Below, in pieces: positions 1 through 64,000 of a DNA stretch of 64,000 nt. The stretch's first letter is position 1; every line of letters begins with the position of its first letter. The DNA comes from Cercospora beticola (Eukaryota > Ascomycota > Dothideomycetes > Mycosphaerellales > Mycosphaerellaceae). The DNA lies in the NCBI RefSeq assembly GCF_033473495.1, contig NC_088936.1:4402001-4466000 (forward strand), given 5' to 3'. The notes beneath the pieces were generated by a model. It worked only from the letters and a program-made list of their open reading frames with translations. It searched no databases and was not told where the DNA came from. The translations under genes were made by a program, and so were the position numbers.

Positions 1-132
1 GACTCCGCTTGACCGCGCAACAAGATAATCCCAAGCTGCGCCTGGAAAAATTGTCCTTGACCACCACTTTCGCTCACCACACAGATCCAAGTCGACGGAA
101 CAGCCACTTCTTCACAAGACGTCATCGTCAGG

Positions 133-1654
133 ATGCCAATCTTCGCGACATATGGCAAGGATGGTCGAAGAATCACGCAGCCTAACAACGTCGCTCCAAC
201 CATCAAGCGTATAGACGTTGACAATCCGCTCGAAGGAAAGCCGGAGCCTACTGTGCTGATCATCGGAGCTGGTACTTTCGGCACATCTACCGCCTATCAC
301 CTTGCCCAGCTCTACAAAGACCCATCCAAGGTGACCATCATCGACCAATCCTCCAGCCCACCGAAGCTCGCCGCAGCCATTGATGTTAATCGCGTCATCA
401 GAACCGACTATGCCAACAAGATATACTGCGACCTCGCATGCGAGACTATCCACCCATGGTTCTGGTCCGAAGAACTGGGTCCATTCTTCCACAAAGTGGG
501 CTGGCTGATGTACGAAGAAGAAGGCAGCGACCTCAAATCCCGCATCAAATCCACCTTTGAAGGAAGAGGAAGCACTCAAGCCCAAGACATCGACCTCAAC
601 AACATCTCCTCCCGTTGGAACGCACTCCAAGGCACCTCCTCCGAAGGCTTCCAATCCGCCTACTTCAACCCCGAAGCAGGCTGGTGCGACGCCGCCCAAG
701 CAACTCACGCCTTCATGCAAGCCGCCGAACGCAAAGGCATCCGCCGCGAAACCGGCAAAGTAACCCAACTCCTCCACGACTCCACAACCAAAACTATTCA
801 GGGCGCTCAAACCGCCGACGGCCGCACCTTCTACGCCGATAAAACGATCCTCTGCACCGGCCCCTGGACCTCCGCCCTCCTCTCCACCCTCGAAGAATCC
901 CTCTCCCTACCCACCAACCTCCGCATCGAATCCCAAATCCAAGCCACAGGTCTCTGCGCAGCCTACTACAACTGCACCTCAACCGAAATCTCCCAACTCG
1001 ATAACTTCCAACTCCCCGTCGTAGTCTACGGTGGTCTCGGAGAGATCATCCCACCCTCTCATGGAAACAAACTCATGAAATACGCGAATTCTCGCTCTGG
1101 AATTATAAATTCCCACACTCTTCCTTCGGGTCATAAGATTTCCATCCCGGCGGAAGATCAATACTGTGTACCAGAATGCTTGAAACAAGAGACGAAAGCG
1201 ATGATCAGCGAGAAAGTTTTACCTGCGTTTGCGAAGGGTAAAGAACCGGATTATTGGCGTATTTGCTGGGATGCGCAGACTCCGACGGAAGATTTCTTGA
1301 TTTGTAAACATCCGGATCAGGAGAGGTTGAAGGGGTTGTATGTTGCTACGGGAGGCAGCTTTCACTCGTATAAGTATGCGCCCCTTGTCTATTTTGCTAC
1401 GACTGCATGTGACTTCGAAGTACTGACTGTGTTCAATCAGGTTCCTCCCCATCATCGGAAAATACATCCTCAACGTGCTGTACGATGTCTCGAATGGCGA
1501 AGAGAAAGACAAAGCATGGGGCTGGAAAGAAAAGGGACAATGGGTCGACGTTCATGAACGAGGATTGTTGAGTCATAAGAGTGTCGTCAAGACAGAGCTG
1601 CAGGCATTGTTCGCTCGAGGTGGGGGATCGAAGGTCAGTGCGCCTAGGCTTTGA
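133..1654 (+). CDS. FAD-dependent amine/amino-acid oxidase (DAO family), 2 exons
   Basis: Probable FAD oxidoreductase of the sarcosine oxidase/fructosyl-amino-acid oxidase type, about 484 residues. The dinucleotide-binding loop VLIIGAGTFGTSTAYHLA lies near residue 40, and a C-terminal motif, ATGGSFHSYKFLP, appears only after splicing. I place an intron at 1374-1440 (GTATGC...CAATCAG). Reading through it gives an unrelated tail, whereas splicing restores the family-typical SYKFLPIIG segment and runs to TGA at 1652-1654. The family oxidises secondary amines or glycated amino acids and releases H2O2; the substrate cannot be read from sequence. There is no clear PTS1 at the C-terminus (ends APRL). 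The coding strand is strikingly C-rich up to about 1020 and G/T-rich after. Confidence 0.85.
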
Positions 1655-2057
1655 ACGAAAGTCAGATAGTGCGAATTGTTTGAGTCGTAATGAAGTGGGC
1701 TTTGTACATAAGAGGAGAGGGACATGTGGCTTATAGGTGAGAGACATCGATGTTCAAGGTAGCTGTCGATATGTTTAGATTTGCGAACCGCGTATTGAAG
1801 TTTCATGATGGCGTTGTTGATGCGGTAAAGGAGCCGAACTGGTGGTGCGAGAGGAATAGCAGTCCGATTTAACTGATGAGATGCGGGATGAGTCTCAGCC
1901 ACATATATACCTGAGTCCACGGATCGTATACCTCGATTATCGCAGGGCTGCAAGACAGGCCAACGGTTTTGTGCCAGGAAGCTTACTGTCTGTCTGCCGT
2001 TTACTTTAGTTGACCTAACCGCAATGGATAACTCATGTCTCGTGAGCAGCTACCTAC
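1655..2057. other. Convergent intergenic region
   Basis: 403 bp between the 3' ends of the oxidase and the MACPF gene. I see no coding potential; it probably holds both 3' UTRs. Confidence 0.5.
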
Positions 2058-4588
2058 CTAGTCAAACAACCCAGGACCATACTCCTCGCCCTGTTCTTCC
2101 TGGAGGTCCTCCTCATCATGCACAAAGATGACCTTGAACCGCACAGGCTCCAAATTCGGCACACTATTCAAAGCAGCCCAATTTAAAAGATCCAGATTGA
2201 TCAAAGTGCCCAAAACTCCCGCGGTTAGCAATTTATTCTTGTTGAAAGTATCTTCCCCTACTGCGCGCACAAAGTAGTCGCGAGATGCAGGCGTAACACC
2301 CATGATCATCTCATGTGCAGGCTTCCACTTCGACACATCTCCAAGTGCAAAGGTGCTCCGCCAGGTCTCGATTTGAGTTTCATCGACACGCTTACCGAGA
2401 TCGCTGGCTTCGATGAGAGCTTGCATAGACTCGCTCGTATTGGATTTGAGAAAAGCCCAAGCTGGATCGTCCTTGAACAATGAAGCGGTGTCGAGTCTCA
2501 GCATAATTTGAGGATCGACTTTGAAGACCGAAAGCCGAGAGTCGTTTCGTTTCACGACATAAGGCGCGAAGATGGGTGGTACGGTTTTGCTGGTGAAGGG
2601 GCCTCCGTAATGATATGAGTGGCAGAAGAGTCCGACCACCTCTTCATGTTTGATGGGATCGCCGCGGCCAGGAGCCCACGGGAAAGCTCCGAGAGGAGCC
2701 GTCTTATCGGGAAGAGCCTCATTGCGACGTAAAGTCCAGCGGCAAGGCTTGCCTGGGTCCGTTCGGACTTGTCAGTTGGTGGACTTGCCATCGACCCAGA
2801 GACCAGCGAATTGTGCTCCCTCGGCTTGGCTTTGGCGAGCATATGTCTTACCTGGCATAAGATATACGGGACTGTCCGCATACAGTTGAGGCATGATCGT
2901 ATCCGGATCATGGCTCTTCTCTTTATCGGCATCCAGAACAGAAAAGATAGCTTCTTCTCCCTCATCGGCGATGCAAAGATGATTGTCTTTGATCACAACT
3001 TTTCGCCCATCAAGAGTTCGGAACTTCAATTTTCCAGTCCATTTATCAGGCTGGATGCGCGGAATCTGCTGGAACTTACTCTTCGCAATGGTATGGAACG
3101 TACCGCCAATGTTAGGCCATGCAAGAGCTCCGCCGTGTGTGGTCCGTGTGAATTTGCTGATGAGTTCCGGAAGCGCAAGAATATTCGCTTGCTCCATGAC
3201 CCTCCAGTGCTTGGGGTCAGCTACCGAATTCGCCCATGCAGCAGGATTGGCGCAAAGCAACGTATTACCGCCTCGTGCGGACCAAGCGAGTGAAGACGCA
3301 TTTTCAACGGTAGTGTTGCGGTTCGTATCATCTGTAGAAGTGCCTTTGCTGTAGCTCGAAGACACGGAAACGGCTTTTGTTTCGACACTTGCGGCCACAG
3401 CGGCCTGCATAGCGTCCCTGCGCTCCTCTTCTTTGACAGTTCCGAAAGACGTCGCAGACTTGCTAGCAGTCAATTGTCCGCCCAGCTGGATATTACATGC
3501 GAAAATATGGCCGAATCTGGTGTAAAATTGCGCGACCAGACGATTGGCATTGGCCACAGCGCGATCCTGGTCCGGCTCTTTTCCAGCCTTGATGTTCGCT
3601 GAGATCTTGTTTGCTGCATCCTCAATTTTCACCAGGAAGTCAGCACATTCGGTAGTGGCCTCGAGGTTGAGTTCATCAAGAAAGATGCGTGCCCTCGGAA
3701 AATTGTATGTGGCAGTGTACTCCAAGCGATCCTTGAAATCCGCACTGCTCTCACTCTTCTGAGACTCAGAAGAATGTGAAGCAGAAACGCCAACTCCAAC
3801 GTAGGGCGTGGAAGCTCCAACAGAAGCCGATATTGCTTGAGAAGAGAAGCCATTCTGCGCCATTGATCTTTCTACCTGCGTCTTAGTCTCCTTGGTGGAA
3901 ATTGATGAAGCATCAAACACCTCAAACTCTGGTCTGATAGTTTTCGCATCCTTATAAGTGTTTCCCGCCGGTGGTTTGAGCTGGAATGCTTGGAATCTTG
4001 CGCGCGAAAGACCGGATGTGCCGTTAAGAACATAACCATGAAGCATCTTGGTCGTGTCAATAAGATGCTGCCACGCTTCATCATTCAGCTCAGTAGCATT
4101 CACAGCTTTATCGGGTTCTTCAATGTCCCAAGCCAAGTCTTGAACGTGAGCTGCCCCAAACCCGTCAGGTTTTGCGGCAAGGCCCATTCATCTATCACTG
4201 TAGTCTTTGATTTCAGAGTTCAGAGTCATTTCTTTGGGAGCGATGCGTTTGGGATCCTCTGGCGGGGCTTTCGGTTTGAAGCCATCAGTGCCGTAGGTGT
4301 CGAAGAATGCCTTAGCCTGCTGATGACCTCCAAGGCTCGTTGAGATCTCCTTGAAACGAGCAACTGCCGTGTTCATTGCGTCTAAGACTATGGGTCAGCA
4401 AGCGTATGACGAGCCTCACTGAGGCCCTCACCTTGTTTCTCGGCGGCGAGTTCTTTCTCTTTGTCAATGACTGCTGTTAGTGCAGTCGGGTTCACTGGTT
4501 GAGAGGCTCCTTGGCCTGCGACTGGTGCCGAATCCTGCTTTGCCGCAGGCGGAGCCGGCTTCGCCTTTGACGGACCTGGTGGAGCCAT
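2058..4588 (-). CDS. MACPF (membrane attack complex/perforin)-domain protein, 4 exons
   Basis: Predicted protein of about 779 residues from exons 4588-4432, 4387-4199, 4150-2852 and 2752-2058; the lengths sum to a multiple of three. Around residues 328-340 is RFGHIFACNIQLGG, a good match to the MACPF signature (aromatic-G-x-x-F, six residues, GG). It is followed by the W-x-V-x-E region usual in fungal members. The N-terminus is Pro/Ala-rich and has no signal peptide. The central exon contains Ser/Lys-rich stretches like the membrane-inserting hairpins of the fold. The 48-nt intron 4198-4151 has donor GTGATA, branch CTGAC and acceptor CAG. It is a multiple of three, and if retained it places an in-frame TGA at 4190-4188. 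The last intron (2851-2753) has a strong GTAAGA donor. Family members can form pores, but many fungal ones are uncharacterised, so no activity is claimed. Confidence 0.75.
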
Positions 4589-5487
4589 GATATCAAATAA
4601 TGCTAGTGCTCGATTGCAAAACAGTGTATCCTCAGAGGCCCCAACATCCAGCTTGGAAGGGAATGAGCCTTTCATATATCGACGGGCTTTCTTCAGCTGT
4701 CGGAAATCTCGCCCCAAGCTCCATCCACTAATGTACACTAATCTCTCCAAGCACATGGTCCGGCTACAGGACTTGCATATGTCCATTGCCCTCACATGGC
4801 GAAGCCGCAACCGCTACAGCAAGTGCCAGAGTCCAGATGCGTAGGCCACACCGACGACCAAGCTGAAGTCGGAAGCTCGTGAGGACGCGTGGGCGCCATG
4901 TGCTAATAGCGTGAATCATATCGGACGCTCCAGTAGTCCCGCATACTTTGGTCTTTCTCGGTACACCCGTTGCCCTGGGGATTGTGGCAGGCAGAAGAAG
5001 AAGCCTGTAATGCTGAACGCGCTGCCAGTGACTTGGAATGCACGTTCATCGTGATGCCAGTGGGACGGGCTCCGTAAATGCGGACTTCACGGGGGATCAA
5101 CGACGTCCGGATTCATGCAAAGAGAGAAGTTGAGGTTAGTCACAACGCCAAGAAACGCCACACAGACACGCCTATACGGCTACGTGGGCCTCTTGCAAGA
5201 AGCGGTCACACGGTGGAAGCCAAAACGTGCTTCGAATGCAATAACACATCTGCCAAATGCTCTTCTTCTTTGATCCAATATGTACAACTGCGCCGGCGCC
5301 AGCACCGAAGAAGATAGCCATCCCTTCCCCACTTTGGCCCCAAGAAGATCGATCATGGCCCCTTCAATAACGCCAAACCCATCCCACAGAGGGGTATATC
5401 GTATTCCATTGCATTCATTTGAACACCATGTTCACTCTCGGCACTGAAACGCCACAAGAACGCCGTGCCCGTATACATGAGCCCCAA
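4589..5487. other. Intergenic region upstream of the MACPF gene
   Basis: About 900 bp holding the promoter of the MACPF gene and the 3' UTR of the Rictor-like gene. I see no supported gene. Short open frames on both strands have no recognisable content. Confidence 0.4.
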
Positions 5488-8400
5488 TCAAGCATCATCG
5501 TCCTCATCCTCATCGTCATCATCCCTTGATGTGTCTCCCTCGGGACCATTGTCGTGCACATCACCACTCCGATCTGTCTCGCTTTCTTCGCTACTGCTAT
5601 CCTCACTACCCTCCTCTGCCAGGACAATCCTCCTCAGCACGCTCTTCTCAAACAGATCAATGACAAAGCGGTACTGTGGGATTCGGTACGCATGGCTCGC
5701 CAGCAGTATCATGACCTTGCGGAACAGGTCTGGGCTGTTGCTGAATGCGGGAGCTTTCTTGGTATGCTTTAGCGAATTCAGCTCCGTGATAGCCTTGTTG
5801 GTGAGAACTGTGTTTCCAAGCTTCGTGATAGCGTCGAGAATGGCCTGGTTGGTTGGATCGCGATCGGAAATTTGACCCGGACGATTACGCAGCGCGGGCG
5901 AGGTCTGCTGATAATTTGATGATGATGCTGGAGTATCAGAAACCGACCGCAAGGAAGAAAACAACTTGTCGAAATTGATGGGAAGCACGTAGCCCAGAGA
6001 TTCACCCATGACATTCATAGTGCCATCCCATCCGTATTCGGCCAGGATTTCTTGTCCATGAAGGCTGCGTGAGATGAGCCCGAGGACGAAGAAAGCAGTG
6101 CCGCGCAATGTAAGTACCTGCGAGTTCTCGGCAATCTGCACGATATATTTCACCACATCTGTGCTTTCCAGGAATGGCGCGCCCAGTTCCATACTGCCCA
6201 CGTTCCCGACAGCCCACAGACAGCCTTTCACTTTGAGGATAGTTTCTGGATCCTCTTCTTCCATGGCAAAGTCTTGAATTGTGGCTGCAAATTCCTCGAA
6301 ATGGCCTTTGTGCTTGAGAAGCTCTGCACCCTCGACGGTTCTGGTCAGCTCGCGGTAGAAGTGTGGCGGCACATATCCAAAGTCCTGGGGCACTATCGCT
6401 TCGCCAAGACCGGACGACTGAGGCTTCTCTGGCACATCCGCGAGAGCGCGAGCCAGTGATGCTTCGACAACCGCCACATAGCTATCATTGCGCCCTAGGA
6501 ACCAGTCATCCATTTCGCGAGTAATGTAGTCCAAGCCATCTAGATAGTGGTATCCGACGGATGTGGACAAAAAGCGCAGCAGCAGTGGCGCGCCAATCTC
6601 GCCCAGATGATCCAGCGCAGGTCTGCACTTGACCACATACTTCAACGACCTGATGTCATTGCAAGCTTCTTCCAGAATCTTGATAGCAACCTCACAGACT
6701 TCGATCTCAGGGTCGTACAGCTGACTGACCAGCAAACGTATCGCCCACTCTGCTGCAGAGCCACCTATTCCCGAGTCTTCGATGGGTGTGGTTGCGTATG
6801 AACGCAAAAGTGTGGTTGCCATGATGCGGATGTGCTTAGAACCTGCAATCATGGCCTTGCAGAGAATAATTCTCGGGTGACTGTCGAGCGCATAATCCAG
6901 GCTGGTGAGCAATGTGCGAATCAAATCATCCCGATTCTTGACCTCAACAATATGATAAAGCATGTTGATCATGTGCCACTTCTCGAGGATTCCCAGGCCT
7001 TTGGGGTCACTGCACATGACGCCGAGTATCTGGAAGTAGCCTCCCACGAGGGTCTCACTCAACCGATTTGGCGAGAACATGGGACTATTAGATGTGATGC
7101 CGCTCTGCGAGTCCAGTTGTGCTAGGCACTCGGCAAGCTGTCGAATCGTCTTATTATTCAACAACCATACCGCTCCTTCTTGCGTTTGGAGCAGCGACTT
7201 GACGAGCGTGCACGCCATCTTGAGATACCGCTGGTTTGCCTTTGTATTCGACGCATCTGAGAAGCGAAACTGAAATGGTCGCAAGAACTTAAGCAAGCGA
7301 TGTACAAATTTCGACTTTTCCATCGCTTCGTACAAGAGACGGGGATTGGTAAGCGGCGCATCGACCAGTTCCAGAATGATGTTCCAGTCCCACTTAAGGT
7401 AGTTGACGGTGTTGAGAACGTTAGTCTCGAGCAGCCTGGCGCGGAACAACGCTTCGTCCATATTGGCCTGCACTTGGGTCTTTGACGCAGATCTCGCTCG
7501 TGTATCTTGAGTCTCGTCTTTCTTCGACTGAGTTGTCGTTGATGGATCTGAGCGCCACAGCTTCAAGTTGACCTTATCCACTTGATAGACTGTGGTCACA
7601 GCTAGGTGTCGATCCTCATTGTCGAACTTCAAAGCCGAGTCGAACAAGCCGGGCATGGATTGAAGCTGCGCGTTCCAAGATGAGGGCAGTAACTCGCTCG
7701 CTTTCTTCAGCACTTCTGCAATGAGGAGGTTTGTTCTACGCTTCAACGCGTCCGAGGGCGCGTCGCGCTCTGCGCTGACAAGACCTTGAAGAAGGCCATG
7801 CTGGAGAAGTGCAGCGAGCGTAACAGCAGTAAAGTGTTGAACAAGACTGCGTTTCTGATTGGTATCTTCGTCATTCTGCTTGGAGGTCTTCGGCTTGTCC
7901 TCTTTGAGGTTCACCACACGTGCATAAGTCGTCAAGCGCCGACCACCGATGAATGGTGTCGACCATGACCGCCGCTCAATGCGAAGAATGTCCATGAGCA
8001 GATCGAGGATGGCCGTGCGCACGCGGATATCGGCCACGTACAGCGAGGAGACGACTGATCGGACAGGCAGGAAATTATGAAGAGAAAGACTCATGAGGCC
8101 AGCCCAGCTCTTGAACATCGCAGCGATTACCCTCGAGCTGGCGATCAAGCGATCCTCGTAGGAACTAGAGAAATGTGGCTCGGTGAAGGTTGCAAACGCT
8201 GAACTGAATTCAAAGCCAGAGCGAATGACTCCTCTTCGAGCTGGGAGGTCCATCAGATGGAGGAGGGGCCCGAGCAGAGTCTCTGGTGCATGGTATACTC
8301 CATTACCCATTGCCTCTGCAATTACGCTGATACCGCCTGCCTCGACGACCAGCATTGGCTCTTTCAGCAGCATTTCTGCCAGCGTCAAGATTGCTATGCC

Positions 8401-9447
8401 GCGTAGCTGATCGTCTGAATGGTCTGCGACTGCGACAACGATGCGCGCGACGGCCGGATGGATCTCCTTCGTTCCGTCCTTAACATCGAGAAATGCGCGG
8501 ATGAATTTGAGGGCTTGTTCCCGCTCCACGCGGGCTTTGCTCTCCTTGACCAGTGACAAAATGACGAGATAGTCTGTATGGAGCGCGCGTATCGTCTGCA
8601 AAGATTTGCGATTCGTGATCGCATACCTCATCACTCTGTACCCTGCAGCGACGACTTCTCTGCTGTCGCTGAGCAACATGATTTGCATTCGCATACCAAA
8701 GATGGACCAAGCCAGGTCGTACTTGAGAGTTGGATGCCGCCGAAATAGCTCGACCAGGTCGTTAGCCTGGTTGATATAATAGTCTGGCTGCATATCCTCT
8801 GCCTCTAAAGCCTGCAGAATCTCTGCCAAGATGTATGTTGGCGACTCCAGCTCCGGGTCCTGAAGTTCCGCAGCGGACTCTTCCAGATCCTGAGAAGGTC
8901 TGGGATCGTTCAGAGACAGAGGCTGGACTGGACGGAACAGCTGCGACAGTCTCGCCTTGGGACTGATGGGAGCTTCTTTACTCCTCTGAATCTCGGCCTC
9001 GAGGTCCAACTTGAGCTGGGCAATCTTCCTGTTGGAGCTATTGAGCTGGCTCTCGGCAGCCATACGCTGATCTCTTGACTTTTTGGCATTTTTGCTGTTC
9101 AGTGCTTCGAGCAAGTTCTCGGTCCCTGCCTTCAGCCGCGTCTGCTTCTCGATTTCCTGCCTGTACTCAGCCTGTCGCTGCTCGCTGCTCGTGGGGTCTG
9201 TTGTTCCATCATCAAGGTTGCCGTATGCATTAAGATCCAATCTGCTGGTGTTGAAAGACTTCAGATCGGCCGTGAAGCTGCCCGGCCCAGCAGCAATACC
9301 GGGTCGGATATAAGACTGGGAAGGCTTCGCAGTGACGAAGCTCGCGGCCAGACTACCTCCATCTTTAGCGGAGCGCGAGGGCGGAATGAGTGCATTATTG
9401 GTGGTGCCTCCGGAGGGCCCGTTGGCGCGATTGGGTGGGAGTGTCAT
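5488..9447 (-). CDS. AVO3: TORC2 subunit Rictor/Avo3/Ste16 (pianissimo family)
   Basis: Single-exon protein of 1319 residues. An HR1-like coiled coil lies at about residues 90-150 (LLEALNSKNAKK onward). It is followed by a long armadillo/HEAT-like helical body typical of Rictor_N and the middle domain, and near the C-terminus by the Rictor_V-type segment GTAFFVLGLISRSLHGQEIL. The length matches filamentous-fungal Rictor proteins. In TORC2 it is the defining scaffold that positions Tor kinase towards AGC kinases such as Ypk1/Gad8, affecting actin, sphingolipids and growth. The C-terminus is a strongly acidic tail of Asp, Glu and Ser (final 35 residues), a likely disordered and phosphorylatable region. 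The gene is divergent from urate oxidase. Confidence 0.92.
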   Translation of the reverse strand: MTLPPNRANGPSGGTTNNALIPPSRSAKDGGSLAASFVTAKPSQSYIRPGIAAGPGSFTADLKSFNTSRLDLNAYGNLDDGTTDPTSSEQRQAEYRQEIEKQTRLKAGTENLLEALNSKNAKKSRDQRMAAESQLNSSNRKIAQLKLDLEAEIQRSKEAPISPKARLSQLFRPVQPLSLNDPRPSQDLEESAAELQDPELESPTYILAEILQALEAEDMQPDYYINQANDLVELFRRHPTLKYDLAWSIFGMRMQIMLLSDSREVVAAGYRVMRYAITNRKSLQTIRALHTDYLVILSLVKESKARVEREQALKFIRAFLDVKDGTKEIHPAVARIVVAVADHSDDQLRGIAILTLAEMLLKEPMLVVEAGGISVIAEAMGNGVYHAPETLLGPLLHLMDLPARRGVIRSGFEFSSAFATFTEPHFSSSYEDRLIASSRVIAAMFKSWAGLMSLSLHNFLPVRSVVSSLYVADIRVRTAILDLLMDILRIERRSWSTPFIGGRRLTTYARVVNLKEDKPKTSKQNDEDTNQKRSLVQHFTAVTLAALLQHGLLQGLVSAERDAPSDALKRRTNLLIAEVLKKASELLPSSWNAQLQSMPGLFDSALKFDNEDRHLAVTTVYQVDKVNLKLWRSDPSTTTQSKKDETQDTRARSASKTQVQANMDEALFRARLLETNVLNTVNYLKWDWNIILELVDAPLTNPRLLYEAMEKSKFVHRLLKFLRPFQFRFSDASNTKANQRYLKMACTLVKSLLQTQEGAVWLLNNKTIRQLAECLAQLDSQSGITSNSPMFSPNRLSETLVGGYFQILGVMCSDPKGLGILEKWHMINMLYHIVEVKNRDDLIRTLLTSLDYALDSHPRIILCKAMIAGSKHIRIMATTLLRSYATTPIEDSGIGGSAAEWAIRLLVSQLYDPEIEVCEVAIKILEEACNDIRSLKYVVKCRPALDHLGEIGAPLLLRFLSTSVGYHYLDGLDYITREMDDWFLGRNDSYVAVVEASLARALADVPEKPQSSGLGEAIVPQDFGYVPPHFYRELTRTVEGAELLKHKGHFEEFAATIQDFAMEEEDPETILKVKGCLWAVGNVGSMELGAPFLESTDVVKYIVQIAENSQVLTLRGTAFFVLGLISRSLHGQEILAEYGWDGTMNVMGESLGYVLPINFDKLFSSLRSVSDTPASSSNYQQTSPALRNRPGQISDRDPTNQAILDAITKLGNTVLTNKAITELNSLKHTKKAPAFSNSPDLFRKVMILLASHAYRIPQYRFVIDLFEKSVLRRIVLAEEGSEDSSSEESETDRSGDVHDNGPEGDTSRDDDDEDEDDDA

Positions 9448-10190
9448 CGAGGGCCGTCATTGGTAGTGGGACAGGCTCTAGCTACGAGCACGTCGGTATG
9501 CATTGAGACCGGGATGTGACGGCGCTGTGACCATGTCGTTGTCGGCGGACAGTGGGCAGATAGTGGTGGGTGGAGGAGGGGCGACAATGTTGTTCTGGCT
9601 GACGCGGTCGACGTGCCGTGCCTCAGATGGTCGTTCGCGTTTCACACTTGACGTGCATATCCACGCCAGGATCAGCGGAGGTGGCAGCTCTGACGGAATT
9701 CAGGCATCCAGGCTCTCCCACTGCATTTCTGCTGGCGACAACTGCTATGGTACTACCAACAATCTACCAATGTTATGGCGACCACTCTCGACACAGATGC
9801 AGTCTTTCGGAATTGATCCGAACGGGCAAACCGGGTGCAATACACCTTGTGCCTGATCTCCGTTATTGATGGCCTGACGACGGGCGGGTGTCACACCATC
9901 GGCGACGTCCGCTGGCAGCTGCAGGGTCGATGCGCGAAGCTTGCCTCGTCGCCCAGCTCTCCCTCTCGGCCTCATGCGATAGCTGTACTGCACTGCACTT
10001 CCACCACCTCCGATAAGCCTGTACTTCTAATAAATCTTCGGTAGGAAGCTTCTTCGCAGTCGTCCTTCTTTCCCTTCCAAGATCTAGCAGCAAATCTCAC
10101 CTAGACTTTGGGCTACTTACTTCACAGCAACGATCATATTGTATACTACTCACGCGACCATCTCCATATACACTCCATACCAATAACAAC
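9448..10190. promoter_or_regulatory. Divergent promoter region (AVO3 / uaZ)
   Basis: 743 bp between two divergent starts. The side near 10100-10190 is pyrimidine-rich and probably the uricase 5' UTR. No convincing gene is visible, and I identify no specific site with confidence. Confidence 0.5.
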
Positions 10191-11096
10191 ATGGCTACAC
10201 TTTCACACGCACAATACGGCAAAGACAATGTCCGCCTCTTCAAGACCGACCGCCATCTCGATGGCACACAATCCGTCACCGAGATGACCGTCTGCACCAT
10301 GCTCCAAGGCGACATCGCCCGCTCCTGGACGCACTCCGATAACGCCAACATCGTAGCGACAGATACTCAAAAGCATACCGTCTACGTGCTCGCCAAACAA
10401 CACCCAGTCAACCCTCCCGAACTCTTCGCATCCATTGTGGCCTCCCACTTCCTCAAACAATACCCACACATCACCACTTCCCACGTATGGATTACCGTAC
10501 ATAAATGGACTCGCATGACCGTAGCTGGCAAGTCGCACCCCCACTCCTTCGTCCGCGATGGCGAGGAGAAGCGCGTCGTCTACGCGACCGCATCACGCAA
10601 CAACATCACAATCCGTAGTGGCCTCACAGGCCTTCTGGTCCTCAAATCCACCGGCTCCCAATTCCACTCCTTCCACCGCGACGAATTTACCCGCCTAGCC
10701 GAAACCAGAGACCGTATCCTCTCCACTTCCGTCGACGCTCACTGGACGTGGAAGTCATATGCCTCACTCGACGATGTCCAGCGCGCCGCATCAGCCAAGA
10801 CATTCGACGCAGCTTTCGACTCTGCCAAAACGATTACGCTTGAAACGTTCGCCACAGAGAATTCACCATCAGTACAGAACACCATGTATCTCATGAGCCA
10901 GAGGATACTGGACGCGGCCAAGGACGTGGAGAAGGTGGAATACAGTTTACCCAACAAGCACTACTTTGAGATCGATTTGAGTTGGTACAAGGGATTGAAA
11001 AATACGGGCAAGGATGCGGAGGTCTACGCGCCGCAGAGTGATCCGAATGGATTGATTGAGAGCGTGGTGACGAGAGATGCGAAGGCGAAACTTTGA
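10191..11096 (+). CDS. uaZ: Urate oxidase (uricase), peroxisomal
   Basis: Single-exon protein of 301 residues, the usual uricase length. It oxidises urate to 5-hydroxyisourate in purine catabolism. Conserved positions expected from the Aspergillus enzyme are present: K11 (YGKDNVR), T57-D58 (VATDTQK), F158 (GSQF), R175 (TRDRI), Q229 (SVQNTMY) and H257 (NKHYFEID). The protein ends AKL, a peroxisomal PTS1 signal, which fits fungal uricases. The start is fixed by the MATLSHAQYGKDNVR N-terminus. The 5' two-thirds of the coding strand is C-rich and the 3' end G-rich. Confidence 0.97.
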   Translation: MATLSHAQYGKDNVRLFKTDRHLDGTQSVTEMTVCTMLQGDIARSWTHSDNANIVATDTQKHTVYVLAKQHPVNPPELFASIVASHFLKQYPHITTSHVWITVHKWTRMTVAGKSHPHSFVRDGEEKRVVYATASRNNITIRSGLTGLLVLKSTGSQFHSFHRDEFTRLAETRDRILSTSVDAHWTWKSYASLDDVQRAASAKTFDAAFDSAKTITLETFATENSPSVQNTMYLMSQRILDAAKDVEKVEYSLPNKHYFEIDLSWYKGLKNTGKDAEVYAPQSDPNGLIESVVTRDAKAKL

Positions 11097-11771
11097 GCGA
11101 TGAGCAATGAGCAATGCATGAGCCCACGTATTGGCGTCTGAGCTATTATTGGGAAGCGGGCACAGGGTTTGGGAGTTTGGGCAAAGGGAATCTCCTGGAT
11201 ATAATGATAGATACACAGCTTCTTCGCATCTTGGAATGGGTACCCTTATTCGGACATCGATACCCTGGTGTGCTTGCTCGTCTCCCATTTTCTCTCGTGC
11301 TGCCATTGTCGTCTGCGCGTTGAACCCTTCACAGTGCGTGATATATACAGCAAACCGACTTCTGCGCTTCGCAAGCTGGCCATGCCACACCTGACGCGTG
11401 AAGCCTGTCCTCTTGACCGCTGCGAATGTCTCTTCGATGGGAAGAGTATCTCGCCATGAGGTCCTCCATATGGAGAAGAGCGTCCGCTGCCTTAGACACT
11501 GCTCCTCATCTCCATCACCTTGTGAGGCTGTCGACATCTGACAATGGCTCGCGTCAAGTCACGCCATGACAGTCATCGATGCAAGCGATGTCGATGCCTG
11601 ACTGCGATGCCTTCCCCTGTTTGTCTTCTAATCCTTTGACCTCCCCAGCGGCAATATCAGTGCCCCCCTCGAACACGCACGATCCTGCCTTTTGATGTGC
11701 GGCCCACCGGTGCTCGGCGCGAGGATTGGAGAATAGTGATCTCGAAATGCTTTCCATCTCTCTCATCTCCG
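11097..11771. other. Convergent intergenic region
   Basis: 675 bp between the 3' ends of uricase and the uL13m gene. Short open frames on both strands lack recognisable motifs. I see no gene here. Confidence 0.4.
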
Positions 11772-12305
11772 TCATTGCCCACTCCCAGTCAATTCCTTCT
11801 TCCCTGCTTCCTCAACACACACAGCCCTCGCCTCCCTCACCGCCCTCTCCACCTTCCCAACACTCCTCCCCTCCCCCGTCCTCCACAAATTCTGCTTATA
11901 AGGATGTTCCTCCCCCTCAAAACACTTCAACCTCCCCATCCTCACATCCCTCAACCGATTCTTCGGCAACATACCCCTCACCGCCCTCCTCAAAATCTCT
12001 CCACCTCCCCACTTCGCCATCATCTTCTCCATCGTAATCTCCTTCAAAGACCCCGGCCGCGTCGTATGCGAATAGTATTTCTTTTTCTGCATTTTTTTGC
12101 CTGTGGTGTGGAGATCGTGGCAGTTTGTGCAGACGACGTAGTCGCCGCAGTCGGTTGAGGGGTCGAAAATGGGTTTGTGTTTTCCCATTAATGTTATGGC
12201 GATTTGGGAGGCTAGACGGCCGAGGGGACGGGGATCGGTGCGGAGGTCTGTGAGGTGCCAGCTTCGTGTGTAGGCGAGCCGCGTGCGGCCGACATATTGA
12301 GACAT
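11772..12305 (-). CDS. MRPL23: Mitochondrial large-subunit ribosomal protein uL13m
   Basis: Single-exon protein of 177 residues with the uL13 core. W-H-L-T-D is followed by LGRLASQIAITLMGKHKP, then GDYVVCTNC, the basic KKYYSHTTRPG loop and VRGMLPKNRLRDVRM, all hallmarks of the L13 family. The basic N-terminus and the extension beyond the bacterial core point to the mitochondrial paralogue (yeast Mrpl23). It assembles into the 54S subunit. The coding 5' half is C-rich and the 3' half G-rich. Confidence 0.93.
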   Translation of the reverse strand: MSQYVGRTRLAYTRSWHLTDLRTDPRPLGRLASQIAITLMGKHKPIFDPSTDCGDYVVCTNCHDLHTTGKKMQKKKYYSHTTRPGSLKEITMEKMMAKWGGGEILRRAVRGMLPKNRLRDVRMGRLKCFEGEEHPYKQNLWRTGEGRSVGKVERAVREARAVCVEEAGKKELTGSGQ

Positions 12306-12960
12306 GGTAATGGCCGCGCTGGGAGGGTGTCAATGGGTTGGAGATGGGAGAGGTGCTGGTTCAAATGCGGAGCGAGACGGAGGTGCTTGCGGCGCGAGCT
12401 GGAGAGAGGTGCCAAGACTTTGTCCTTGCTCTTGCTTCACTTCGTGCTTGCGACAAACACGTTTGACACTTATATCAAGGCCTTGACTCTGATCTCCGAT
12501 GACCATCAGATTGTACCAATGGTTCTCAATTTACTGCTGACAAAATTCTCTCACACAACGATCATCGGTCAAGTCACCAGCCATGAAATCGCATCCAGTT
12601 TCCAGTCGCTTCAGAGCCCTTTCCTACCCAGCACCACAATGGAGAGATCGGCAGCATATTCACAGCCTGCGCGCTTCAAGTAGAGAAGTTCCATTTCTAA
12701 ACTAAGAACTAGTCACATGACTAGCTCTCAAGGTAGCACCAGCAGGATCACTCACGAATGCGACTCCGTGGTTCTTATTCTGCAGCCTGGCCATCAGGAT
12801 CAACGACTAACGCCAATGACCGAATCTCATCATTGGCCTCCAGCAGTATTTCAACTCCATTATTCGTCCTTTCTATTTCAGTCTCCTCTTGAGCTGCCCT
12901 TGTTTCTTGATGTCTGAGTTGCAAAAACTGCTTAAGGAAGACAAAATTATAGTGCTCAAC
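12306..12960. promoter_or_regulatory. Divergent promoter region (uL13m / V-ATPase proteolipid)
   Basis: 655 bp between divergent starts. No supported gene. An in-frame upstream ATG at 12910 could add 17 residues to the proteolipid. Confidence 0.45.
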
Positions 12961-13753
12961 ATGGCTTCGGATATGTGGTAAGCTGTGATGGCTCCGACAT
13001 TCAACGCCTCTTCCTCCAATGCTAACGAATACATGCAGTCCAGCATACGCGGTATGTCTTCCTCATTTGAGCCACGAGATATGGGCGCCGCACTCATCTG
13101 GTTGATCGCCTTCACAGCCCTTCTTCAGCGCCATGGGAGTTGTTGCTGCGATTGTATTCTCCTCCTTCGGCGCCGCCTATGGAACAGCAAAATCTAGCAT
13201 AGGCACCCTCAGTGCTGGGGTCTTACATCCCGATTTGGGCGTGAGAGGTATAGGTTCCCAAAGCCAGCCTGCCTCGCTGGCGTTCGTGCCAGGTTTTTCA
13301 CGCACTAACATCGCCTTCTTCTCACTACAGCCATCCTCCCCACCGTCTTCTCCGGCATTCTCGCTATCTACGGCCTCGTCTGCTCGGTCCTCATCGCCAA
13401 CAAAATCGTTGTCACCCTACCACTCTACACATCGCTCATCAATCTCGGTTCTGGTCTAGCTGTGGGACTGTGCAGTCTCGCCGCAGGTTTCACGATCGGA
13501 ATTGCTGGAGACGCGGGCACGAGGAGCATTGCTCAACAGCCAAGATTGTTCGTTTCTATGGTCTTGATCCTGATATTTGCGGAAGTGTTAGGTGAGTGCA
13601 TGAGTCAGACATGTTATTTGAACATGTCAGAGGTCCGAGAGTGGTATACGAGCAGGAGTTTGACGTGTCTCACTAGGCTTATATGGCATGATCGTGGCTC
13701 TGATCCTGGACACTAGAGCTGGGCTTGCGGGAAGTGAGCTGTGCTCGGCTTGA
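12961..13753 (+). CDS. V-ATPase V0 proteolipid subunit (c or c'), 5 exons
   Basis: Predicted protein of 165 residues from exons 12961-12977, 13039-13051, 13118-13247, 13331-13591 and 13677-13753 (sum 498 nt). All introns have canonical GTAAG/GTATG/GTGAG donors and CAG/TAG ends. The product has four membrane helices with [16 protein letters not shown] and, in the last helix, [15 protein letters not shown], which contains the proton-carrying Glu. It forms the rotor ring that moves protons into vacuoles and endosomes. The [10 protein letters not shown] ending resembles Vma11 (c') more than Vma3 (c), but I do not separate them firmly. Two 5' exons of 17 and 13 nt are unusually small. An in-frame upstream ATG at 12910 would lengthen the N-terminus; the shorter start matches the family. 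Confidence 0.9.
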
Positions 13754-14629
13754 TGCAAACGCGCAGGAATCATCTGACAGCAATGAGTCGGTTGCAACAT
13801 CGGATGGCAATACTTCCATGAGAGATTTGGCAAATCATTTCGGAATCATACATTGGGATGCCTGGCGTGAAATGTTTTGCCCTGTCAGTCATCTCACAAG
13901 CAGGAAACGACAGCGTTCATTCAATTTCGTTGATACACCAACACTGGTCCGTCCACGAAATGTCCGTTGACTCTCCGCGATTGAGAAACCCTGATATTGG
14001 AGGTGCTCCATGGAGTTTGCTATCATCCAAGACAACAACACGCTCAACGACGAGAAATTGCTAATTGCGCACTGCACTAGGAGAATTGAAAGTCCACGAC
14101 GTGGTCCATAGGCGCAACGTACTGCGACAAGTGCAACGGAGACTCCGGCGACCATTCTGTTCGAAGTAGCACCTATTCGAGGGCGTCGAAAATCGTGCTG
14201 TCTACATGCATCCAGCATGTACAATCCCAGTGGCATAGTCCCTTGATCATGAGCCACTCAACGGAATATTCGGTCTCCCCACGATACATCATGGCACGAC
14301 CTGACGCATGGAACAGTAGGTAACCAGTAGGATTGCCCACAAACGCGGCCGCATCCAGTACTTCGCAACACCCACGGCGATTTCTTGGCTGACATATACA
14401 TCGTATTCGTCGTATGGCCTCAGCATGCTTGCTGGAAACCTAAGCAAACCCAACTACTTCCTACACATATATGTACTGCTGCATGAGTGCTGATTAAAAT
14501 AATCATACCGGCTCTGGCAAGCAACACGAGATCCACTACCATTCAGCAACATCTCCTGCAGGCAGGAACAATTTCGCTACCAAGCAACATTTCTCCCAAT
14601 CAAGAACTCTTCTATCAAGCAGAAACAAG
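13754..14629. other. Intergenic region with the promoter of the first repeat-precursor gene
   Basis: 876 bp. I see no gene. From about 14110 to 14400 it shows scattered similarity to the region at about 15890-16130 upstream of the second precursor gene, for example a block around CCAGTAGG and a block near ACCCNCGGNGATT..CTTGGCT. This suggests that the promoter was duplicated together with the gene. Confidence 0.45.
14553..14568. promoter_or_regulatory. Palindrome-like element upstream of repeat-precursor gene 1
   Basis: CTCCTGCAGGCAGGAA lies 62 bp before the ATG. It is close to the inverted repeat CTCCTGC-NN-GCAGGAG found twice upstream of the paralogue at 16256-16271 and 16286-16301. It could be a regulator site or a 5' UTR hairpin; its role is inferred only from conservation. 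Confidence 0.45.
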
Positions 14630-15124
14630 ATGCAGTACCATGCCATTTTCGCTATATTGACGCTCTGCGCCGCACAAACGCTCGCCATGCCACTCGAGCA
14701 ACGCAGTGTGTACGATTTTCTCCTCCAGAGACGCGCAGCCGCGGCAATGCGCTGGGGAGCATTCGGATCTGATGGCGATGGCCTGGGCGGCCTAGGAGAA
14801 TGGATCGCAACTGGCAGGACCCCATTCGAAGGCACTTCCGCCGATCTTACACCGAACCACAAACGCGCTGCTGCTGCAATGCGCTGGGGAGCATTTGGAT
14901 CTGATGGCGACGGGCTTGGTGGCTTAGGAGAATGGATCGCAACTGGCAAGACTCCCTTCGAAGGCACTTCGGCCGACTTGACGCCGAATCAGAAACGTGC
15001 GGCTGATGCCTGGTTCGCGGGCTTGCTTGGAAATAAAGGCGACGGCCTCGGCGGATATGGAGAGTGGATTGCTACTGGCAAGACCCCAATCACAGGCACC
15101 AAGCGCTCAGTCTACTACCTTTGA
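14630..15124 (+). CDS. Secreted Kex2-processed repeat precursor 1 (KEP-like)
   Basis: 164 residues, single exon. The hydrophobic start MQYHAIFAILTLCAAQTLA is a signal peptide. After QR and RR sites there are two nearly identical 44-residue units and one degenerate 36-residue unit, each ending in HKR, QKR or TKR. Each unit contains W-G-A-F-G-S-D-G-D-G-L-G-G-L or a variant, then GEWIATG-K/R-TP. No cysteines occur in the repeats. The arrangement fits a Golgi Kex2 substrate that releases several short peptides, as in fungal Kex2-processed repeat proteins. It is a tandem paralogue of the gene at 16343-17167. No family function is known to me for this repeat. It is not a recognisable mating pheromone, because no Trp-Cys pheromone core is present. 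Confidence 0.8.
   Translation: MQYHAIFAILTLCAAQTLAMPLEQRSVYDFLLQRRAAAAMRWGAFGSDGDGLGGLGEWIATGRTPFEGTSADLTPNHKRAAAAMRWGAFGSDGDGLGGLGEWIATGKTPFEGTSADLTPNQKRAADAWFAGLLGNKGDGLGGYGEWIATGKTPITGTKRSVYYL
14735..15106 (+). repeat. Tandem coding repeats in precursor 1
   Basis: Units lie at 14735-14866, 14867-14998 and 14999-15106. The first two are the same length (132 bp) and nearly identical at both the DNA and protein level, so the duplication is recent or homogenised. The third is shorter and diverged. Confidence 0.9.
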
Positions 15125-16342
15125 ATGTTAAGTAGGCATTCAACAACATCGAATGACGACAGATCTGGCAAGCACAAATGCACAGGGGACGTACAACTAC
15201 GCTGGACCGACTTCGGCTCGATGTGCAACTGGGAACGGTACGGAGCGTTATCAGCGAAATCGTGTTCGGAGGCACTTTTGGGCGACTTCAGCAATACAGA
15301 TTCTAGACAGCGTCGGGCGAATAGACGTTATGATTGAAGATGGACGTTCGTTCGAAGCTCGACGAAAGAGTTCACCTCAGCTCTCGTTAAGGAGTGGATG
15401 GATCGTGTCTTTTGCAAGAAGAGGCATGACCGATAACGATGTGGTTATTTCACAGCCTAACGAGTTTGGTAGACAGATCTCGCATTCTCATTGGGCAACA
15501 GCACGCGACTCAAGTTTTGATGTCTTTGGGTAGGTCAATACCGAACGATTGTGTCTCTGATTCAGAGCACCACAGCCGGCCGACAAAAGAGAGCTGCCTC
15601 ATGCATGAGAAGTCAAAGTGTGTGAAAAGTGGCATCATGCGCTATCAATCTTACTAAAGCGAGGAGACAGCACAAGCCTCGTGCCAAATGCTGAATCTGC
15701 TGCATGGCCAAGAAGCAATCGCCAAGCGCCGGGCAACATTGGCTCTGGGGAACTTATTTCAAGGCATCGGTCGTTGTCGAGATAAGATCTTGGCATGCCG
15801 CTGACACATCAGGAAAAAACGGCTGACTTCAAAATTGCACTAGGAAGATTGACAATCCTCGGCCTGGCTCAGAGCCGATTCATGCGAAAAGAGCGAGCAC
15901 ACCTCCGGCGATCGTTGCATGCCAGTCAGAGCATCACAGACCGTACCTTCCAATGGATCAGCACCTGCGATACCTTTCGATAAGCTATTTGCTACTGGTG
16001 TTGTCTCCACGGTGGTTTCGGTCAGCTCACGGTATGATACATGGGCCAGCGCGTGGCCAGTAGGGATGTTCGCAGACCCGGCCGTGAAGTGGCGCACAAT
16101 ACCCGCGGTGATTCTTGGCTCATGAACACGGTCGACTGCGTTCGGTATCTCGAACAATCTTGCACACATGCCCTGCTCACCCAACCATGGCGGCAAGTTT
16201 CGAAGGGTATATAAGGTTGTCTGATTTGTGATCAGGAAAAAGACAGAAGCAACAGTTCCTGCAGGCAGCACCAATCGAGCATCAACTCCTGCGGGCAGGA
16301 GCAACTTGAGAACAACCATCGACGCACATTTCAAGCAACAGA
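15125..16342. other. Intergenic region between the two repeat-precursor genes
   Basis: 1.2 kb. The part after about 15890 resembles the upstream region of precursor 1 in scattered blocks. A TATATAAG box at 16208-16215 lies about 130 bp before the second ATG. I find no separate gene. Confidence 0.5.
16256..16301. promoter_or_regulatory. Two copies of the CTCCTGCNGGCAGGAG element upstream of precursor 2
   Basis: Copies lie at 16256-16271 (TTCCTGCAGGCAGCAC) and 16286-16301 (CTCCTGCGGGCAGGAG, a perfect 7-bp inverted repeat around GG). One related copy sits at a comparable distance before precursor 1. They lie between the TATA-like box and the ATG, so they may be in the 5' UTR. Confidence 0.45.
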
Positions 16343-17167
16343 ATGCATTGTCACGATATTATCGCCATTGTTGCGCTCTGCGCCACGCCAACCATTGCTG
16401 CTCCGCTCCAGCAACGTGATGCGCACGCAATCTTGCTTAACCATTTGAAGCGCGAAGCCGCAGCACGATTATGGTCATCCGATACCGATGGATTCGATGG
16501 ATTGGGAGAATGGCTCGCAACTGGCAAGACCCCATACGAGCGCCGATCTGCCGAATTGATCTCCAACTATAAACGCGAAGCGGAAGCACGCTTTGGCTCG
16601 TGGGGATCTGATGGAGATGGACTCGGATCGCTTGGAGGCTGGATCTTCGGCGACAAATTCCCAGTCAAACGTGAAGCCGAAGCACGATTCGGATCCTGGG
16701 GATCCGATGGAGATGGACTCGGATCGCTCGGAGGCTGGATCTTCGGCGACAAATTCCCAGTCAAACGCGAAGCTGAAGCAGGTTTTGGTTCATGGTCGTC
16801 TGATGGCGATGGACTAGGTTCGCTTGGAGGCTGGATCTTCGGTGACAAATTCCCAGTCAAACGCGAAGCTGATCCAACACGCTGGGGCGCGTTTGGCTCG
16901 GATGGCGATGGGTTGGGTTCGCTTGGAGGCTGGATCTTTGGCGACAAATTCCCTGTTCGAAGACACCTTGCCGACTTGACACCTACTCAGCTCAAACGTG
17001 AAGCCGAAGCACGATTCGGTTCATGGTCGTCTGATGGCGATGGGCTGGGCTCTCTCGGAGGCTGGATTTTTGGCGATAAGTTTCCTGTGCGAAGGGACGT
17101 CGGTAGCGAGTTGACACCACCCCAGAAACGCGCGGCGGAAGCCTTATTGCGAAGTCTGCTTGGTTGA
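16343..17167 (+). CDS. Secreted Kex2/Ste13-type repeat precursor 2 (KEP-like)
   Basis: 274 residues, single exon. It has a signal peptide (MHCHDIIAIVALCATPTIAA), then a leader with HLKR, ERR and YKR sites. Five repeats follow, mostly 32 residues, each starting EAEA or EADP and ending PVKR or PVRR. KR followed by EAEA is the layout of yeast alpha-factor precursors, where Kex2 cleaves after KR and Ste13 removes the EA pairs. The inferred mature unit is about 26 residues, rich in Gly, Asp, Trp and Phe and lacking cysteine, with SDGDGLGSLGGWIFGDKFPV at its end. Two 12-residue spacers (for example HLADLTPTQLKR) recall the unit ends of precursor 1. The gene is a tandem paralogue of 14630-15124. Function is unknown; peptide signal, antimicrobial, effector or wall component are all open. 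Confidence 0.82.
   Translation: MHCHDIIAIVALCATPTIAAPLQQRDAHAILLNHLKREAAARLWSSDTDGFDGLGEWLATGKTPYERRSAELISNYKREAEARFGSWGSDGDGLGSLGGWIFGDKFPVKREAEARFGSWGSDGDGLGSLGGWIFGDKFPVKREAEAGFGSWSSDGDGLGSLGGWIFGDKFPVKREADPTRWGAFGSDGDGLGSLGGWIFGDKFPVRRHLADLTPTQLKREAEARFGSWSSDGDGLGSLGGWIFGDKFPVRRDVGSELTPPQKRAAEALLRSLLG
16577..17095 (+). repeat. Tandem 96-bp coding repeats in precursor 2
   Basis: Three consecutive 96-bp units (16577-16864) are followed by a 99-bp variant unit, a 36-bp spacer and another 96-bp unit ending at 17095. The variant unit 4 carries W-G-A-F-G as in precursor 1, a hint of exchange between the two genes. Confidence 0.9.
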
Positions 17168-17748
17168 GATGACGGCAGGCTGAACTTGGTACGCTTCGAG
17201 TTTGGATGCTCAGTGATAAAGGCGCCTTGGTTTACCTTGATGATGGAGCTGCTACTAAATGCCGCCGGTCGATGAAACTGCAATTAGTAACGAATTATAC
17301 ACTTTTCTTCTTTTCAACAGAACTCTCATGAAGGGAGGAGAACAATCTGCGCAAGTGGCTTGCCATCTTGAGTATTGCGATTCCACTCTGAGCATAGGTC
17401 AGTAGCTTCGCTGAGATATCGCGCATCGTGGACTGTCATCGTGCATTGTCATCGACAGAGCTGCTCCAGGGACAAGAAATGAGGTCAAGCAGGTCGCAGA
17501 ACTTTGGAATGCCGGAACGCCAAGCTCTCACATCCGCTTCCAGCCTGAGGCATCGCGGGAATGTGCTGCATGTAAGCTCAAGACAACGATCGTGCTCGGA
17601 TTTGTGAGACTGTGTGGTGAGCGCTGCTATCTGAGAAGTGACAGAGTCATCTTTTTTTCGATATCTCTTACACGGTACGCTTCGAGCTTCACGACTAGCA
17701 ACGCGCGCAGTACATATTGCGATTTGTGACGGATCCACCAACCATGTG

Positions 17749-17830
17749 GCCCGTTTGGCTTAGTGGTACAGCGTCTCACTCGTATATCAGCGTAATGAGA
17801 AGATCCTCGGTTCGATTCCGAGAATGGGCA
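17749..17830 (+). tRNA. tRNA-Thr(CGT): tRNA-Thr (anticodon CGT) with 10-nt intron
   Basis: The acceptor stem GCCCGTT pairs with AATGGGC (17823-17829), with A17830 as discriminator. The D arm starts at 17758. The anticodon stem TCTCA pairs with TGAGA, and the loop gives C-T-CGT-A-A after removal of a 10-nt intron at about 17785-17794, just 3' of position 37. The T arm is CTCGG-TTCGATT-CCGAG. The mature length is 72 nt before CCA. Confidence 0.9.
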
Positions 17831-17858
17831 CTAATCTAATACCCCGAAGGGGTCTGAA

Positions 17859-17863
17859 TTTTT
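17859..17863 (+). terminator. RNA polymerase III terminator
   Basis: A run of five T residues about 30 bp downstream of the tRNA, in the expected position for Pol III termination. Confidence 0.6.
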
Positions 17864-18199
17864 GCAAGTAAACGGGTTCCACGGGTGAACGACACATGCG
17901 TTTTTGCCGTGGAAATGTTTTGCGTATGGACAATCCATCCAAGCTAACATTCAAGGCTGCACCGACAATGGCTGGCGCTGGCGATAGCGTTTTGCGGCCT
18001 CATACGTGCTGAATGTATACATCTAAGCCTGAGTTGCTCCCCTTTGTGCACCACGACTCCAGACCGAAGGAAAGCATTGTCTGCCCGAAAGTCGTAGCTT
18101 CAATTATTCCAGAAGACTACAAGAGAGCGTATGAATTCCTATCGTTGAAGACGTCGGTTCGTTACAAATCTCAGTCTCCCAGCGCCAGCGATAGCCAGA

Positions 18200-20022
18200 T
18201 TATGTACCTCCATCGGTAGGATTCATTGGATCGATTTCTGGCTTCCTCGCCCTCACTTGCACTTTTATCGTCGGATTCGCCGAGATCGATCCCGCAAAGA
18301 TCAAATCTCCTGGCCGCGAATAGCCAGGCTCAAATCGGAACTCATACTGCAGCAAGAGCAGACAGAGAATAATCTTGATCTCGTTCGAAGCGAAGAAGCG
18401 TCCGGGACAAGCGTGTCGACCTGAAAGAGTCGTTAGCCAAACGAAACATCACCTGAGGTAAGTGCAAGAACTTACCATGGCCAAAGCTTAGAGCATCTTC
18501 AGCTGTCGTGGTGAACTGATGCTTGTTTTCCTCACAGGGCAATTTCCGCATATTGTAAAATCGGTATGCGTCGAACTTGTCCGGCTCCGAAAATATCGTG
18601 GGATCTCTCAAGATGTCGTTGAGAATCATTATTCGACTGCCTTTGGGCAAAGTCGTGCCATCGGATAGAGTGACTTGAGCCTCCGCCTTTCGATGCATAG
18701 TGGCTGATCCAGATGTTAGTTTCCCATCGATGCATTGTACAGGATTAACGGAAAGATATTACTCACATAAGCTCATCGGATGATAACGCTGCACCTCTTT
18801 CATGAAGGAATCCAGTAGCTTCATCTTGTGGAAACATGCTTTGTTCCAGCCACTTTCCCTCAAGACTTGCACCATCTCTTTGCGCAACGCCTGGGCAATG
18901 CTCGGATTGTCGCATAGTTGCAAAATGCAATGAGTAACATTCTCCGTCGTAGTGTGGATGGCACCAACGCTCAACATCAGCTGGCCTGCAGCAAAGTCCG
19001 GTGGTGCTCTCTGCTTCGCCCGCTCTGCCATCCATACAAACGCCGTTCCTGCTTTTGCGAATTTCTCGCTACTCCCCACGGCAGCCCTTCTCTCTGCTAG
19101 TTGCTTCTCAACAACTGATTTCATCAAAATGCGAGCCTCCCGTACCTGCCTACGCAGTTTCTTTAACGTCGGCATAGACCATTGAGCGATGGGCCGCAAA
19201 ATTGGCGAGCGATCCAGAAGTTCTTTGGAACCTTGCATTGAATTTACTGTGTACTGCTTCGCGATCTCGATCCAGGGCTCGTCTCGGGCAAGGTCCCGAC
19301 CAGCAAATGCACGAGTGGAAACTCGGGCAACGATGTCCAGAAGGACATCTTTGATCGTGTGTGTCCGCCACTCGTCACTATTGCCTAGCCACTATGCGTT
19401 TCGAAGAACGGTCAGTGTTCATATCGATGAGAAAGTAAAACATTGCGAATCGCCTGGAACTTACGTGGTGCACAGCATATGACGCTTCGTCAGCCAGATC
19501 ATCGGTAATCCGTCCCAGGCTTTGGGTGAGATCCATCCTCACGACGTCTACCATAAGCCCGTCTCTTCGAAGTCCCTCTCGCACTCCATCGAAGCCTGCG
19601 TAATCTGCCATCAAGTCCACCCTAATATGCTGACCCAAGTTCAAGTCAGGATGGTTCCGAATCTCATGCGCAAAGCGGCTAGGAACAACGATCTTGTATC
19701 CAGAAGGGGTTTTGACCTGGTAGCAACCTCCATTCGTCACTTTCTTACCCTTCTCGAGGACTTCTTCGGCATGAAGATTGAAGTCAGAAGCGTCAAGTAG
19801 TATTGACCATAGCTTATTTCTGTTGTCCAACGAGATGATAGGAAATCCCGAATAAGGTCGATCTAGATTCTTGAAGATGTAGTAGACAACGAACAGAAGC
19901 CCGACGCCAAAGATGCCGTAGATCGACGTGAAGAAGTGGTTGACATCGTCGTGCGCGTAGATATACATCATTTCGATGACCCGGTTTCTCCAATTCCAAT
20001 ATCGAAATGGTAGAGCAGCCAT
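18200..20022 (-). CDS. Cytochrome P450 monooxygenase, 4 exons
   Basis: Predicted protein of 543 residues from exons 20022-19465, 19391-18767, 18703-18476 and 18420-18200 (sum 1632 nt). An N-terminal membrane anchor lies in the first 55 residues (IYGIFGVGLLFVVYYIF). The I-helix segment is SVGAIHTTTENVTH, the ExxR motif is KEVQR, and the haem loop FGHGRHACPGRFF appears only after splicing the 55-nt intron 18475-18421, with the haem-ligating Cys near residue 475. It resembles the microsomal fungal P450s around the ent-kaurene oxidase-like group, which oxidise terpenoid or similar lipophilic substrates; the exact substrate is not readable. Neighbouring SDR, kelch and Zn2Cys6 genes make a secondary-metabolism role plausible. 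Confidence 0.9.
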
Positions 20023-20884
20023 TCACTAGTGTGAGATGGTGTATCACAGCAATGTTTGGTCAGCGTACAGGAGTGCTATATATCCACGAGGCCGGATGAT
20101 GGCTTCCGGTTGTTGTTTCAGCAGTGTTCTGTGTGCTGCGGTTGCATCTCACTTACCCTAGTCGTCGACGCGGCTTTGCTGCAATAGGTTGCGAAGGGTC
20201 CCAAGGGGCGTCCCTGCAGAAACGGGAAAACAAGCTTTATGTGCCTCACTCATCCTAGACACCATGCACGGCAGATTTGGGAGTTGTTGGAATCTTCGTA
20301 AAGGTACGAACCGCAACTCTACCAGTGGCCTATAAGGATATAAGGTTCCCTTCGAGGTTTGCATAAAATCCACTCCAGGCGATGTGCTGTAGGCCTTCGC
20401 GTGCTGGTCTGGATCTCAATGTGAAGGACGAGCGTCATTCTCTGCCTGGGCATGTGCAGACCAGTGTTAGAGTCGTGCTGGAAGTCGAAGAGCTTGAAAT
20501 CGACTGCTGTGTGCAGGCAAACCACCGCTGTCGGAAGAAGGCTACCGATGGGCTTGTGCTGACCGAATGGTGAGATGACGGATTGTATTCCTTCCGAAGT
20601 GCTTCTTGGGTACAGGCAGGACCTGGTCGCTGTATCATTTGAGGAAGGAGTGTTCTAGAAGAGGCCTGGGCTCGCGCACCTGCAATGGTTAATCGGAAAC
20701 TCGAGAGTGGAAGGCACATACGACGCGACTTCATACGGAAGCAGCGTTCTCCGAAGAGCTTGAGAAAGTGGCGGGTACCAGGCATCGTGTGTTTTCCAAC
20801 CGCGAAGACACTACTCCAGGCTAGACATGCTCGACTCCATTGGGACATGCAAATATCGAAGTCCGCTCTCATCATGCGCCAACC
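20023..20884. other. Intergenic region upstream of the P450
   Basis: About 860 bp. A 147-codon open frame on the minus strand at 20435-20875 has no recognisable motif and looks like chance. The first part presumably contains the P450 promoter. Confidence 0.4.
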
Positions 20885-21970
20885 CTAAACATTCCCAGGC
20901 ACATAGACATCCAACTTATCCAGCGGTCCCACTGGCGCCGTATCATATCCACCAGCAATATAAATCTTCCCATCAACGCTCACACCCGGTCCCTGTCTTC
21001 CCTTCTCGTTCGCAGGCAAAGTACCCCAACTTTCCCAAGAATCTGTCACAGAATCATAAACTTCAATTTCATTGAAGACCCTCAATGGAATCTCAGTTGC
21101 GCTCGTTGCATTGCCTTCACCTCCAATCGTCACAATCTTACTTCCAACGACCCCGGCTGCGAATGTCGCTCGTGGAGTAGGCATCGATGCACCGTCTTTC
21201 CAACCTGCTGCGAGATCCATGAGATCGAGGATAAAAACGTGGTTTGTTGAGTTGAACCCTTCATGGTTGAAACCTCCGATGACGTAGAGTTTGTCGTTGA
21301 CGACTTCAGCACGTGCATGGTCGACGCCTGATGGGATGTGACGAGCTGGTTCAGGCAGGACTTCTTCGGTAATCCAGGACGATGTTGTAGTATCGAAAAC
21401 GGAGACATGAGCGAGAGTCGCTGGGAGAGGGAGCTGATCTGATACGACAAGATCAGTGAAGCCTCCGACCACATAGATTCTGTCTTCGTGTGTCGCAAGC
21501 GCTGCCTGCGCGCGTGGTGGCGAGAGTGGAGGGAGTGAGTTCCAGGTGTCGGCAATAGAGTCGTAGACCCAAGAAGCATTAACGGAATGGAAGATTTTGC
21601 GAGTATCACCGCCGTCATCGAAGCCTCCAAAGACGTAGATCCTGTTGTCGAAGCCGATGGCATTGGGATGATTGAGGGGTTGTGGTAGACGAGTCGCAGT
21701 TTTCCAAGTATTCTCCAAGGTAGAATACAGCTGCACCAGGTCTGTTGAAGAGTAGGGTGAAAGTGCTGCGCTTGCATTGGGTGTGATGCCTTCAACAATG
21801 CCAATTGTGTTCGAATTGAGAGCGACTGCGGCATGTTCCTGTCGACCTCCGCCCGGAATGTTTGCTAGTGGAAGCCACTGAGCCTCGCCGGAAGTACCGT
21901 TGATTGGTGCGGCGGAGGAGACGAGAGCTGGCACTAACAGCAGTACAGCTGTAAGATGTTGTGTGAGCAT
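20885..21970 (-). CDS. Secreted kelch-repeat beta-propeller protein
   Basis: 361 residues, single exon. The signal peptide MLTQHLTAVLLLVPALVSSA is followed by kelch repeats recognisable from repeated IYVFGGF, IYVVGGF, LYVIGGF, IVTIGGE and IYIAGGY strands, with Trp and Asp/Ser-rich blade ends such as YDSIADTWNSLPPL. Several N-glycosylation sequons are present. The protein has no galactose-oxidase copper or cross-link signature that I can see, so it may be a binding or structural propeller rather than an oxidase. It diverges from the SDR gene across a 333-bp shared promoter. Confidence 0.88.
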   Translation of the reverse strand: MLTQHLTAVLLLVPALVSSAAPINGTSGEAQWLPLANIPGGGRQEHAAVALNSNTIGIVEGITPNASAALSPYSSTDLVQLYSTLENTWKTATRLPQPLNHPNAIGFDNRIYVFGGFDDGGDTRKIFHSVNASWVYDSIADTWNSLPPLSPPRAQAALATHEDRIYVVGGFTDLVVSDQLPLPATLAHVSVFDTTTSSWITEEVLPEPARHIPSGVDHARAEVVNDKLYVIGGFNHEGFNSTNHVFILDLMDLAAGWKDGASMPTPRATFAAGVVGSKIVTIGGEGNATSATEIPLRVFNEIEVYDSVTDSWESWGTLPANEKGRQGPGVSVDGKIYIAGGYDTAPVGPLDKLDVYVPGNV

Positions 21971-22303
21971 AGCTTCGAATATGTTCTGCCGACCTCGTCG
22001 TGTTCGCTTTCAGTTGCAAGCTTCGTGTATCCTTGTTGTTTGAGTCGCATATGGGAGCTGGTGAGGCGGTATAGATATCCTCACGGCGCATCGATGCTAT
22101 TGAGTGTGGGCTACTGTCTTGAGTCGTCCGTGGTAATGCTTGCTAGACCAGCGGAGTTCCGCTGAATGGTGGACGTAGCCCTTGACACTTTGCGGAGATA
22201 CTAGGCAAGGGCATTGGGCTGGCATTCAAAACCTCAAGCACCTGTGCGCATTCTGAGTTCCTATATCGTCGCAACAACCCTCTTCCCAGCCTCCTACAAC
22301 ACA
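21971..22303. promoter_or_regulatory. Shared divergent promoter (kelch / SDR)
   Basis: 333 bp between the divergent ATGs of the kelch protein and the short-chain dehydrogenase. The compact arrangement suggests possible co-regulation; no specific binding site is claimed. Confidence 0.45.
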
Positions 22304-23402
22304 ATGATGTACCACCTCGTCGATATGTTCTGGAACCCATTCTTGGCAGTACGCTTCGGGATACTGGCATACTTCACGTACAAGGTCGCTCTCGGCATCT
22401 GGCCCTTCATAAGGCCCAGGTAAGCATGCTGCGAAACGTAAGACGGACTTCGACTCATTCTGTTGAAGTTCGCTCCACAAATACCAGCGTCAAGACCGTC
22501 CAGCATGGGCCATGATCACTGGTGCAACCGACGGCATAGGACATGCCCTTGCAGAAGAGCTCCTTCGTCGTCGTTTCAACGTTGTCATCCATGGACGCAA
22601 TTCAGAAAAGTTGAACCGGATCAGAAGTGCATTTCTGGAGCAGTTCCCAGCGCGTGAAATCCAGATCTGGGCGGCAGATGCTACGGGCGAACGTGTCGAC
22701 TACAACGAAATCGTCCGAATAGTGCAAGCCTTGCCAGGAAAGTTGACCATTCTTATCAATAACGTGGGCGGAGTTCCTCCACCAGCCCTTGCCACCCTCG
22801 AGGAAGCCACAGCGGAGCACATAAACACCATTATCAGCCTGAACACAAGGTTCACTGCGATTCTGACTTCACGCCTTCTACCGGTCCTGAAAGCGAACAG
22901 TCCGAGTGCCATTGTGTGCTCTGACTCGGGTGGAGCGTTGGTTGGGATGCCATACATTGTCACATACGGCGCATCAAAGTCTTTCGTTCATGCTTTTTGC
23001 AATTCTCTGAAAGCGGAACTGGCTTCTCCTGATGAGAATGAGAAGGCAGCAGGCGTGAATGTCAATGCTCTGGTAATCGGACAAGTTAGTACAGCGAATA
23101 GCGGTGTACCGCCATCGTTTTTCGTTTTGCGGCCGGACGAATTCGCGTCCGCGGCGTTGCATAAAATCGGATGCTCCCAGACACAAGTTGCTGGTCATTG
23201 GCGACATGCGTTACAATCTCTGATCATGACCACCCTACCCGAGTCGCTGCTCATAAGCATGGCCCCTGCAACTTCTCAAAGAAAGGCGAGCAGAAGAGAG
23301 GCGAGAGTCGAAGAACCAGTGAACAGGAGGTTGTCAAATACCAGCCAGTGCTGTGAGTTTGTAGTAACTCAAGCACTTTGGAAACCATGCCGGGAAAGAT
23401 AG
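22304..23402 (+). CDS. Short-chain dehydrogenase/reductase, 17-beta-HSD/ketoreductase type, 2 exons
   Basis: Exons 22304-22419 and 22469-23402. The intron 22420-22468 (GTAAGC...TTGAAG) links an N-terminal membrane segment (FLAVRFGILAYFTYKVALG) to S-S-L-H-K-Y and then the Rossmann loop MITGATDGIGHALAEEL. The catalytic set is Ser in CSDSGG and Tyr/Lys in YGASK, with NNVG as the structural Asn motif. The closest families are ER-bound 3-ketoacyl or 17-beta-HSD-like reductases using NADP(H). The start at 22304 (tandem ATG ATG) is preferred over 22214. The C-terminal 40 residues after about 23270 are poorly family-like and overlap the convergent gene by 34 bp, so a small 3' intron or another end is possible. 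Confidence 0.8.
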
Positions 23403-24589
23403 CTGCCTCCCAACCATTGTTGCGTTGCTCCCACTCCCCACAACATAGCCATGATCTGCACTCCGAGCTCGTCGAGATCTTCAGGTGTAGCCTTTGTGAT
23501 ATCTTCGTTCCAATGCACGACACGTAGTTGCAGATCTTGTCCATCGTTTCGCTTTGCAAGCCAACTTTGTTGAGATTGTGCGCTCCAAAGAGATGCGTGT
23601 GCATTGAACGTCAATCGAAGGTCTTGCTCGGTGTCGCGACCGGTCTTCAAAAAGTGGTAGATGCCTTTGAGCAGCATGGACACAATGATAGTGCGGCGTG
23701 TGCTCTCTTCGAATAGCCACGACTGCCAGTCACGTGTTGAAAGGCTGTTCTGTCCTGTCTCGGAGTTGAGGTTGTTCGGGGCCATAAGCGATATGTCAGA
23801 TCGAAGGTGGTCGACCCATGCTGAGAGGAACGCTTCATCCGCCTCCGCCTGTGCACGAAGTCGTATATCACCATCAAAGAGGCGTATCAGCTGGTATACC
23901 AAAAGCGCCTGTGCGGCGGCAAGTAATCTGGCCCGACTGATCGCTTGCAAATTTGTGGTTGCAATCAGCTGGCGTGCTTTGTGTTCCAAATTGCGGATAG
24001 CCAGTAAGCGGTTGCTGTCATTCCGCAGGAAATAGAGTGCAGCTACGCTGAGCGCATCCTGGAGAGCAGGATCAGGTCTCGACTGCATGAGGCTCCGGTG
24101 TATGAAGGAAGTCTGCGCTTGCTCCACGAAACATTTTGGAATGCCAGCTAGCTGTTTCGACACATATTCCGAGCGTATCTGAACGTCCGAGCCTCTGTCG
24201 ATCGGCTCTATGTCTGCGTGACTCGGGGTGGAAACAACGTCCGCCATAGCTTGCAGGCCATCGAAGTTGCTGCTCGGTAGGTCTGGCAAGTTGAATGGCT
24301 CATTGCAGTACTGGAACCAAGATCCATTCATGGACGGAGGTGATGCTGTGACAGCCATATGCGTGTCACCTGGCACTTGCAAACCACCATCAAGGTAGCC
24401 AACAACGACAGCAGCATCATCTTCCCCGCTTTCTAGGCTCAGTCCGTCATCGCGATTGTTTGGTAAGAAGTCGGGAAATATGCAGTTTATATTCCTCGAT
24501 TCGCAGCGCTGGCACTTCAGACGCCCGGCTATGCATCTGCGCTTGCTGCGGACGCACGCGTCGCACGATCTCCGTCGCGCAGTGTCCAT
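23369..24589 (-). CDS. Zn2Cys6 fungal transcription factor
   Basis: 406 residues, single exon. The N-terminal binuclear zinc cluster has Cys at 9, 12, 19, 26, 29 and 36 (C-x2-C-x6-C-x6-C-x2-C-x6-C) with basic residues between. The rest is an alpha-helical fungal regulator domain of the type found in small pathway-specific factors, with helices from about residue 150 to 390. It sits tail-to-tail with the SDR and close to the P450, so it is a candidate local regulator. The 3' end overlaps the predicted SDR end. Confidence 0.88.
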   Translation of the reverse strand: MDTARRRSCDACVRSKRRCIAGRLKCQRCESRNINCIFPDFLPNNRDDGLSLESGEDDAAVVVGYLDGGLQVPGDTHMAVTASPPSMNGSWFQYCNEPFNLPDLPSSNFDGLQAMADVVSTPSHADIEPIDRGSDVQIRSEYVSKQLAGIPKCFVEQAQTSFIHRSLMQSRPDPALQDALSVAALYFLRNDSNRLLAIRNLEHKARQLIATTNLQAISRARLLAAAQALLVYQLIRLFDGDIRLRAQAEADEAFLSAWVDHLRSDISLMAPNNLNSETGQNSLSTRDWQSWLFEESTRRTIIVSMLLKGIYHFLKTGRDTEQDLRLTFNAHASLWSAQSQQSWLAKRNDGQDLQLRVVHWNEDITKATPEDLDELGVQIMAMLWGVGATQQWLGGSYLSRHGFQSA

Positions 24590-25893
24590 GAGATGGACGA
24601 GTATTTGAGCTGGGATTCCACCTCCGTGGAAGAGCGGACCTTTTGTTGTGGCATCTTGACCGGAGCAGCGACTGGGAGAGGCAGCATTGCGGAAGTCCGC
24701 AAGTGAACAAGGGTAGCAGCGGAACTCCGTCCAGGGCAGCCAAGTAGAATTACGGAGCTCAGACCGTATTCATCCGCCGCCGCGATGTTCAAGTTATGCC
24801 CAAGTGACTGATGACTGCTTTTGAGAACCATGATGGAGTCGTATTGTGAGATTTGTAGAAGTGTTTTCGCGTCTGACGATCACTTTCCGTTTGAGCAATG
24901 GCCAGTCTCAGGCTCGAAACAGACAGCGCCTGTACGATTCCTGTCGTTCCATGAGCAGTGCAGACTCAAACGCTGTCACTCCAGGACTGCTTGGAGCTCG
25001 GCCTTGAAGTTCCACTGGATGCGACTCCGGAGTATCAAGGAAACTTGGACTCATTTTTCATGGATGAAGCGTTTGGACATGCTATATCCGCCCACCCCTT
25101 CGACACGTGCCTGCATGGTTGTCACTGTCTCGCCGCCAACCGGCAACGCCACATCTAGTCTCTCGGGCCTCGAGAAAGTTATTTTCAGCCTACAGCAGGC
25201 GCCATCGCATCGAGTTTGGAGTGTAGTAGTGTTGTTGGAGCGAAAGCCTACGCGTCACGCGTTGTCGCGAAGGAAGGAGTTTCGCTGGAGAAAGAGAAAG
25301 AGAAAGAGCCGCGTGAATGCCTGAGGATCGGCTGAACATATTCTCCGGCTTACAACCAAACCAGCCATTCTCGATATTACTCCAGAAACTCAGTCCTTCC
25401 CGCTCCACTTCATCACTCCTCATCGGGATTCCCACCAGCCGGATCGCCATGATTCAACTTACCGCCAGCATGCGAAACGTGTTCGGCACCAAGCCACTAA
25501 CAAGCTCCATGCAAGGCGCATGTTGCTCGTCACTCACCACCGCTATAGATGGTACAGCTCATCTAGCTGTTCCTCCTTGGGCTGTGCGAAGGATTTAGCA
25601 TTTGCATACTAGGCACTCTCACAGCCTAGCTAACGGCATTTAGCGCCTCGAAGGATCAATGCGGAAATATCAAGGCACATGATGGCTTGAACTATGCTAT
25701 CTATACCCGCCGAGTCGCAGTGGGAGGAGGACTGCGCCCAGAGGCGATGGATCCCACGAGCAAAGAAGCATGCAATATGTTGGTCCAAACAGGATGCTTA
25801 TAGACAGTGCCCCCACTCACACAAAGACCGACGATACTCCAGCGTCAAGGTAGGCATTTCTCGTTCCTATACCTCCAGTCTCGGGCGCCAGCA
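24590..25893. other. Intergenic region upstream of the Zn2Cys6 gene and surface-protein gene
   Basis: 1.3 kb between divergent genes. A plus-strand frame at 24830-25324 starting MESYCEICRSVF has a short Cys-containing N-terminus, then drifts into Ser/Lys-rich sequence without family resemblance. I do not call it a gene, though a small multi-exon gene cannot be excluded. Confidence 0.3.
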
Positions 25894-28766
25894 ATGTCGT
25901 GGCGCGTGGCTGTTCTATTGGCCCCTCTCTGCGCGTCTGCCGTGTCTCTCAGAGCGCGTAATGGCACAACCACGAATACCACAATTGCATTGAGCAGCTC
26001 TTCAAGCTCCAGCATTTCAACAACCACAACTGCACATCTCGCCGACTTTATTCTACAGGGCCTTGGTCAGACTAGTGGAGAGGATGACGATGGAGCGAAG
26101 ACGGCGGAATCTACCTCGAGCAGCACAGCATCGTCTTCAGGCGCAAATTCGAATACAGACAGCTCCAGCATCACTCCAGCAACGATAACAGGAGCGAGCG
26201 CGACAGGGTCCCCAGACCGTCAAGCATCAACGACATCAACTACATCAACATCGCCATCGTCATCACCCTTTCCTACTCTCTCTATTGCCAGGCAGAATGG
26301 TACAAACTCACATGGAAACGTTACAGCTTTTTCCAGTATCACGACCGCCTCAACGCAAGATTTCGCTGCCGCAAGCAGTTGTCAAACAGACCTATTCTCC
26401 TGGCTGAATGCTTCTCGCGCGTACATAAGTCAGCATGCAGCACAAACGAGTAAGCATTATACGATATTTGGTGCACGTCTCACAGCTAATCTCAAGTGCC
26501 AGGCTACCACACCGAGTACTCTGAGACCGTTTGGACATTGAAATGGCCCACTTCTTTGGCCAGTATCGGCGGCGGTGTAGCTGCTGCCAGTGTAACGACA
26601 CTGTGTGACGGCAATCCTAGGGTTGTTGGTTCAGGGCAATATCTAACGTGGAGCACCGTAACACGAGAGGTCTACACCGTGACAGAAACGCATGTCTCTG
26701 GTCCTTATCCGACGCCTGCTCCTTGCACTATTGGCGCAGAGGAGTGTACACAATTACATGACTGGTACGAGACGGCAAAGCTGAAAGTCCTATACGCCAA
26801 CCAGACTTTGTACGAGCCGCCGTGCGCTACATCCGGAACCGCCATTCCCTCGGGGAAGAAATCTTGTCAGCCACCAGTGGTGGAGGGTTGGGGTATGAAC
26901 TTCTGCTTCAGATTAATATGAGGGCCTGAAGCTAACTTCACTTGGTGTACCACAGGAAACTTCACGAACGAGGTCATGGCCGAACACGCGCAATTACTGT
27001 ACTGGCCTGTTCAGGTCAAAGATCCCACCGACGACAGCCTACTCTGCTACAAGCCGAATGAGGCCGGTGTCATGCGAACAGCCGAGACAATTCCCGGAAC
27101 ACGTACAGGAGACGGGCCGAACACGATGATTACAGATGGTGTCACTATCACATCTCCTATGATCGCTATGGTGTACACGAATGTAGGCCGTGCAGATGGG
27201 TGTGGACCGCATATCGCGAAAACAATTCGCACTATGCAGCCGGAGCACCTATCAAGCATTCGTCGCGCTCCTGACGGAGGAGCGCCTCGATATCCCTTCG
27301 ACTATAGCCATCTGAACTGGTTGTGCGATTCCGGAAATGGAACTTACACGACGCAATATATCCAGGAGGGCGAGCACTGCTACCAGAATGTCCCAGCCGC
27401 GGCATACTTCAATGGTCCGCAAAAGTGGTTGCAGTACTTCACGAACACGGCTGCGGTGCGGGGAACAGAGGTCCAAAGCTGGACAATTCTGAACGACTAC
27501 GAGCCGTACATTATTGAGGAAGAAAGGTTCACCAAGGAGTTGCACGAGCTTTACGGTACTGATGCGGGCTGGCTGCAATTCGGCATCTGGGACCCTCCTG
27601 TGGCACTCATCCAACACACTGCAGCGGCGAAACCCACTCTTCCCGTTGGCTGGCCAGCGACTCCTACTGCAACGACTACTCAGAAGTATGACCCGGTTTC
27701 GACGCCTGCGACTCCTGCGCATCCAGTTGGATCACAGCTCAGCGAGACCCCAAGCGCGGTGCCGGATGTCATCTCGCGGCCAAGCACTGGCGATGATGAT
27801 GACGATAGCCGACCAGCACCTCCGCAACAGAATGAAGGCAGCTCATCAGCGCAACCGCAGCAAGGTGAGAATCGCCCTGCAGGCAGCCCCAATCGACCAT
27901 CGAATGGCTCGAACAACTCTGGACCTGAGGACAAAGGCAATTCGAATGATGAGGTGCCACGACCATCACATGCCCCAATTTTCGGAAATACGAATGGCAA
28001 TCAGAATTTTGGGCAACACGAGCAACAACCTCCAGCCCCAATACTCGCGATCGGCTCGATCACCCTCACTCAGCAACCTGCAAATCCTGTTGCTACCGGC
28101 GTTGTATTCCAAGATGCGAAGACAACGATCACCATTCAAGTACCAGCTTCAGGAGAATCAGCCAAAGCCGTCACAATCGATTCGTGGACGCTGACACCCA
28201 GCACCGCACCCGGAGGAGAACACGTCTTCCAGAATGCTGAAACAGCTTTCACAGTGCACGCAGCACCTCAAGCAAACCCCACACCAGATGACAATGCGCG
28301 CCCAGGGCAACCGGTCGCGAATGCCCCAGCTCAGGCGCCCCCAGCGCAGACGCCTGCAGCCGTAATGCATGAGGCCAATGATATTTTGACATTGAATTCC
28401 ATGACGCTTACAGCAAGTCCCGCTGCCGATCATGAGGTGCTCTTTAACGCGGTGACGACGATCACGATTCATATGGGAGAGGCAGCGACAGTGGAGTTCC
28501 ATGAGATTAGCGCAGTGATGAGTGATGGTCTACCTCGACTTGCCGTCTCTTCGGTGATGCAGAAGCAGAGCGAAACGAGGGTAGACGGAGTCGCAGCTGC
28601 TACTGCCGCGAGCAGCAGCTCTACAGTATCGCAGGCCAGCGCAGCAACCAGTGAGGCACCAAGCGAGACCAGCACAGTCGGGATACCCACTGGCGGCTCA
28701 GAACGTGCCATCCCTTCTTTAACAATCTGCATCATCTCCATAGCCTTTGCATGTCTTTTACTATGA
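25894..28766 (+). CDS. Large Ser/Thr-rich secreted, probably GPI-anchored cell-surface protein, 3 exons
   Basis: 920 residues from exons 25894-26449, 26497-26892 and 26956-28766 (sum 2763 nt). The start MSWRVAVLLAPLCASAVS is a signal peptide. A long Ser/Thr-rich mucin-like stretch leads to a globular region (about residues 170-560) with Trp, Cys and Gly residues, then a Pro/Gln/Asn-rich linker. Three related beta-rich units of about 60-70 residues follow around residues 690-850, with TITLTQQP, WTLTPS and MTLTAS starts and TTITI or AFTVH cores. The C-terminus ends in a hydrophobic GPI-type tail (IPSLTICIISIAFACLLL). The 5' extension back to 25807 in the same frame lacks a signal peptide and is rejected as the start. 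Likely a wall protein or adhesin; binding partner unknown. Confidence 0.82.
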
Positions 28767-28834
28767 TATCCCCATAGCGTATCTCAAAAATCCAAACAAC
28801 ACCTTCAACCTCCACACTCTCTCCCGTTCCTCTC

Positions 28835-29659
28835 TCAGCCCCTCTCCTCCAACTCCACAACCGACCACTCAAACCCCTCATACGTAACCTTCCCTCCAAC
28901 CTTCAACCTCTCAAAATGCTCCATCGCCACCCCACAAGGCAAAAACAAATCCCCCATCCTCACCTCCCTCTTCCACCCACCTCCCACCTTCTCCTCCCCC
29001 TCCTTCCACGCCCACCTCTCCAACGCAAACGCCTCCCCAACCCTCACAACCCCCTGACAAAACTGCCCCAGCCTTATCACCATCCCTCTCGCTCGATCTT
29101 TCTCTTCCCCGCCAGTTTCACAATACATTTGCAACACTACACATTTCACTCCACTAGCGGCATTCTTCTCTCCGCAAGAAGAAGCTTCAATATCCCTCCA
29201 CATTTCCTCGTATCTAACTAATTTCCCCGTTTCCGGGTCTGGCATAACACCTCTCTCCAACGTCCTCCCATCAGATTGTGGATCCATGACGCCGGAGTCA
29301 TTCACAGTCTCTGGCTGTAAAGTTCGAGAATCAATCCAGTGCGTCCAAACAGATTTGACTTCTCCGTTGACGTTCTCGTTTGAGGAGGATGTACCTGCGA
29401 AAGCCCAGTCGAGGTGGGAGAGAGGGAGGAGGGCTTGGAAAAATCAGTGGGAACTCGGGATTAATTGAGTTTGTGTTTGGAGTGCCGCATTACCTGCATC
29501 TTTCGCAACTTGAGGAATTGGTTCGGGCCCTTCTTTCAAAATCCGAATGTCGACGAAACGGTTTCCGCTTGAAGTGAGGACGAGGGTGGAAGTGGGTTCT
29601 TTGGGGTCGGAGGTTGCGGGGAAGCGAATGAAGTCGCGGACTGAGATATGTTGAGGCAT
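28835..29659 (-). CDS. HRI1: HRI1 family protein, 2 exons
   Basis: 254 residues from exons 29659-29494 and 29433-28835; the intron is 29493-29434 (GTAATG...CCAAG). The family pattern is clear: an N-terminal half with TSTLVLTSSGNRFVDIRIL, then LDWAFAGT, W-x-x-W-x-D-S, a long middle and a C-terminal half with GMVIRLGQFCQG and FEWSVVELEE, matching the two-lobed lipocalin-like HRI1 fold. In yeast HRI1 is a cytosolic/nuclear protein of unclear role that associates with Hrr25 and Sec72. An in-frame upstream ATG at 29833 exists; MPQHIS at 29659 is preferred. Coding 5' half C-rich, 3' half G-rich. Confidence 0.85.
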
Positions 29660-29970
29660 TATTGCGAGTCCTGGCGTGATGTCAAGAACAAGCGAAGTTG
29701 TGTTGTGTTGTTCTGGAGAGGAAGTGGAGGTGGAAGTTGAAAGTCGCAAGTTTAAGGTTGTCGAACGTGTTACGTAAGGAGAAGGTGCGAGTGAACTGGA
29801 GCAGCAACTACTTGCGCATTTTTGTTCAGTCATTAATGTATTTACAGGAAATTATATTATGTACAGAGGATCTGTATATACAGTTCGTTCATCTCAATGT
29901 ATTCATCCAGTTTTGCCATAGTCTCATCTCCCCGTGCCTTATCCCGCTCCCTGCTGGCCTCATCAACGAG

Positions 29971-31041
29971 TCACGAAACGGCAACGCTTCCTGAATTGGG
30001 CTGGAGTGCGACGGGTATTTCGGGCATAGGCGGGACGTCTTCCATGTCGTCGGTGTCGAAGGGATCAAGTTCTTCTGAGTGTGGTGTCGGCGGAATGGTG
30101 CTTAATTTGTGTGCTTTGAAGATATTCCTATCAAAAGCATTGCTGTTGAAGGAGGAGCCGTTGCTGTTGAAGGAGTTGAGGTTGAAGGCTGCAGAATTTG
30201 TGTTCGATGGCATACTGGTAGGACAACCGGCGCTGATACTGTTCCGCACATATGCCGGTGTGCGATAGGTAGACGATGGTGCGGCACCTGCACTGGCGAT
30301 GCTCGATGCTCGAGTGCCCGGGGCTGGAGAATGTGATCCTTGGAAAGCAGTCGAAAGTCGACGGAAGACGGAGCTTCCAGCGCTTGCTATACTTGGCGAT
30401 CGTGTGGTTTCTTGCGGCTCTGGTGCATCAAGCATGTAGTAGACACCCTTCAATCCAGCGTTCGCGGAAACGACGGAGGCTTTGACAATGTTCCAGCTTT
30501 CTTCAAGGCGAATGAAGTCGTCCATCTTTTGGTCAATGGTGTCCAACTGCTTGATGACCACTTCAATACAATCCGCAATGAGAGTGGCTCCAGTAACGAA
30601 AACATTGGCGGCTTGATCTTGGGCTTGAGCTGCGGGCTGCTGGTTAATGAGTGCGATTGCAGAATTGCACAGCTTCTCGATCGCCATAGCAGCCATGTTC
30701 TTCTGCATAGTGATGTCGACATAGAGCTTGGACTTGTCTGCTGCCTTGGTGCTTTCGTCTCTCATGCTATCCTTGATGTTGTTGTATACATTCCGGAATG
30801 CATCCTGGTGGATGAATGCCATGCCGCCATTCAGGTTGTCCATCGCTGCCATGACAGTGTCTGCTTCATCTCCGAGAGTAGCAGCAAGGCTTGCGAAATG
30901 GTTCGTGCCCTCCAACATGCCCGCAGCTTGGAGTGCTTTGAAGAAGCCGAAGTCGCCACTTCGACTTGCGGCGTGAAGGTTGTGTCTGACCAACGCGATA
31001 CGCTGCGTCCAATGCAGCTGTTTTCCAGTATTGACTGACAT
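29971..31041 (-). CDS. Hypothetical helical protein with Ser/Asn-rich tail
   Basis: 356 residues, single exon, starting MSVNTGKQLHWTQR. I do not recognise the family. Residues 1-220 are predicted mostly helical, with Ala-rich amphipathic stretches such as AAMAIEKLCNSAIALINQQ and DTIDQKMDDFIRLEESWN, suggesting a helical bundle or coiled-coil domain. The rest is low-complexity Ser/Pro, then Asn/Ser-rich repeats (SFNSNGSSFNSNAF) and an acidic DPFDTDDMED segment, likely disordered. No signal peptide or membrane segment is present when the Met at 31041 is used. A longer in-frame start at 31176 would add a hydrophobic N-terminus, but the sequence there looks non-coding. Confidence 0.65.
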   Translation of the reverse strand: MSVNTGKQLHWTQRIALVRHNLHAASRSGDFGFFKALQAAGMLEGTNHFASLAATLGDEADTVMAAMDNLNGGMAFIHQDAFRNVYNNIKDSMRDESTKAADKSKLYVDITMQKNMAAMAIEKLCNSAIALINQQPAAQAQDQAANVFVTGATLIADCIEVVIKQLDTIDQKMDDFIRLEESWNIVKASVVSANAGLKGVYYMLDAPEPQETTRSPSIASAGSSVFRRLSTAFQGSHSPAPGTRASSIASAGAAPSSTYRTPAYVRNSISAGCPTSMPSNTNSAAFNLNSFNSNGSSFNSNAFDRNIFKAHKLSTIPPTPHSEELDPFDTDDMEDVPPMPEIPVALQPNSGSVAVS

Positions 31042-32169
31042 CTTGGTAATAGTGTTCCAGCTAGAATATGATGCACTCGATTGGAGTCTCAGTAGAAACA
31101 GCGAAAGGTAGACACGGCACAGCTGAAGGAAAGCATTCAATCGACATATCAACACCAAGAGAATTACACTTACCAAGGTATATCGTTGCCGACCTCATTG
31201 TCGCTCGTGGTGAGTGCGTCAAGGATCTAGAGCTAGACGGACAGGCCGCCAAAGAGTGCAGTCGACTACAGCCGATCCTTTGCTCGACACGACGAAACTC
31301 GACCATGCTTTAGGGAAGTCCACAGATCTGTTCCACATGCTTGCAGTTGGTAGCGAGGAATGTGTGGAGCGTGCCGAACAATTGGTCTTTGTCGAGTATC
31401 TGCTTGCAGAGGCCCTCGCGTGCGCATTCCACGGGGCGGATCGCCTGCAGAGGGGAAGACAATGACCGCCTTTCTTCTGGAAGATTCAGCAGTCCGGGTA
31501 GCTGGGACGGACAAGGCGAACATTGTGGTGGTCGTTCTGCAGCCCTATTTGATGAGAGGTTGTGTTCTTGACTTCCACGTGGAAGACGTATTTGAGATGC
31601 TGTGATGTCAGCGATAGCACTAATCCATTGCGTCGTTTGATGGAGGAAGTAGTTTGAAGAGTGGTGATGCATGCGACGAAGTGGAGGCTCCAAAGCAAGA
31701 TCGCCAAGACTGCTCCTGGTCTCTGCGGTCATCAATGTCTTCAGCAGTCTCGTCTCGCAACGTAACTTCATCACTCGATTTGGCAGCGACACAGCACGGG
31801 GTTCAACGTCGCGTCTTCAGCAGAGCGACAGCTGTGGCCGTTGACAGACCAGAATCCTCCAAACCTCAGCACCGCGTACTCTCACGCGCGCGTTCGGACG
31901 CGTTCGGCAGCTTGAGATGCCTCATCGTAAGCAGCTTGACGCGTCGGTCTCGCGCCTAACTTGTAGGACAACTTCTCAGCGATAGTCTCAAAAGGGAGGA
32001 GATGTGGCGCGGGGAACAGCGAGCCATTGGCATAGCTGCCTATTGTAGAAGCTGAAGCTGACGGAGCTGTTTCACCGCTGCAACAGAAGCATAAGTACTC
32101 ACGGCATTGCCCTCGTGCGATGCATACAGCATATTTCGCGTTCACTTGATCGTAATCAGACTTGTGATC
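31042..32169. promoter_or_regulatory. Divergent intergenic region
   Basis: 1.1 kb between the divergent helical-protein and GFA-domain genes. I see short frames only and nothing that I can support as a gene or RNA. Confidence 0.4.
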
Positions 32170-32765
32170 ATGGCAAGCGACGACGACAGTGGCAACAAGA
32201 AGCGCGCCGCCGAGGGAGACACTGAGCAGACTTCAAAGCAGCAAAAGCAGGACGACGGAACCCCCCCGGAAAAGAAGAGCATCAAAGGCAGCTGCCACTG
32301 CGGCTTCATCAAATACACCTTCGATGTCACTTCCCTTCCTCTGAGCGCAAATCGCTGCAGTTGCACGTTCTGCCAGTAAGTAGGACCACTGCCAAAGGAC
32401 AAACCTATGCTCAGCCGTCTTGCAGGAAATTGGGACTCACTGGACACGGTCTCAAGAACCTGTCCAAGGATTTCCATCTGATTAGTCCCGATTCCAGAGA
32501 AGATCCCGCTCTGGGAAGCTATGCGCCCAACGTCAAGACAGGCGCAAAGTACTTCTGCAGAGACTGCGGCACTCATGTCTGGCAAGAAGGCTACTACGAA
32601 TGGGAAGGCCAACGCCATGATTTCTTCCCTGTAAATGTTGCTACAGTTGACCAGCCGCAAGATGGTGTTGATTTGAGCGAGACCAAGATTCGATATGAGG
32701 ATGGTTTGCACAACAATTGGGCTGCTGGCTTGAGGGAGAAGCCGTGGCCGAATGGCCTGCCATGA
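32170..32765 (+). CDS. GFA/CENP-V-type zinc-binding protein, 2 exons
   Basis: 181 residues from exons 32170-32375 and 32426-32765. The intron 32376-32425 (GTAAGT...TTGCAG) joins CSCTFC to QKLGL. The zinc ligands of the glutathione-dependent formaldehyde-activating-like fold are visible: G-S-C-H-C-G, C-S-C-T-F-C and, later, F-C-R-D-C-G. A 35-residue Lys/Asp-rich tail precedes the domain and may be disordered. Family members bind zinc; the catalytic role in formaldehyde detoxification is proven for few, so the substrate is left open. MASDDDS is preferred to an upstream in-frame ATG at 32107. Confidence 0.85.
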
Positions 32766-33158
32766 GGCAATGGGGTAGCATATACTGTGCGAGTGCAGCG
32801 TCCACGCCTGTGCGTGAACACACGGCAACATCCTGAACTCATCGCTCGCATTCGCGAGTCGTGATCCTTCTCAAGCCACATTATTGGCGATCAACATTTC
32901 ACTTTTTCCAAGAACGCCTCGAAGCTCCGCCTCGCACCAGTGCGTTCTACGATTGGACGAACAAGCCCTCATGCCAACGGCTCGGACACAGCCCCTCCTG
33001 CTCGAAGCCCAGCATGGCTGCATCGCCATCTATCTTGGGGGTGCTATTCGGGACGCGATGTCTTCTCTGATCGCAATCAAAATCTCTCGACCTCGCGCAC
33101 CCAACTCACGCGCAGGTGAGCGCGAACCGATCTTCATCTCCCTCATGCCCTCGTAACA
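32766..33158. other. Intergenic region
   Basis: 393 bp between two plus-strand genes. It presumably carries the GFA 3' UTR and the promoter of the membrane protein. Nothing else is seen. Confidence 0.4.
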
Positions 33159-34304
33159 ATGGCCTCAAGCACACTGAGCGCGTACACAGCTGTGTTCACT
33201 TATCGCGCTCTCCCGCAATCCACCGTCTCCTACACCGCAACCTGGAGCAATCTAGGTCCTCTCACAACAGTCTTCACTCCACCCGCGAGTTGCAACACAC
33301 CCGTGTCTACCAACCTCTTCATTCAAGCCCGTGGAGCATGGGGTCAACACTGCGACTGGACTAGAACGGCAGATCTTCCCCGTTCAGAATGCTATCCTTC
33401 ATACACAGGACCAAACCCCGCCGCTATTGCGGGCGGGAACAATAACTGGCTCCCAGGCGAGCAGAAATTCTATTACTCGCCAGGCTATTCCTGTCCCGCA
33501 GGGTGGCAAGCTGCGACGACGCTCACAGGTCCTGCGCCGACGAGTATGGGAATATGGGATGATGGGCAGAAACCTCTGGCGCTCGTTGGTGTTCCGGGTA
33601 CACAAGTCGTTTGTTGTCCGAATGCTTGGACGATGGGCGGTTTGGTGCAATGTTACTCGCGCGTGGAGACTTCAACGAGATTGCAGGCTTGTAGGTCAGA
33701 AAGTCGGAGTTTCAATCATACAAATGGCACGCCCGATCCGACTACTGGGACGACGACAAGGACCGGGACAACGATCGTGGCGTACACGACGCCTGCGGTG
33801 CTGTTGGTTCATGATGCGCCACTTGAGGGAGGAAGTGGTGGGAGTGGCAATACCACAAAGATTGCAGTCGGAGTGGCCGTACCGGTCGTGGTGCTGCTGG
33901 GGCTTGTCGCTGGGATACTTTTCTGCCTCAGACGAAGGAAACGAAGAAGAGAGGCGCTGCAGCAGACCAGTTATCATTCGAGAGCAGTGTTGCCGGATGC
34001 AGGATATGGAGACGAGCGTCATGCTGCTGAATTATCGGACGTCAAGCATCAGAGCAGTGCTGTAACTTATGCAAAGGCCGAACTCGATGGATCCGATCCA
34101 AGCAGACGACTTCTTTCGCAAGAGAAGTCAGAGCTCCAAGGGACATATGTTGATGCGTATCATGGGCAGGCGGCTACTGAGGTGAAGCACGACACTGGTC
34201 ATGAAATAGGTGAACTGGAAGACACGGGCCGCCGCCACGAGCTGGGCTACGCGACCCAGGCTGCAGGTGAAGTTCCAACGACTTTGCAACCTTCTAGGTC
34301 GTGA
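33159..34304 (+). CDS. Single-pass membrane protein with Cys-containing ectodomain
   Basis: 381 residues, single exon. The N-terminal 200 residues contain eight or so Cys, many Trp and Gly, and sequons, consistent with an extracellular domain. A Thr-rich stalk (TTGTTTRTGTT) follows, then the transmembrane helix IAVGVAVPVVVLLGLVAGILFCL and a basic stop-transfer RRRKRRR. The cytosolic tail of about 110 residues is polar. The topology resembles fungal wall-stress sensor-like proteins. There is no classical N-terminal signal peptide at the annotated Met, so either the TM acts as signal anchor or an upstream exon is missing. Confidence 0.68.
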   Translation: MASSTLSAYTAVFTYRALPQSTVSYTATWSNLGPLTTVFTPPASCNTPVSTNLFIQARGAWGQHCDWTRTADLPRSECYPSYTGPNPAAIAGGNNNWLPGEQKFYYSPGYSCPAGWQAATTLTGPAPTSMGIWDDGQKPLALVGVPGTQVVCCPNAWTMGGLVQCYSRVETSTRLQACRSESRSFNHTNGTPDPTTGTTTRTGTTIVAYTTPAVLLVHDAPLEGGSGGSGNTTKIAVGVAVPVVVLLGLVAGILFCLRRRKRRREALQQTSYHSRAVLPDAGYGDERHAAELSDVKHQSSAVTYAKAELDGSDPSRRLLSQEKSELQGTYVDAYHGQAATEVKHDTGHEIGELEDTGRRHELGYATQAAGEVPTTLQPSRS

Positions 34305-35073
34305 ATGTGGTCACTCATCTACTAGTAATGCAAACAAATTAACATCTCTGACGATAATACGGCTGCTAAGAATCTGCAGCGGTCGCTCATGTTGGCGCTT
34401 TGAGGCGTGTCCGGTTCGAAGATGGCCAGCAAGTCATAGTGTGCTTGTGGGAGGCAGCTGGTTTTTGCGATCTTATGGTATAGATACCCTTTTGACTTCT
34501 CGACTTCTGTAACGCGCGCGAAAACATAGCTAGCATTCTGGAATTCATGCACTGCTTTGGACAACGCATCATGTTTCTGGCCGGCGCTCCGCTTGTGGTC
34601 TGATAGGCATGGTAGCCCTGATACCCGCCCAATCATAAATTTGGAGATGGTGGCGCATGCTCTGACGCTGCTCTCGGCGAGACGTTCAGTGCATGTGAAA
34701 GTGTGTAGAAACTCGTTGCCTAAGTGTGAGCGAGTACAGTGCGAGGAATACGACTCGTCGTTCTCGCGTGGGCAGTGGAATTGCGTAGATGGAACGTGAA
34801 GAGCGAAGAAGACGACGTGGCGCAGTCGTTCATGTGGCTGGACCGGGTGATTTGCCCCTCCCTCCACCCATGACGTGGTGCCTGCTCAATAGAGTTGCGC
34901 TGTTTGTGCGTTGCCAACATTGACCGCGCAAAAAGGCCTCGTGTCTGGGAGCAGCATATAACGCACCTTCTTCCACACAACACCACCTTCCACACACTCT
35001 CAACAATACATCCTCTCCAAATCCGAAACCCATCTTCCACTTCCGCAAACAACACAACCCACGACCACCCATC
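34305..35073. promoter_or_regulatory. Intergenic region upstream of the Vip1-like gene
   Basis: 770 bp. The 34960-35070 segment is a CA/TC-rich stretch without ATG, a typical 5' UTR of a strongly expressed fungal gene. No gene seen. Confidence 0.45.
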
Positions 35074-36065
35074 ATGTCGAACACCGTCCACGTCCAGGGT
35101 ATCAGCGGTCAGACCAGCGAGAAGGAGGTCCGCGACTTCTTCAGCTTTTGGTAAGTTTCACGCCAGTCTTCCACGATACTGGGAACACATCCACTGACTT
35201 TCAATCTAGCGGCAAGATCCAATCCATCTCCGTGACCCCAGAGTCCAGCGAGGCATCGTCGTCGCAGTCCGCCACAGTTACCTTCGAGAAAGAGACGGCA
35301 GCAAAGACAGCTCTGCTGCTCGACAACACACAGCTCGGTCCATCGCAGGTGCACGTCACCCCGGGCAAATCGCTCGACCAGGCTGCCGGTGGAAAGACAG
35401 CAGGTGCCTCAGAAGATGACCTCGCACAAGAAGACAAGCCTCGTGCTCGTGTCGCTGCAGAGATGTTGGCACATGGCTACAACCTGAGCGATCAGGTCAT
35501 CCAGAAGGCTCTCGCCCTCGACCAGCAACATGGCATCTCCCAGCGTTTCACCTCTGCCCTTACGAACTTCGACTCCAAGTACAAGGTGACCGAGAAGGCT
35601 CAGGCTACCGACAACCAGTACGGCATTACCGCCAAGGCCAACGAGGGCTGGAGAGGCCTCAACTCATACTTTGAGAAGGCTCTCGGAACCCCGACCGGAC
35701 AGAAGGTCCGCGCATTCTACGAGCAAGGTAGCAAGCAGGTGCTCGACGTCCACAACGAGGCCAAGCACCTTGCATCGCTCAAGGCTGGCAAAGCACCAAA
35801 CCACCCAGTCGAGGGCAAGGAGGGTCGCACCGCTTGCAACTGCGGTAGTGTCGCTGGCAAGTGCTCCTGCAAGCCGGGCGAGTGCGCGTGCTCCAGCTGC
35901 AGCAAGAACCCAGATGACAGCAAGCCTGCCGTCTCAGCAGAGGAGGCCGAACTCGAGAAGGTTCCAGGCACTGAGAAGACCAAGTGCAACTGCGGTGGCG
36001 CCGACGAGAAGTGCGCTTGCGAGCCAGGCAAGTGTGCTTGTGCCAGCTGCCCACGTTCTTCTTAA
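35074..36065 (+). CDS. vip1: Vip1-family RRM protein with two C-terminal metallothionein-like modules, 2 exons
   Basis: 310 residues from exons 35074-35150 and 35210-36065; the 59-nt intron (GTAAGT...TCTAG) lies inside the RRM, joining FFSFC to GKIQSI. RNP-like strands are TVHVQGIS and SATVTFE. The middle part (ARVAAEMLAHGYNLSDQVIQ, then repeated helical blocks) is as in fungal Vip1. At the C-terminus, residues 235-256 and 285-306 form two 22-residue modules with the same spacing C-x-C-x6-C-x-C-x4-C-x-C-x2-C, seven Cys each. This is close to the seven-Cys plan of small ascomycete copper metallothioneins. RNA binding by the RRM and metal binding by the tail are inferred. The gene lies directly before the copper chaperone CCS1 on the same strand. 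Confidence 0.88.
35835..35991 (+). repeat. Two 7-Cys metallothionein-like modules (coding repeat)
   Basis: First Cys codons of the two modules start at 35835 and 35985; each module runs 66 bp, and the second extends to about 36050. The spacer of 28 residues is acidic and Lys-rich. Cys spacing is identical in both copies, which points to internal duplication followed by divergence outside the Cys positions. Confidence 0.8.
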
Positions 36066-36637
36066 AGGCTGCAATCACACCTCGATGGCTGTGCTTTCAA
36101 GAGCATAGTCGTTGACACTTGAGTGGAGGCATCGACAGAACGGCGACCTTTTAATGATGTCATTGGCCACGATGTATCAGTATTGCGAAGAGCGATTTGG
36201 CGCCGGTTGCATGAGATAGGCGGGAAAAAATTGTCACGAAGTTATGATATCCAGATAGCGTACGAGAAAAGCTGTTGCTATTATATGCTGTTGTCCATCA
36301 AAGTCCCTTGTCAGTCGTCGTTCCTGCATAAATCTGCTCATGATCTGCATGCACGACGTGGTTCCTCGTTCTACTAACACACTTCACGTCCTGCTCCATA
36401 ATGCTATTGAATTGTGCGAGTCGAGACTGTCGTTGGATGAGCCCCGGTGCGCTATGCTTCAATATGGCGCGAGAGTATCGCCCGGGAAGGTGGGGCAACT
36501 GATTTCCAATCGATCTGACCTCACTGCTCCGACCCCTCCAATGTCTCCATCTCGAAACACAACAGACAACTTTCTCTGAGTGCAGTCACTCCTCACACAC
36601 TGTCTCTTACGATCACCACTCCTCCGCATCGCCCACC
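36066..36637. promoter_or_regulatory. Intergenic region between vip1-like and CCS1
   Basis: 572 bp holding the 3' UTR of the Vip1-like gene and the CCS1 promoter. No gene is seen, and I do not identify a copper-response site with confidence. Confidence 0.4.
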
Positions 36638-37480
36638 ATGACCACCTCATCAACCTCAGCTCCTGGGGCGAACCCCTCCTCCTCATCCTCATCAACCCTC
36701 CCCACCTTCGAAACAACCTTCGCCGTCCCACTATCCTGCGACTCCTGCATCTCCGACATAACCACAGCCCTCCAACAAAATGTCCCTGGAATCCAAAACA
36801 TTACAGCTTCTTTGAAAGACCAAATCGTCAGCATAACAGGCAACGCCGCCCCCTCAGCCATCGTTTCCGCCATAGAAGCTACAGGCCGCGATGCAATCCT
36901 GCGAGGAAGCGGGAAAGCTGAAAGTGCGGCGGTTTGTATTCTCGAAACTCATGCTGAGAGTGTGGCGTTACATGAGCAGGTTCGGGGTCTGGTGAGGATG
37001 GTAGAAGTTGTTCCGAAGGATACGCAAGGAAAGGATGCTGAGGGGAGGGAAGCGTTGGTTTTGGCAGATATGACATTAAAAGGCGTAGCTGAGGGAAAAT
37101 ATAATGTCTCTGTACGCGAAACGGGGAATATTTCGCAAGGACCGAGGAGTGTGGGGGGTGTATGGGATTGGTTTAGAGCGAAAGAGGAGAATCGGAAAGG
37201 GAAAGATGTGAAGGGCGTGTTTGGGACGATTGAAGTTGGGAAGAATGGGATGGGGAGTAGTTTTGTGGATCGACCGGTTAGGATTTGGGAGTTGATTGGG
37301 AGGAGTATGGTTGTTAGTCGGGCGGAGTTTGGGAAGGAGGAGAAGGAGGATGAGAATTGTTTGGTTGGGGTTATTGCGAGGTCGGCGGGGGTTTGGGATA
37401 ATAATAAGACGGTTTGTAGTTGTAGTGGGAAGACGGTTTGGGAGGAGAGGAAGGAGCAGAGGGGGAAGGGGATGTTGTGA
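36638..37480 (+). CDS. CCS1: Copper chaperone for superoxide dismutase
   Basis: 280 residues, single exon. An N-terminal HMA domain carries the copper site L-S-C-D-S-C (C34, C37; the usual Met of MxCxxC is Leu) and ends near residue 90. A SOD1-like domain follows, with recognisable G-x-W-D-W and N-x-D/KTVC segments, then a C-terminal C-x-C (TVCSCSGKTVWEER) near residue 265 that transfers copper and forms the SOD1 disulfide. It delivers Cu(I) to Cu/Zn-SOD in cytosol and the mitochondrial intermembrane space. The coding strand flips from C-rich (to about 36900) to strongly G-rich. Confidence 0.9.
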   Translation: MTTSSTSAPGANPSSSSSSTLPTFETTFAVPLSCDSCISDITTALQQNVPGIQNITASLKDQIVSITGNAAPSAIVSAIEATGRDAILRGSGKAESAAVCILETHAESVALHEQVRGLVRMVEVVPKDTQGKDAEGREALVLADMTLKGVAEGKYNVSVRETGNISQGPRSVGGVWDWFRAKEENRKGKDVKGVFGTIEVGKNGMGSSFVDRPVRIWELIGRSMVVSRAEFGKEEKEDENCLVGVIARSAGVWDNNKTVCSCSGKTVWEERKEQRGKGML

Positions 37481-37931
37481 ATGGGGTTAGGTATGGTGGC
37501 GAGGAGAGCTTTCTGCCGATACGATGGTTGGCTCAGAGCAGTGGCTGTGGAAACGCGCTTGAAGAAGAGTGCTACCGATCGTCGACGGCAACGCGGCTCC
37601 ATGATCCTCGTGCTCGCGCATGGACTGTGTCAAGATAGGTCTGCTTCTCACTGCGAGCTCGTAAGCAGGTCTCGATTGACATTCACATAAGCAGCTTGAT
37701 TGCAGAAGTCATCTAGTATCATGCTCTTCTCGACTAAGCTCGACCCGCGACGAGCGTGAAAGTCCTCTCGTCTAGGCTCGCATCCAAGGTCTTTCCCATG
37801 CCCTCTAGCAAGTATACCTCTCTGCCCATATTGATCGGCATCTATGCCACTCTTCTCGATCCCACCCGAACGCCATCGCTATAATCATCAGAGTAATAAT
37901 ACACATTTCTCGTCTTGTCAACCCGGCCAGC
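37481..37931. other. Convergent intergenic region
   Basis: 451 bp between the 3' ends of CCS1 and ARP5. No gene seen. Confidence 0.4.
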
Positions 37932-40187
37932 TTACGTGAAAACATTACCCAGATTGTGCTCTCGCAAATAGTCCCCACCCTTCTCCGCCCATTCCTCCTT
38001 GGAGACGAAGTTGGTCCGACTTTCGCTCGAGCTTGCCCACTTCGCAGCACCTTTCCAAGCATCAAGTGAAGGATTCTTTGCTTTGCGAACGTTGAGCTGC
38101 ACTTCGGCGGGCAGGACAGCACGTAACTCATCTCGAAGCCGTTCTTCGAAGCCTTGGAAGAATGTATAGCCTCCTGTGAGGAAGACGTCTTTCAAGATGT
38201 CGTCGCGCGCGGCATGTGAAGAGAGACGTTGCATGAGAATATCTTCTGCAATCTCCACGATACCGGCTTGATCGACGCCTGCGATGCTGGGTTGGAAGAT
38301 GACCTCCGGTACACGGATCCGTTCGACGTTGAGGTGGAATTGGCTGCTTTCCCTGGCACTTTCCGTATCGAACGGGTAGGGTCCTCGTGTGAAAGCGTGC
38401 ACTAAGCTCTTAGTCCAGTCCTTTTGTTGCTCCAGAGTGCTCTCAATCGTGAAGTCGGGGTCGTGCTCGAGTAATTGCGCCTCAATGGCCTTCAGCTGTC
38501 CCTGGTAATCCTCTTCTTCATCTTCCTCGTCATCTTCCTTGCCGGCCTGGATTTCTCGATATACCATCCAGTCATCGTCGTCAGCGCCGAATCCGTCGTC
38601 ATCATTGCCACCTCGCCGCCGCTTCTTGGTAGGCTGATCTGAGGCCAGATTGGCAATCTGCTTCATTCGTAATTGGGCGGCTTGAGACTTGCGATTGCCA
38701 AGCTCGGCCTTTAATCGCTCGCGCTCTTTGATTCTCTGGATGACAGCTAGACGTGCGGCGCGGCGCTCCTCTACCCATCCGTCGAGGTCTGCCTCGCGTC
38801 GCAGGTCATCCTGTCTTTGCAGCTCAACCTGGCGTGCTTTTTCCGCTTCCTTCTCAGCCTTTGCTCTCGCACGTGCATCGTGGTTTGCTTTGAGGAGCTT
38901 CTGCTGTCTCTTCGCCTTGATGCCTTCCTCGTCCAGCTCCGCGTCGGGAATGTCCAGGAGCGGGTATGTGGGCTCCTCGACAACTTCTTCTTCCAGGTCC
39001 CCGACATCTTTATTCCTCTGCTTTCGTATACTCTTCTCCATCTCAATGATCTTCTTGTTCAGCTGGTTCTCGTCCTTGAACTCCTCGTCGTCCAAGATGG
39101 CTCGAATTTCCTTCTTCGTCGTAGCATCCTGAATCTGCTGCTGTACCTGCTTGTAGTACTCCACTTCCTCTTCTTTACGAATTAGCTTTTCCAAGCGCAT
39201 TTTCGCAGCTTGTTCTTGCAGTCTCCGCCCTCCTTCACGTCTTTTCTCCTCGGCCCGTGCGATTTCTTCATCTGTCTTTTGCACGACTTCTTTCTCCTGG
39301 AACGGAAGCTGTACGACATGATCTCGGTCCTCCAGGCCTGTCCAATCTAGCATTTGCTTCATCTCTCCATCGTAGTCCCGGCTGACATAGCAGTGTTGCT
39401 TGACCAAATCCTCAATCTGCGTCTCATTCACTTTTCCCGTTGTCAATAGCCCAGGATACTTGATGCGCAGCAGTCTCTCCAAGAACCCAGCACATTGCGC
39501 TCTACCCCAGTCTAACCGAGTCGCCGCGCTGATCATTGGTTGCTTGTCCACTACTGGGATCAGATGTGTGCTCATGTTGGCACTCGAGACTACCAGCCCT
39601 GTATTGCCTCCATTGTAGTGATAGCTGAACAGGCTGTCTACGCCGTATGCGACAGAAGGCGCGCCATACAGCTCGAACAGGATCTCGCTCATCACTTTCC
39701 TCGTGTATTGCGGATTCGCGAGCGGCTCGGTCATGACAATCGGCCTGTCAATCACGCTCTTGTTTGCTTCTCCCAATCCCAATTTGAGAAAGATGTAATC
39801 CAGAACGCCCTCTTGAACATCCCAATTGTTAATGATGTTGCTCCCCGGCTCATAGATGTTCTTGGCCTGTCCTCTCGCAGTTCCGTCAAAATAAATTTCC
39901 GAGCCGATGAAATTCAGCTTGCGATTCAGTTTGCGATCGGTGTAGCGCGCCATGAGCGGAGGGAAGACCAGACGAGGATCGGCATCTGATTGCCAGCCAG
40001 CGCGTATGGCTGACGAGCCATTGTCAATGACGATGGCGGTGTCGGGAGAAGACGAGCGGTAGGCATCGGTGGTAGTCTTGAGCTGACCATGATAGGGAGG
40101 CTCGGAGACTGTGTAGACGGTGCTCGGCGGAGGTTTGGGCGAGTTGCGGCCGTTGGAGGAGCTGATGGGGATGGTGTAGTGCGGCAT
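37932..40187 (-). CDS. ARP5: Actin-related protein 5 (INO80 chromatin remodelling complex)
   Basis: 751 residues, single exon. The actin fold is split by a long charged insertion. The N-terminal part has the phosphate-1 loop AIVIDNGSSAIRAGW, then PIVMTEPLANP and the ARP5-typical NWDVQEGVLDYIF. Residues 270-600 are a Lys/Glu-rich coiled coil specific to Arp5. The C-terminal actin part has DVFLTGGYTFFQGFEERL and WASSSE. It works with Ies6 in INO80 to engage nucleosomal DNA and drive sliding. The length agrees with fungal ARP5. Confidence 0.95.
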   Translation of the reverse strand: MPHYTIPISSSNGRNSPKPPPSTVYTVSEPPYHGQLKTTTDAYRSSSPDTAIVIDNGSSAIRAGWQSDADPRLVFPPLMARYTDRKLNRKLNFIGSEIYFDGTARGQAKNIYEPGSNIINNWDVQEGVLDYIFLKLGLGEANKSVIDRPIVMTEPLANPQYTRKVMSEILFELYGAPSVAYGVDSLFSYHYNGGNTGLVVSSANMSTHLIPVVDKQPMISAATRLDWGRAQCAGFLERLLRIKYPGLLTTGKVNETQIEDLVKQHCYVSRDYDGEMKQMLDWTGLEDRDHVVQLPFQEKEVVQKTDEEIARAEEKRREGGRRLQEQAAKMRLEKLIRKEEEVEYYKQVQQQIQDATTKKEIRAILDDEEFKDENQLNKKIIEMEKSIRKQRNKDVGDLEEEVVEEPTYPLLDIPDAELDEEGIKAKRQQKLLKANHDARARAKAEKEAEKARQVELQRQDDLRREADLDGWVEERRAARLAVIQRIKERERLKAELGNRKSQAAQLRMKQIANLASDQPTKKRRRGGNDDDGFGADDDDWMVYREIQAGKEDDEEDEEEDYQGQLKAIEAQLLEHDPDFTIESTLEQQKDWTKSLVHAFTRGPYPFDTESARESSQFHLNVERIRVPEVIFQPSIAGVDQAGIVEIAEDILMQRLSSHAARDDILKDVFLTGGYTFFQGFEERLRDELRAVLPAEVQLNVRKAKNPSLDAWKGAAKWASSSESRTNFVSKEEWAEKGGDYLREHNLGNVFT

Positions 40188-41693
40188 TGGAGCGACTTGT
40201 ACTCAGACAGCGCTCATGGCATTGTCAGTGAGTCGGTGAACTACTTAGTGTCTAAGAGTTATGATTTACAGATGCCATGGGAGTTGCACAGCTCAAGCTG
40301 TAGATGTGCACGAGCCAGCACGCGCTGTCACGTGCTCGACACTTTTAACAGGACTCACTTTCGAGGCAAGAATGCTTCGGACGAATGACTCCGTCCGACA
40401 TTATTTCCACTGAGACTCAACTTCGTTGCATGTGCACACGGTGCTAGCTTTCCGACATCCACCGCCTTACGGAACGAGTTCGAGCAGCAGTCTGCACCAA
40501 ATCCGTTGACAGTAGGTGGCAAATCTGCACGTGCACACTCTCACACGAGCATGCGGAGAGAAGACGAAAGCATGATCACGACTCATCAGATGCCGCTGTA
40601 TCACGCCACTATGCTACCAAAATGGCAGTTGGACGAAGGCATGCCGCGAGCCACGAGGGCGCCTCTTCTCGCCTGGCTGTGAACCGTTCCCTGCCAAGGC
40701 CAGCCAGACCTCACCTCTGCAAGCCTCCAAACCTTCCTGCAATTCTCCACGGGGACACGAGGGGGCGTGGTGAGACTTGGAAACTTCGCCGTACATGCTG
40801 CTACGCACTATCACAAGCTTTTGCAGGTATCATAGCGACAAGTATGCGAAGTGAAGCTCTGGGAACTTGGAAGCTCGCTCATGAATCACGACCACTTCGT
40901 GCAGAAATAGCCATGGAGCACGCCCGCCATTGTTCTTGATATCAACTCCTTGCAGCCGTCCAACACAGGCGCACCGATTCATCACATCTAGGCGGAATAT
41001 GGGTATCCGACTGCCATTCGTGCAAGCCGATGCTGGATCCCAATGCCGCCCTGTCACCCACAAAGCAGTACTAATCAAAGCCACGAGAGCAAAAACACGA
41101 AAGGAGCGAGACACTAAGCGTATATTGGTTTCGATATATTCCATTCACTGCGACTGTACGCTAATGATCAGTACCTGGCTTGTCTGAAAAGATATGGGTA
41201 GTTCGGAAAGGCAGGCAAAATCTCCAAATCAATCCCGACAAAGGACAGAACGTGAATAGGAGCGCTCCGAACGTGCAAAGGCGGCAATACGGAACAGTAT
41301 TTGTATCTGGTACTATATCGTATATGGATGTGAATGCCTAGTTTGCGAAATATACGTCTTGTGATAGACGGGACGTATGCTTTACTGCATTGCTTTTTTT
41401 GGACTCATGTTTTGACCAACGACTTGCGTTTCTCGTAGACCACGACTTCGTGTTGGTTACGTGCCGTTCATTCGAATGGCTGCTTTGTCCACTCTTGCTA
41501 GTCGCCTTGTTCAACGACAAATCCCATTGCCGCCCAAATTCGTAGCGCACCGCAGGTAATCTACACGACATTCTTCACCCTCCTTGTGCCAGCGCTTGGG
41601 GTCCATCCTCGCTTCTGACTATTGCTACATGGCGTGTTCATCGTCTCTTCGTGTCCATCGTCTCTTGAAAATTGCCAAGCACCGGGCCATGGG
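40188..41693. other. Intergenic region upstream of ARP5
   Basis: 1.5 kb between the ARP5 start and the 3' end of the next gene. Short frames on both strands have no motif. I see no gene, tRNA or repeat. Confidence 0.4.
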
Positions 41694-42585
41694 CTAGCTG
41701 CCCAGTTCCGACGGCGGCTGGCGCGAATTGATCTCAAGTGCTGGTTGTCGACCTGTCAAGTTCTCGCCCTGGTCGTTGGGCTGTTCTTGAGAGATTTTTT
41801 GTGCCTGTGTTTCGTGATTGCCAGTGCTATCAGGGTAGCTTGGAGGTGCCTGTACCTTCGATGGGTTCGAGTTCTCTTGCGATGGGCGTGGTGACGAGGT
41901 CGAGCGTCGGTGTCTGATCTTCCAGCCGATGATACCACCGATGATGAGAAGGAGAGGTATGCCTAGGCCGAGTCCCACGCCCATTCCGACTTTCAGGGCA
42001 AGTGTCGTGCCTGAAGGATTGTCATTCTGATTCGAACTGGAAGTTGAAATGGCGGACGACGAGGTTGTCGGAAACGACGATGTAAAAGTCATCGTTGAGC
42101 TTGCGATCGTACTGCTGCTAGCCTGCGTTAAGTTGACAGCGTATGATGAGAAGTTCCCGTCGCCATTCAGGTCGAACATCCATGTGAACAGAATCGGCGA
42201 GTTTGGTTGAAAGTCAAGATCGCTGCCGACTGTGTAGTTGAACGACCCAGCGTTAGACGAGTCGACGCCGCTAGGGGAAGCTTTACAGACTTATCAGTAC
42301 AGCAACAGCGGCAGGTCATGTGAGAGACTAACTGTAGATTGTTCCCAAGACTTTGTTGTTCGCGTTTGAGCTAATGTTAACATCATGCTGCCACAATTCA
42401 ATTCTGTAGTTGCTGAAGACTGTGGTCCATTGAATGGTCTGCACCTCTCCGACGACCCACAGACGATTGGCACTCCAGTCTTGCTGTATTGCATAGGCTG
42501 GAGGATTGACCCAAGAATTGGCGACTTGACTTTTTGTCTCTGGAACGATACATACGAGCAACGCAATCAATGGTGGTAAAAGCAT
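41694..42585 (-). CDS. Signal-peptide, single-TM cell-surface protein, 2 exons
   Basis: 279 residues from exons 42585-42333 and 42280-41694 (intron 42332-42281, GTTAGT...GTAAAG; sum 840 nt). It has a signal peptide (MLLPPLIALLVCIVPETKS), then a beta-rich ectodomain of about 130 residues with several Trp and sequons (VVGEVQTIQWTTVFSNYRI, ILFTWMFDLNGDG). A Ser/Thr-rich stalk, the membrane helix LKVGMGVGLGLGIPLLLIIGGIIGW, a basic stop-transfer and a Pro/Gln-rich cytosolic tail follow. The layout is common among fungal surface proteins of unknown role. Confidence 0.78.
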
Positions 42586-44387
42586 GGTCAGTAGAACGTA
42601 CTGATGCTAGAGTTTCGGGAGACAAGTGCGCTTCGTCGCAAGTCTGGTGGGAACAGGAGAGGACACTGCCAACTTTCGTTCCCCCAGCAGCTTGAACTGC
42701 AGTGCGAGGCCGAGCATGCAGCGACTCACGCGGCCTCCGCCTGGCGGCACAACAGTGCCTTGTTGATCATGATGACATGTCGTACAGATACTGCTGTACG
42801 GTTTGTTTGCTAGATTGCGATTCCATGTGGTGTCGGCCTCACCTGCGACCATGAACAAGCCTGAGGCTCAAGATCTTGAGTCTTTGCTTGATCAACAACG
42901 AATGCTCACCGTCCAGTATCGATAGTTCTCATCTTTTTGGAAGATGTAGACTCGAATGCCGCTGCACATCGCGTGGCTTGATCGCTGTCTTTTCTCCAGA
43001 GTTCCCGCATGAATCAGTTGCTAAAGTTCTCGACTGATCTTCGCACGATGTTTTTGCATACACGTGTCTCTGGTATGCATTCCCATCACGGCAGGGTGGA
43101 AGGTGGGTGCCAGAACAGAACAAAGCGGAGAGAAGTTCAGAATTAGGGTCCTGGTGGGAGGCGGGACGAAGCGCGGACTAAACCGGCCGAAAGCTCATTG
43201 GCCCAACTTCGCTGTCGCCTCGCCAGTGCCCGTGCCTGCAGTGAACCACGTCTGATTCCAGTCGTCGCTTTCCTCTTCCTCAACCTCACAATGACATTGC
43301 ACCGCTCCACGCAAGCACCCGAACAACCTCTACCGTGCCACATCGCCTGGAGAAACGGCGACCGGGCTCCGATGCAAGGACCAAGTCTCGGATTGTTCAT
43401 GAAGGCATCTCCCACCTGTTGCCAACAGAGAGGAAGATCCTCTAGTGTTACTGGCGAGGCATCTTGCCGGCGCACTGCGGCGAATCAGTCCTCGTAAATT
43501 GGCACACTTCTTGCACTTGTTCGAAACAGGTCTCACCGCATGAGCACCCGGCTGAATGCCTTTGTTTACTTGGAAATTGGAGCAGTTGCCGTAGCACAAG
43601 GCGCACGGCCCTGCTGGACACTTCGAACGCATCTGATCATCACCTCCACGATGAGCCAGAAGAAGACTTCTCGACGGGCACCCAACTGAGGCAAAGTGCG
43701 ACATGTTCATAACTTGTATTCCGCGACTGATAGTCCTCATGTGTTACTGCTGCATAGCTTGCTGCGGGCGAAAAGACGCCACCAAATACGCACGATGCAG
43801 CCCTTATTCCGTCCGAGGTCTCTGACAGTTAGAGAACAGAGTGCAAATGACAAGATCTGTCGAAGACTTTACACGAAGATGTTCTGCAGCCTTTGCTAAG
43901 CGATGAGGCAAGTCAGGACTTCGACCACGACCTTTGGTTGCCAAGCCACTGAGTCTGGGAGGGAAATAGGTCTTGTCCGCTCGAAGCCTAATTCAAAGCC
44001 TTCTATCCAGATTGAGCTCAGCGCCAAACCGTTCTCGGCTCGGCACCGCGAATCACTCCAGCTGATCCAATGTCTAGACGCGGCTCTAGCGCACACCATG
44101 CACGCCTCAGGTCTTTTACGGCCTTGGCCCATCTGTTCACGCTGCAATCGCGAAGCTTTTACCGAAACGAGACTGCGTGATGCTGAGCTCGAACCAGGCG
44201 CCTTCTAGGCCCCATGTCACGCCAACAAACGATAGAATGCAGCCACATACATAGACAAGCTTGGTGGCAACGTCGTCCATACCATTTCTTCACCCGACAC
44301 TCATACCAACTTGTGCGTGACGCCTCACGGATTTGGGCTTTTACGCCCTACACTACTTCCAGTCCCTGCCTCAGGACCGCCACCATC
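42586..44387. other. Long intergenic region
   Basis: 1.8 kb between divergent surface-protein genes. Overlapping frames at 43143-43740 on both strands have no family resemblance. I see nothing supportable. Confidence 0.35.
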
Positions 44388-45918
44388 ATGCGTGTCTTCT
44401 CCTCTCTCGCCCTTCTGGTCGGGCTCAGCACTGTTGCCGATGCCGGTACTTATGACTGCCCTGGCAAAGAATGTAAGAAAAGCGCCTCGTCTTATTGCAG
44501 CTCTTACATGAAGGTGCCAAAGACAACAACCACCATATACAAGGGGCGGACAGTGTACGTACTCAGGCGCGACCGTCAGCACACCAGACGCAACAAAAAA
44601 TCTAAAATTGCTTCTCGAGCGCGACTGACCAAACATCGTTAGGACGAGCTCCTACTCTACCACCAGAACGAAGGGCACGAAGACCATTACTGTTGCCCCA
44701 ACAACTGTCAAGGTGACCGAGACCTCGACGTCCACAGTGTAAGCCTTGACACGCTCCCATTGGCGCTAGTATTACTCACATTGATGCTCTAGGACGCGAA
44801 AAACTGTCATTGAGACCGACACAACATCCACTGTGACAGTTAAACCCACCTGCTCTGCGCCTTCATTACTTCCGGAGCTCCGCCGTCGCAGCTATCCTCC
44901 CTCATATAGTGTGCCCAAACCGAAATGCTTCAGTGCCTACAAGGGCAAGAAAGCTATCAGCTCGGCCTGCAAATGTGTCGATGTAAAGCCAAGTGCAACT
45001 ACTGTGTTCAGCACTTTTACCACGACCAAGAAAATTACGTCCACTACTACTGTAAGACCGATTTGCTGAGAGTCGATCGAACCTTGCTGACCTTGTAACA
45101 GGTTAACAAGAGCACTGTCACGGAGACTCCCACCGTTACCGAGAAGACCATTACCACTGCTCCGCCCACGACCACCACTGAGACTGTCAGTTGTTCCCGA
45201 TCGTAGAAACAGCACCTGCGCTAATTCAAGTTCACAGGAGATCAAAACTACCAAGACCGATAGCACCACTGTGACCTCCGGCCGCCCTGTTCTCCCAACA
45301 GGAGCCTTCAACATCGTACTCGGCAACCCTCAACCAGCTACTCCCCCCAATCCAGACAACATTGGCGCTGTAGAAGGCCTCCGAGCCGTCGTAGGCAGCG
45401 GCGAAACCGTCAGCACCATCGAATTCATTTCTCCAGCTGAACTCGGCCCCACCACGTTCTCCCTCAACGACAATGGCAATCTATTCTCCGAGGGCCAAAC
45501 ACTGCAAGCTTTCATCAGCAACACCCAAGGCAACAACCCGCAACAACTCAGCTTTGCGGGTTTCGATTCAGATGGCACAACGTTCCCAGAGGGGTCGAGC
45601 GCGGTGTTTTGTGAGATGCTTGATAACGGAAACGATGACAACACATGCGAGATTTCTTGCGGGAGTAGCCCGGGAGAGGTGCCTCAACTTCGGGAAAGCA
45701 GAAGACGGAAACGTCAAATTATTCCCGAGCCTGATGATGGGGAGACGGAGCCGATTCCGTCGTTTGTTGTTAATCCTTTGTCTTGCGGGCTAGGGAATAC
45801 GTACTTCCTTGGCGATGGGGAGGATTTTGAGAGTGATCTCGGCGCTTGTATTCAAATTAGCGCTTTTGTTGTTCCTGCTGCTGCTGCTGCTGGTGGTGGT
45901 GGTGGTGATTCTCAATAG
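44388..45918 (+). CDS. Thr-rich secreted protein with small internal exons, 5 exons
   Basis: 428 residues from exons 44388-44554, 44643-44738, 44793-45051, 45102-45185 and 45238-45918 (sum 1287 nt). The signal peptide is MRVFSSLALLVGLSTVADA. A Cys-rich N-terminal motif (YDCPGKECKKSASSYCSSY) is followed by Thr-rich stretches encoded by short exons of 96 and 84 nt, interrupted by a second Cys block (KPKCFSAYKG then SSACKCVDV). The last exon gives a beta-rich domain of about 220 residues with six Cys near its end and a Gly/Ala-rich terminus. No GPI signal. Its N-terminal Cys/Thr layout parallels the minus-strand gene at 51149-53483, suggesting a family of wall-associated stalk proteins. Confidence 0.75.
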
Positions 45919-46351
45919 CCGATGAATCTTTGGAAATTCTGGGGTCTGGCGATATTAGCGCTATTGCATAGAAGATAAATTGTTTATTCTCATGAGAGGA
46001 TTGTCTTGACTGATTTCGTCGGTGGCAAGATGGCGATGAGATAATGATTAATGTGACGAGATTGACTGCGCATGAGTCCATGTCCAAGTCATTGTCATTG
46101 CGTCGCGCGAACGAATATCATTCCACGTATGCCATTCATTATCCATCTACAACATTTTCGCCATCTCTAGAAACAAGTACAAACGCGCCATGTCTTTCGG
46201 TTCCCGCCGATGCCTTTTCCTGTCGATGATCCTGTTGTCTTCATCGCCATACATTGTCTCATTACAAAGCATTCCCGTTTTCCATAAATCGGTGCAAGTG
46301 GCCCATGTCTTCATTTTCTACATGTACATGAAACACATTCACCTCATTCAT
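45919..46351. other. Convergent intergenic region
   Basis: 433 bp, rather AT-rich, between convergent 3' ends. No gene seen. Confidence 0.4.
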
Positions 46352-48274
46352 TTAAATCAAAACTTCCGCCAAAGCAACCAGAATAATACTCAAAAGGAAA
46401 GGCCCACTTGCAACCTTCTGTCCTGCAGCACCAGTATATGGCTGGGGAATATGTCCCGTTGGTTGAGTAGGGATATATGTCGTTCCGATACTACCGCCAC
46501 CGTATACCGGCACGCTCGGCGCTGGGCCAGATGCCGTGGCAATCGGGTACGATGCAGGTGGAGCAGGTGCAGAGGTAGATCCAACAGGAGAAGCATCTGT
46601 AGAAGAGGGAGCAGGAGGTGGAGTCTCGTAGCCTAGACCTGGTACATCGTGGGTGCTGCCGCTTTCGGTGACTGTGTAAGTTGTAATCTGGACTTGAGGG
46701 ACGGTTACGGTTGTGACGTATTGGGTTGTGCAGCTGCTGGATGGGATTGTGGCGCCTTGGGATTCGCCGGTGGAGTAGGTTGCTGGGATGACGAGTTCGG
46801 AGGAGTAGGTGATTGTTGTGCAAGGGACTGCTGGTGGTGGTTTACTGTCTCCTGTTGTCTCGGGACTGGTCTCGACTGAAGTAGCCACAGGTTGCGTGGA
46901 AGTCTGGAGGTGTGTTGAGGCTGCTGGGCAGTCTTTGACATCTGGACCACAGCTTGTGATTGTTGCTACGATGGTGCTGTACTCTGTGACGGTCTTGCCT
47001 GAGGACGAAGGTGGCTGTTCAGAGACTGGGGAGTCTGGAGTAGAAGTCGGAGTGTGGTATCCTGTTGCGGGGGTGATGGTCGACGGGCAGCCTGTGATGA
47101 TTGCAGGATTCTCCGGAACATACTTTGCGCAGAGACCCATGAAGTAACCAGCACCAGAGTTGGTGTCATCATCGCTGTCAGACCAAGCGCTGACACAGCT
47201 GTAGACCTTGCCGACAAAGTCGCTGTTCTTGCAGAAGCATTCGTAGTCGGTGTTACCACTGCAGGTAGTCAAGTGCAGCCAGCTGTTGATGCACTTTGGC
47301 AGAACGTCTGGCGATTCTGGCTGCGGGTAGGTGGGAGGCGTTTCCACAGGTGATCCTGTCGTTTGGGTTGAGCTTGAACCATATCCAGGCACCTTCACGG
47401 TTGACGAATTTCCATAGCTGGGCGGATTGGAATACACTGGAGCAGAGGGCTTCACAGGCGAGGTCTCGACACTGCTGGTCGTAGGGTAGCCAGGTACTCC
47501 TTGGGTGCTAGAGCTTGGATAGGAAGATGCGCTTTCAGAAGTCGAGTATTGAGGTGGTGTTTCCGAGCTCGAAGAGCCGTAATTTGGAATTGACGTAGAC
47601 ACAGCAGAGGACTCTGCGCTGGTAGTGCCGTAGGAAGGAGGCTGGGTGTTGCTGCTGGCAGGTGCCGTCGTAGAATAGCTTGGCGGCACAGAGGCAGTCT
47701 CACAGTCGAATTCGATGCTGTGAACGCCAATGTTGCAGCCCTTGCCCTTGCTTTTGCCGTACGGTCTGAATGTCACCTTCTTGGCTCCACCACATTGGGT
47801 GTTCTTGATAGTGGATCCAGTTGAAGCGCAGGTATGAACTTCTTTGCACACCGAGTTGTCAGGCATGGTGTAATGGCATTCAAGTTCCACATCGTCATCT
47901 TGGTCTGAGGAGACTTGATAAGTCTTGATGGACATCTTGTCATCGCCATCACAATCGACAGCTGGTTCATCGTCTAGTTTTCCAGTGATGCACTTGCTCT
48001 GGAAAGTCCTCTTCGTCAAGCTATCGCGCTTTCCGAACGAGTTCGCACAAGTCCATCCAGAGAACTTGTTGCTGCCGTAGTTGTTGAAAGATCCCGTGGA
48101 GAGATCTTTCCAGTCGTACCCATTGGTCTGGTTGGTCGAACACTTGTTGTCAGTGGTATCAGGCGTCGAAAAGTAAGCGCGGTCGCCCCATCCGCCTCCG
48201 TACTTGCCACCTGTGGCAATAACTTGGTGAACTGAAAGGCCGGCAGCAAGGAATGCCGCAGAATGGAAATGCAT
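46352..48274 (-). CDS. CFEM-like, Ser/Thr/Pro-rich GPI-anchored surface protein
   Basis: About 640 residues, single exon. The start MHFHSAAFLAAGLSVHQVIA (48274) is a signal peptide; the in-frame Met 13 codons upstream would bury it. Residues 20-190 form a Cys-containing globular domain. A Ser/Pro/Tyr-rich linker with repeated PSY and PGY motifs follows, then a Cys-rich module (about residues 325-400: KCINSWLHLTTC, YECFCKN, YSCVSAW, GLCAKY) with the spacing of CFEM domains. A second Ser/Thr/Pro region leads to a GPI-type hydrophobic end (GPFLLSIILVALAEVLI). CFEM proteins bind haem or act at the wall; which applies here is open. Confidence 0.83.
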   Translation of the reverse strand: MHFHSAAFLAAGLSVHQVIATGGKYGGGWGDRAYFSTPDTTDNKCSTNQTNGYDWKDLSTGSFNNYGSNKFSGWTCANSFGKRDSLTKRTFQSKCITGKLDDEPAVDCDGDDKMSIKTYQVSSDQDDDVELECHYTMPDNSVCKEVHTCASTGSTIKNTQCGGAKKVTFRPYGKSKGKGCNIGVHSIEFDCETASVPPSYSTTAPASSNTQPPSYGTTSAESSAVSTSIPNYGSSSSETPPQYSTSESASSYPSSSTQGVPGYPTTSSVETSPVKPSAPVYSNPPSYGNSSTVKVPGYGSSSTQTTGSPVETPPTYPQPESPDVLPKCINSWLHLTTCSGNTDYECFCKNSDFVGKVYSCVSAWSDSDDDTNSGAGYFMGLCAKYVPENPAIITGCPSTITPATGYHTPTSTPDSPVSEQPPSSSGKTVTEYSTIVATITSCGPDVKDCPAASTHLQTSTQPVATSVETSPETTGDSKPPPAVPCTTITYSSELVIPATYSTGESQGATIPSSSCTTQYVTTVTVPQVQITTYTVTESGSTHDVPGLGYETPPPAPSSTDASPVGSTSAPAPPASYPIATASGPAPSVPVYGGGSIGTTYIPTQPTGHIPQPYTGAAGQKVASGPFLLSIILVALAEVLI

Positions 48275-49991
48275 TTTTGAAGCAAAGCGTTGCAGATGCT
48301 GATGCTTGGTCAAATAGTATCTATGAAAGAGAAGCTAGAGCGGCGTAACGAGTGAGCCCGCTCTGAAGGAAAGATTGAACAGTGCAAAGAACGAGAAGCG
48401 GAATACTGAGAAGTCTGAAGGGTGTATGAGGGCTGGAACAACTTCCCTTTGTATGCTGCTCAAACATGGGCTCCTTGCGACCAAGACATTCTTCCTAGTC
48501 TGGGACGCCTCACGTGGAGCACCATCAAGCTCGCATCCGCGTGTGTGGCAGATTCAGCGCCATGTTTGACGCCTTCGAGGCTGCAGCCGCGAGGGACGTG
48601 CTGCGTGTCATGCTCGCACAAGCGGCTGCATCACGGCCAGCCGACTGCTCGGGATGCAAAAGTGGCGCTGGGCTCACCCAGATGGATTTTTTTTGGCTAC
48701 TGCAGGAACAGACTCTGCGCCCGATGTCCTGTTTCAAGTTGCACTTTGTCAGGACTGCAGCTCTTGAAGCGGTGGCGAAGGCTGCTCTCAGGCTAGACTG
48801 GGTATGCGATCTGCTTGCTAATGCTCCTCCTGAAGACGTTGGTTTCGAGCCTGCTTCAGTAGTGGAAGCTGGTGCATCGTTCCCTTTGCTATGCACGCGG
48901 ATCATCACCTTCTCGGCGAGGCAATGGTCTGGGCGTCTTCCGCGGCGACAGCGATACGTGGTAGCGAGCCACGCGGAGACACGCTCGATTGTCGTGGTCG
49001 CTGCACCAGAGGTTCTCGTTGTCCAGTGTCTGCTGTTGTGTAAGGACAGAAGCGCTTCAGCCATGGAAGTGTGGAGTATGATATTTTGAGCGCGGCGGAG
49101 TCTTCTGAAGCATGATTGGTCGGGTGTCGAGGCTTGGCGTGCTTCAGCTTCGCGCGTGTCTCACCATTGTTCTCCTGCCAATCGGTCGTGTCGACACCAC
49201 GCCCGTCCTCACATCACTCTCAGCACACAGCGCGCGCGACAAACGGAGAGCGCAGGTAGTTGATGTGTCCGTCACTCACCTCGGCTGCCAAGTCCGTCAA
49301 GAGTGAACATCATAGCGGAAAATGCGCGACTTCCTCCGCGGCTGATTGCCAACGTCAATTGCGACTGCTGCCAGCGGTTTGTTATCCTCCGCGTGTGGCA
49401 AGCATCACTCGTTGGTCTGTTGAGCTCGGAGTACGCGCAATGCTCATCAGCCACGACCAACGGACAGACGGTCATCGGGCATCCCACGCCCACGAGAACA
49501 AGCTACTCGGTCACCGCAGACAAGGCGCCAATGGAGCCGAACGCTCTGAAATATGCTACGCCATCTATCTGGAGTAGAGTCTCGCCCAACGACGCTCTGG
49601 CATCAATAAGTCAACCGTGCTCTCCAATGGCGCCTATACTGCATCACAATTGAGCCACATGGCTGGAATGCTTCAGGCATAACTACGAATCAGTCGCCAA
49701 GAATGCCTTTGCCCCGCGCTACAACAGACATATTTTCAACAAAGAAGGCGAAGAATCTGGTAGGACTCGCTTTGCATGAGGTCGAACCGCCCGCACTTCG
49801 AGAAGTATTCCACGAAAATGACGCAGGCTCACCAGGTGGCATGCATACAGTCTCCAGATTGAGACGTGCGTTGAGTCACGTGAGTCACGAACTATGATCA
49901 CGGTAATGGGTGGCCTTAAACTCTACCGCACTTCTGATTCTCTTCGTGACTAGGACGAAGCGCACTTTCACTTTCACAGCCGACATCTAAC
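48275..49991. other. Long intergenic region
   Basis: 1.7 kb. Two overlapping frames of about 180 codons lie on opposite strands at 48514-49089; neither shows a recognisable domain, signal peptide or conserved motif. I treat the region as non-coding with low certainty. Confidence 0.35.
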
Positions 49992-50687
49992 ATGGACTCC
50001 ACACCTCCTTTGTCTGCAGCGTCACGCGTGACAAGCACTGTCGAACTGCTCGAACTTATTCTGGCGAATCTCACAACCACAAATCTCGCTCGGTTCCTCC
50101 GGATCTGCAAGACATGGCATAATGTGATAATCTCTTCTTCGGTTCTCCACGAACGTCGCTTTTTAGCCGCCTCAGCTCCAAGGGAATGGCTCGCTATGAG
50201 CCAGACACGACACGACGATGCGGAATTGAACATCGTCAGCTCCGATTTTGCGACGGCGTTCCAGCTTTCACGACCTCCAGTATTTCCATATCCATGGCGA
50301 GATCCAAATGGTGATATTCCGAGGCTATATGCGCTAGGAAATATCCATCCGTCCCTCGACCACTTTCTTACGCTCAAATATCCTGGGATTCCAACCTGGA
50401 ATGCCACGACTGCTCAACTTCAGTCCCTTGCGTCTGTATCATCACTGCAAAGGGTCTTCATTACGAACCCGCCGAGCAAGCGACTCGTTATCAAGCGTCC
50501 GAGGAGTACGTGGTCGATGACCTATAATCGCGCCGCGGGCTTCACGATCGGTGTCGTAGTTCACCTGGCACAAAAAGCCGTTGTTCAAAATGGTGAAGTC
50601 GTGGTTCATGTTATCGGAACTGTTGAGGAGCAGTGGAGCGAGGTGAAGGCGGCGAGGAAGAGGCTGCGGAAGGGAAAGAAAGGGTGA
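49992..50687 (+). CDS. F-box-like protein
   Basis: 231 residues, single exon. Residues 10-60 match a degenerate F-box: STVELLELILANLTTTNLAR, then F-L-R-I-C-K-T-W-H-N-V-I, with the L-P position replaced. The rest is a compact fungal domain with PPVFPYPWRDPNG and a basic C-terminus (KAARKRLRKGKKG). A role as a substrate adaptor of SCF ubiquitin ligase is family-based inference; the target is unknown. Confidence 0.75.
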   Translation: MDSTPPLSAASRVTSTVELLELILANLTTTNLARFLRICKTWHNVIISSSVLHERRFLAASAPREWLAMSQTRHDDAELNIVSSDFATAFQLSRPPVFPYPWRDPNGDIPRLYALGNIHPSLDHFLTLKYPGIPTWNATTAQLQSLASVSSLQRVFITNPPSKRLVIKRPRSTWSMTYNRAAGFTIGVVVHLAQKAVVQNGEVVVHVIGTVEEQWSEVKAARKRLRKGKKG

Positions 50688-51148
50688 GAGGAAGGAAGGG
50701 GTTGATTGAATATAGAATCCGAAAATGAGGGAAATGCTTGTTGAGAAGGGTTTGGCTAAACGTGGCGCAGATCTCAAGCTGGGTATCTTGCTACCAGGCA
50801 GCGAGAGTGCGACTCATGCTAATTCGAAGTGAAAACATTACCGATCGTGAATGCGCACTAGAAGAGTGTTGGACATTAGTGGAGAAAGACTGGCGACCAT
50901 GCATAGAAGGTATCAACAGCAGCCCGGGGACGCACAGCAACAGCTTCGTAGAATATCAAAGATGACTGTCTGCTCTCACAGTTATTACTCGGTCCTTTCT
51001 GGTGCTTTTGCCATACAGCTATATATAACGAATCCGCACAAGATCCTCGACGGGGACAATGATCAAAATTTGCCATCCTTAGAATCGAAGAATCACAATC
51101 CGCATCTCCTCCCTCTCCCATTTCAACCCTCTGATACACCTTCACCTA
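50688..51148. other. Convergent intergenic region
   Basis: 461 bp between convergent 3' ends. No gene seen. Confidence 0.35.
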
Positions 51149-53483
51149 TCAAACCTTCGGCGCCCAACAAACTTCACCATAAATGCGTTGGACGTCCAAT
51201 CCCTGTTCTGTAACCTCGCCTCGATACAATGTACATTGCACGGGCACGACGATGTTAGGCAGCGGCGGTTCCACCAAGTTCTTCACCATGACGCCTTCAC
51301 AGCCATCCGTTCCATCGCATTCGAGTTTGCATGATTCGTCGCCGAGTTTGTTCGTGACGGCAATGGTGGTTGGAGCACTCCAGGCTCCGGCTTGGCCGCA
51401 GGTTGTTATGATTGGGGGGCGGGTCTGTTTGCGGGTTAGCTGGGGTTCGAACAACAAAAGGAGTAGAGAAGGAGGATCGTGGAATGATGAAGGGGGGACA
51501 GAATTGTGCTCTTTCGTTGAAGAGGTAGAGCAGAAGGTGTGTGGATCCTGTTGAGATTTGGAGTTGGATGGAGTGGTTTCATCTTACCGTGGTCTAGAGA
51601 GAAGAAGAAGAAGATTAGCATGTGTGCTTTTTGTATAATATTTTGTGAGTGTTTGAAGCATATCCAGTGTCGTATGTTGCAAATCATTTCCATGTTACAG
51701 CTATATACTCGTCGTTAACAATCTCCTCCTCCGTCCCTGCCATCACCAGTTGATCCCACAAAGACTTGGGTTGTCCAGACAGTCTAGCACTGCCGTGCGA
51801 AGACACGGTGCGAACCAGGACCGACTCTCTGAACTTCTCCAGCAACCTGAGTACATTCGTTGGGTCCAAATGCGTCGAGATCATCTCTGGGAAGCACGAG
51901 AACGTTCTCGCAATCTGGAACTTCAATGCACCAGTTCTGGCAAGCTTGCACAGAACCTTCGTTTCTGGTGCGGAGTTTGGTTGGGGCGGCGAATTGTCCG
52001 CGAGCTCCGCAAGTCCCGATGGGGGGTTGGGTGGTGGTCGATGGGATCGTTAGCTGGGTTCACGAGAGCGAGGCCGGACTTTCCGGGAGTGATCGAATTC
52101 CCCGAGGCATTTATAGATGAGAGGACGAGAAGCATGTGCTGTGCTACGTGGGCAGTGGGGGAGAGCTTACAGTAGTGGTGGAAGTGGTCTAATCAGTTAG
52201 TCAGCATGCTCTTTCCATGAAGACGATCGCTGCTAAAACTTACAGTAGTCGTTGTGGAGGTTGTTGTGGTAGTAGGTGGAGTTGTAGTCGTTGTCTAACA
52301 TGCTTAGTGTTGCTTCATGCAGTCAGCGAATTCAATCATCTCTTACTGTAGTAGTAGGTTCAGTTGTAGTCGTGGTCTAGAACAATCAGTATCAAAACAT
52401 GGGGTCAGATAGTATCAATCAGATCTCACGGATGTTGTTGTTGTGCTGTCCGAGGTAGTTGTTGTAGTATCGGTGGTAGACGTAGTCTAGAACAATCAGT
52501 ATCAAAATATGGAGTTAGATAGTATTCGTCGTGTCTCACGGATGTTGTTGTCGTGCTGTCCGAAGTAGTTGTCGAAGTTGTAGTATCGCTGCTAGTTGTG
52601 CTGCTAGTCGTGCTTTCAGAAGTACTCGTTGAAGTTTGAGTGCTAGTCGTGCTGTCGCTAGTCGTGCTTCCGTTGGTAGTCGTGCTATCGCTGGTAGTCG
52701 TGCTGTCTGAGGTAGTGCTCGTGGTATCCGATATCGTTGTGCTCGACGTCTGGAAACATTAGCATCCATCTAGCTGTCTAGTGTCCATTACTCATACGGT
52801 CACTGGCGTAGTGGTCGAGGTCTGCAAATCATTAGCCTGGGTCCAAAGTGTCGTTGCCAGTCCGATCCCAAAGTCGAATCAGGCGATACTTACAGTTGTC
52901 TCAGTAGTGGTAGTCTCCGATTTGGTAGTTGTGGACTTAGTAGTGCTCCTAGTTGTCGATTTTGTAGTGCTTCTGATGGAAATTGGTCAGTCTATAATCA
53001 CTTAAGCTGTGCATGCCGGTGAGTAACATACGGAGTAGTGCACTTCGTCGTCGTCTTTGTATAGTATTTCGGTGGGTACACAGTCTTTGTCACCGTCTTC
53101 TGTGGCACGTAGCAAGAGCACACAGTCTTCGCAGCAGTCTTTGGTCCATTCTTGACAGAAGACAAGAGGCATTCCCTGCGGCCCTTGTTACATTTGGTTG
53201 GCTTCGCCGGGTACCCAGCCGGTTTCTCGTAACCCGGCTCTGGGAGTGCAGTCCTTGGTTGGCGATGACCATAGCCTTTGGCAGTTACGGTGACCGTTGC
53301 AGGGTATTGCTTCTTGCAGTATTGCTTCGCTGGCTCATAGTAGGCCAGCTCAGCATACTTAGAGTACTGAGACGACTTGCAGACACCACCCTTGTTGCCG
53401 TAGTTAGGATCAGCGATTGCACTGCCGCTCACAGATTGGAGGGCGCCGAGGAGGAAAACGAGTGATGCTGTCAAGTGGACCAT
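51149..53483 (-). CDS. Thr-rich secreted protein encoded by many phase-0 micro-exons
   Basis: Exons that I can place with confidence: 53483-53032, 52972-52894, 52821-52798, 52749-52540, 52486-52430, 52376-52347, 52294-52244 and 52188-52171, then 51593-51588 (6 nt) and 51424-51149. Exon 1 gives a signal peptide (MVHLTASLVFLLGALQSVSG) and a Cys/Tyr-rich head. The next seven exons (18-210 nt) encode almost only Thr, Ser and some Pro. From the second intron on, each visible junction is phase 0 and each exon begins with a Thr codon. The last exon is a Cys-containing domain ending YGEVCWAPKV. Between 52170 and 51698 the minus strand reads as plausible coding in two frames that switch near a six-base C run (G run on plus, 52021-52026), so this part may hold a frameshift or an unplaced intron. 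The structure of that middle part is uncertain. Confidence 0.65.
52377..52600 (-). repeat. Duplicated exon-intron unit in the Thr-rich gene
   Basis: Introns 52539-52487 and 52429-52377 are both 53 nt and agree at about 44 positions, including the whole 3' part (TTTTGATACTGATTGTTCTAG). The exon ends before them are also near-copies (ACTACNTCGGACAGCACNAC..ATCC). A unit of about 110 bp containing exon plus intron was therefore duplicated in tandem. Confidence 0.85.
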
Positions 53484-54752
53484 GGTTGCGGTGTGTGTAG
53501 TCGCGCAAAGGAGTGTGCAAGAAGGCTGTCAAAGTGGTCTCGGAGTGACCGAGTATATTTGAACTCGGACAGCCGTGTTATGGAAACCGCGATCGGTGCA
53601 GGCGTACTAGGATTCAGCATTAGTATAATCAGAGTTGGGGCTACGCAGTGAGTGGCTTGCATGACGAACTACAACAGGAATGGCAGAATCGCCGCGGGAA
53701 TGTCTGTTCCATCGTGATTAGGGAGCACTTTCACGCCAGATGACATGCATCCAGGCCATGTTGCACTTGTGTAGAACGGTCGATACCTGGGAGGACGCAA
53801 AAGACATGGAGGTCTCATCATTGTTGTCCATGCTGCGCGTTGTGAGCTCTGAACGAAGCAAAATGTGAATCCTTTAGTATAGAAGCGTCGACAGAAGAGG
53901 GATAGTGTGCAGCCACTAGCGTGCCTCCTGAGTATTGTTATAATGAGCAGCGGCACGGTTGGGAAGATCAAGATTTCTATTCGTGTTGATGATGACAGTT
54001 CTTCCACTTCGCGTTGCTTCCATGATGGTGACGACTAAGAAGCAAAGTCGACGAGATATTGTGCTGGTCCTTCTGGAACACTGGATTCGGACAGAGTACA
54101 CGATTCAGGTCGTCGTCTGGATTTGCTAGCAGAACTGACTTGAGGTTAGGCTGCTGTCAGCGCAAGAACTTTCCTGACCTTTGCCAGCATGTGAAGATCG
54201 AGTCGGCGGCGCGTACACTGCCCAGGTAACGTCACCGATGCTGTAGAGAAAGGCATCAGCTCCGGGAGGCCAGCGTTCCGCAAAAGGAGAGTGCGTGAGC
54301 AGGACCTCCACTCCGACTGGTGGGTGTCTCGTCCTCTTCCCTCTTTGAGATGGCGATAGATCAGCACGTGCAGGCTCATTCCAACGCTCCTTTCGATGGT
54401 TCGCCAAGTCGCTCATCTCATGATGATCCGGAAAGCACATCGATGGTGCAGCCACAGAACCGGAAGCGTGCGGTCGCTTCGACGGCTAGAATTGTGCACG
54501 GTTTGCAGGGGTCTCGTCGGTTTCGGATTAGCATACAAACTTCTGGCGTGCAGCAAGCCACAAAACGCCCCCAATGGCCTCGCACGGTCTGGAGAGGGTC
54601 CTTTGGTTCAGCCTTGCAGTGTGCGCCGTACTCTCACGAGTCTCCTGGTACTGAAGAGCAATGTAGCCTTTCTTAGTGCGTGGTGAGTAGCAGTTTCCTT
54701 TCTTTCTTGTCCTTCGCCTTCACGCCGCGCGCGAGCCCGTCTTTTCACCGTG
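53484..54752. promoter_or_regulatory. Divergent intergenic region
   Basis: 1.27 kb between the divergent Thr-rich and mannosyltransferase genes. Short frames only; nothing supportable. Confidence 0.4.
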
Positions 54753-56627
54753 ATGATCCAGCTCCCATACTGGTCCCGACACAAGAGGCGGGTCGTCATG
54801 TGTCGTGTTATCGCTGGCACGCTTCTGTTATCTTTACTGGGTGTATTTTTCTTTCCCTCGGTTGTCGAAGCCACTCCTTCCCCTCTCAAAAACAGCATCA
54901 GGAAACAGCAAGTTCGAGAGGCACCAGATGTCCCAGAATACTCCCCGCAGGACACACGCTATGAGCCACCAGCTGCAGATATCCGAGAACCCGAGAAGCC
55001 AGCAATCGCGAAACATGCTCCCTCCCACCAAACTCCAATTGTCCAAAAGAAACCAAATATTAACATCGAGGAAGCTGTTCTGAAGCTCAAATCCTTATAT
55101 CCAGACGAAGTCCGCACAAAAGGGATCTTGTCGCCTCTCACAGCAACTGGAGAAGCACTTCTCCGAGATCTAGCTTTCAGAACAAGGGCGTTCAGAGAAG
55201 CTTTGGCAGCATGGGAAGCACTACATTTCGTCATCGATGGGCCTACGCTGTCTCAAAGAGACATCATCCCACAATTGCGCGCAGCAAAGCGCCCCTCCGA
55301 GAACTTCGCTGAGGCGGTACACAGCTATGACAGATTCCGGGCCTATATCAACAAACTTGCTGCGCGTCTGTTCCCGTGGACAATGGCATTCTATGCTGAC
55401 CATATGTCGCTACATGCGAGCTTCTACAGTGGAGGTAAGGGCATAGTCCTCACGGCAGGCGACGGCCAGGCTCCTTATCTCTTGACAAGCATTCCCTCGT
55501 TCCGGAAACTTGGATGTGAATTGCCAATTGAGATTCTCTATCTTGGAGACGAGGATTTGAGCGAAGACTACAGAGATGCCCTGGAAGCTTTGCCAGGAGT
55601 CTTGACCAGAGACTTGAGCCAAATGGTGAATGATGAAGGTTGGGCACTGAAAGGTACGGCGCAGAATAGTTTCAGCTGATTTCTGCATCTTGCTAACGAG
55701 ACACAGGGTGGGCAATGAAGCCCTTCGCAATTCTCATGTCCTCCTTCCGCGAAGTCCTTTTCATCGACGCCGACGCACTTTTCCTTGTCAACCCCGAAAC
55801 GATGTTCGACGACGAGCAATATACGAGCACGGGAGCGCTATTTTTCAAGGACAGAAACCTGAACCCAGAGAAAAAGCGAGGCTGGCTCAAGTCGATTCTG
55901 CCAAGCCCAATATCAGACCATGTCAAGAAGAGTCGAATGTGGACAGGCGAAAGCGGACATCAGCAAGACTCTGGAGTGCTAGTAATCGACAAATGGAAGC
56001 ATTTCGTTTCTCTGCTTTTGACCACAAGAATGAATGGCCCAGACCGAGACGGCAACAAAGATCAAGGCAAGAAGGGTGTCTACGAGATGGTCTACGGCGA
56101 CAAGGAGACTTTCTGGCTCAGCTGGGAGCTGGCGGGTGACTTGGGATACTCGTTCCATGACAGCGTCGTTGGAACAATGGGCACACTCAACACGACTGTA
56201 GCCACAAAAAGGGCATCAGAGGCAATCTGTTCCGCACAACTCTTGCATTTTGATCGCGAAGGCTTGCCACTCTGGTTCAATGGTGGTCTCAGCAAGGTAT
56301 GTCTCCGTTTCTCGTTTCTTGCAGTTCCAAGTAAAACGAGACAAGCGATTATACAATTGATGTCCAAAATGCATGCTAACAATCTGGGTTCTTTAGACGA
56401 AAGACGAATCCGATAACTTCAAACACTACCAACCATTCGAGTACTACATGCAAGAACCACGAGAAAAAGGGCGTGCCGTTACAAGCGATAACTGGAGCAT
56501 TCAACCTTCCAACGTGGTCTGCTTGGAAGGAGAAGAGCACTTCCCATTCTCCGCACACACCCAGGGCGTGCTGGAAATGCTCCTCGACCTCGCGCGCCAA
56601 AACGCAGAAGCTGAACCAGAATCATGA
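54753..56627 (+). CDS. MNN1/MNT-type alpha-1,3-mannosyltransferase (type II Golgi protein), 3 exons
   Basis: 573 residues from exons 54753-55653, 55707-56296 and 56397-56627 (sum 1722 nt). The short basic N-terminus and membrane anchor VIAGTLLLSLLGVFFFPSV give type II Golgi topology. A Pro-rich stem follows. The catalytic domain from about residue 215 has GIVLTAGDGQAPYLLTSI, the donor-binding D-x-D in VLFIDADALFL, GHQQDSGVLVID and GDKETFWLSWEL, the usual order in GT71 mannosyltransferases. It would extend N- or O-linked mannan on secreted proteins, fitting the nearby surface-protein genes. The first intron has a textbook GCTAAC branch. Confidence 0.88.
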
Positions 56628-56684
56628 ACCACGTTCACTGTTGCATAAATTCTGATCCTACTCAGTCCCCAAACCAAAAGACCA

Positions 56685-57263
56685 TCATAACCGATCCAAC
56701 CTCCGCCTCAAACGCTCATTCTCAAACTTAAACGCCTCAGCCATCAACCTCTTCTGATTCGGCAGTCGAAGCAACTCCTCAAGCTCCTCTTCAAAACTCC
56801 ACCGCCATTCCGCATGCTCAACAGGATCCAATCGTACCTCCGCTGGCTGCTGCACTCTTACGACATACGAGTATTGCAGCCATGATTGACCTCTCTGACT
56901 CGTCCAAGGCGTTTCAGCAAGTTTGCCAACGACTTCTACTACATGCAGACCGGTTTCTTCGAAGATCTCTCGTATTAGGCCTTCACGGATGGTTTCTCCG
57001 GGATCGACTTTGCCGCCTGGTAGTTCCCAATGGTCTGGGAAGGCTTTTTCGTCGGCTGCGCGCTTGACGGTGAGGAGTTGTGGGGCTGGGGCTGGTACCG
57101 CCGTTTGAGGACCAGAATTTGTTGATGCTGTTGATGTTGAGGATATATCTTCGCGAAATATGGCGCCCGTTGCAACGTATCTGATTCCAGGTGGAAGATC
57201 TTCAATTTTGGTATCTAGTGCTGGATCGTGTACAGAAGTGCTGGGATTGCGTAACTCGGCCAT
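56685..57263 (-). CDS. NUDIX hydrolase
   Basis: 192 residues, single exon. The full Nudix box G-x5-E-x7-R-E-x2-E-E-x-G is present (GGKVDPGETIREGLIREIFE followed by ETG), preceded by HWELPGG. These Glu residues bind the metal that activates water for nucleoside-diphosphate-X hydrolysis. A low-complexity Ser/Pro insert lies after residue 40. The substrate class is not readable; the small size and lack of extra domains resemble fungal ADP-ribose or oxidised-nucleotide hydrolases. It is convergent with the mannosyltransferase, 57 bp apart. Confidence 0.92.
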   Translation of the reverse strand: MAELRNPSTSVHDPALDTKIEDLPPGIRYVATGAIFREDISSTSTASTNSGPQTAVPAPAPQLLTVKRAADEKAFPDHWELPGGKVDPGETIREGLIREIFEETGLHVVEVVGKLAETPWTSQRGQSWLQYSYVVRVQQPAEVRLDPVEHAEWRWSFEEELEELLRLPNQKRLMAEAFKFENERLRRRLDRL

Positions 57264-57620
57264 TGCATATGCACTGCAGAAGCAGAGTCAAGAATGGACG
57301 TTGTGTGTTTGAGACTGCGAGGTTTCAGCGAGAGATGGGAAATTGGACATGGAGCCAATCATGAGTCAGACATTGCAGGCTGCTAGCTTTGTGGTGTGCC
57401 CCACGGGAAATGCCAGAGCTCATCAGGTCATTGCTGTTCTCCACGTGCAGTTGCTACAGCCTTGCGGTACGCCACTCAGCCTCGTGCTCAGACTTCACGT
57501 CAAGAAGGAGAATGAGAGACTGCTTCATTTGTATTTCATTGCTTTGTATGACTGGGTATCGTTCGTAAAGACGTTAGGTTTTCCCACTTCGTTACATCGT
57601 TGCTTCAAAGGCAGCGATCT
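57264..57620. other. Intergenic region
   Basis: 357 bp between the NUDIX start and the 3' end of the permease. It would carry the NUDIX promoter. No gene seen. Confidence 0.4.
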
Positions 57621-59472
57621 CTATCCGCCGAACATCTTATTGAACCACTTGTCGCCAATGTTCTTGTATGGCTGCTGCACGAAGTTGCGGGTGTACTAGA
57701 AGGCAAATCAGCATCATGTGCAGAGGAGACTGAAATTAGGGACAAGACTTACCTCCTCAATTTCGGCAACTTCACCCTTGAGATCAACCTCTTCAGGCTT
57801 GTACCACTTGGTCCTCTTGATGACCTTCCAGAATACAAAGAGCACTGGAGTGAGGAAGACCATGAAGTAGCTGAAAATAAAGGTGGACACATCCCAGTAC
57901 CCTGGCAGGAACACAGTGTAGCCACCAACGATGGACATGACTGCAGTCCAGGCGAGTCCGTAGATGGCGACGTATGGTTGACCGATGGATCTGTATGGCA
58001 GACTTCTACGATCGATGCCTTGCGCCTTGAGTGCTCGGTACCACATCAAGAACGTGAAGCACATGAAAGCGAAGTTGATCAATTGCGAGGCGGTGATCAA
58101 GCTGACGAACCAGTTGAGGACTTTGGCGGAGCCGGAACTGACAGACAGGAAGGCCAGAAGACAGATCAAGAGGACTGCAATGACGCAGTTGTAAGGTACA
58201 CCCACGCGGTTGGTTCTGGTGAAGAGCTTTGGTGCCTTGCCTTCGAGGGCCAAACCGAAGAGACTACGCGAAGCGCAATACATGTATGAGTTACCAGCGG
58301 AGAAGGCGGAGGCCAAGACAAGCGCGTTGACGATGTGTGGCAAGACTCCGATTCTCAAGCGGTTCATAGCCACAACGTATGGCGAGGCTGCAGCACCAGG
58401 AAGACCGCTTGAGAAGGCAGCAGTAAGCTCTTCATCATCGTAAGGCACCAGAATTCCGACACAGAGAGCTCCGAGACAGAAGAAGGTGGTCAAGCGGTAG
58501 AAGACAGCATTATAAGCCTTTGGCATAACCTTTCGTGGATTCTCGGCCTCTCCGGCCGACATTGACACGTAGTCTGGCCCAGCAATGACGAAGGACGCCT
58601 GGATGAGGCATTGCAGAAATCCGAGAAAGTATGCCAGATTCGATTGACCCACGATCTCAGTGTAGAGTGGCTTGAACGAGCCAGGATTGTTCCAGTATCG
58701 GAAACCAAACCTGTCGCCAAGTGGATTGCCTCCCAACATGACGATGAAGGTGAAAATGATCAGGCCGATGATGAGAAGCACTTTGCCAAGGGCAGCCCAG
58801 AATTCGACTTCGCCATACCATTTGACGTTGACCAGGTTGATGAGGCCGTACAGGATAATAATGATCAAAACCAAGGCCCATGTTGGAAGTGCTGTCGACC
58901 AATAGTGGATAATCACATCGCATGCTGTGATCTCGAAAGGTACCAGGATTGCCTCGAAAACGAAGAAGTTCCAGCCAGCAGCGAACCCGAAGGCCTCGTC
59001 CACGTAGCGACCAGCGAAACGAATGAAGGGTGAGGAGATCGGGAGATAAGTCACCATTTCGGCCAGACAGAGAGTGACAGCAAGGACGACGGAGCACCTG
59101 ATCAATCATTAGCGTGCTGTTCTCTCGAAACGTATGCTGCTAACATTTTTCTCACCAGAAAGTGAAGGCAATGAACAGACTGGCAGGCCCGCCATTCAAC
59201 AGACCCCTGCCAATCTGGACATAAAGCGCAGTACCGATTGTGCCACCAATACCAATCAGCTGAATGTGTCGAGGCTTGAGCTTTCGGTGCGTGTCGTCGT
59301 GAATACCGCTGATATTGTACGAAGCGACGGAGCCGCGACGTTCGGCATCGCCATTGTCGTAAGTCGGAAGTTCTGTGACACCAGTGACATCCTTGATATC
59401 AGACTTCTCGACACCGCCCGTATCAGTTCGCTTGAAGGGCGACCTCTGAGCGAGGTTCTTGAAAGCAGACAT
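57621..59472 (-). CDS. Amino-acid permease (APC/YAT family, AGP2-like), 3 exons
   Basis: 578 residues from exons 59472-59156, 59097-57753 and 57695-57621 (sum 1737 nt). A cytosolic N-terminus with Ser/Asp motifs precedes HIQLIGIGGTIGTALYVQIG, the TM1 substrate-binding loop of fungal amino-acid permeases. About twelve membrane helices follow. The intron 59155-59098 splits TM2 within FTFW-CSVVLAV. A 25-codon last exon ends KWFNKMFGG. The ALYVQIG variant (rather than LFVGSG) and the VDEAFGF/EITACDVII segments resemble the yeast AGP2 branch, which handles carnitine and polyamines or acts as a sensor, so a general amino-acid role should not be assumed. Confidence 0.9.
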
Positions 59473-61700
59473 GGTGCAATAACGAGGACCAGCAGTCCTA
59501 GCGTACCATGCGTAAGCAGAAGAGATGTTTGCTCGTTAAGAATACTCTCACAAATTGATCGACAGTGGTCTGGCGACCCCTACGTCTTTAACTACATCAT
59601 GTTCAACCGCGTATGCGTTGATAAGACGGCGCTGCAACCGGCCAGCTTCGCAAAGAAGCTAGACTAGCGAGCTTGCGATGTGCAAGACATCTCGAGTGGC
59701 GTATACCCTGGCCTCGACGCCTTGGCCCGGACCCTCGAGATGGCAGACTGGGCTGAACGCGCCAAGGAAGCTAACATGAGGTGGAGGAGCTGCGTTGGAG
59801 AAGAATCGGCTGTGGGGATGCTTGTACGTGATGAAACCTGTGCCTATATGGGTCTTGTTAGATAGCCTATCTTCGTTAGTAACTGCTATAGAGGCTATTA
59901 TTCAGAGAGGCATGTGTGTCCTCGTGTTGAATTGCCAAACATGTCGACGGCACTCATCTTTTCGCAACCCCACCTGGAATGCTCGGCATGCATAAGAAGC
60001 TCTCTTAGGTGGCATCGGAGTGACCGCAAGCAAGTCGATAAGAACTTTAATCGCGAGCTTCGTTCGCATGGCTTCCGTGGCATTCAGCTGAAATGAATGT
60101 AGGCAATTGGTCAAGAGCGGTTTTCGCAGGATTTCGTGGGCTGTGGTTTGTGTTCAATGCAACCGCACCTTGCGCCGCCGTCTCGATCGCTTGTGTTATG
60201 ATTCGCGCCAGCGCTAATGCCATGTGATTGTGGGCCATGCGGCGGGTGTTAGTGAGGCTCTCAGGCCTGGTCTATCATCAATCCGTGATGGCGTGGAAGA
60301 GGTGTAGCGAAGGATGTTGGTGGCAAGAACGAGGAAATGAGAAGAGCCGCGGTTGATGGGCACGAGGTCAGTGCGGCCTCCCGCAGTCAACACCACACGA
60401 CTTTGAGGCATGGAAAATGACACCTGCACTGATGGTTGTCGCCCGACAGTCACTTTGTCGATATATGTCGCGTGCTCTTACACACAGACGTCTACATATT
60501 CACTAAGCCTTGCACCCACGCGACACGGCCCAGAGACCTGGCTATACCAAGCTGCCAATAACGCCGCCCTGAAGACTGGCCTTGCATGTGCAGGGTGCAG
60601 CCACCGGGAGACCGCTGCATTTCGAACTAGAACAAGTGCTAACTATCACGCCATTGGACAATTTGAACTCGTCACTCGGAGCCGCGCTGTGTACTCTGGA
60701 GGCTGCGAGCAGGTGACCTGCCACAGTCCACAGAATTGTGTTGAACGCCCCAGTAGCAGTTGTTCAATGAGGATTTGGGCGGCAGAGAAGTGAAGAGTCC
60801 AGACTTCTGGTAAACGGCTATGCAACTGCAGAAGTACAGACTGCGCAGATCTGCTACGAATCGTGAGGTCATGAACGAGACGGTGCCTTTGAGGGCAGCA
60901 TGATCTCAAGATGATCCTTCCGACGCTGTCTCGATGGTCGCACCAGGATCGCCAAGTCCAATGCCTTCTGGCCATCATTGCTAATTCTCTGCGCCAGGCC
61001 ATGCAGGAAGACCGGGTCAGAGGCGAAGATCATGTTCAGCTCATTCAAGGCAATGCTGTGTTTGCGGTCAACGGGCTTCATGCTATAGACCGGAATACTG
61101 CGAGCACATGTCTTACCTTGCTTGAGAAGAGAATGCACATCTCAATGCGGACGCCAGTGAAGAGATCATTTGCAGAATGTATCTTTCTTGGCAATGGTCT
61201 TCAGACATATCGAGCGCTCCTCAACCGATCTTCCACAAAACGGCCTCGAGCTGTCATATGCCCAGGACGATGCAGTGGCCGTCTCGCGCAACAGGCGACA
61301 TAGCTCTGGACTCCATTTGCTGTATGCACTGCCTTAGATCTCAGCTCACTTGATGAGATCCAACAGGCTTTCTAGAAGCCGTTGGTAGGGAAGCGGACCA
61401 CTTCTCGCGAATATACTGATGTGTTCTCAAACAGCTCTGGAACGCGATGGCGTTTGCCGTTAGACAAGTTCACCTGCGGTGCTTTCTCACTCCGGTCAAA
61501 GACCCAGCCGCCAAGTCATCGCCTTTGCCTTCGCATTCGCGTAGATGAAGTGAAGTCAAGACCTCTCGCGGCAACTGTTCACCCAAACAGGAAACCAGAG
61601 CTGCAGACCAAATCTTACTCGCCCACGTCAATTGCAGCCTTCCTTCCTCCTTCCCTTCACTTCACTTCACATCCACACAGCAAACGAACCATGAACCCGC
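59473..61700. other. Long region without recognisable genes
   Basis: 2.2 kb. Open frames of up to 130 codons at 60646-61303 overlap on both strands and show no motif. The part next to 59472 must include the permease promoter. I find no tRNA, transposon ends or tandem repeat. Confidence 0.35.
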
Positions 61701-62001
61701 GTCAGATCTCACCTCACCTCATCACACCTCGCACCAACACTCCCGATACCCACCACAATCATCGGCCCCGCGACCCACCAATCTATCACCCAACCGGAGA
61801 ACGAAATCGAAGCGTATAGCAGTAGAAATAGGCATCCAAGTTGCATCCAAATGAGAACCAAAAAGCTCCCAGCCCAAAAACATATATCATTCAAAGAGAT
61901 ATGTATCTCAAAAGGCCAGTCAGTCCACTTCTTTTTTTGCATAAAAAATCAAAAATCAAGAAGTTCCTAGTATTTTTGCCTCTATCCTTGCCAAAATTTT
62001 A

Positions 62002-62017
62002 TTGTTGTTGTTGTTGT
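62002..62017. repeat. (TTG)n microsatellite
   Basis: Five consecutive TTG units, with a second TTG cluster at about 62029-62039. Confidence 0.8.
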
Positions 62018-62067
62018 AGTTTCTTTCGTGTTGTTGTTGATGTCAATGACTTCGCGTGGGGGGTATC

Positions 62068-62098
62068 TCCTCTCTCTCTCTCTCAGTTCTCTCTCTCC
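62068..62098. repeat. (CT)n microsatellite
   Basis: A run of CT dinucleotides interrupted once by AGTT. Confidence 0.8.
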
Positions 62099-63009
62099 CA
62101 AGCGGCTCCAAAGCAAAGCATTTCCTCAAAGTCCTCAAAAAAGCGATCGTGAATAAAATTGTATCTCCATGTCCCTGATGCGAAAACGAAAAAAGTGGTA
62201 TCTTTTAGCAGCAGCGCAATGGAAATGCAAAAAAGACAACGCACTTCTCTGCGTGTGGATAACAGCGGAAAAGAAGAGAGCAAAGCAGCGATGCGGATCC
62301 CTCCTTCTATCCATCGCAGTCCTCGAGATGCATTCGCTGTTTTGTCTTGTTTCTCAATCTTCTCTTCCCACAAAACCCATGTGCATTCAGGACGTCATAA
62401 AAAAAAAGCAGCAAACAACGCATTTTCGCTCGCGGTAAAATCTTTCCCCCATGTCGAATTCCCCCAGACCCTTTTAATCCCAGTTCCCCTTTTTGTAAAA
62501 CGCCGTGCTGTGGTTCGAATAATAGTGACAATGAGGACCCCATGAATTGTCTTTCCTCCCCCAAATCCGATGCCCATGCTACGTAACAGAAAAAAACAAT
62601 CCGTGAGGGAAAAACATCGACCGCCGAAGAACGAAAGCAAGAGTCTACTCGTAATGCCGGGGGCGAGTAGACATGATGTATGGTGACCTTGGCGCGAAGG
62701 TATTGAGGCCGTCGGTTCCCAGACGTGAAGGACCATGCATGCATGCAATAATGCGTGAATGTGAACTGCGACCAACCAATCAAGCCAACGGTGATGGTCG
62801 TCGCATAAATCATATCGTTGAAACAGAGCCCAGAGTACTAAAACTTTATGCAGGAAGAACGCGGCATGATCTTCCGACGTGGTCGGATTCGGTGGAGTCG
62901 AACTTTTGATGAGGGCGAGAACGCTGCAAGAAAGGCTCCAGAAGGAAGCGCATATTTGCGCGATGGTTTTGGATATATCGTATCCATGTTACGACAATTC
63001 GCCGCAACA

Positions 63010-64000
63010 TCAGCCCATGACTGGCTGCGGCGCGTACGTCGAGCTCATTGGATAATTCCGATAGTGTTGCTGGTAGACACAGGTCTGACAGCCGCAGTCA
63101 TAGCGGTGATTATTCCATGAGCCAGTATCCCAACCAGAGATGTAGGGTGGCGTCTGATAGTAGGACTGGTGCGCATTCGAAGCGTACTGGTAGCGAGCAC
63201 GTTCCTCGGACGCAGCACGACGGTTCGCTTCTTCGACCTCAGCAGCATAGGCATCATACCGGGAAGTTGACTTGTAGTAGTCATCAACCTTTCGTGTGCT
63301 TGAGGCCCACGGGTCAGCTGAGCTGTACGGTGTAGAGAACTGCGAGGAGCGCGCGGACAGGGTCGCAGACAGTGGCTGAGGCTGCTCAAATGACCGAGTC
63401 GAGGCAGTGGTGTAAGGCGATGGGTACGGGGAGTACCGATCGTGGCTCGCGCTGGTGTGAGAATGGCGATGCAGGTTCGTGTCAAGCGGTGACAGGCGTG
63501 CAGGCATCTGCTTGGCAATCATTTTAGCCTTGTGTGACTCCCATGCCTGAGACCACGACTTGAAGCTGTTGCCATTGACGCTTCCAACGGATGGGTCAAT
63601 GTGCAAATGCCATCCCAACAACTCGAGCCAGTAGGCTTCCAGCTTGTTGAGTTCGGTAACCTTGATAGCAGTCACATCGGACCAAGATCGGTTGATGAAG
63701 GTGTTGTCATCCAGAAACTTGCTGCCGAGAATGAGTGCAACCGCGAGAAGTCGGTAGATTTCGTTGTCGCCGGGGACAATGGTCTTTGCGAATCTGATCA
63801 TGCGGTCGTTGAGGTAGTACAAGCTGAGAAGAATCGTAGCTGCGGGCAGACGTGTCGCCGAGAGCACCTGGTGCACCCACTTGCGAAACTGTGGTGAGAT
63901 GGGCTGCCGAAGTTGAAAGCTTCGAGTCATGTCAATATCAGCCAAGCTGATGGGGGATTGGTGGTAGGCATACATGGAGGTCACAGCCTGTGTCACAAAA
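63010..64000 (-). CDS. Pho80/CLG1-type cyclin, partial (5' end outside the window)
   Basis: At least 329 codons are visible, ending at 63010. The cyclin box is clear: FRKWVHQVLSATRLPAATI, YYLNDRM, then LAVALILGSKFLDDNTFINR, W-S-D-V and LNKLEAYWLELLGWHL, as in Pho80/Pcl/Clg1 cyclins that partner Pho85-like CDKs. After the box the protein is Ser/Tyr/Pro-rich and probably disordered, with a small CGCQTC cluster near the end. The frame stays open to the window edge without an ATG before position 63975, so the gene is cut; the Met in MYAYHQSP could be an internal start but the true start probably lies outside. Confidence 0.85.
   Translation of the reverse strand, partial: FVTQAVTSMYAYHQSPISLADIDMTRSFQLRQPISPQFRKWVHQVLSATRLPAATILLSLYYLNDRMIRFAKTIVPGDNEIYRLLAVALILGSKFLDDNTFINRSWSDVTAIKVTELNKLEAYWLELLGWHLHIDPSVGSVNGNSFKSWSQAWESHKAKMIAKQMPARLSPLDTNLHRHSHTSASHDRYSPYPSPYTTASTRSFEQPQPLSATLSARSSQFSTPYSSADPWASSTRKVDDYYKSTSRYDAYAAEVEEANRRAASEERARYQYASNAHQSYYQTPPYISGWDTGSWNNHRYDCGCQTCVYQQHYRNYPMSSTYAPQPVMG

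Follow-up and report, generated by a model that had tools for sequence, protein, structure and literature searches.

Two adjacent precursor genes, here called G1 and G2, lie on the forward strand of the analyzed window, a 64,000-nucleotide stretch of the Cercospora beticola genome (C2:4402001-4466000; 36 Mb, 10 contigs). G1 (14630..15124) is a single open frame of 164 amino acids and G2 (16343..17167) a single open frame of 274 amino acids, both with an ATG start. The ORF readings are supported by proteins from other fungi, with P0006 being 68% identical to G1 over 128 columns and the ends of G2 matching P0009 (79%) and P0010 (77%). The two precursor ORFs are thus real and lie exactly where the initial annotation had placed them. 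A search of the genome with the G2 protein found only G1 and G2 (3 matches). Both proteins start with a predicted signal peptide, MQYHAIFAILTLCAAQTLA in G1 (14630..14686) and MHCHDIIAIVALCATPTIA in G2 (16343..16399), based on an N-terminal hydrophobic stretch with a 10-residue Kyte-Doolittle mean of up to 2.66 and 2.87, respectively. This stretch ends in TLA/MP in G1 and TIA/AP in G2, with small residues preceding the cleavage site as placed by reading. Homologous regions are found upstream of the two genes (14073..14629 for G1, 15836..16342 for G2), with a TATATA motif located at -135 from the ATG of G2. Pfam-matched neighbors in the window include a Rictor homologue, a uricase, a cytochrome P450, a kelch protein, an SDR and a zinc-cluster protein, among others.

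Dibasic sites are found at residues 34, 78, 122 and 158 of G1 and at ten places in G2 (seven KR, three RR), delimiting three units in G1 and six in G2. Given with their closing dibasic residues, the G1 units are unit 1 (14735..14866), unit 2 (14867..14998), which differs from unit 1 at 20 nucleotides and 2 amino acids, and a divergent unit 3 (14999..15106), all closed by KR. G2 contains one divergent unit, RLWSSDTDGFDGLGEWLATGKTPYE (unit 1, 16454..16546, closed by RR), and five canonical ones: units 2 (16577..16672), 3 (16673..16768) and 4 (16769..16864), each closed by KR, and units 5 (16865..16963) and 6 (17000..17095), each closed by RR. G2 units 2 and 3 differ at 8 nucleotides and no amino acids. 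The core common to the units of both proteins is SDGDGLGxLGxW, within a wider core of roughly W/F-G-x-F/W-G/S-S-D-G-D-G-L-G-x-L-G-x-W-I. Neither cysteine nor the PYGxPxG motif occurs in any unit. An EF-hand calcium-binding reading of the DGDG motif was considered and dropped by eye. The units of G1 begin with AAAA, AAAA and AADA, and those of G2 with EAEA in four of six cases and with EAAA and EADP in the remaining two. G2 unit 1 is G1-like, scoring 124, 124 and 74 in alignments with the three G1 units compared with 66, 58 and 71 against three other tested G2 units. The initial annotation had counted two to three copies in one gene and five in the other, numbers that are corrected here to three and six, while the EAEA start of most units in the second precursor and the cross-similarity of units between the genes are both borne out.

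Searches using G1, G2 and an alignment of six rows as queries scored between 5140 and 7954 candidates each, from a capped list in two of the three cases, and identified at least ten related proteins among the matches listed (P0003-P0012), several of which look fragmentary. The relatives share the frame and motif of G1 and G2. One of them, Slin15195_G127440, is encoded by Septoria linicola (Mycosphaerellaceae), a plant pathogen and the cause of pasmo of flax. Cysteine-containing SPCNGDAWDxDGLDGKTW-like segments border the units of P0004, P0005 and P0008, and in P0011 a single SDGDGLG core unit is located amid several FWKSLFNNPYDSEFSFG units. When P0008 was used to search the present genome, all nine matches fell on G1 or G2, as did seven of nine for P0011. 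P0011 additionally matches a separate gene at C9:178505 containing three FWDTIKNLFSNWDGSRSG-type units. One weak match to P0011 was also observed at C5:4880976.

The residues following the dibasic sites carry a well-supported signature of dipeptidyl aminopeptidase trimming. It was scored in 25 core-bearing segments between successive dibasic sites from 12 proteins, a set that includes near-duplicates and fragments and omits one Cys-type-core segment of P0008, which starts with EA and so agrees with the pattern at position 2. Alanine or proline is found at position 2 in 25/25 core units and at position 4 in 19/25, compared with 5/25 at position 1, 5/25 at position 3 and 0/25 at position 5. After lone K or R residues, used as a control, alanine or proline occupies position 2 in 27 of 100 cases, 17 of which are KFP, KTP or RTP within units. 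All 14 distinct tetrapeptides fit the pattern (AAAA, EAEA, EADP, NPVP, HPAP and AAGP, among others), so that it is the chemistry which is conserved and not the letters. Among 33 non-core dibasic segments, 26 start with X-A/X-P and 7 do not; from a total of 66 dibasic sites, 7 had been dropped because they overlapped another site or were followed by fewer than four residues. The Kex2/Ste13 logic proposed in the initial annotation is therefore supported. Homologues lacking KR sites had been named there as evidence against it, and every core unit found in fact follows a dibasic site.

The two genes share a common origin that extends beyond their coding sequences. Positions 14073-14390 and 15836-16120 align with 59% identity over 321 columns (44 bits), while 100 shuffled controls reached a maximum of 26.8 bits. 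As these noncoding regions are homologous, gene and upstream DNA were copied together. Because P0006 is closer to G1 (68% vs 45% for G2) whereas P0009 and P0010 are closer to G2 (79% and 77% vs 48% and 58% for G1), the duplication appears to be older than the split from the fungi encoding these proteins, an age read from pairwise identities. P0004 and P0005 are near-identical yet contain three and two core units, respectively. Barring an assembly effect, this suggests that close relatives have gained or lost repeats, in support of the earlier suggestion that the family evolves by repeat turnover.

Pairwise comparison of all nine units over the 14-residue core gave pN/pS values of 0.239 for G1 alone (3 pairs), 0.285 for G2 alone (15 pairs) and 0.356 for pairs joining a G1 unit with a G2 unit (18 pairs), with pS ranging from 0.52 to 0.65. 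In a comparison of whole units, all seven pairs show only 0-2 residue changes from 8-25 nucleotide differences, and for each pair none of 5000 neutral draws matched the observed conservation. These seven pairs draw on six of the nine units (two from G1, four from G2), leaving out both divergent units and G2 unit 5, and they share units and are thus non-independent. As the nucleotide differences are mostly silent when compared with neutral draws, the peptide sequence itself is under selection. Based on the TRF scores of the two arrays (409 and 501), the presence of the same frame and motif in relatives and the mostly synonymous differences between repeats, the arrays are not a product of chance. 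The KR/RR-bounded repeat precursor architecture noted initially is strengthened by both the relatives and the codon analysis.

Candidate processing enzymes are encoded in the genome. The single match to the P_proprotein domain belongs to a long frame that includes a hydrophobic segment at its C-terminus and by reading is Kex2-like. There are five DPPIV_N matches, two of which cover the full domain, and one of these two proteins has an N-terminal hydrophobic segment, as would be expected of Ste13. It should be noted that DPPIV-type enzymes would act on other substrates as well, and that the presence of such genes is no proof of G1 or G2 trimming. We infer that the precursors would enter the secretory pathway via their signal peptides, after which Kex2 would cleave behind every KR or RR, the exposed basic residues would be stripped by a carboxypeptidase of the Kex1 type, and the X-Ala and X-Pro dipeptides would be taken off by a dipeptidyl aminopeptidase of the Ste13 type. 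The predicted products are mainly RFGSWGSDGDGLGSLGGWIFGDKFPV-type peptides of 25-27 residues from G2 and, from G1, a 38-residue relative. These would stay linear and unmodified, work outside the cell and have a role other than mating. Judged from sequence, the processing steps are well supported predictions. Overall, we consider it probable (roughly 0.8) that G1 and G2 are tandem KEX2-processed repeat proteins giving rise to linear, unmodified, extracellular peptides with a non-mating role.

Since alpha-factor precursors have the same layout and the genome contains a Ste2 gene (one STE2 match), G1 and G2 might alternatively be this lineage's genes for the alpha-type mating pheromone, having diverged so far that it is no longer recognizable. 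The usual W-C..GQ.C / C..PGQ.C core patterns returned 2, 10 and 9 matches genome-wide compared with 0, 5 and 3 in reversed controls, the count for the widest pattern not being really enriched, and no secreted dibasic-repeat precursor could be read among these matches. A search with the pattern KREA[ED]A, which is blind to precursors using other dipeptides such as G1, gave 27 matches in the genome (four of them in G2) and 9 in the reversed control. Reading 19 of the 27 loci, with the other eight lying inside arrays already read, led to the recognition of three further repeat precursors. One of these, L064 (C9:1211486, 370 aa), has the same Kex2/Ste13 layout and contains seven copies of a unit ending in RFGFCGVAGSNC, that is F-C-GVA-G-SN-C, spaced C-x3-G-x2-C as in WCGRPGQPC and other known alpha-pheromones (PMC10569646). 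Two-cysteine pheromones have been reported in 13 non-Pleosporales Dothideomycetes (PMC6339444). The G1 and G2 cores, by comparison, are free of cysteine, 25-38 residues long and encoded by two diverged paralogues. By motif and layout, not by any curated family, L064 is the better candidate for the alpha mating pheromone, and its presence makes a mating role for G1 and G2 unlikely; that they are a pheromone changed beyond recognition is in our view very improbable. L064 was also matched by the Pfam model PHP_C at 27.1 bits (cut-off 21.3), however, its best stretch spans 16 residues and none is significant alone, and the match was treated as a chance sum across repeats. NCBIfam also gave two matches for L064 (E 0.00017 and 0.00053), both far below their cut-offs.

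Secreted Kex2-repeat precursors are likewise used by ustiloxin-type RiPP pathways (PMC7329392), raising the question of whether the G1 and G2 peptides are modified, that is cyclised or oxidised by a nearby UstYa/DUF3328 protein or by the adjacent P450, whose gene is found on the opposite strand, roughly 1-1.2 kb downstream from G2. Of 63 UstYa matches genome-wide, none falls within the window, and on this contig the closest one lies some 175 kb from G2. According to the 2020 survey of KEX2-processed repeat proteins (KEPs), 22% of KEPs have a DUF3328 companion, the mean distance between the two genes being 3.09 genes, while KEPs annotated as mating factors or pheromones are, with three exceptions, without a DUF3328 companion (PMC7329392). 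Given this pattern and the lack of UstYa in the window, G1 and G2 look like the unmodified linear kind, and we regard modification as improbable.

A structural role was also considered. Paired tryptophans in glycine-rich units might self-assemble, and the Ustilago repellent protein Rep1 is itself a KEP (PMC9769878), so that the repeats could make up a secreted protein or peptide that folds or assembles at surfaces, instead of a diffusible signal. AlphaFold2, based on 12 aligned rows, returned a mean pLDDT of 50.2, with values of about 32-41 over residues 91-210 and higher confidence mainly at the N-terminus and over the last 14 residues. This agrees with a precursor destined for cutting, although given the shallow alignment low confidence is weak evidence of disorder. 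Conservation of the repeats as a folded domain had been named initially as an outcome speaking against cleavage; no confident fold was found over the repeats in this prediction. Further, all core units found come after a dibasic site and an X-A/X-P dipeptide, spacers and unit number vary, and the STE13 signature has been reported missing from Rep1 (PMC6339444). A folded or assembling product is therefore unlikely, and cleaved linear peptides remain the preferred reading.

With respect to the role of these linear peptides, an antimicrobial or host-directed (effector) function would involve the same processing and overlaps with the preferred reading, differing in role alone. In its favor, one relative is encoded by S. 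linicola, a plant pathogen. In Coprinopsis, six KEP knockouts showed no phenotype when grown axenically, and functions directed at the biotic environment were proposed by the authors (PMC9769878). However, the G1 and G2 units are mutually conserved and not fast-evolving. Predicted cores are acidic or neutral (net charge 0 to -3 for six of them), unlike most antimicrobial peptides, which are cationic. We consider an antimicrobial or effector role possible, at about one chance in three by our reckoning, a self or interspecies signal close to an even bet, and a surface or wall peptide rather unlikely. With modest confidence, we thus favor a secreted signal outside mating, ahead of an antimicrobial or host-directed function.

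As to novelty, no Pfam match over curated cut-offs was found for G1, G2, P0004, P0007, P0011 or P0012, and no NCBIfam match over cut-off for G1, G2, P0007 or P0011; the weak Pfam and NCBIfam names returned for G1, G2 and P0011 all fall below the cut-offs. A PDB sequence search with G2 gave no match, and three core strings are absent from open-access full texts. The conserved motifs that PMC6339444 names in its Results text do not include SDGDGLGxLGxW, and the string GDG does not occur in the main text, as distinct from figures and supplementary tables, of PMC6339444 and PMC7329392, the supplementary tables of which may list the family. Nor was the family recognized among the papers listed on Septoria linicola effectors, Cercospora pheromones or Zymoseptoria Kex2 repeats. 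Within this scope, Pfam, NCBIfam, PDB and open-access texts, the initial description of a novel peptide holds for the family as a whole.

The second core of P0011, FWKSLFNNPYDSEFSFG, is related to one carried by another precursor encoded in this genome, L070. As P0011 mixes cores, precursors may act as modular cassettes, and we tentatively hypothesize that SDGDGLGxLGxW peptides could constitute a non-mating, Ste13-trimmed hormone family that has its own receptor in Mycosphaerellaceae-type fungi and in which modular precursors co-release distinct signals; this remains speculative. In this family, the predicted peptide boundaries are clear, selection on the peptide can be measured, and a gene that is probably not the mating pheromone bears a well-supported Ste13 signature. 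If the peptides are signals, they would offer a testable non-mating peptide-hormone system for filamentous ascomycetes. Annotating mating pheromones by the X-A/X-P signature alone is accordingly unsafe.

G1 and G2 can be compared with several known systems. Like the alpha-type precursors MFalpha and Ppg1, they contain multiple copies with Kex2 sites followed by X-A/X-P and have no UstYa partner nearby, but they lack both C-x6-C and the PYGxPxG core, and their peptides are longer. The UstYa-dependent RiPPs ustiloxin and phomopsin (dikaritins) also derive from a secreted Kex2-repeat precursor, however, their cores are short and tyrosine-containing, whereas the G1/G2 core measures 25-38 residues and no UstYa match is found near the genes. 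Rep1, the repellent of Ustilago maydis, shares secreted Kex2-processed repeats (PMC9769878) but is without a STE13 signature (PMC6339444), a likeness drawn from published descriptions. Rep1 peptides build amyloid-like fibrils. KEPs, a name introduced in 2019 and followed in 2020 by a fungus-wide catalogue, are secreted precursors comprising at least three near-identical units with Kex2 sites between them, some with Ste13 signatures and most without known function (PMC6339444, PMC7329392). Five of the six G2 units are near-identical, while G1, with two of three, is borderline, and a KR or RR Kex2 site separates the units in both proteins. Resembling KEPs in their repeat units and intervening Kex2 sites, G1 and G2 represent a real, selected two-gene family of this known class.

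Two database proteins related to the adjacent precursor genes G1 and G2, P0004 and P0005, are near-identical except in the number of SDGDGLG units, with three in P0004 and two in P0005. Either the copy number has changed among closely related fungi, or the difference stems from how the sequences were assembled. In a third related protein, P0011, an SDGDGLG unit is fused to a FWDTIKNLFSNWDGSRSG-type core. This kind of core is also seen in another precursor of the same genome, L070 (C9:178505-178705), which carries three FWDTIKNLFSNWDGSRSG-type units and probably contains an intron.

A short distance downstream of G2, ARAGORN placed a tRNA gene (window 17749-17831) that probably has an intron and for which the program did not resolve the anticodon. 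Further features of the window are an ORF with a fungal MACPF-like domain (2775-4187, minus strand), a 660-amino-acid ORF with a CFEM domain (46355-48334, minus strand) and clustered imperfect tandem repeats with periods of 110, 24 and 18 bp (52366-52971).

An additional Kex2/Ste13 repeat precursor (C3:3246110-3246417, minus strand) contains two-Cys units, for example LLRLPGMPALDLKGCKSPYCVSLKQKR, and a second, different repeat set is located upstream of these in the same frame. The 370-amino-acid repeat precursor L064 (C9:1211486, 615-1727, minus strand) encodes seven KKIQVARPRFGFCGVAGSNC units with KR/RR as well as X-A/X-P sites and, judged by its sequence, is probably the true alpha mating pheromone gene. 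Finally, a minus-strand frame of 603 amino acids (C4:727860-728395) harbors 30 copies of QYVWSPKAA set between KR and X-A sites. UstYa matches are found approximately 3-9 kb away (C4:731404, 733251 and 737134), and the region represents a candidate UstYa-type RiPP locus.
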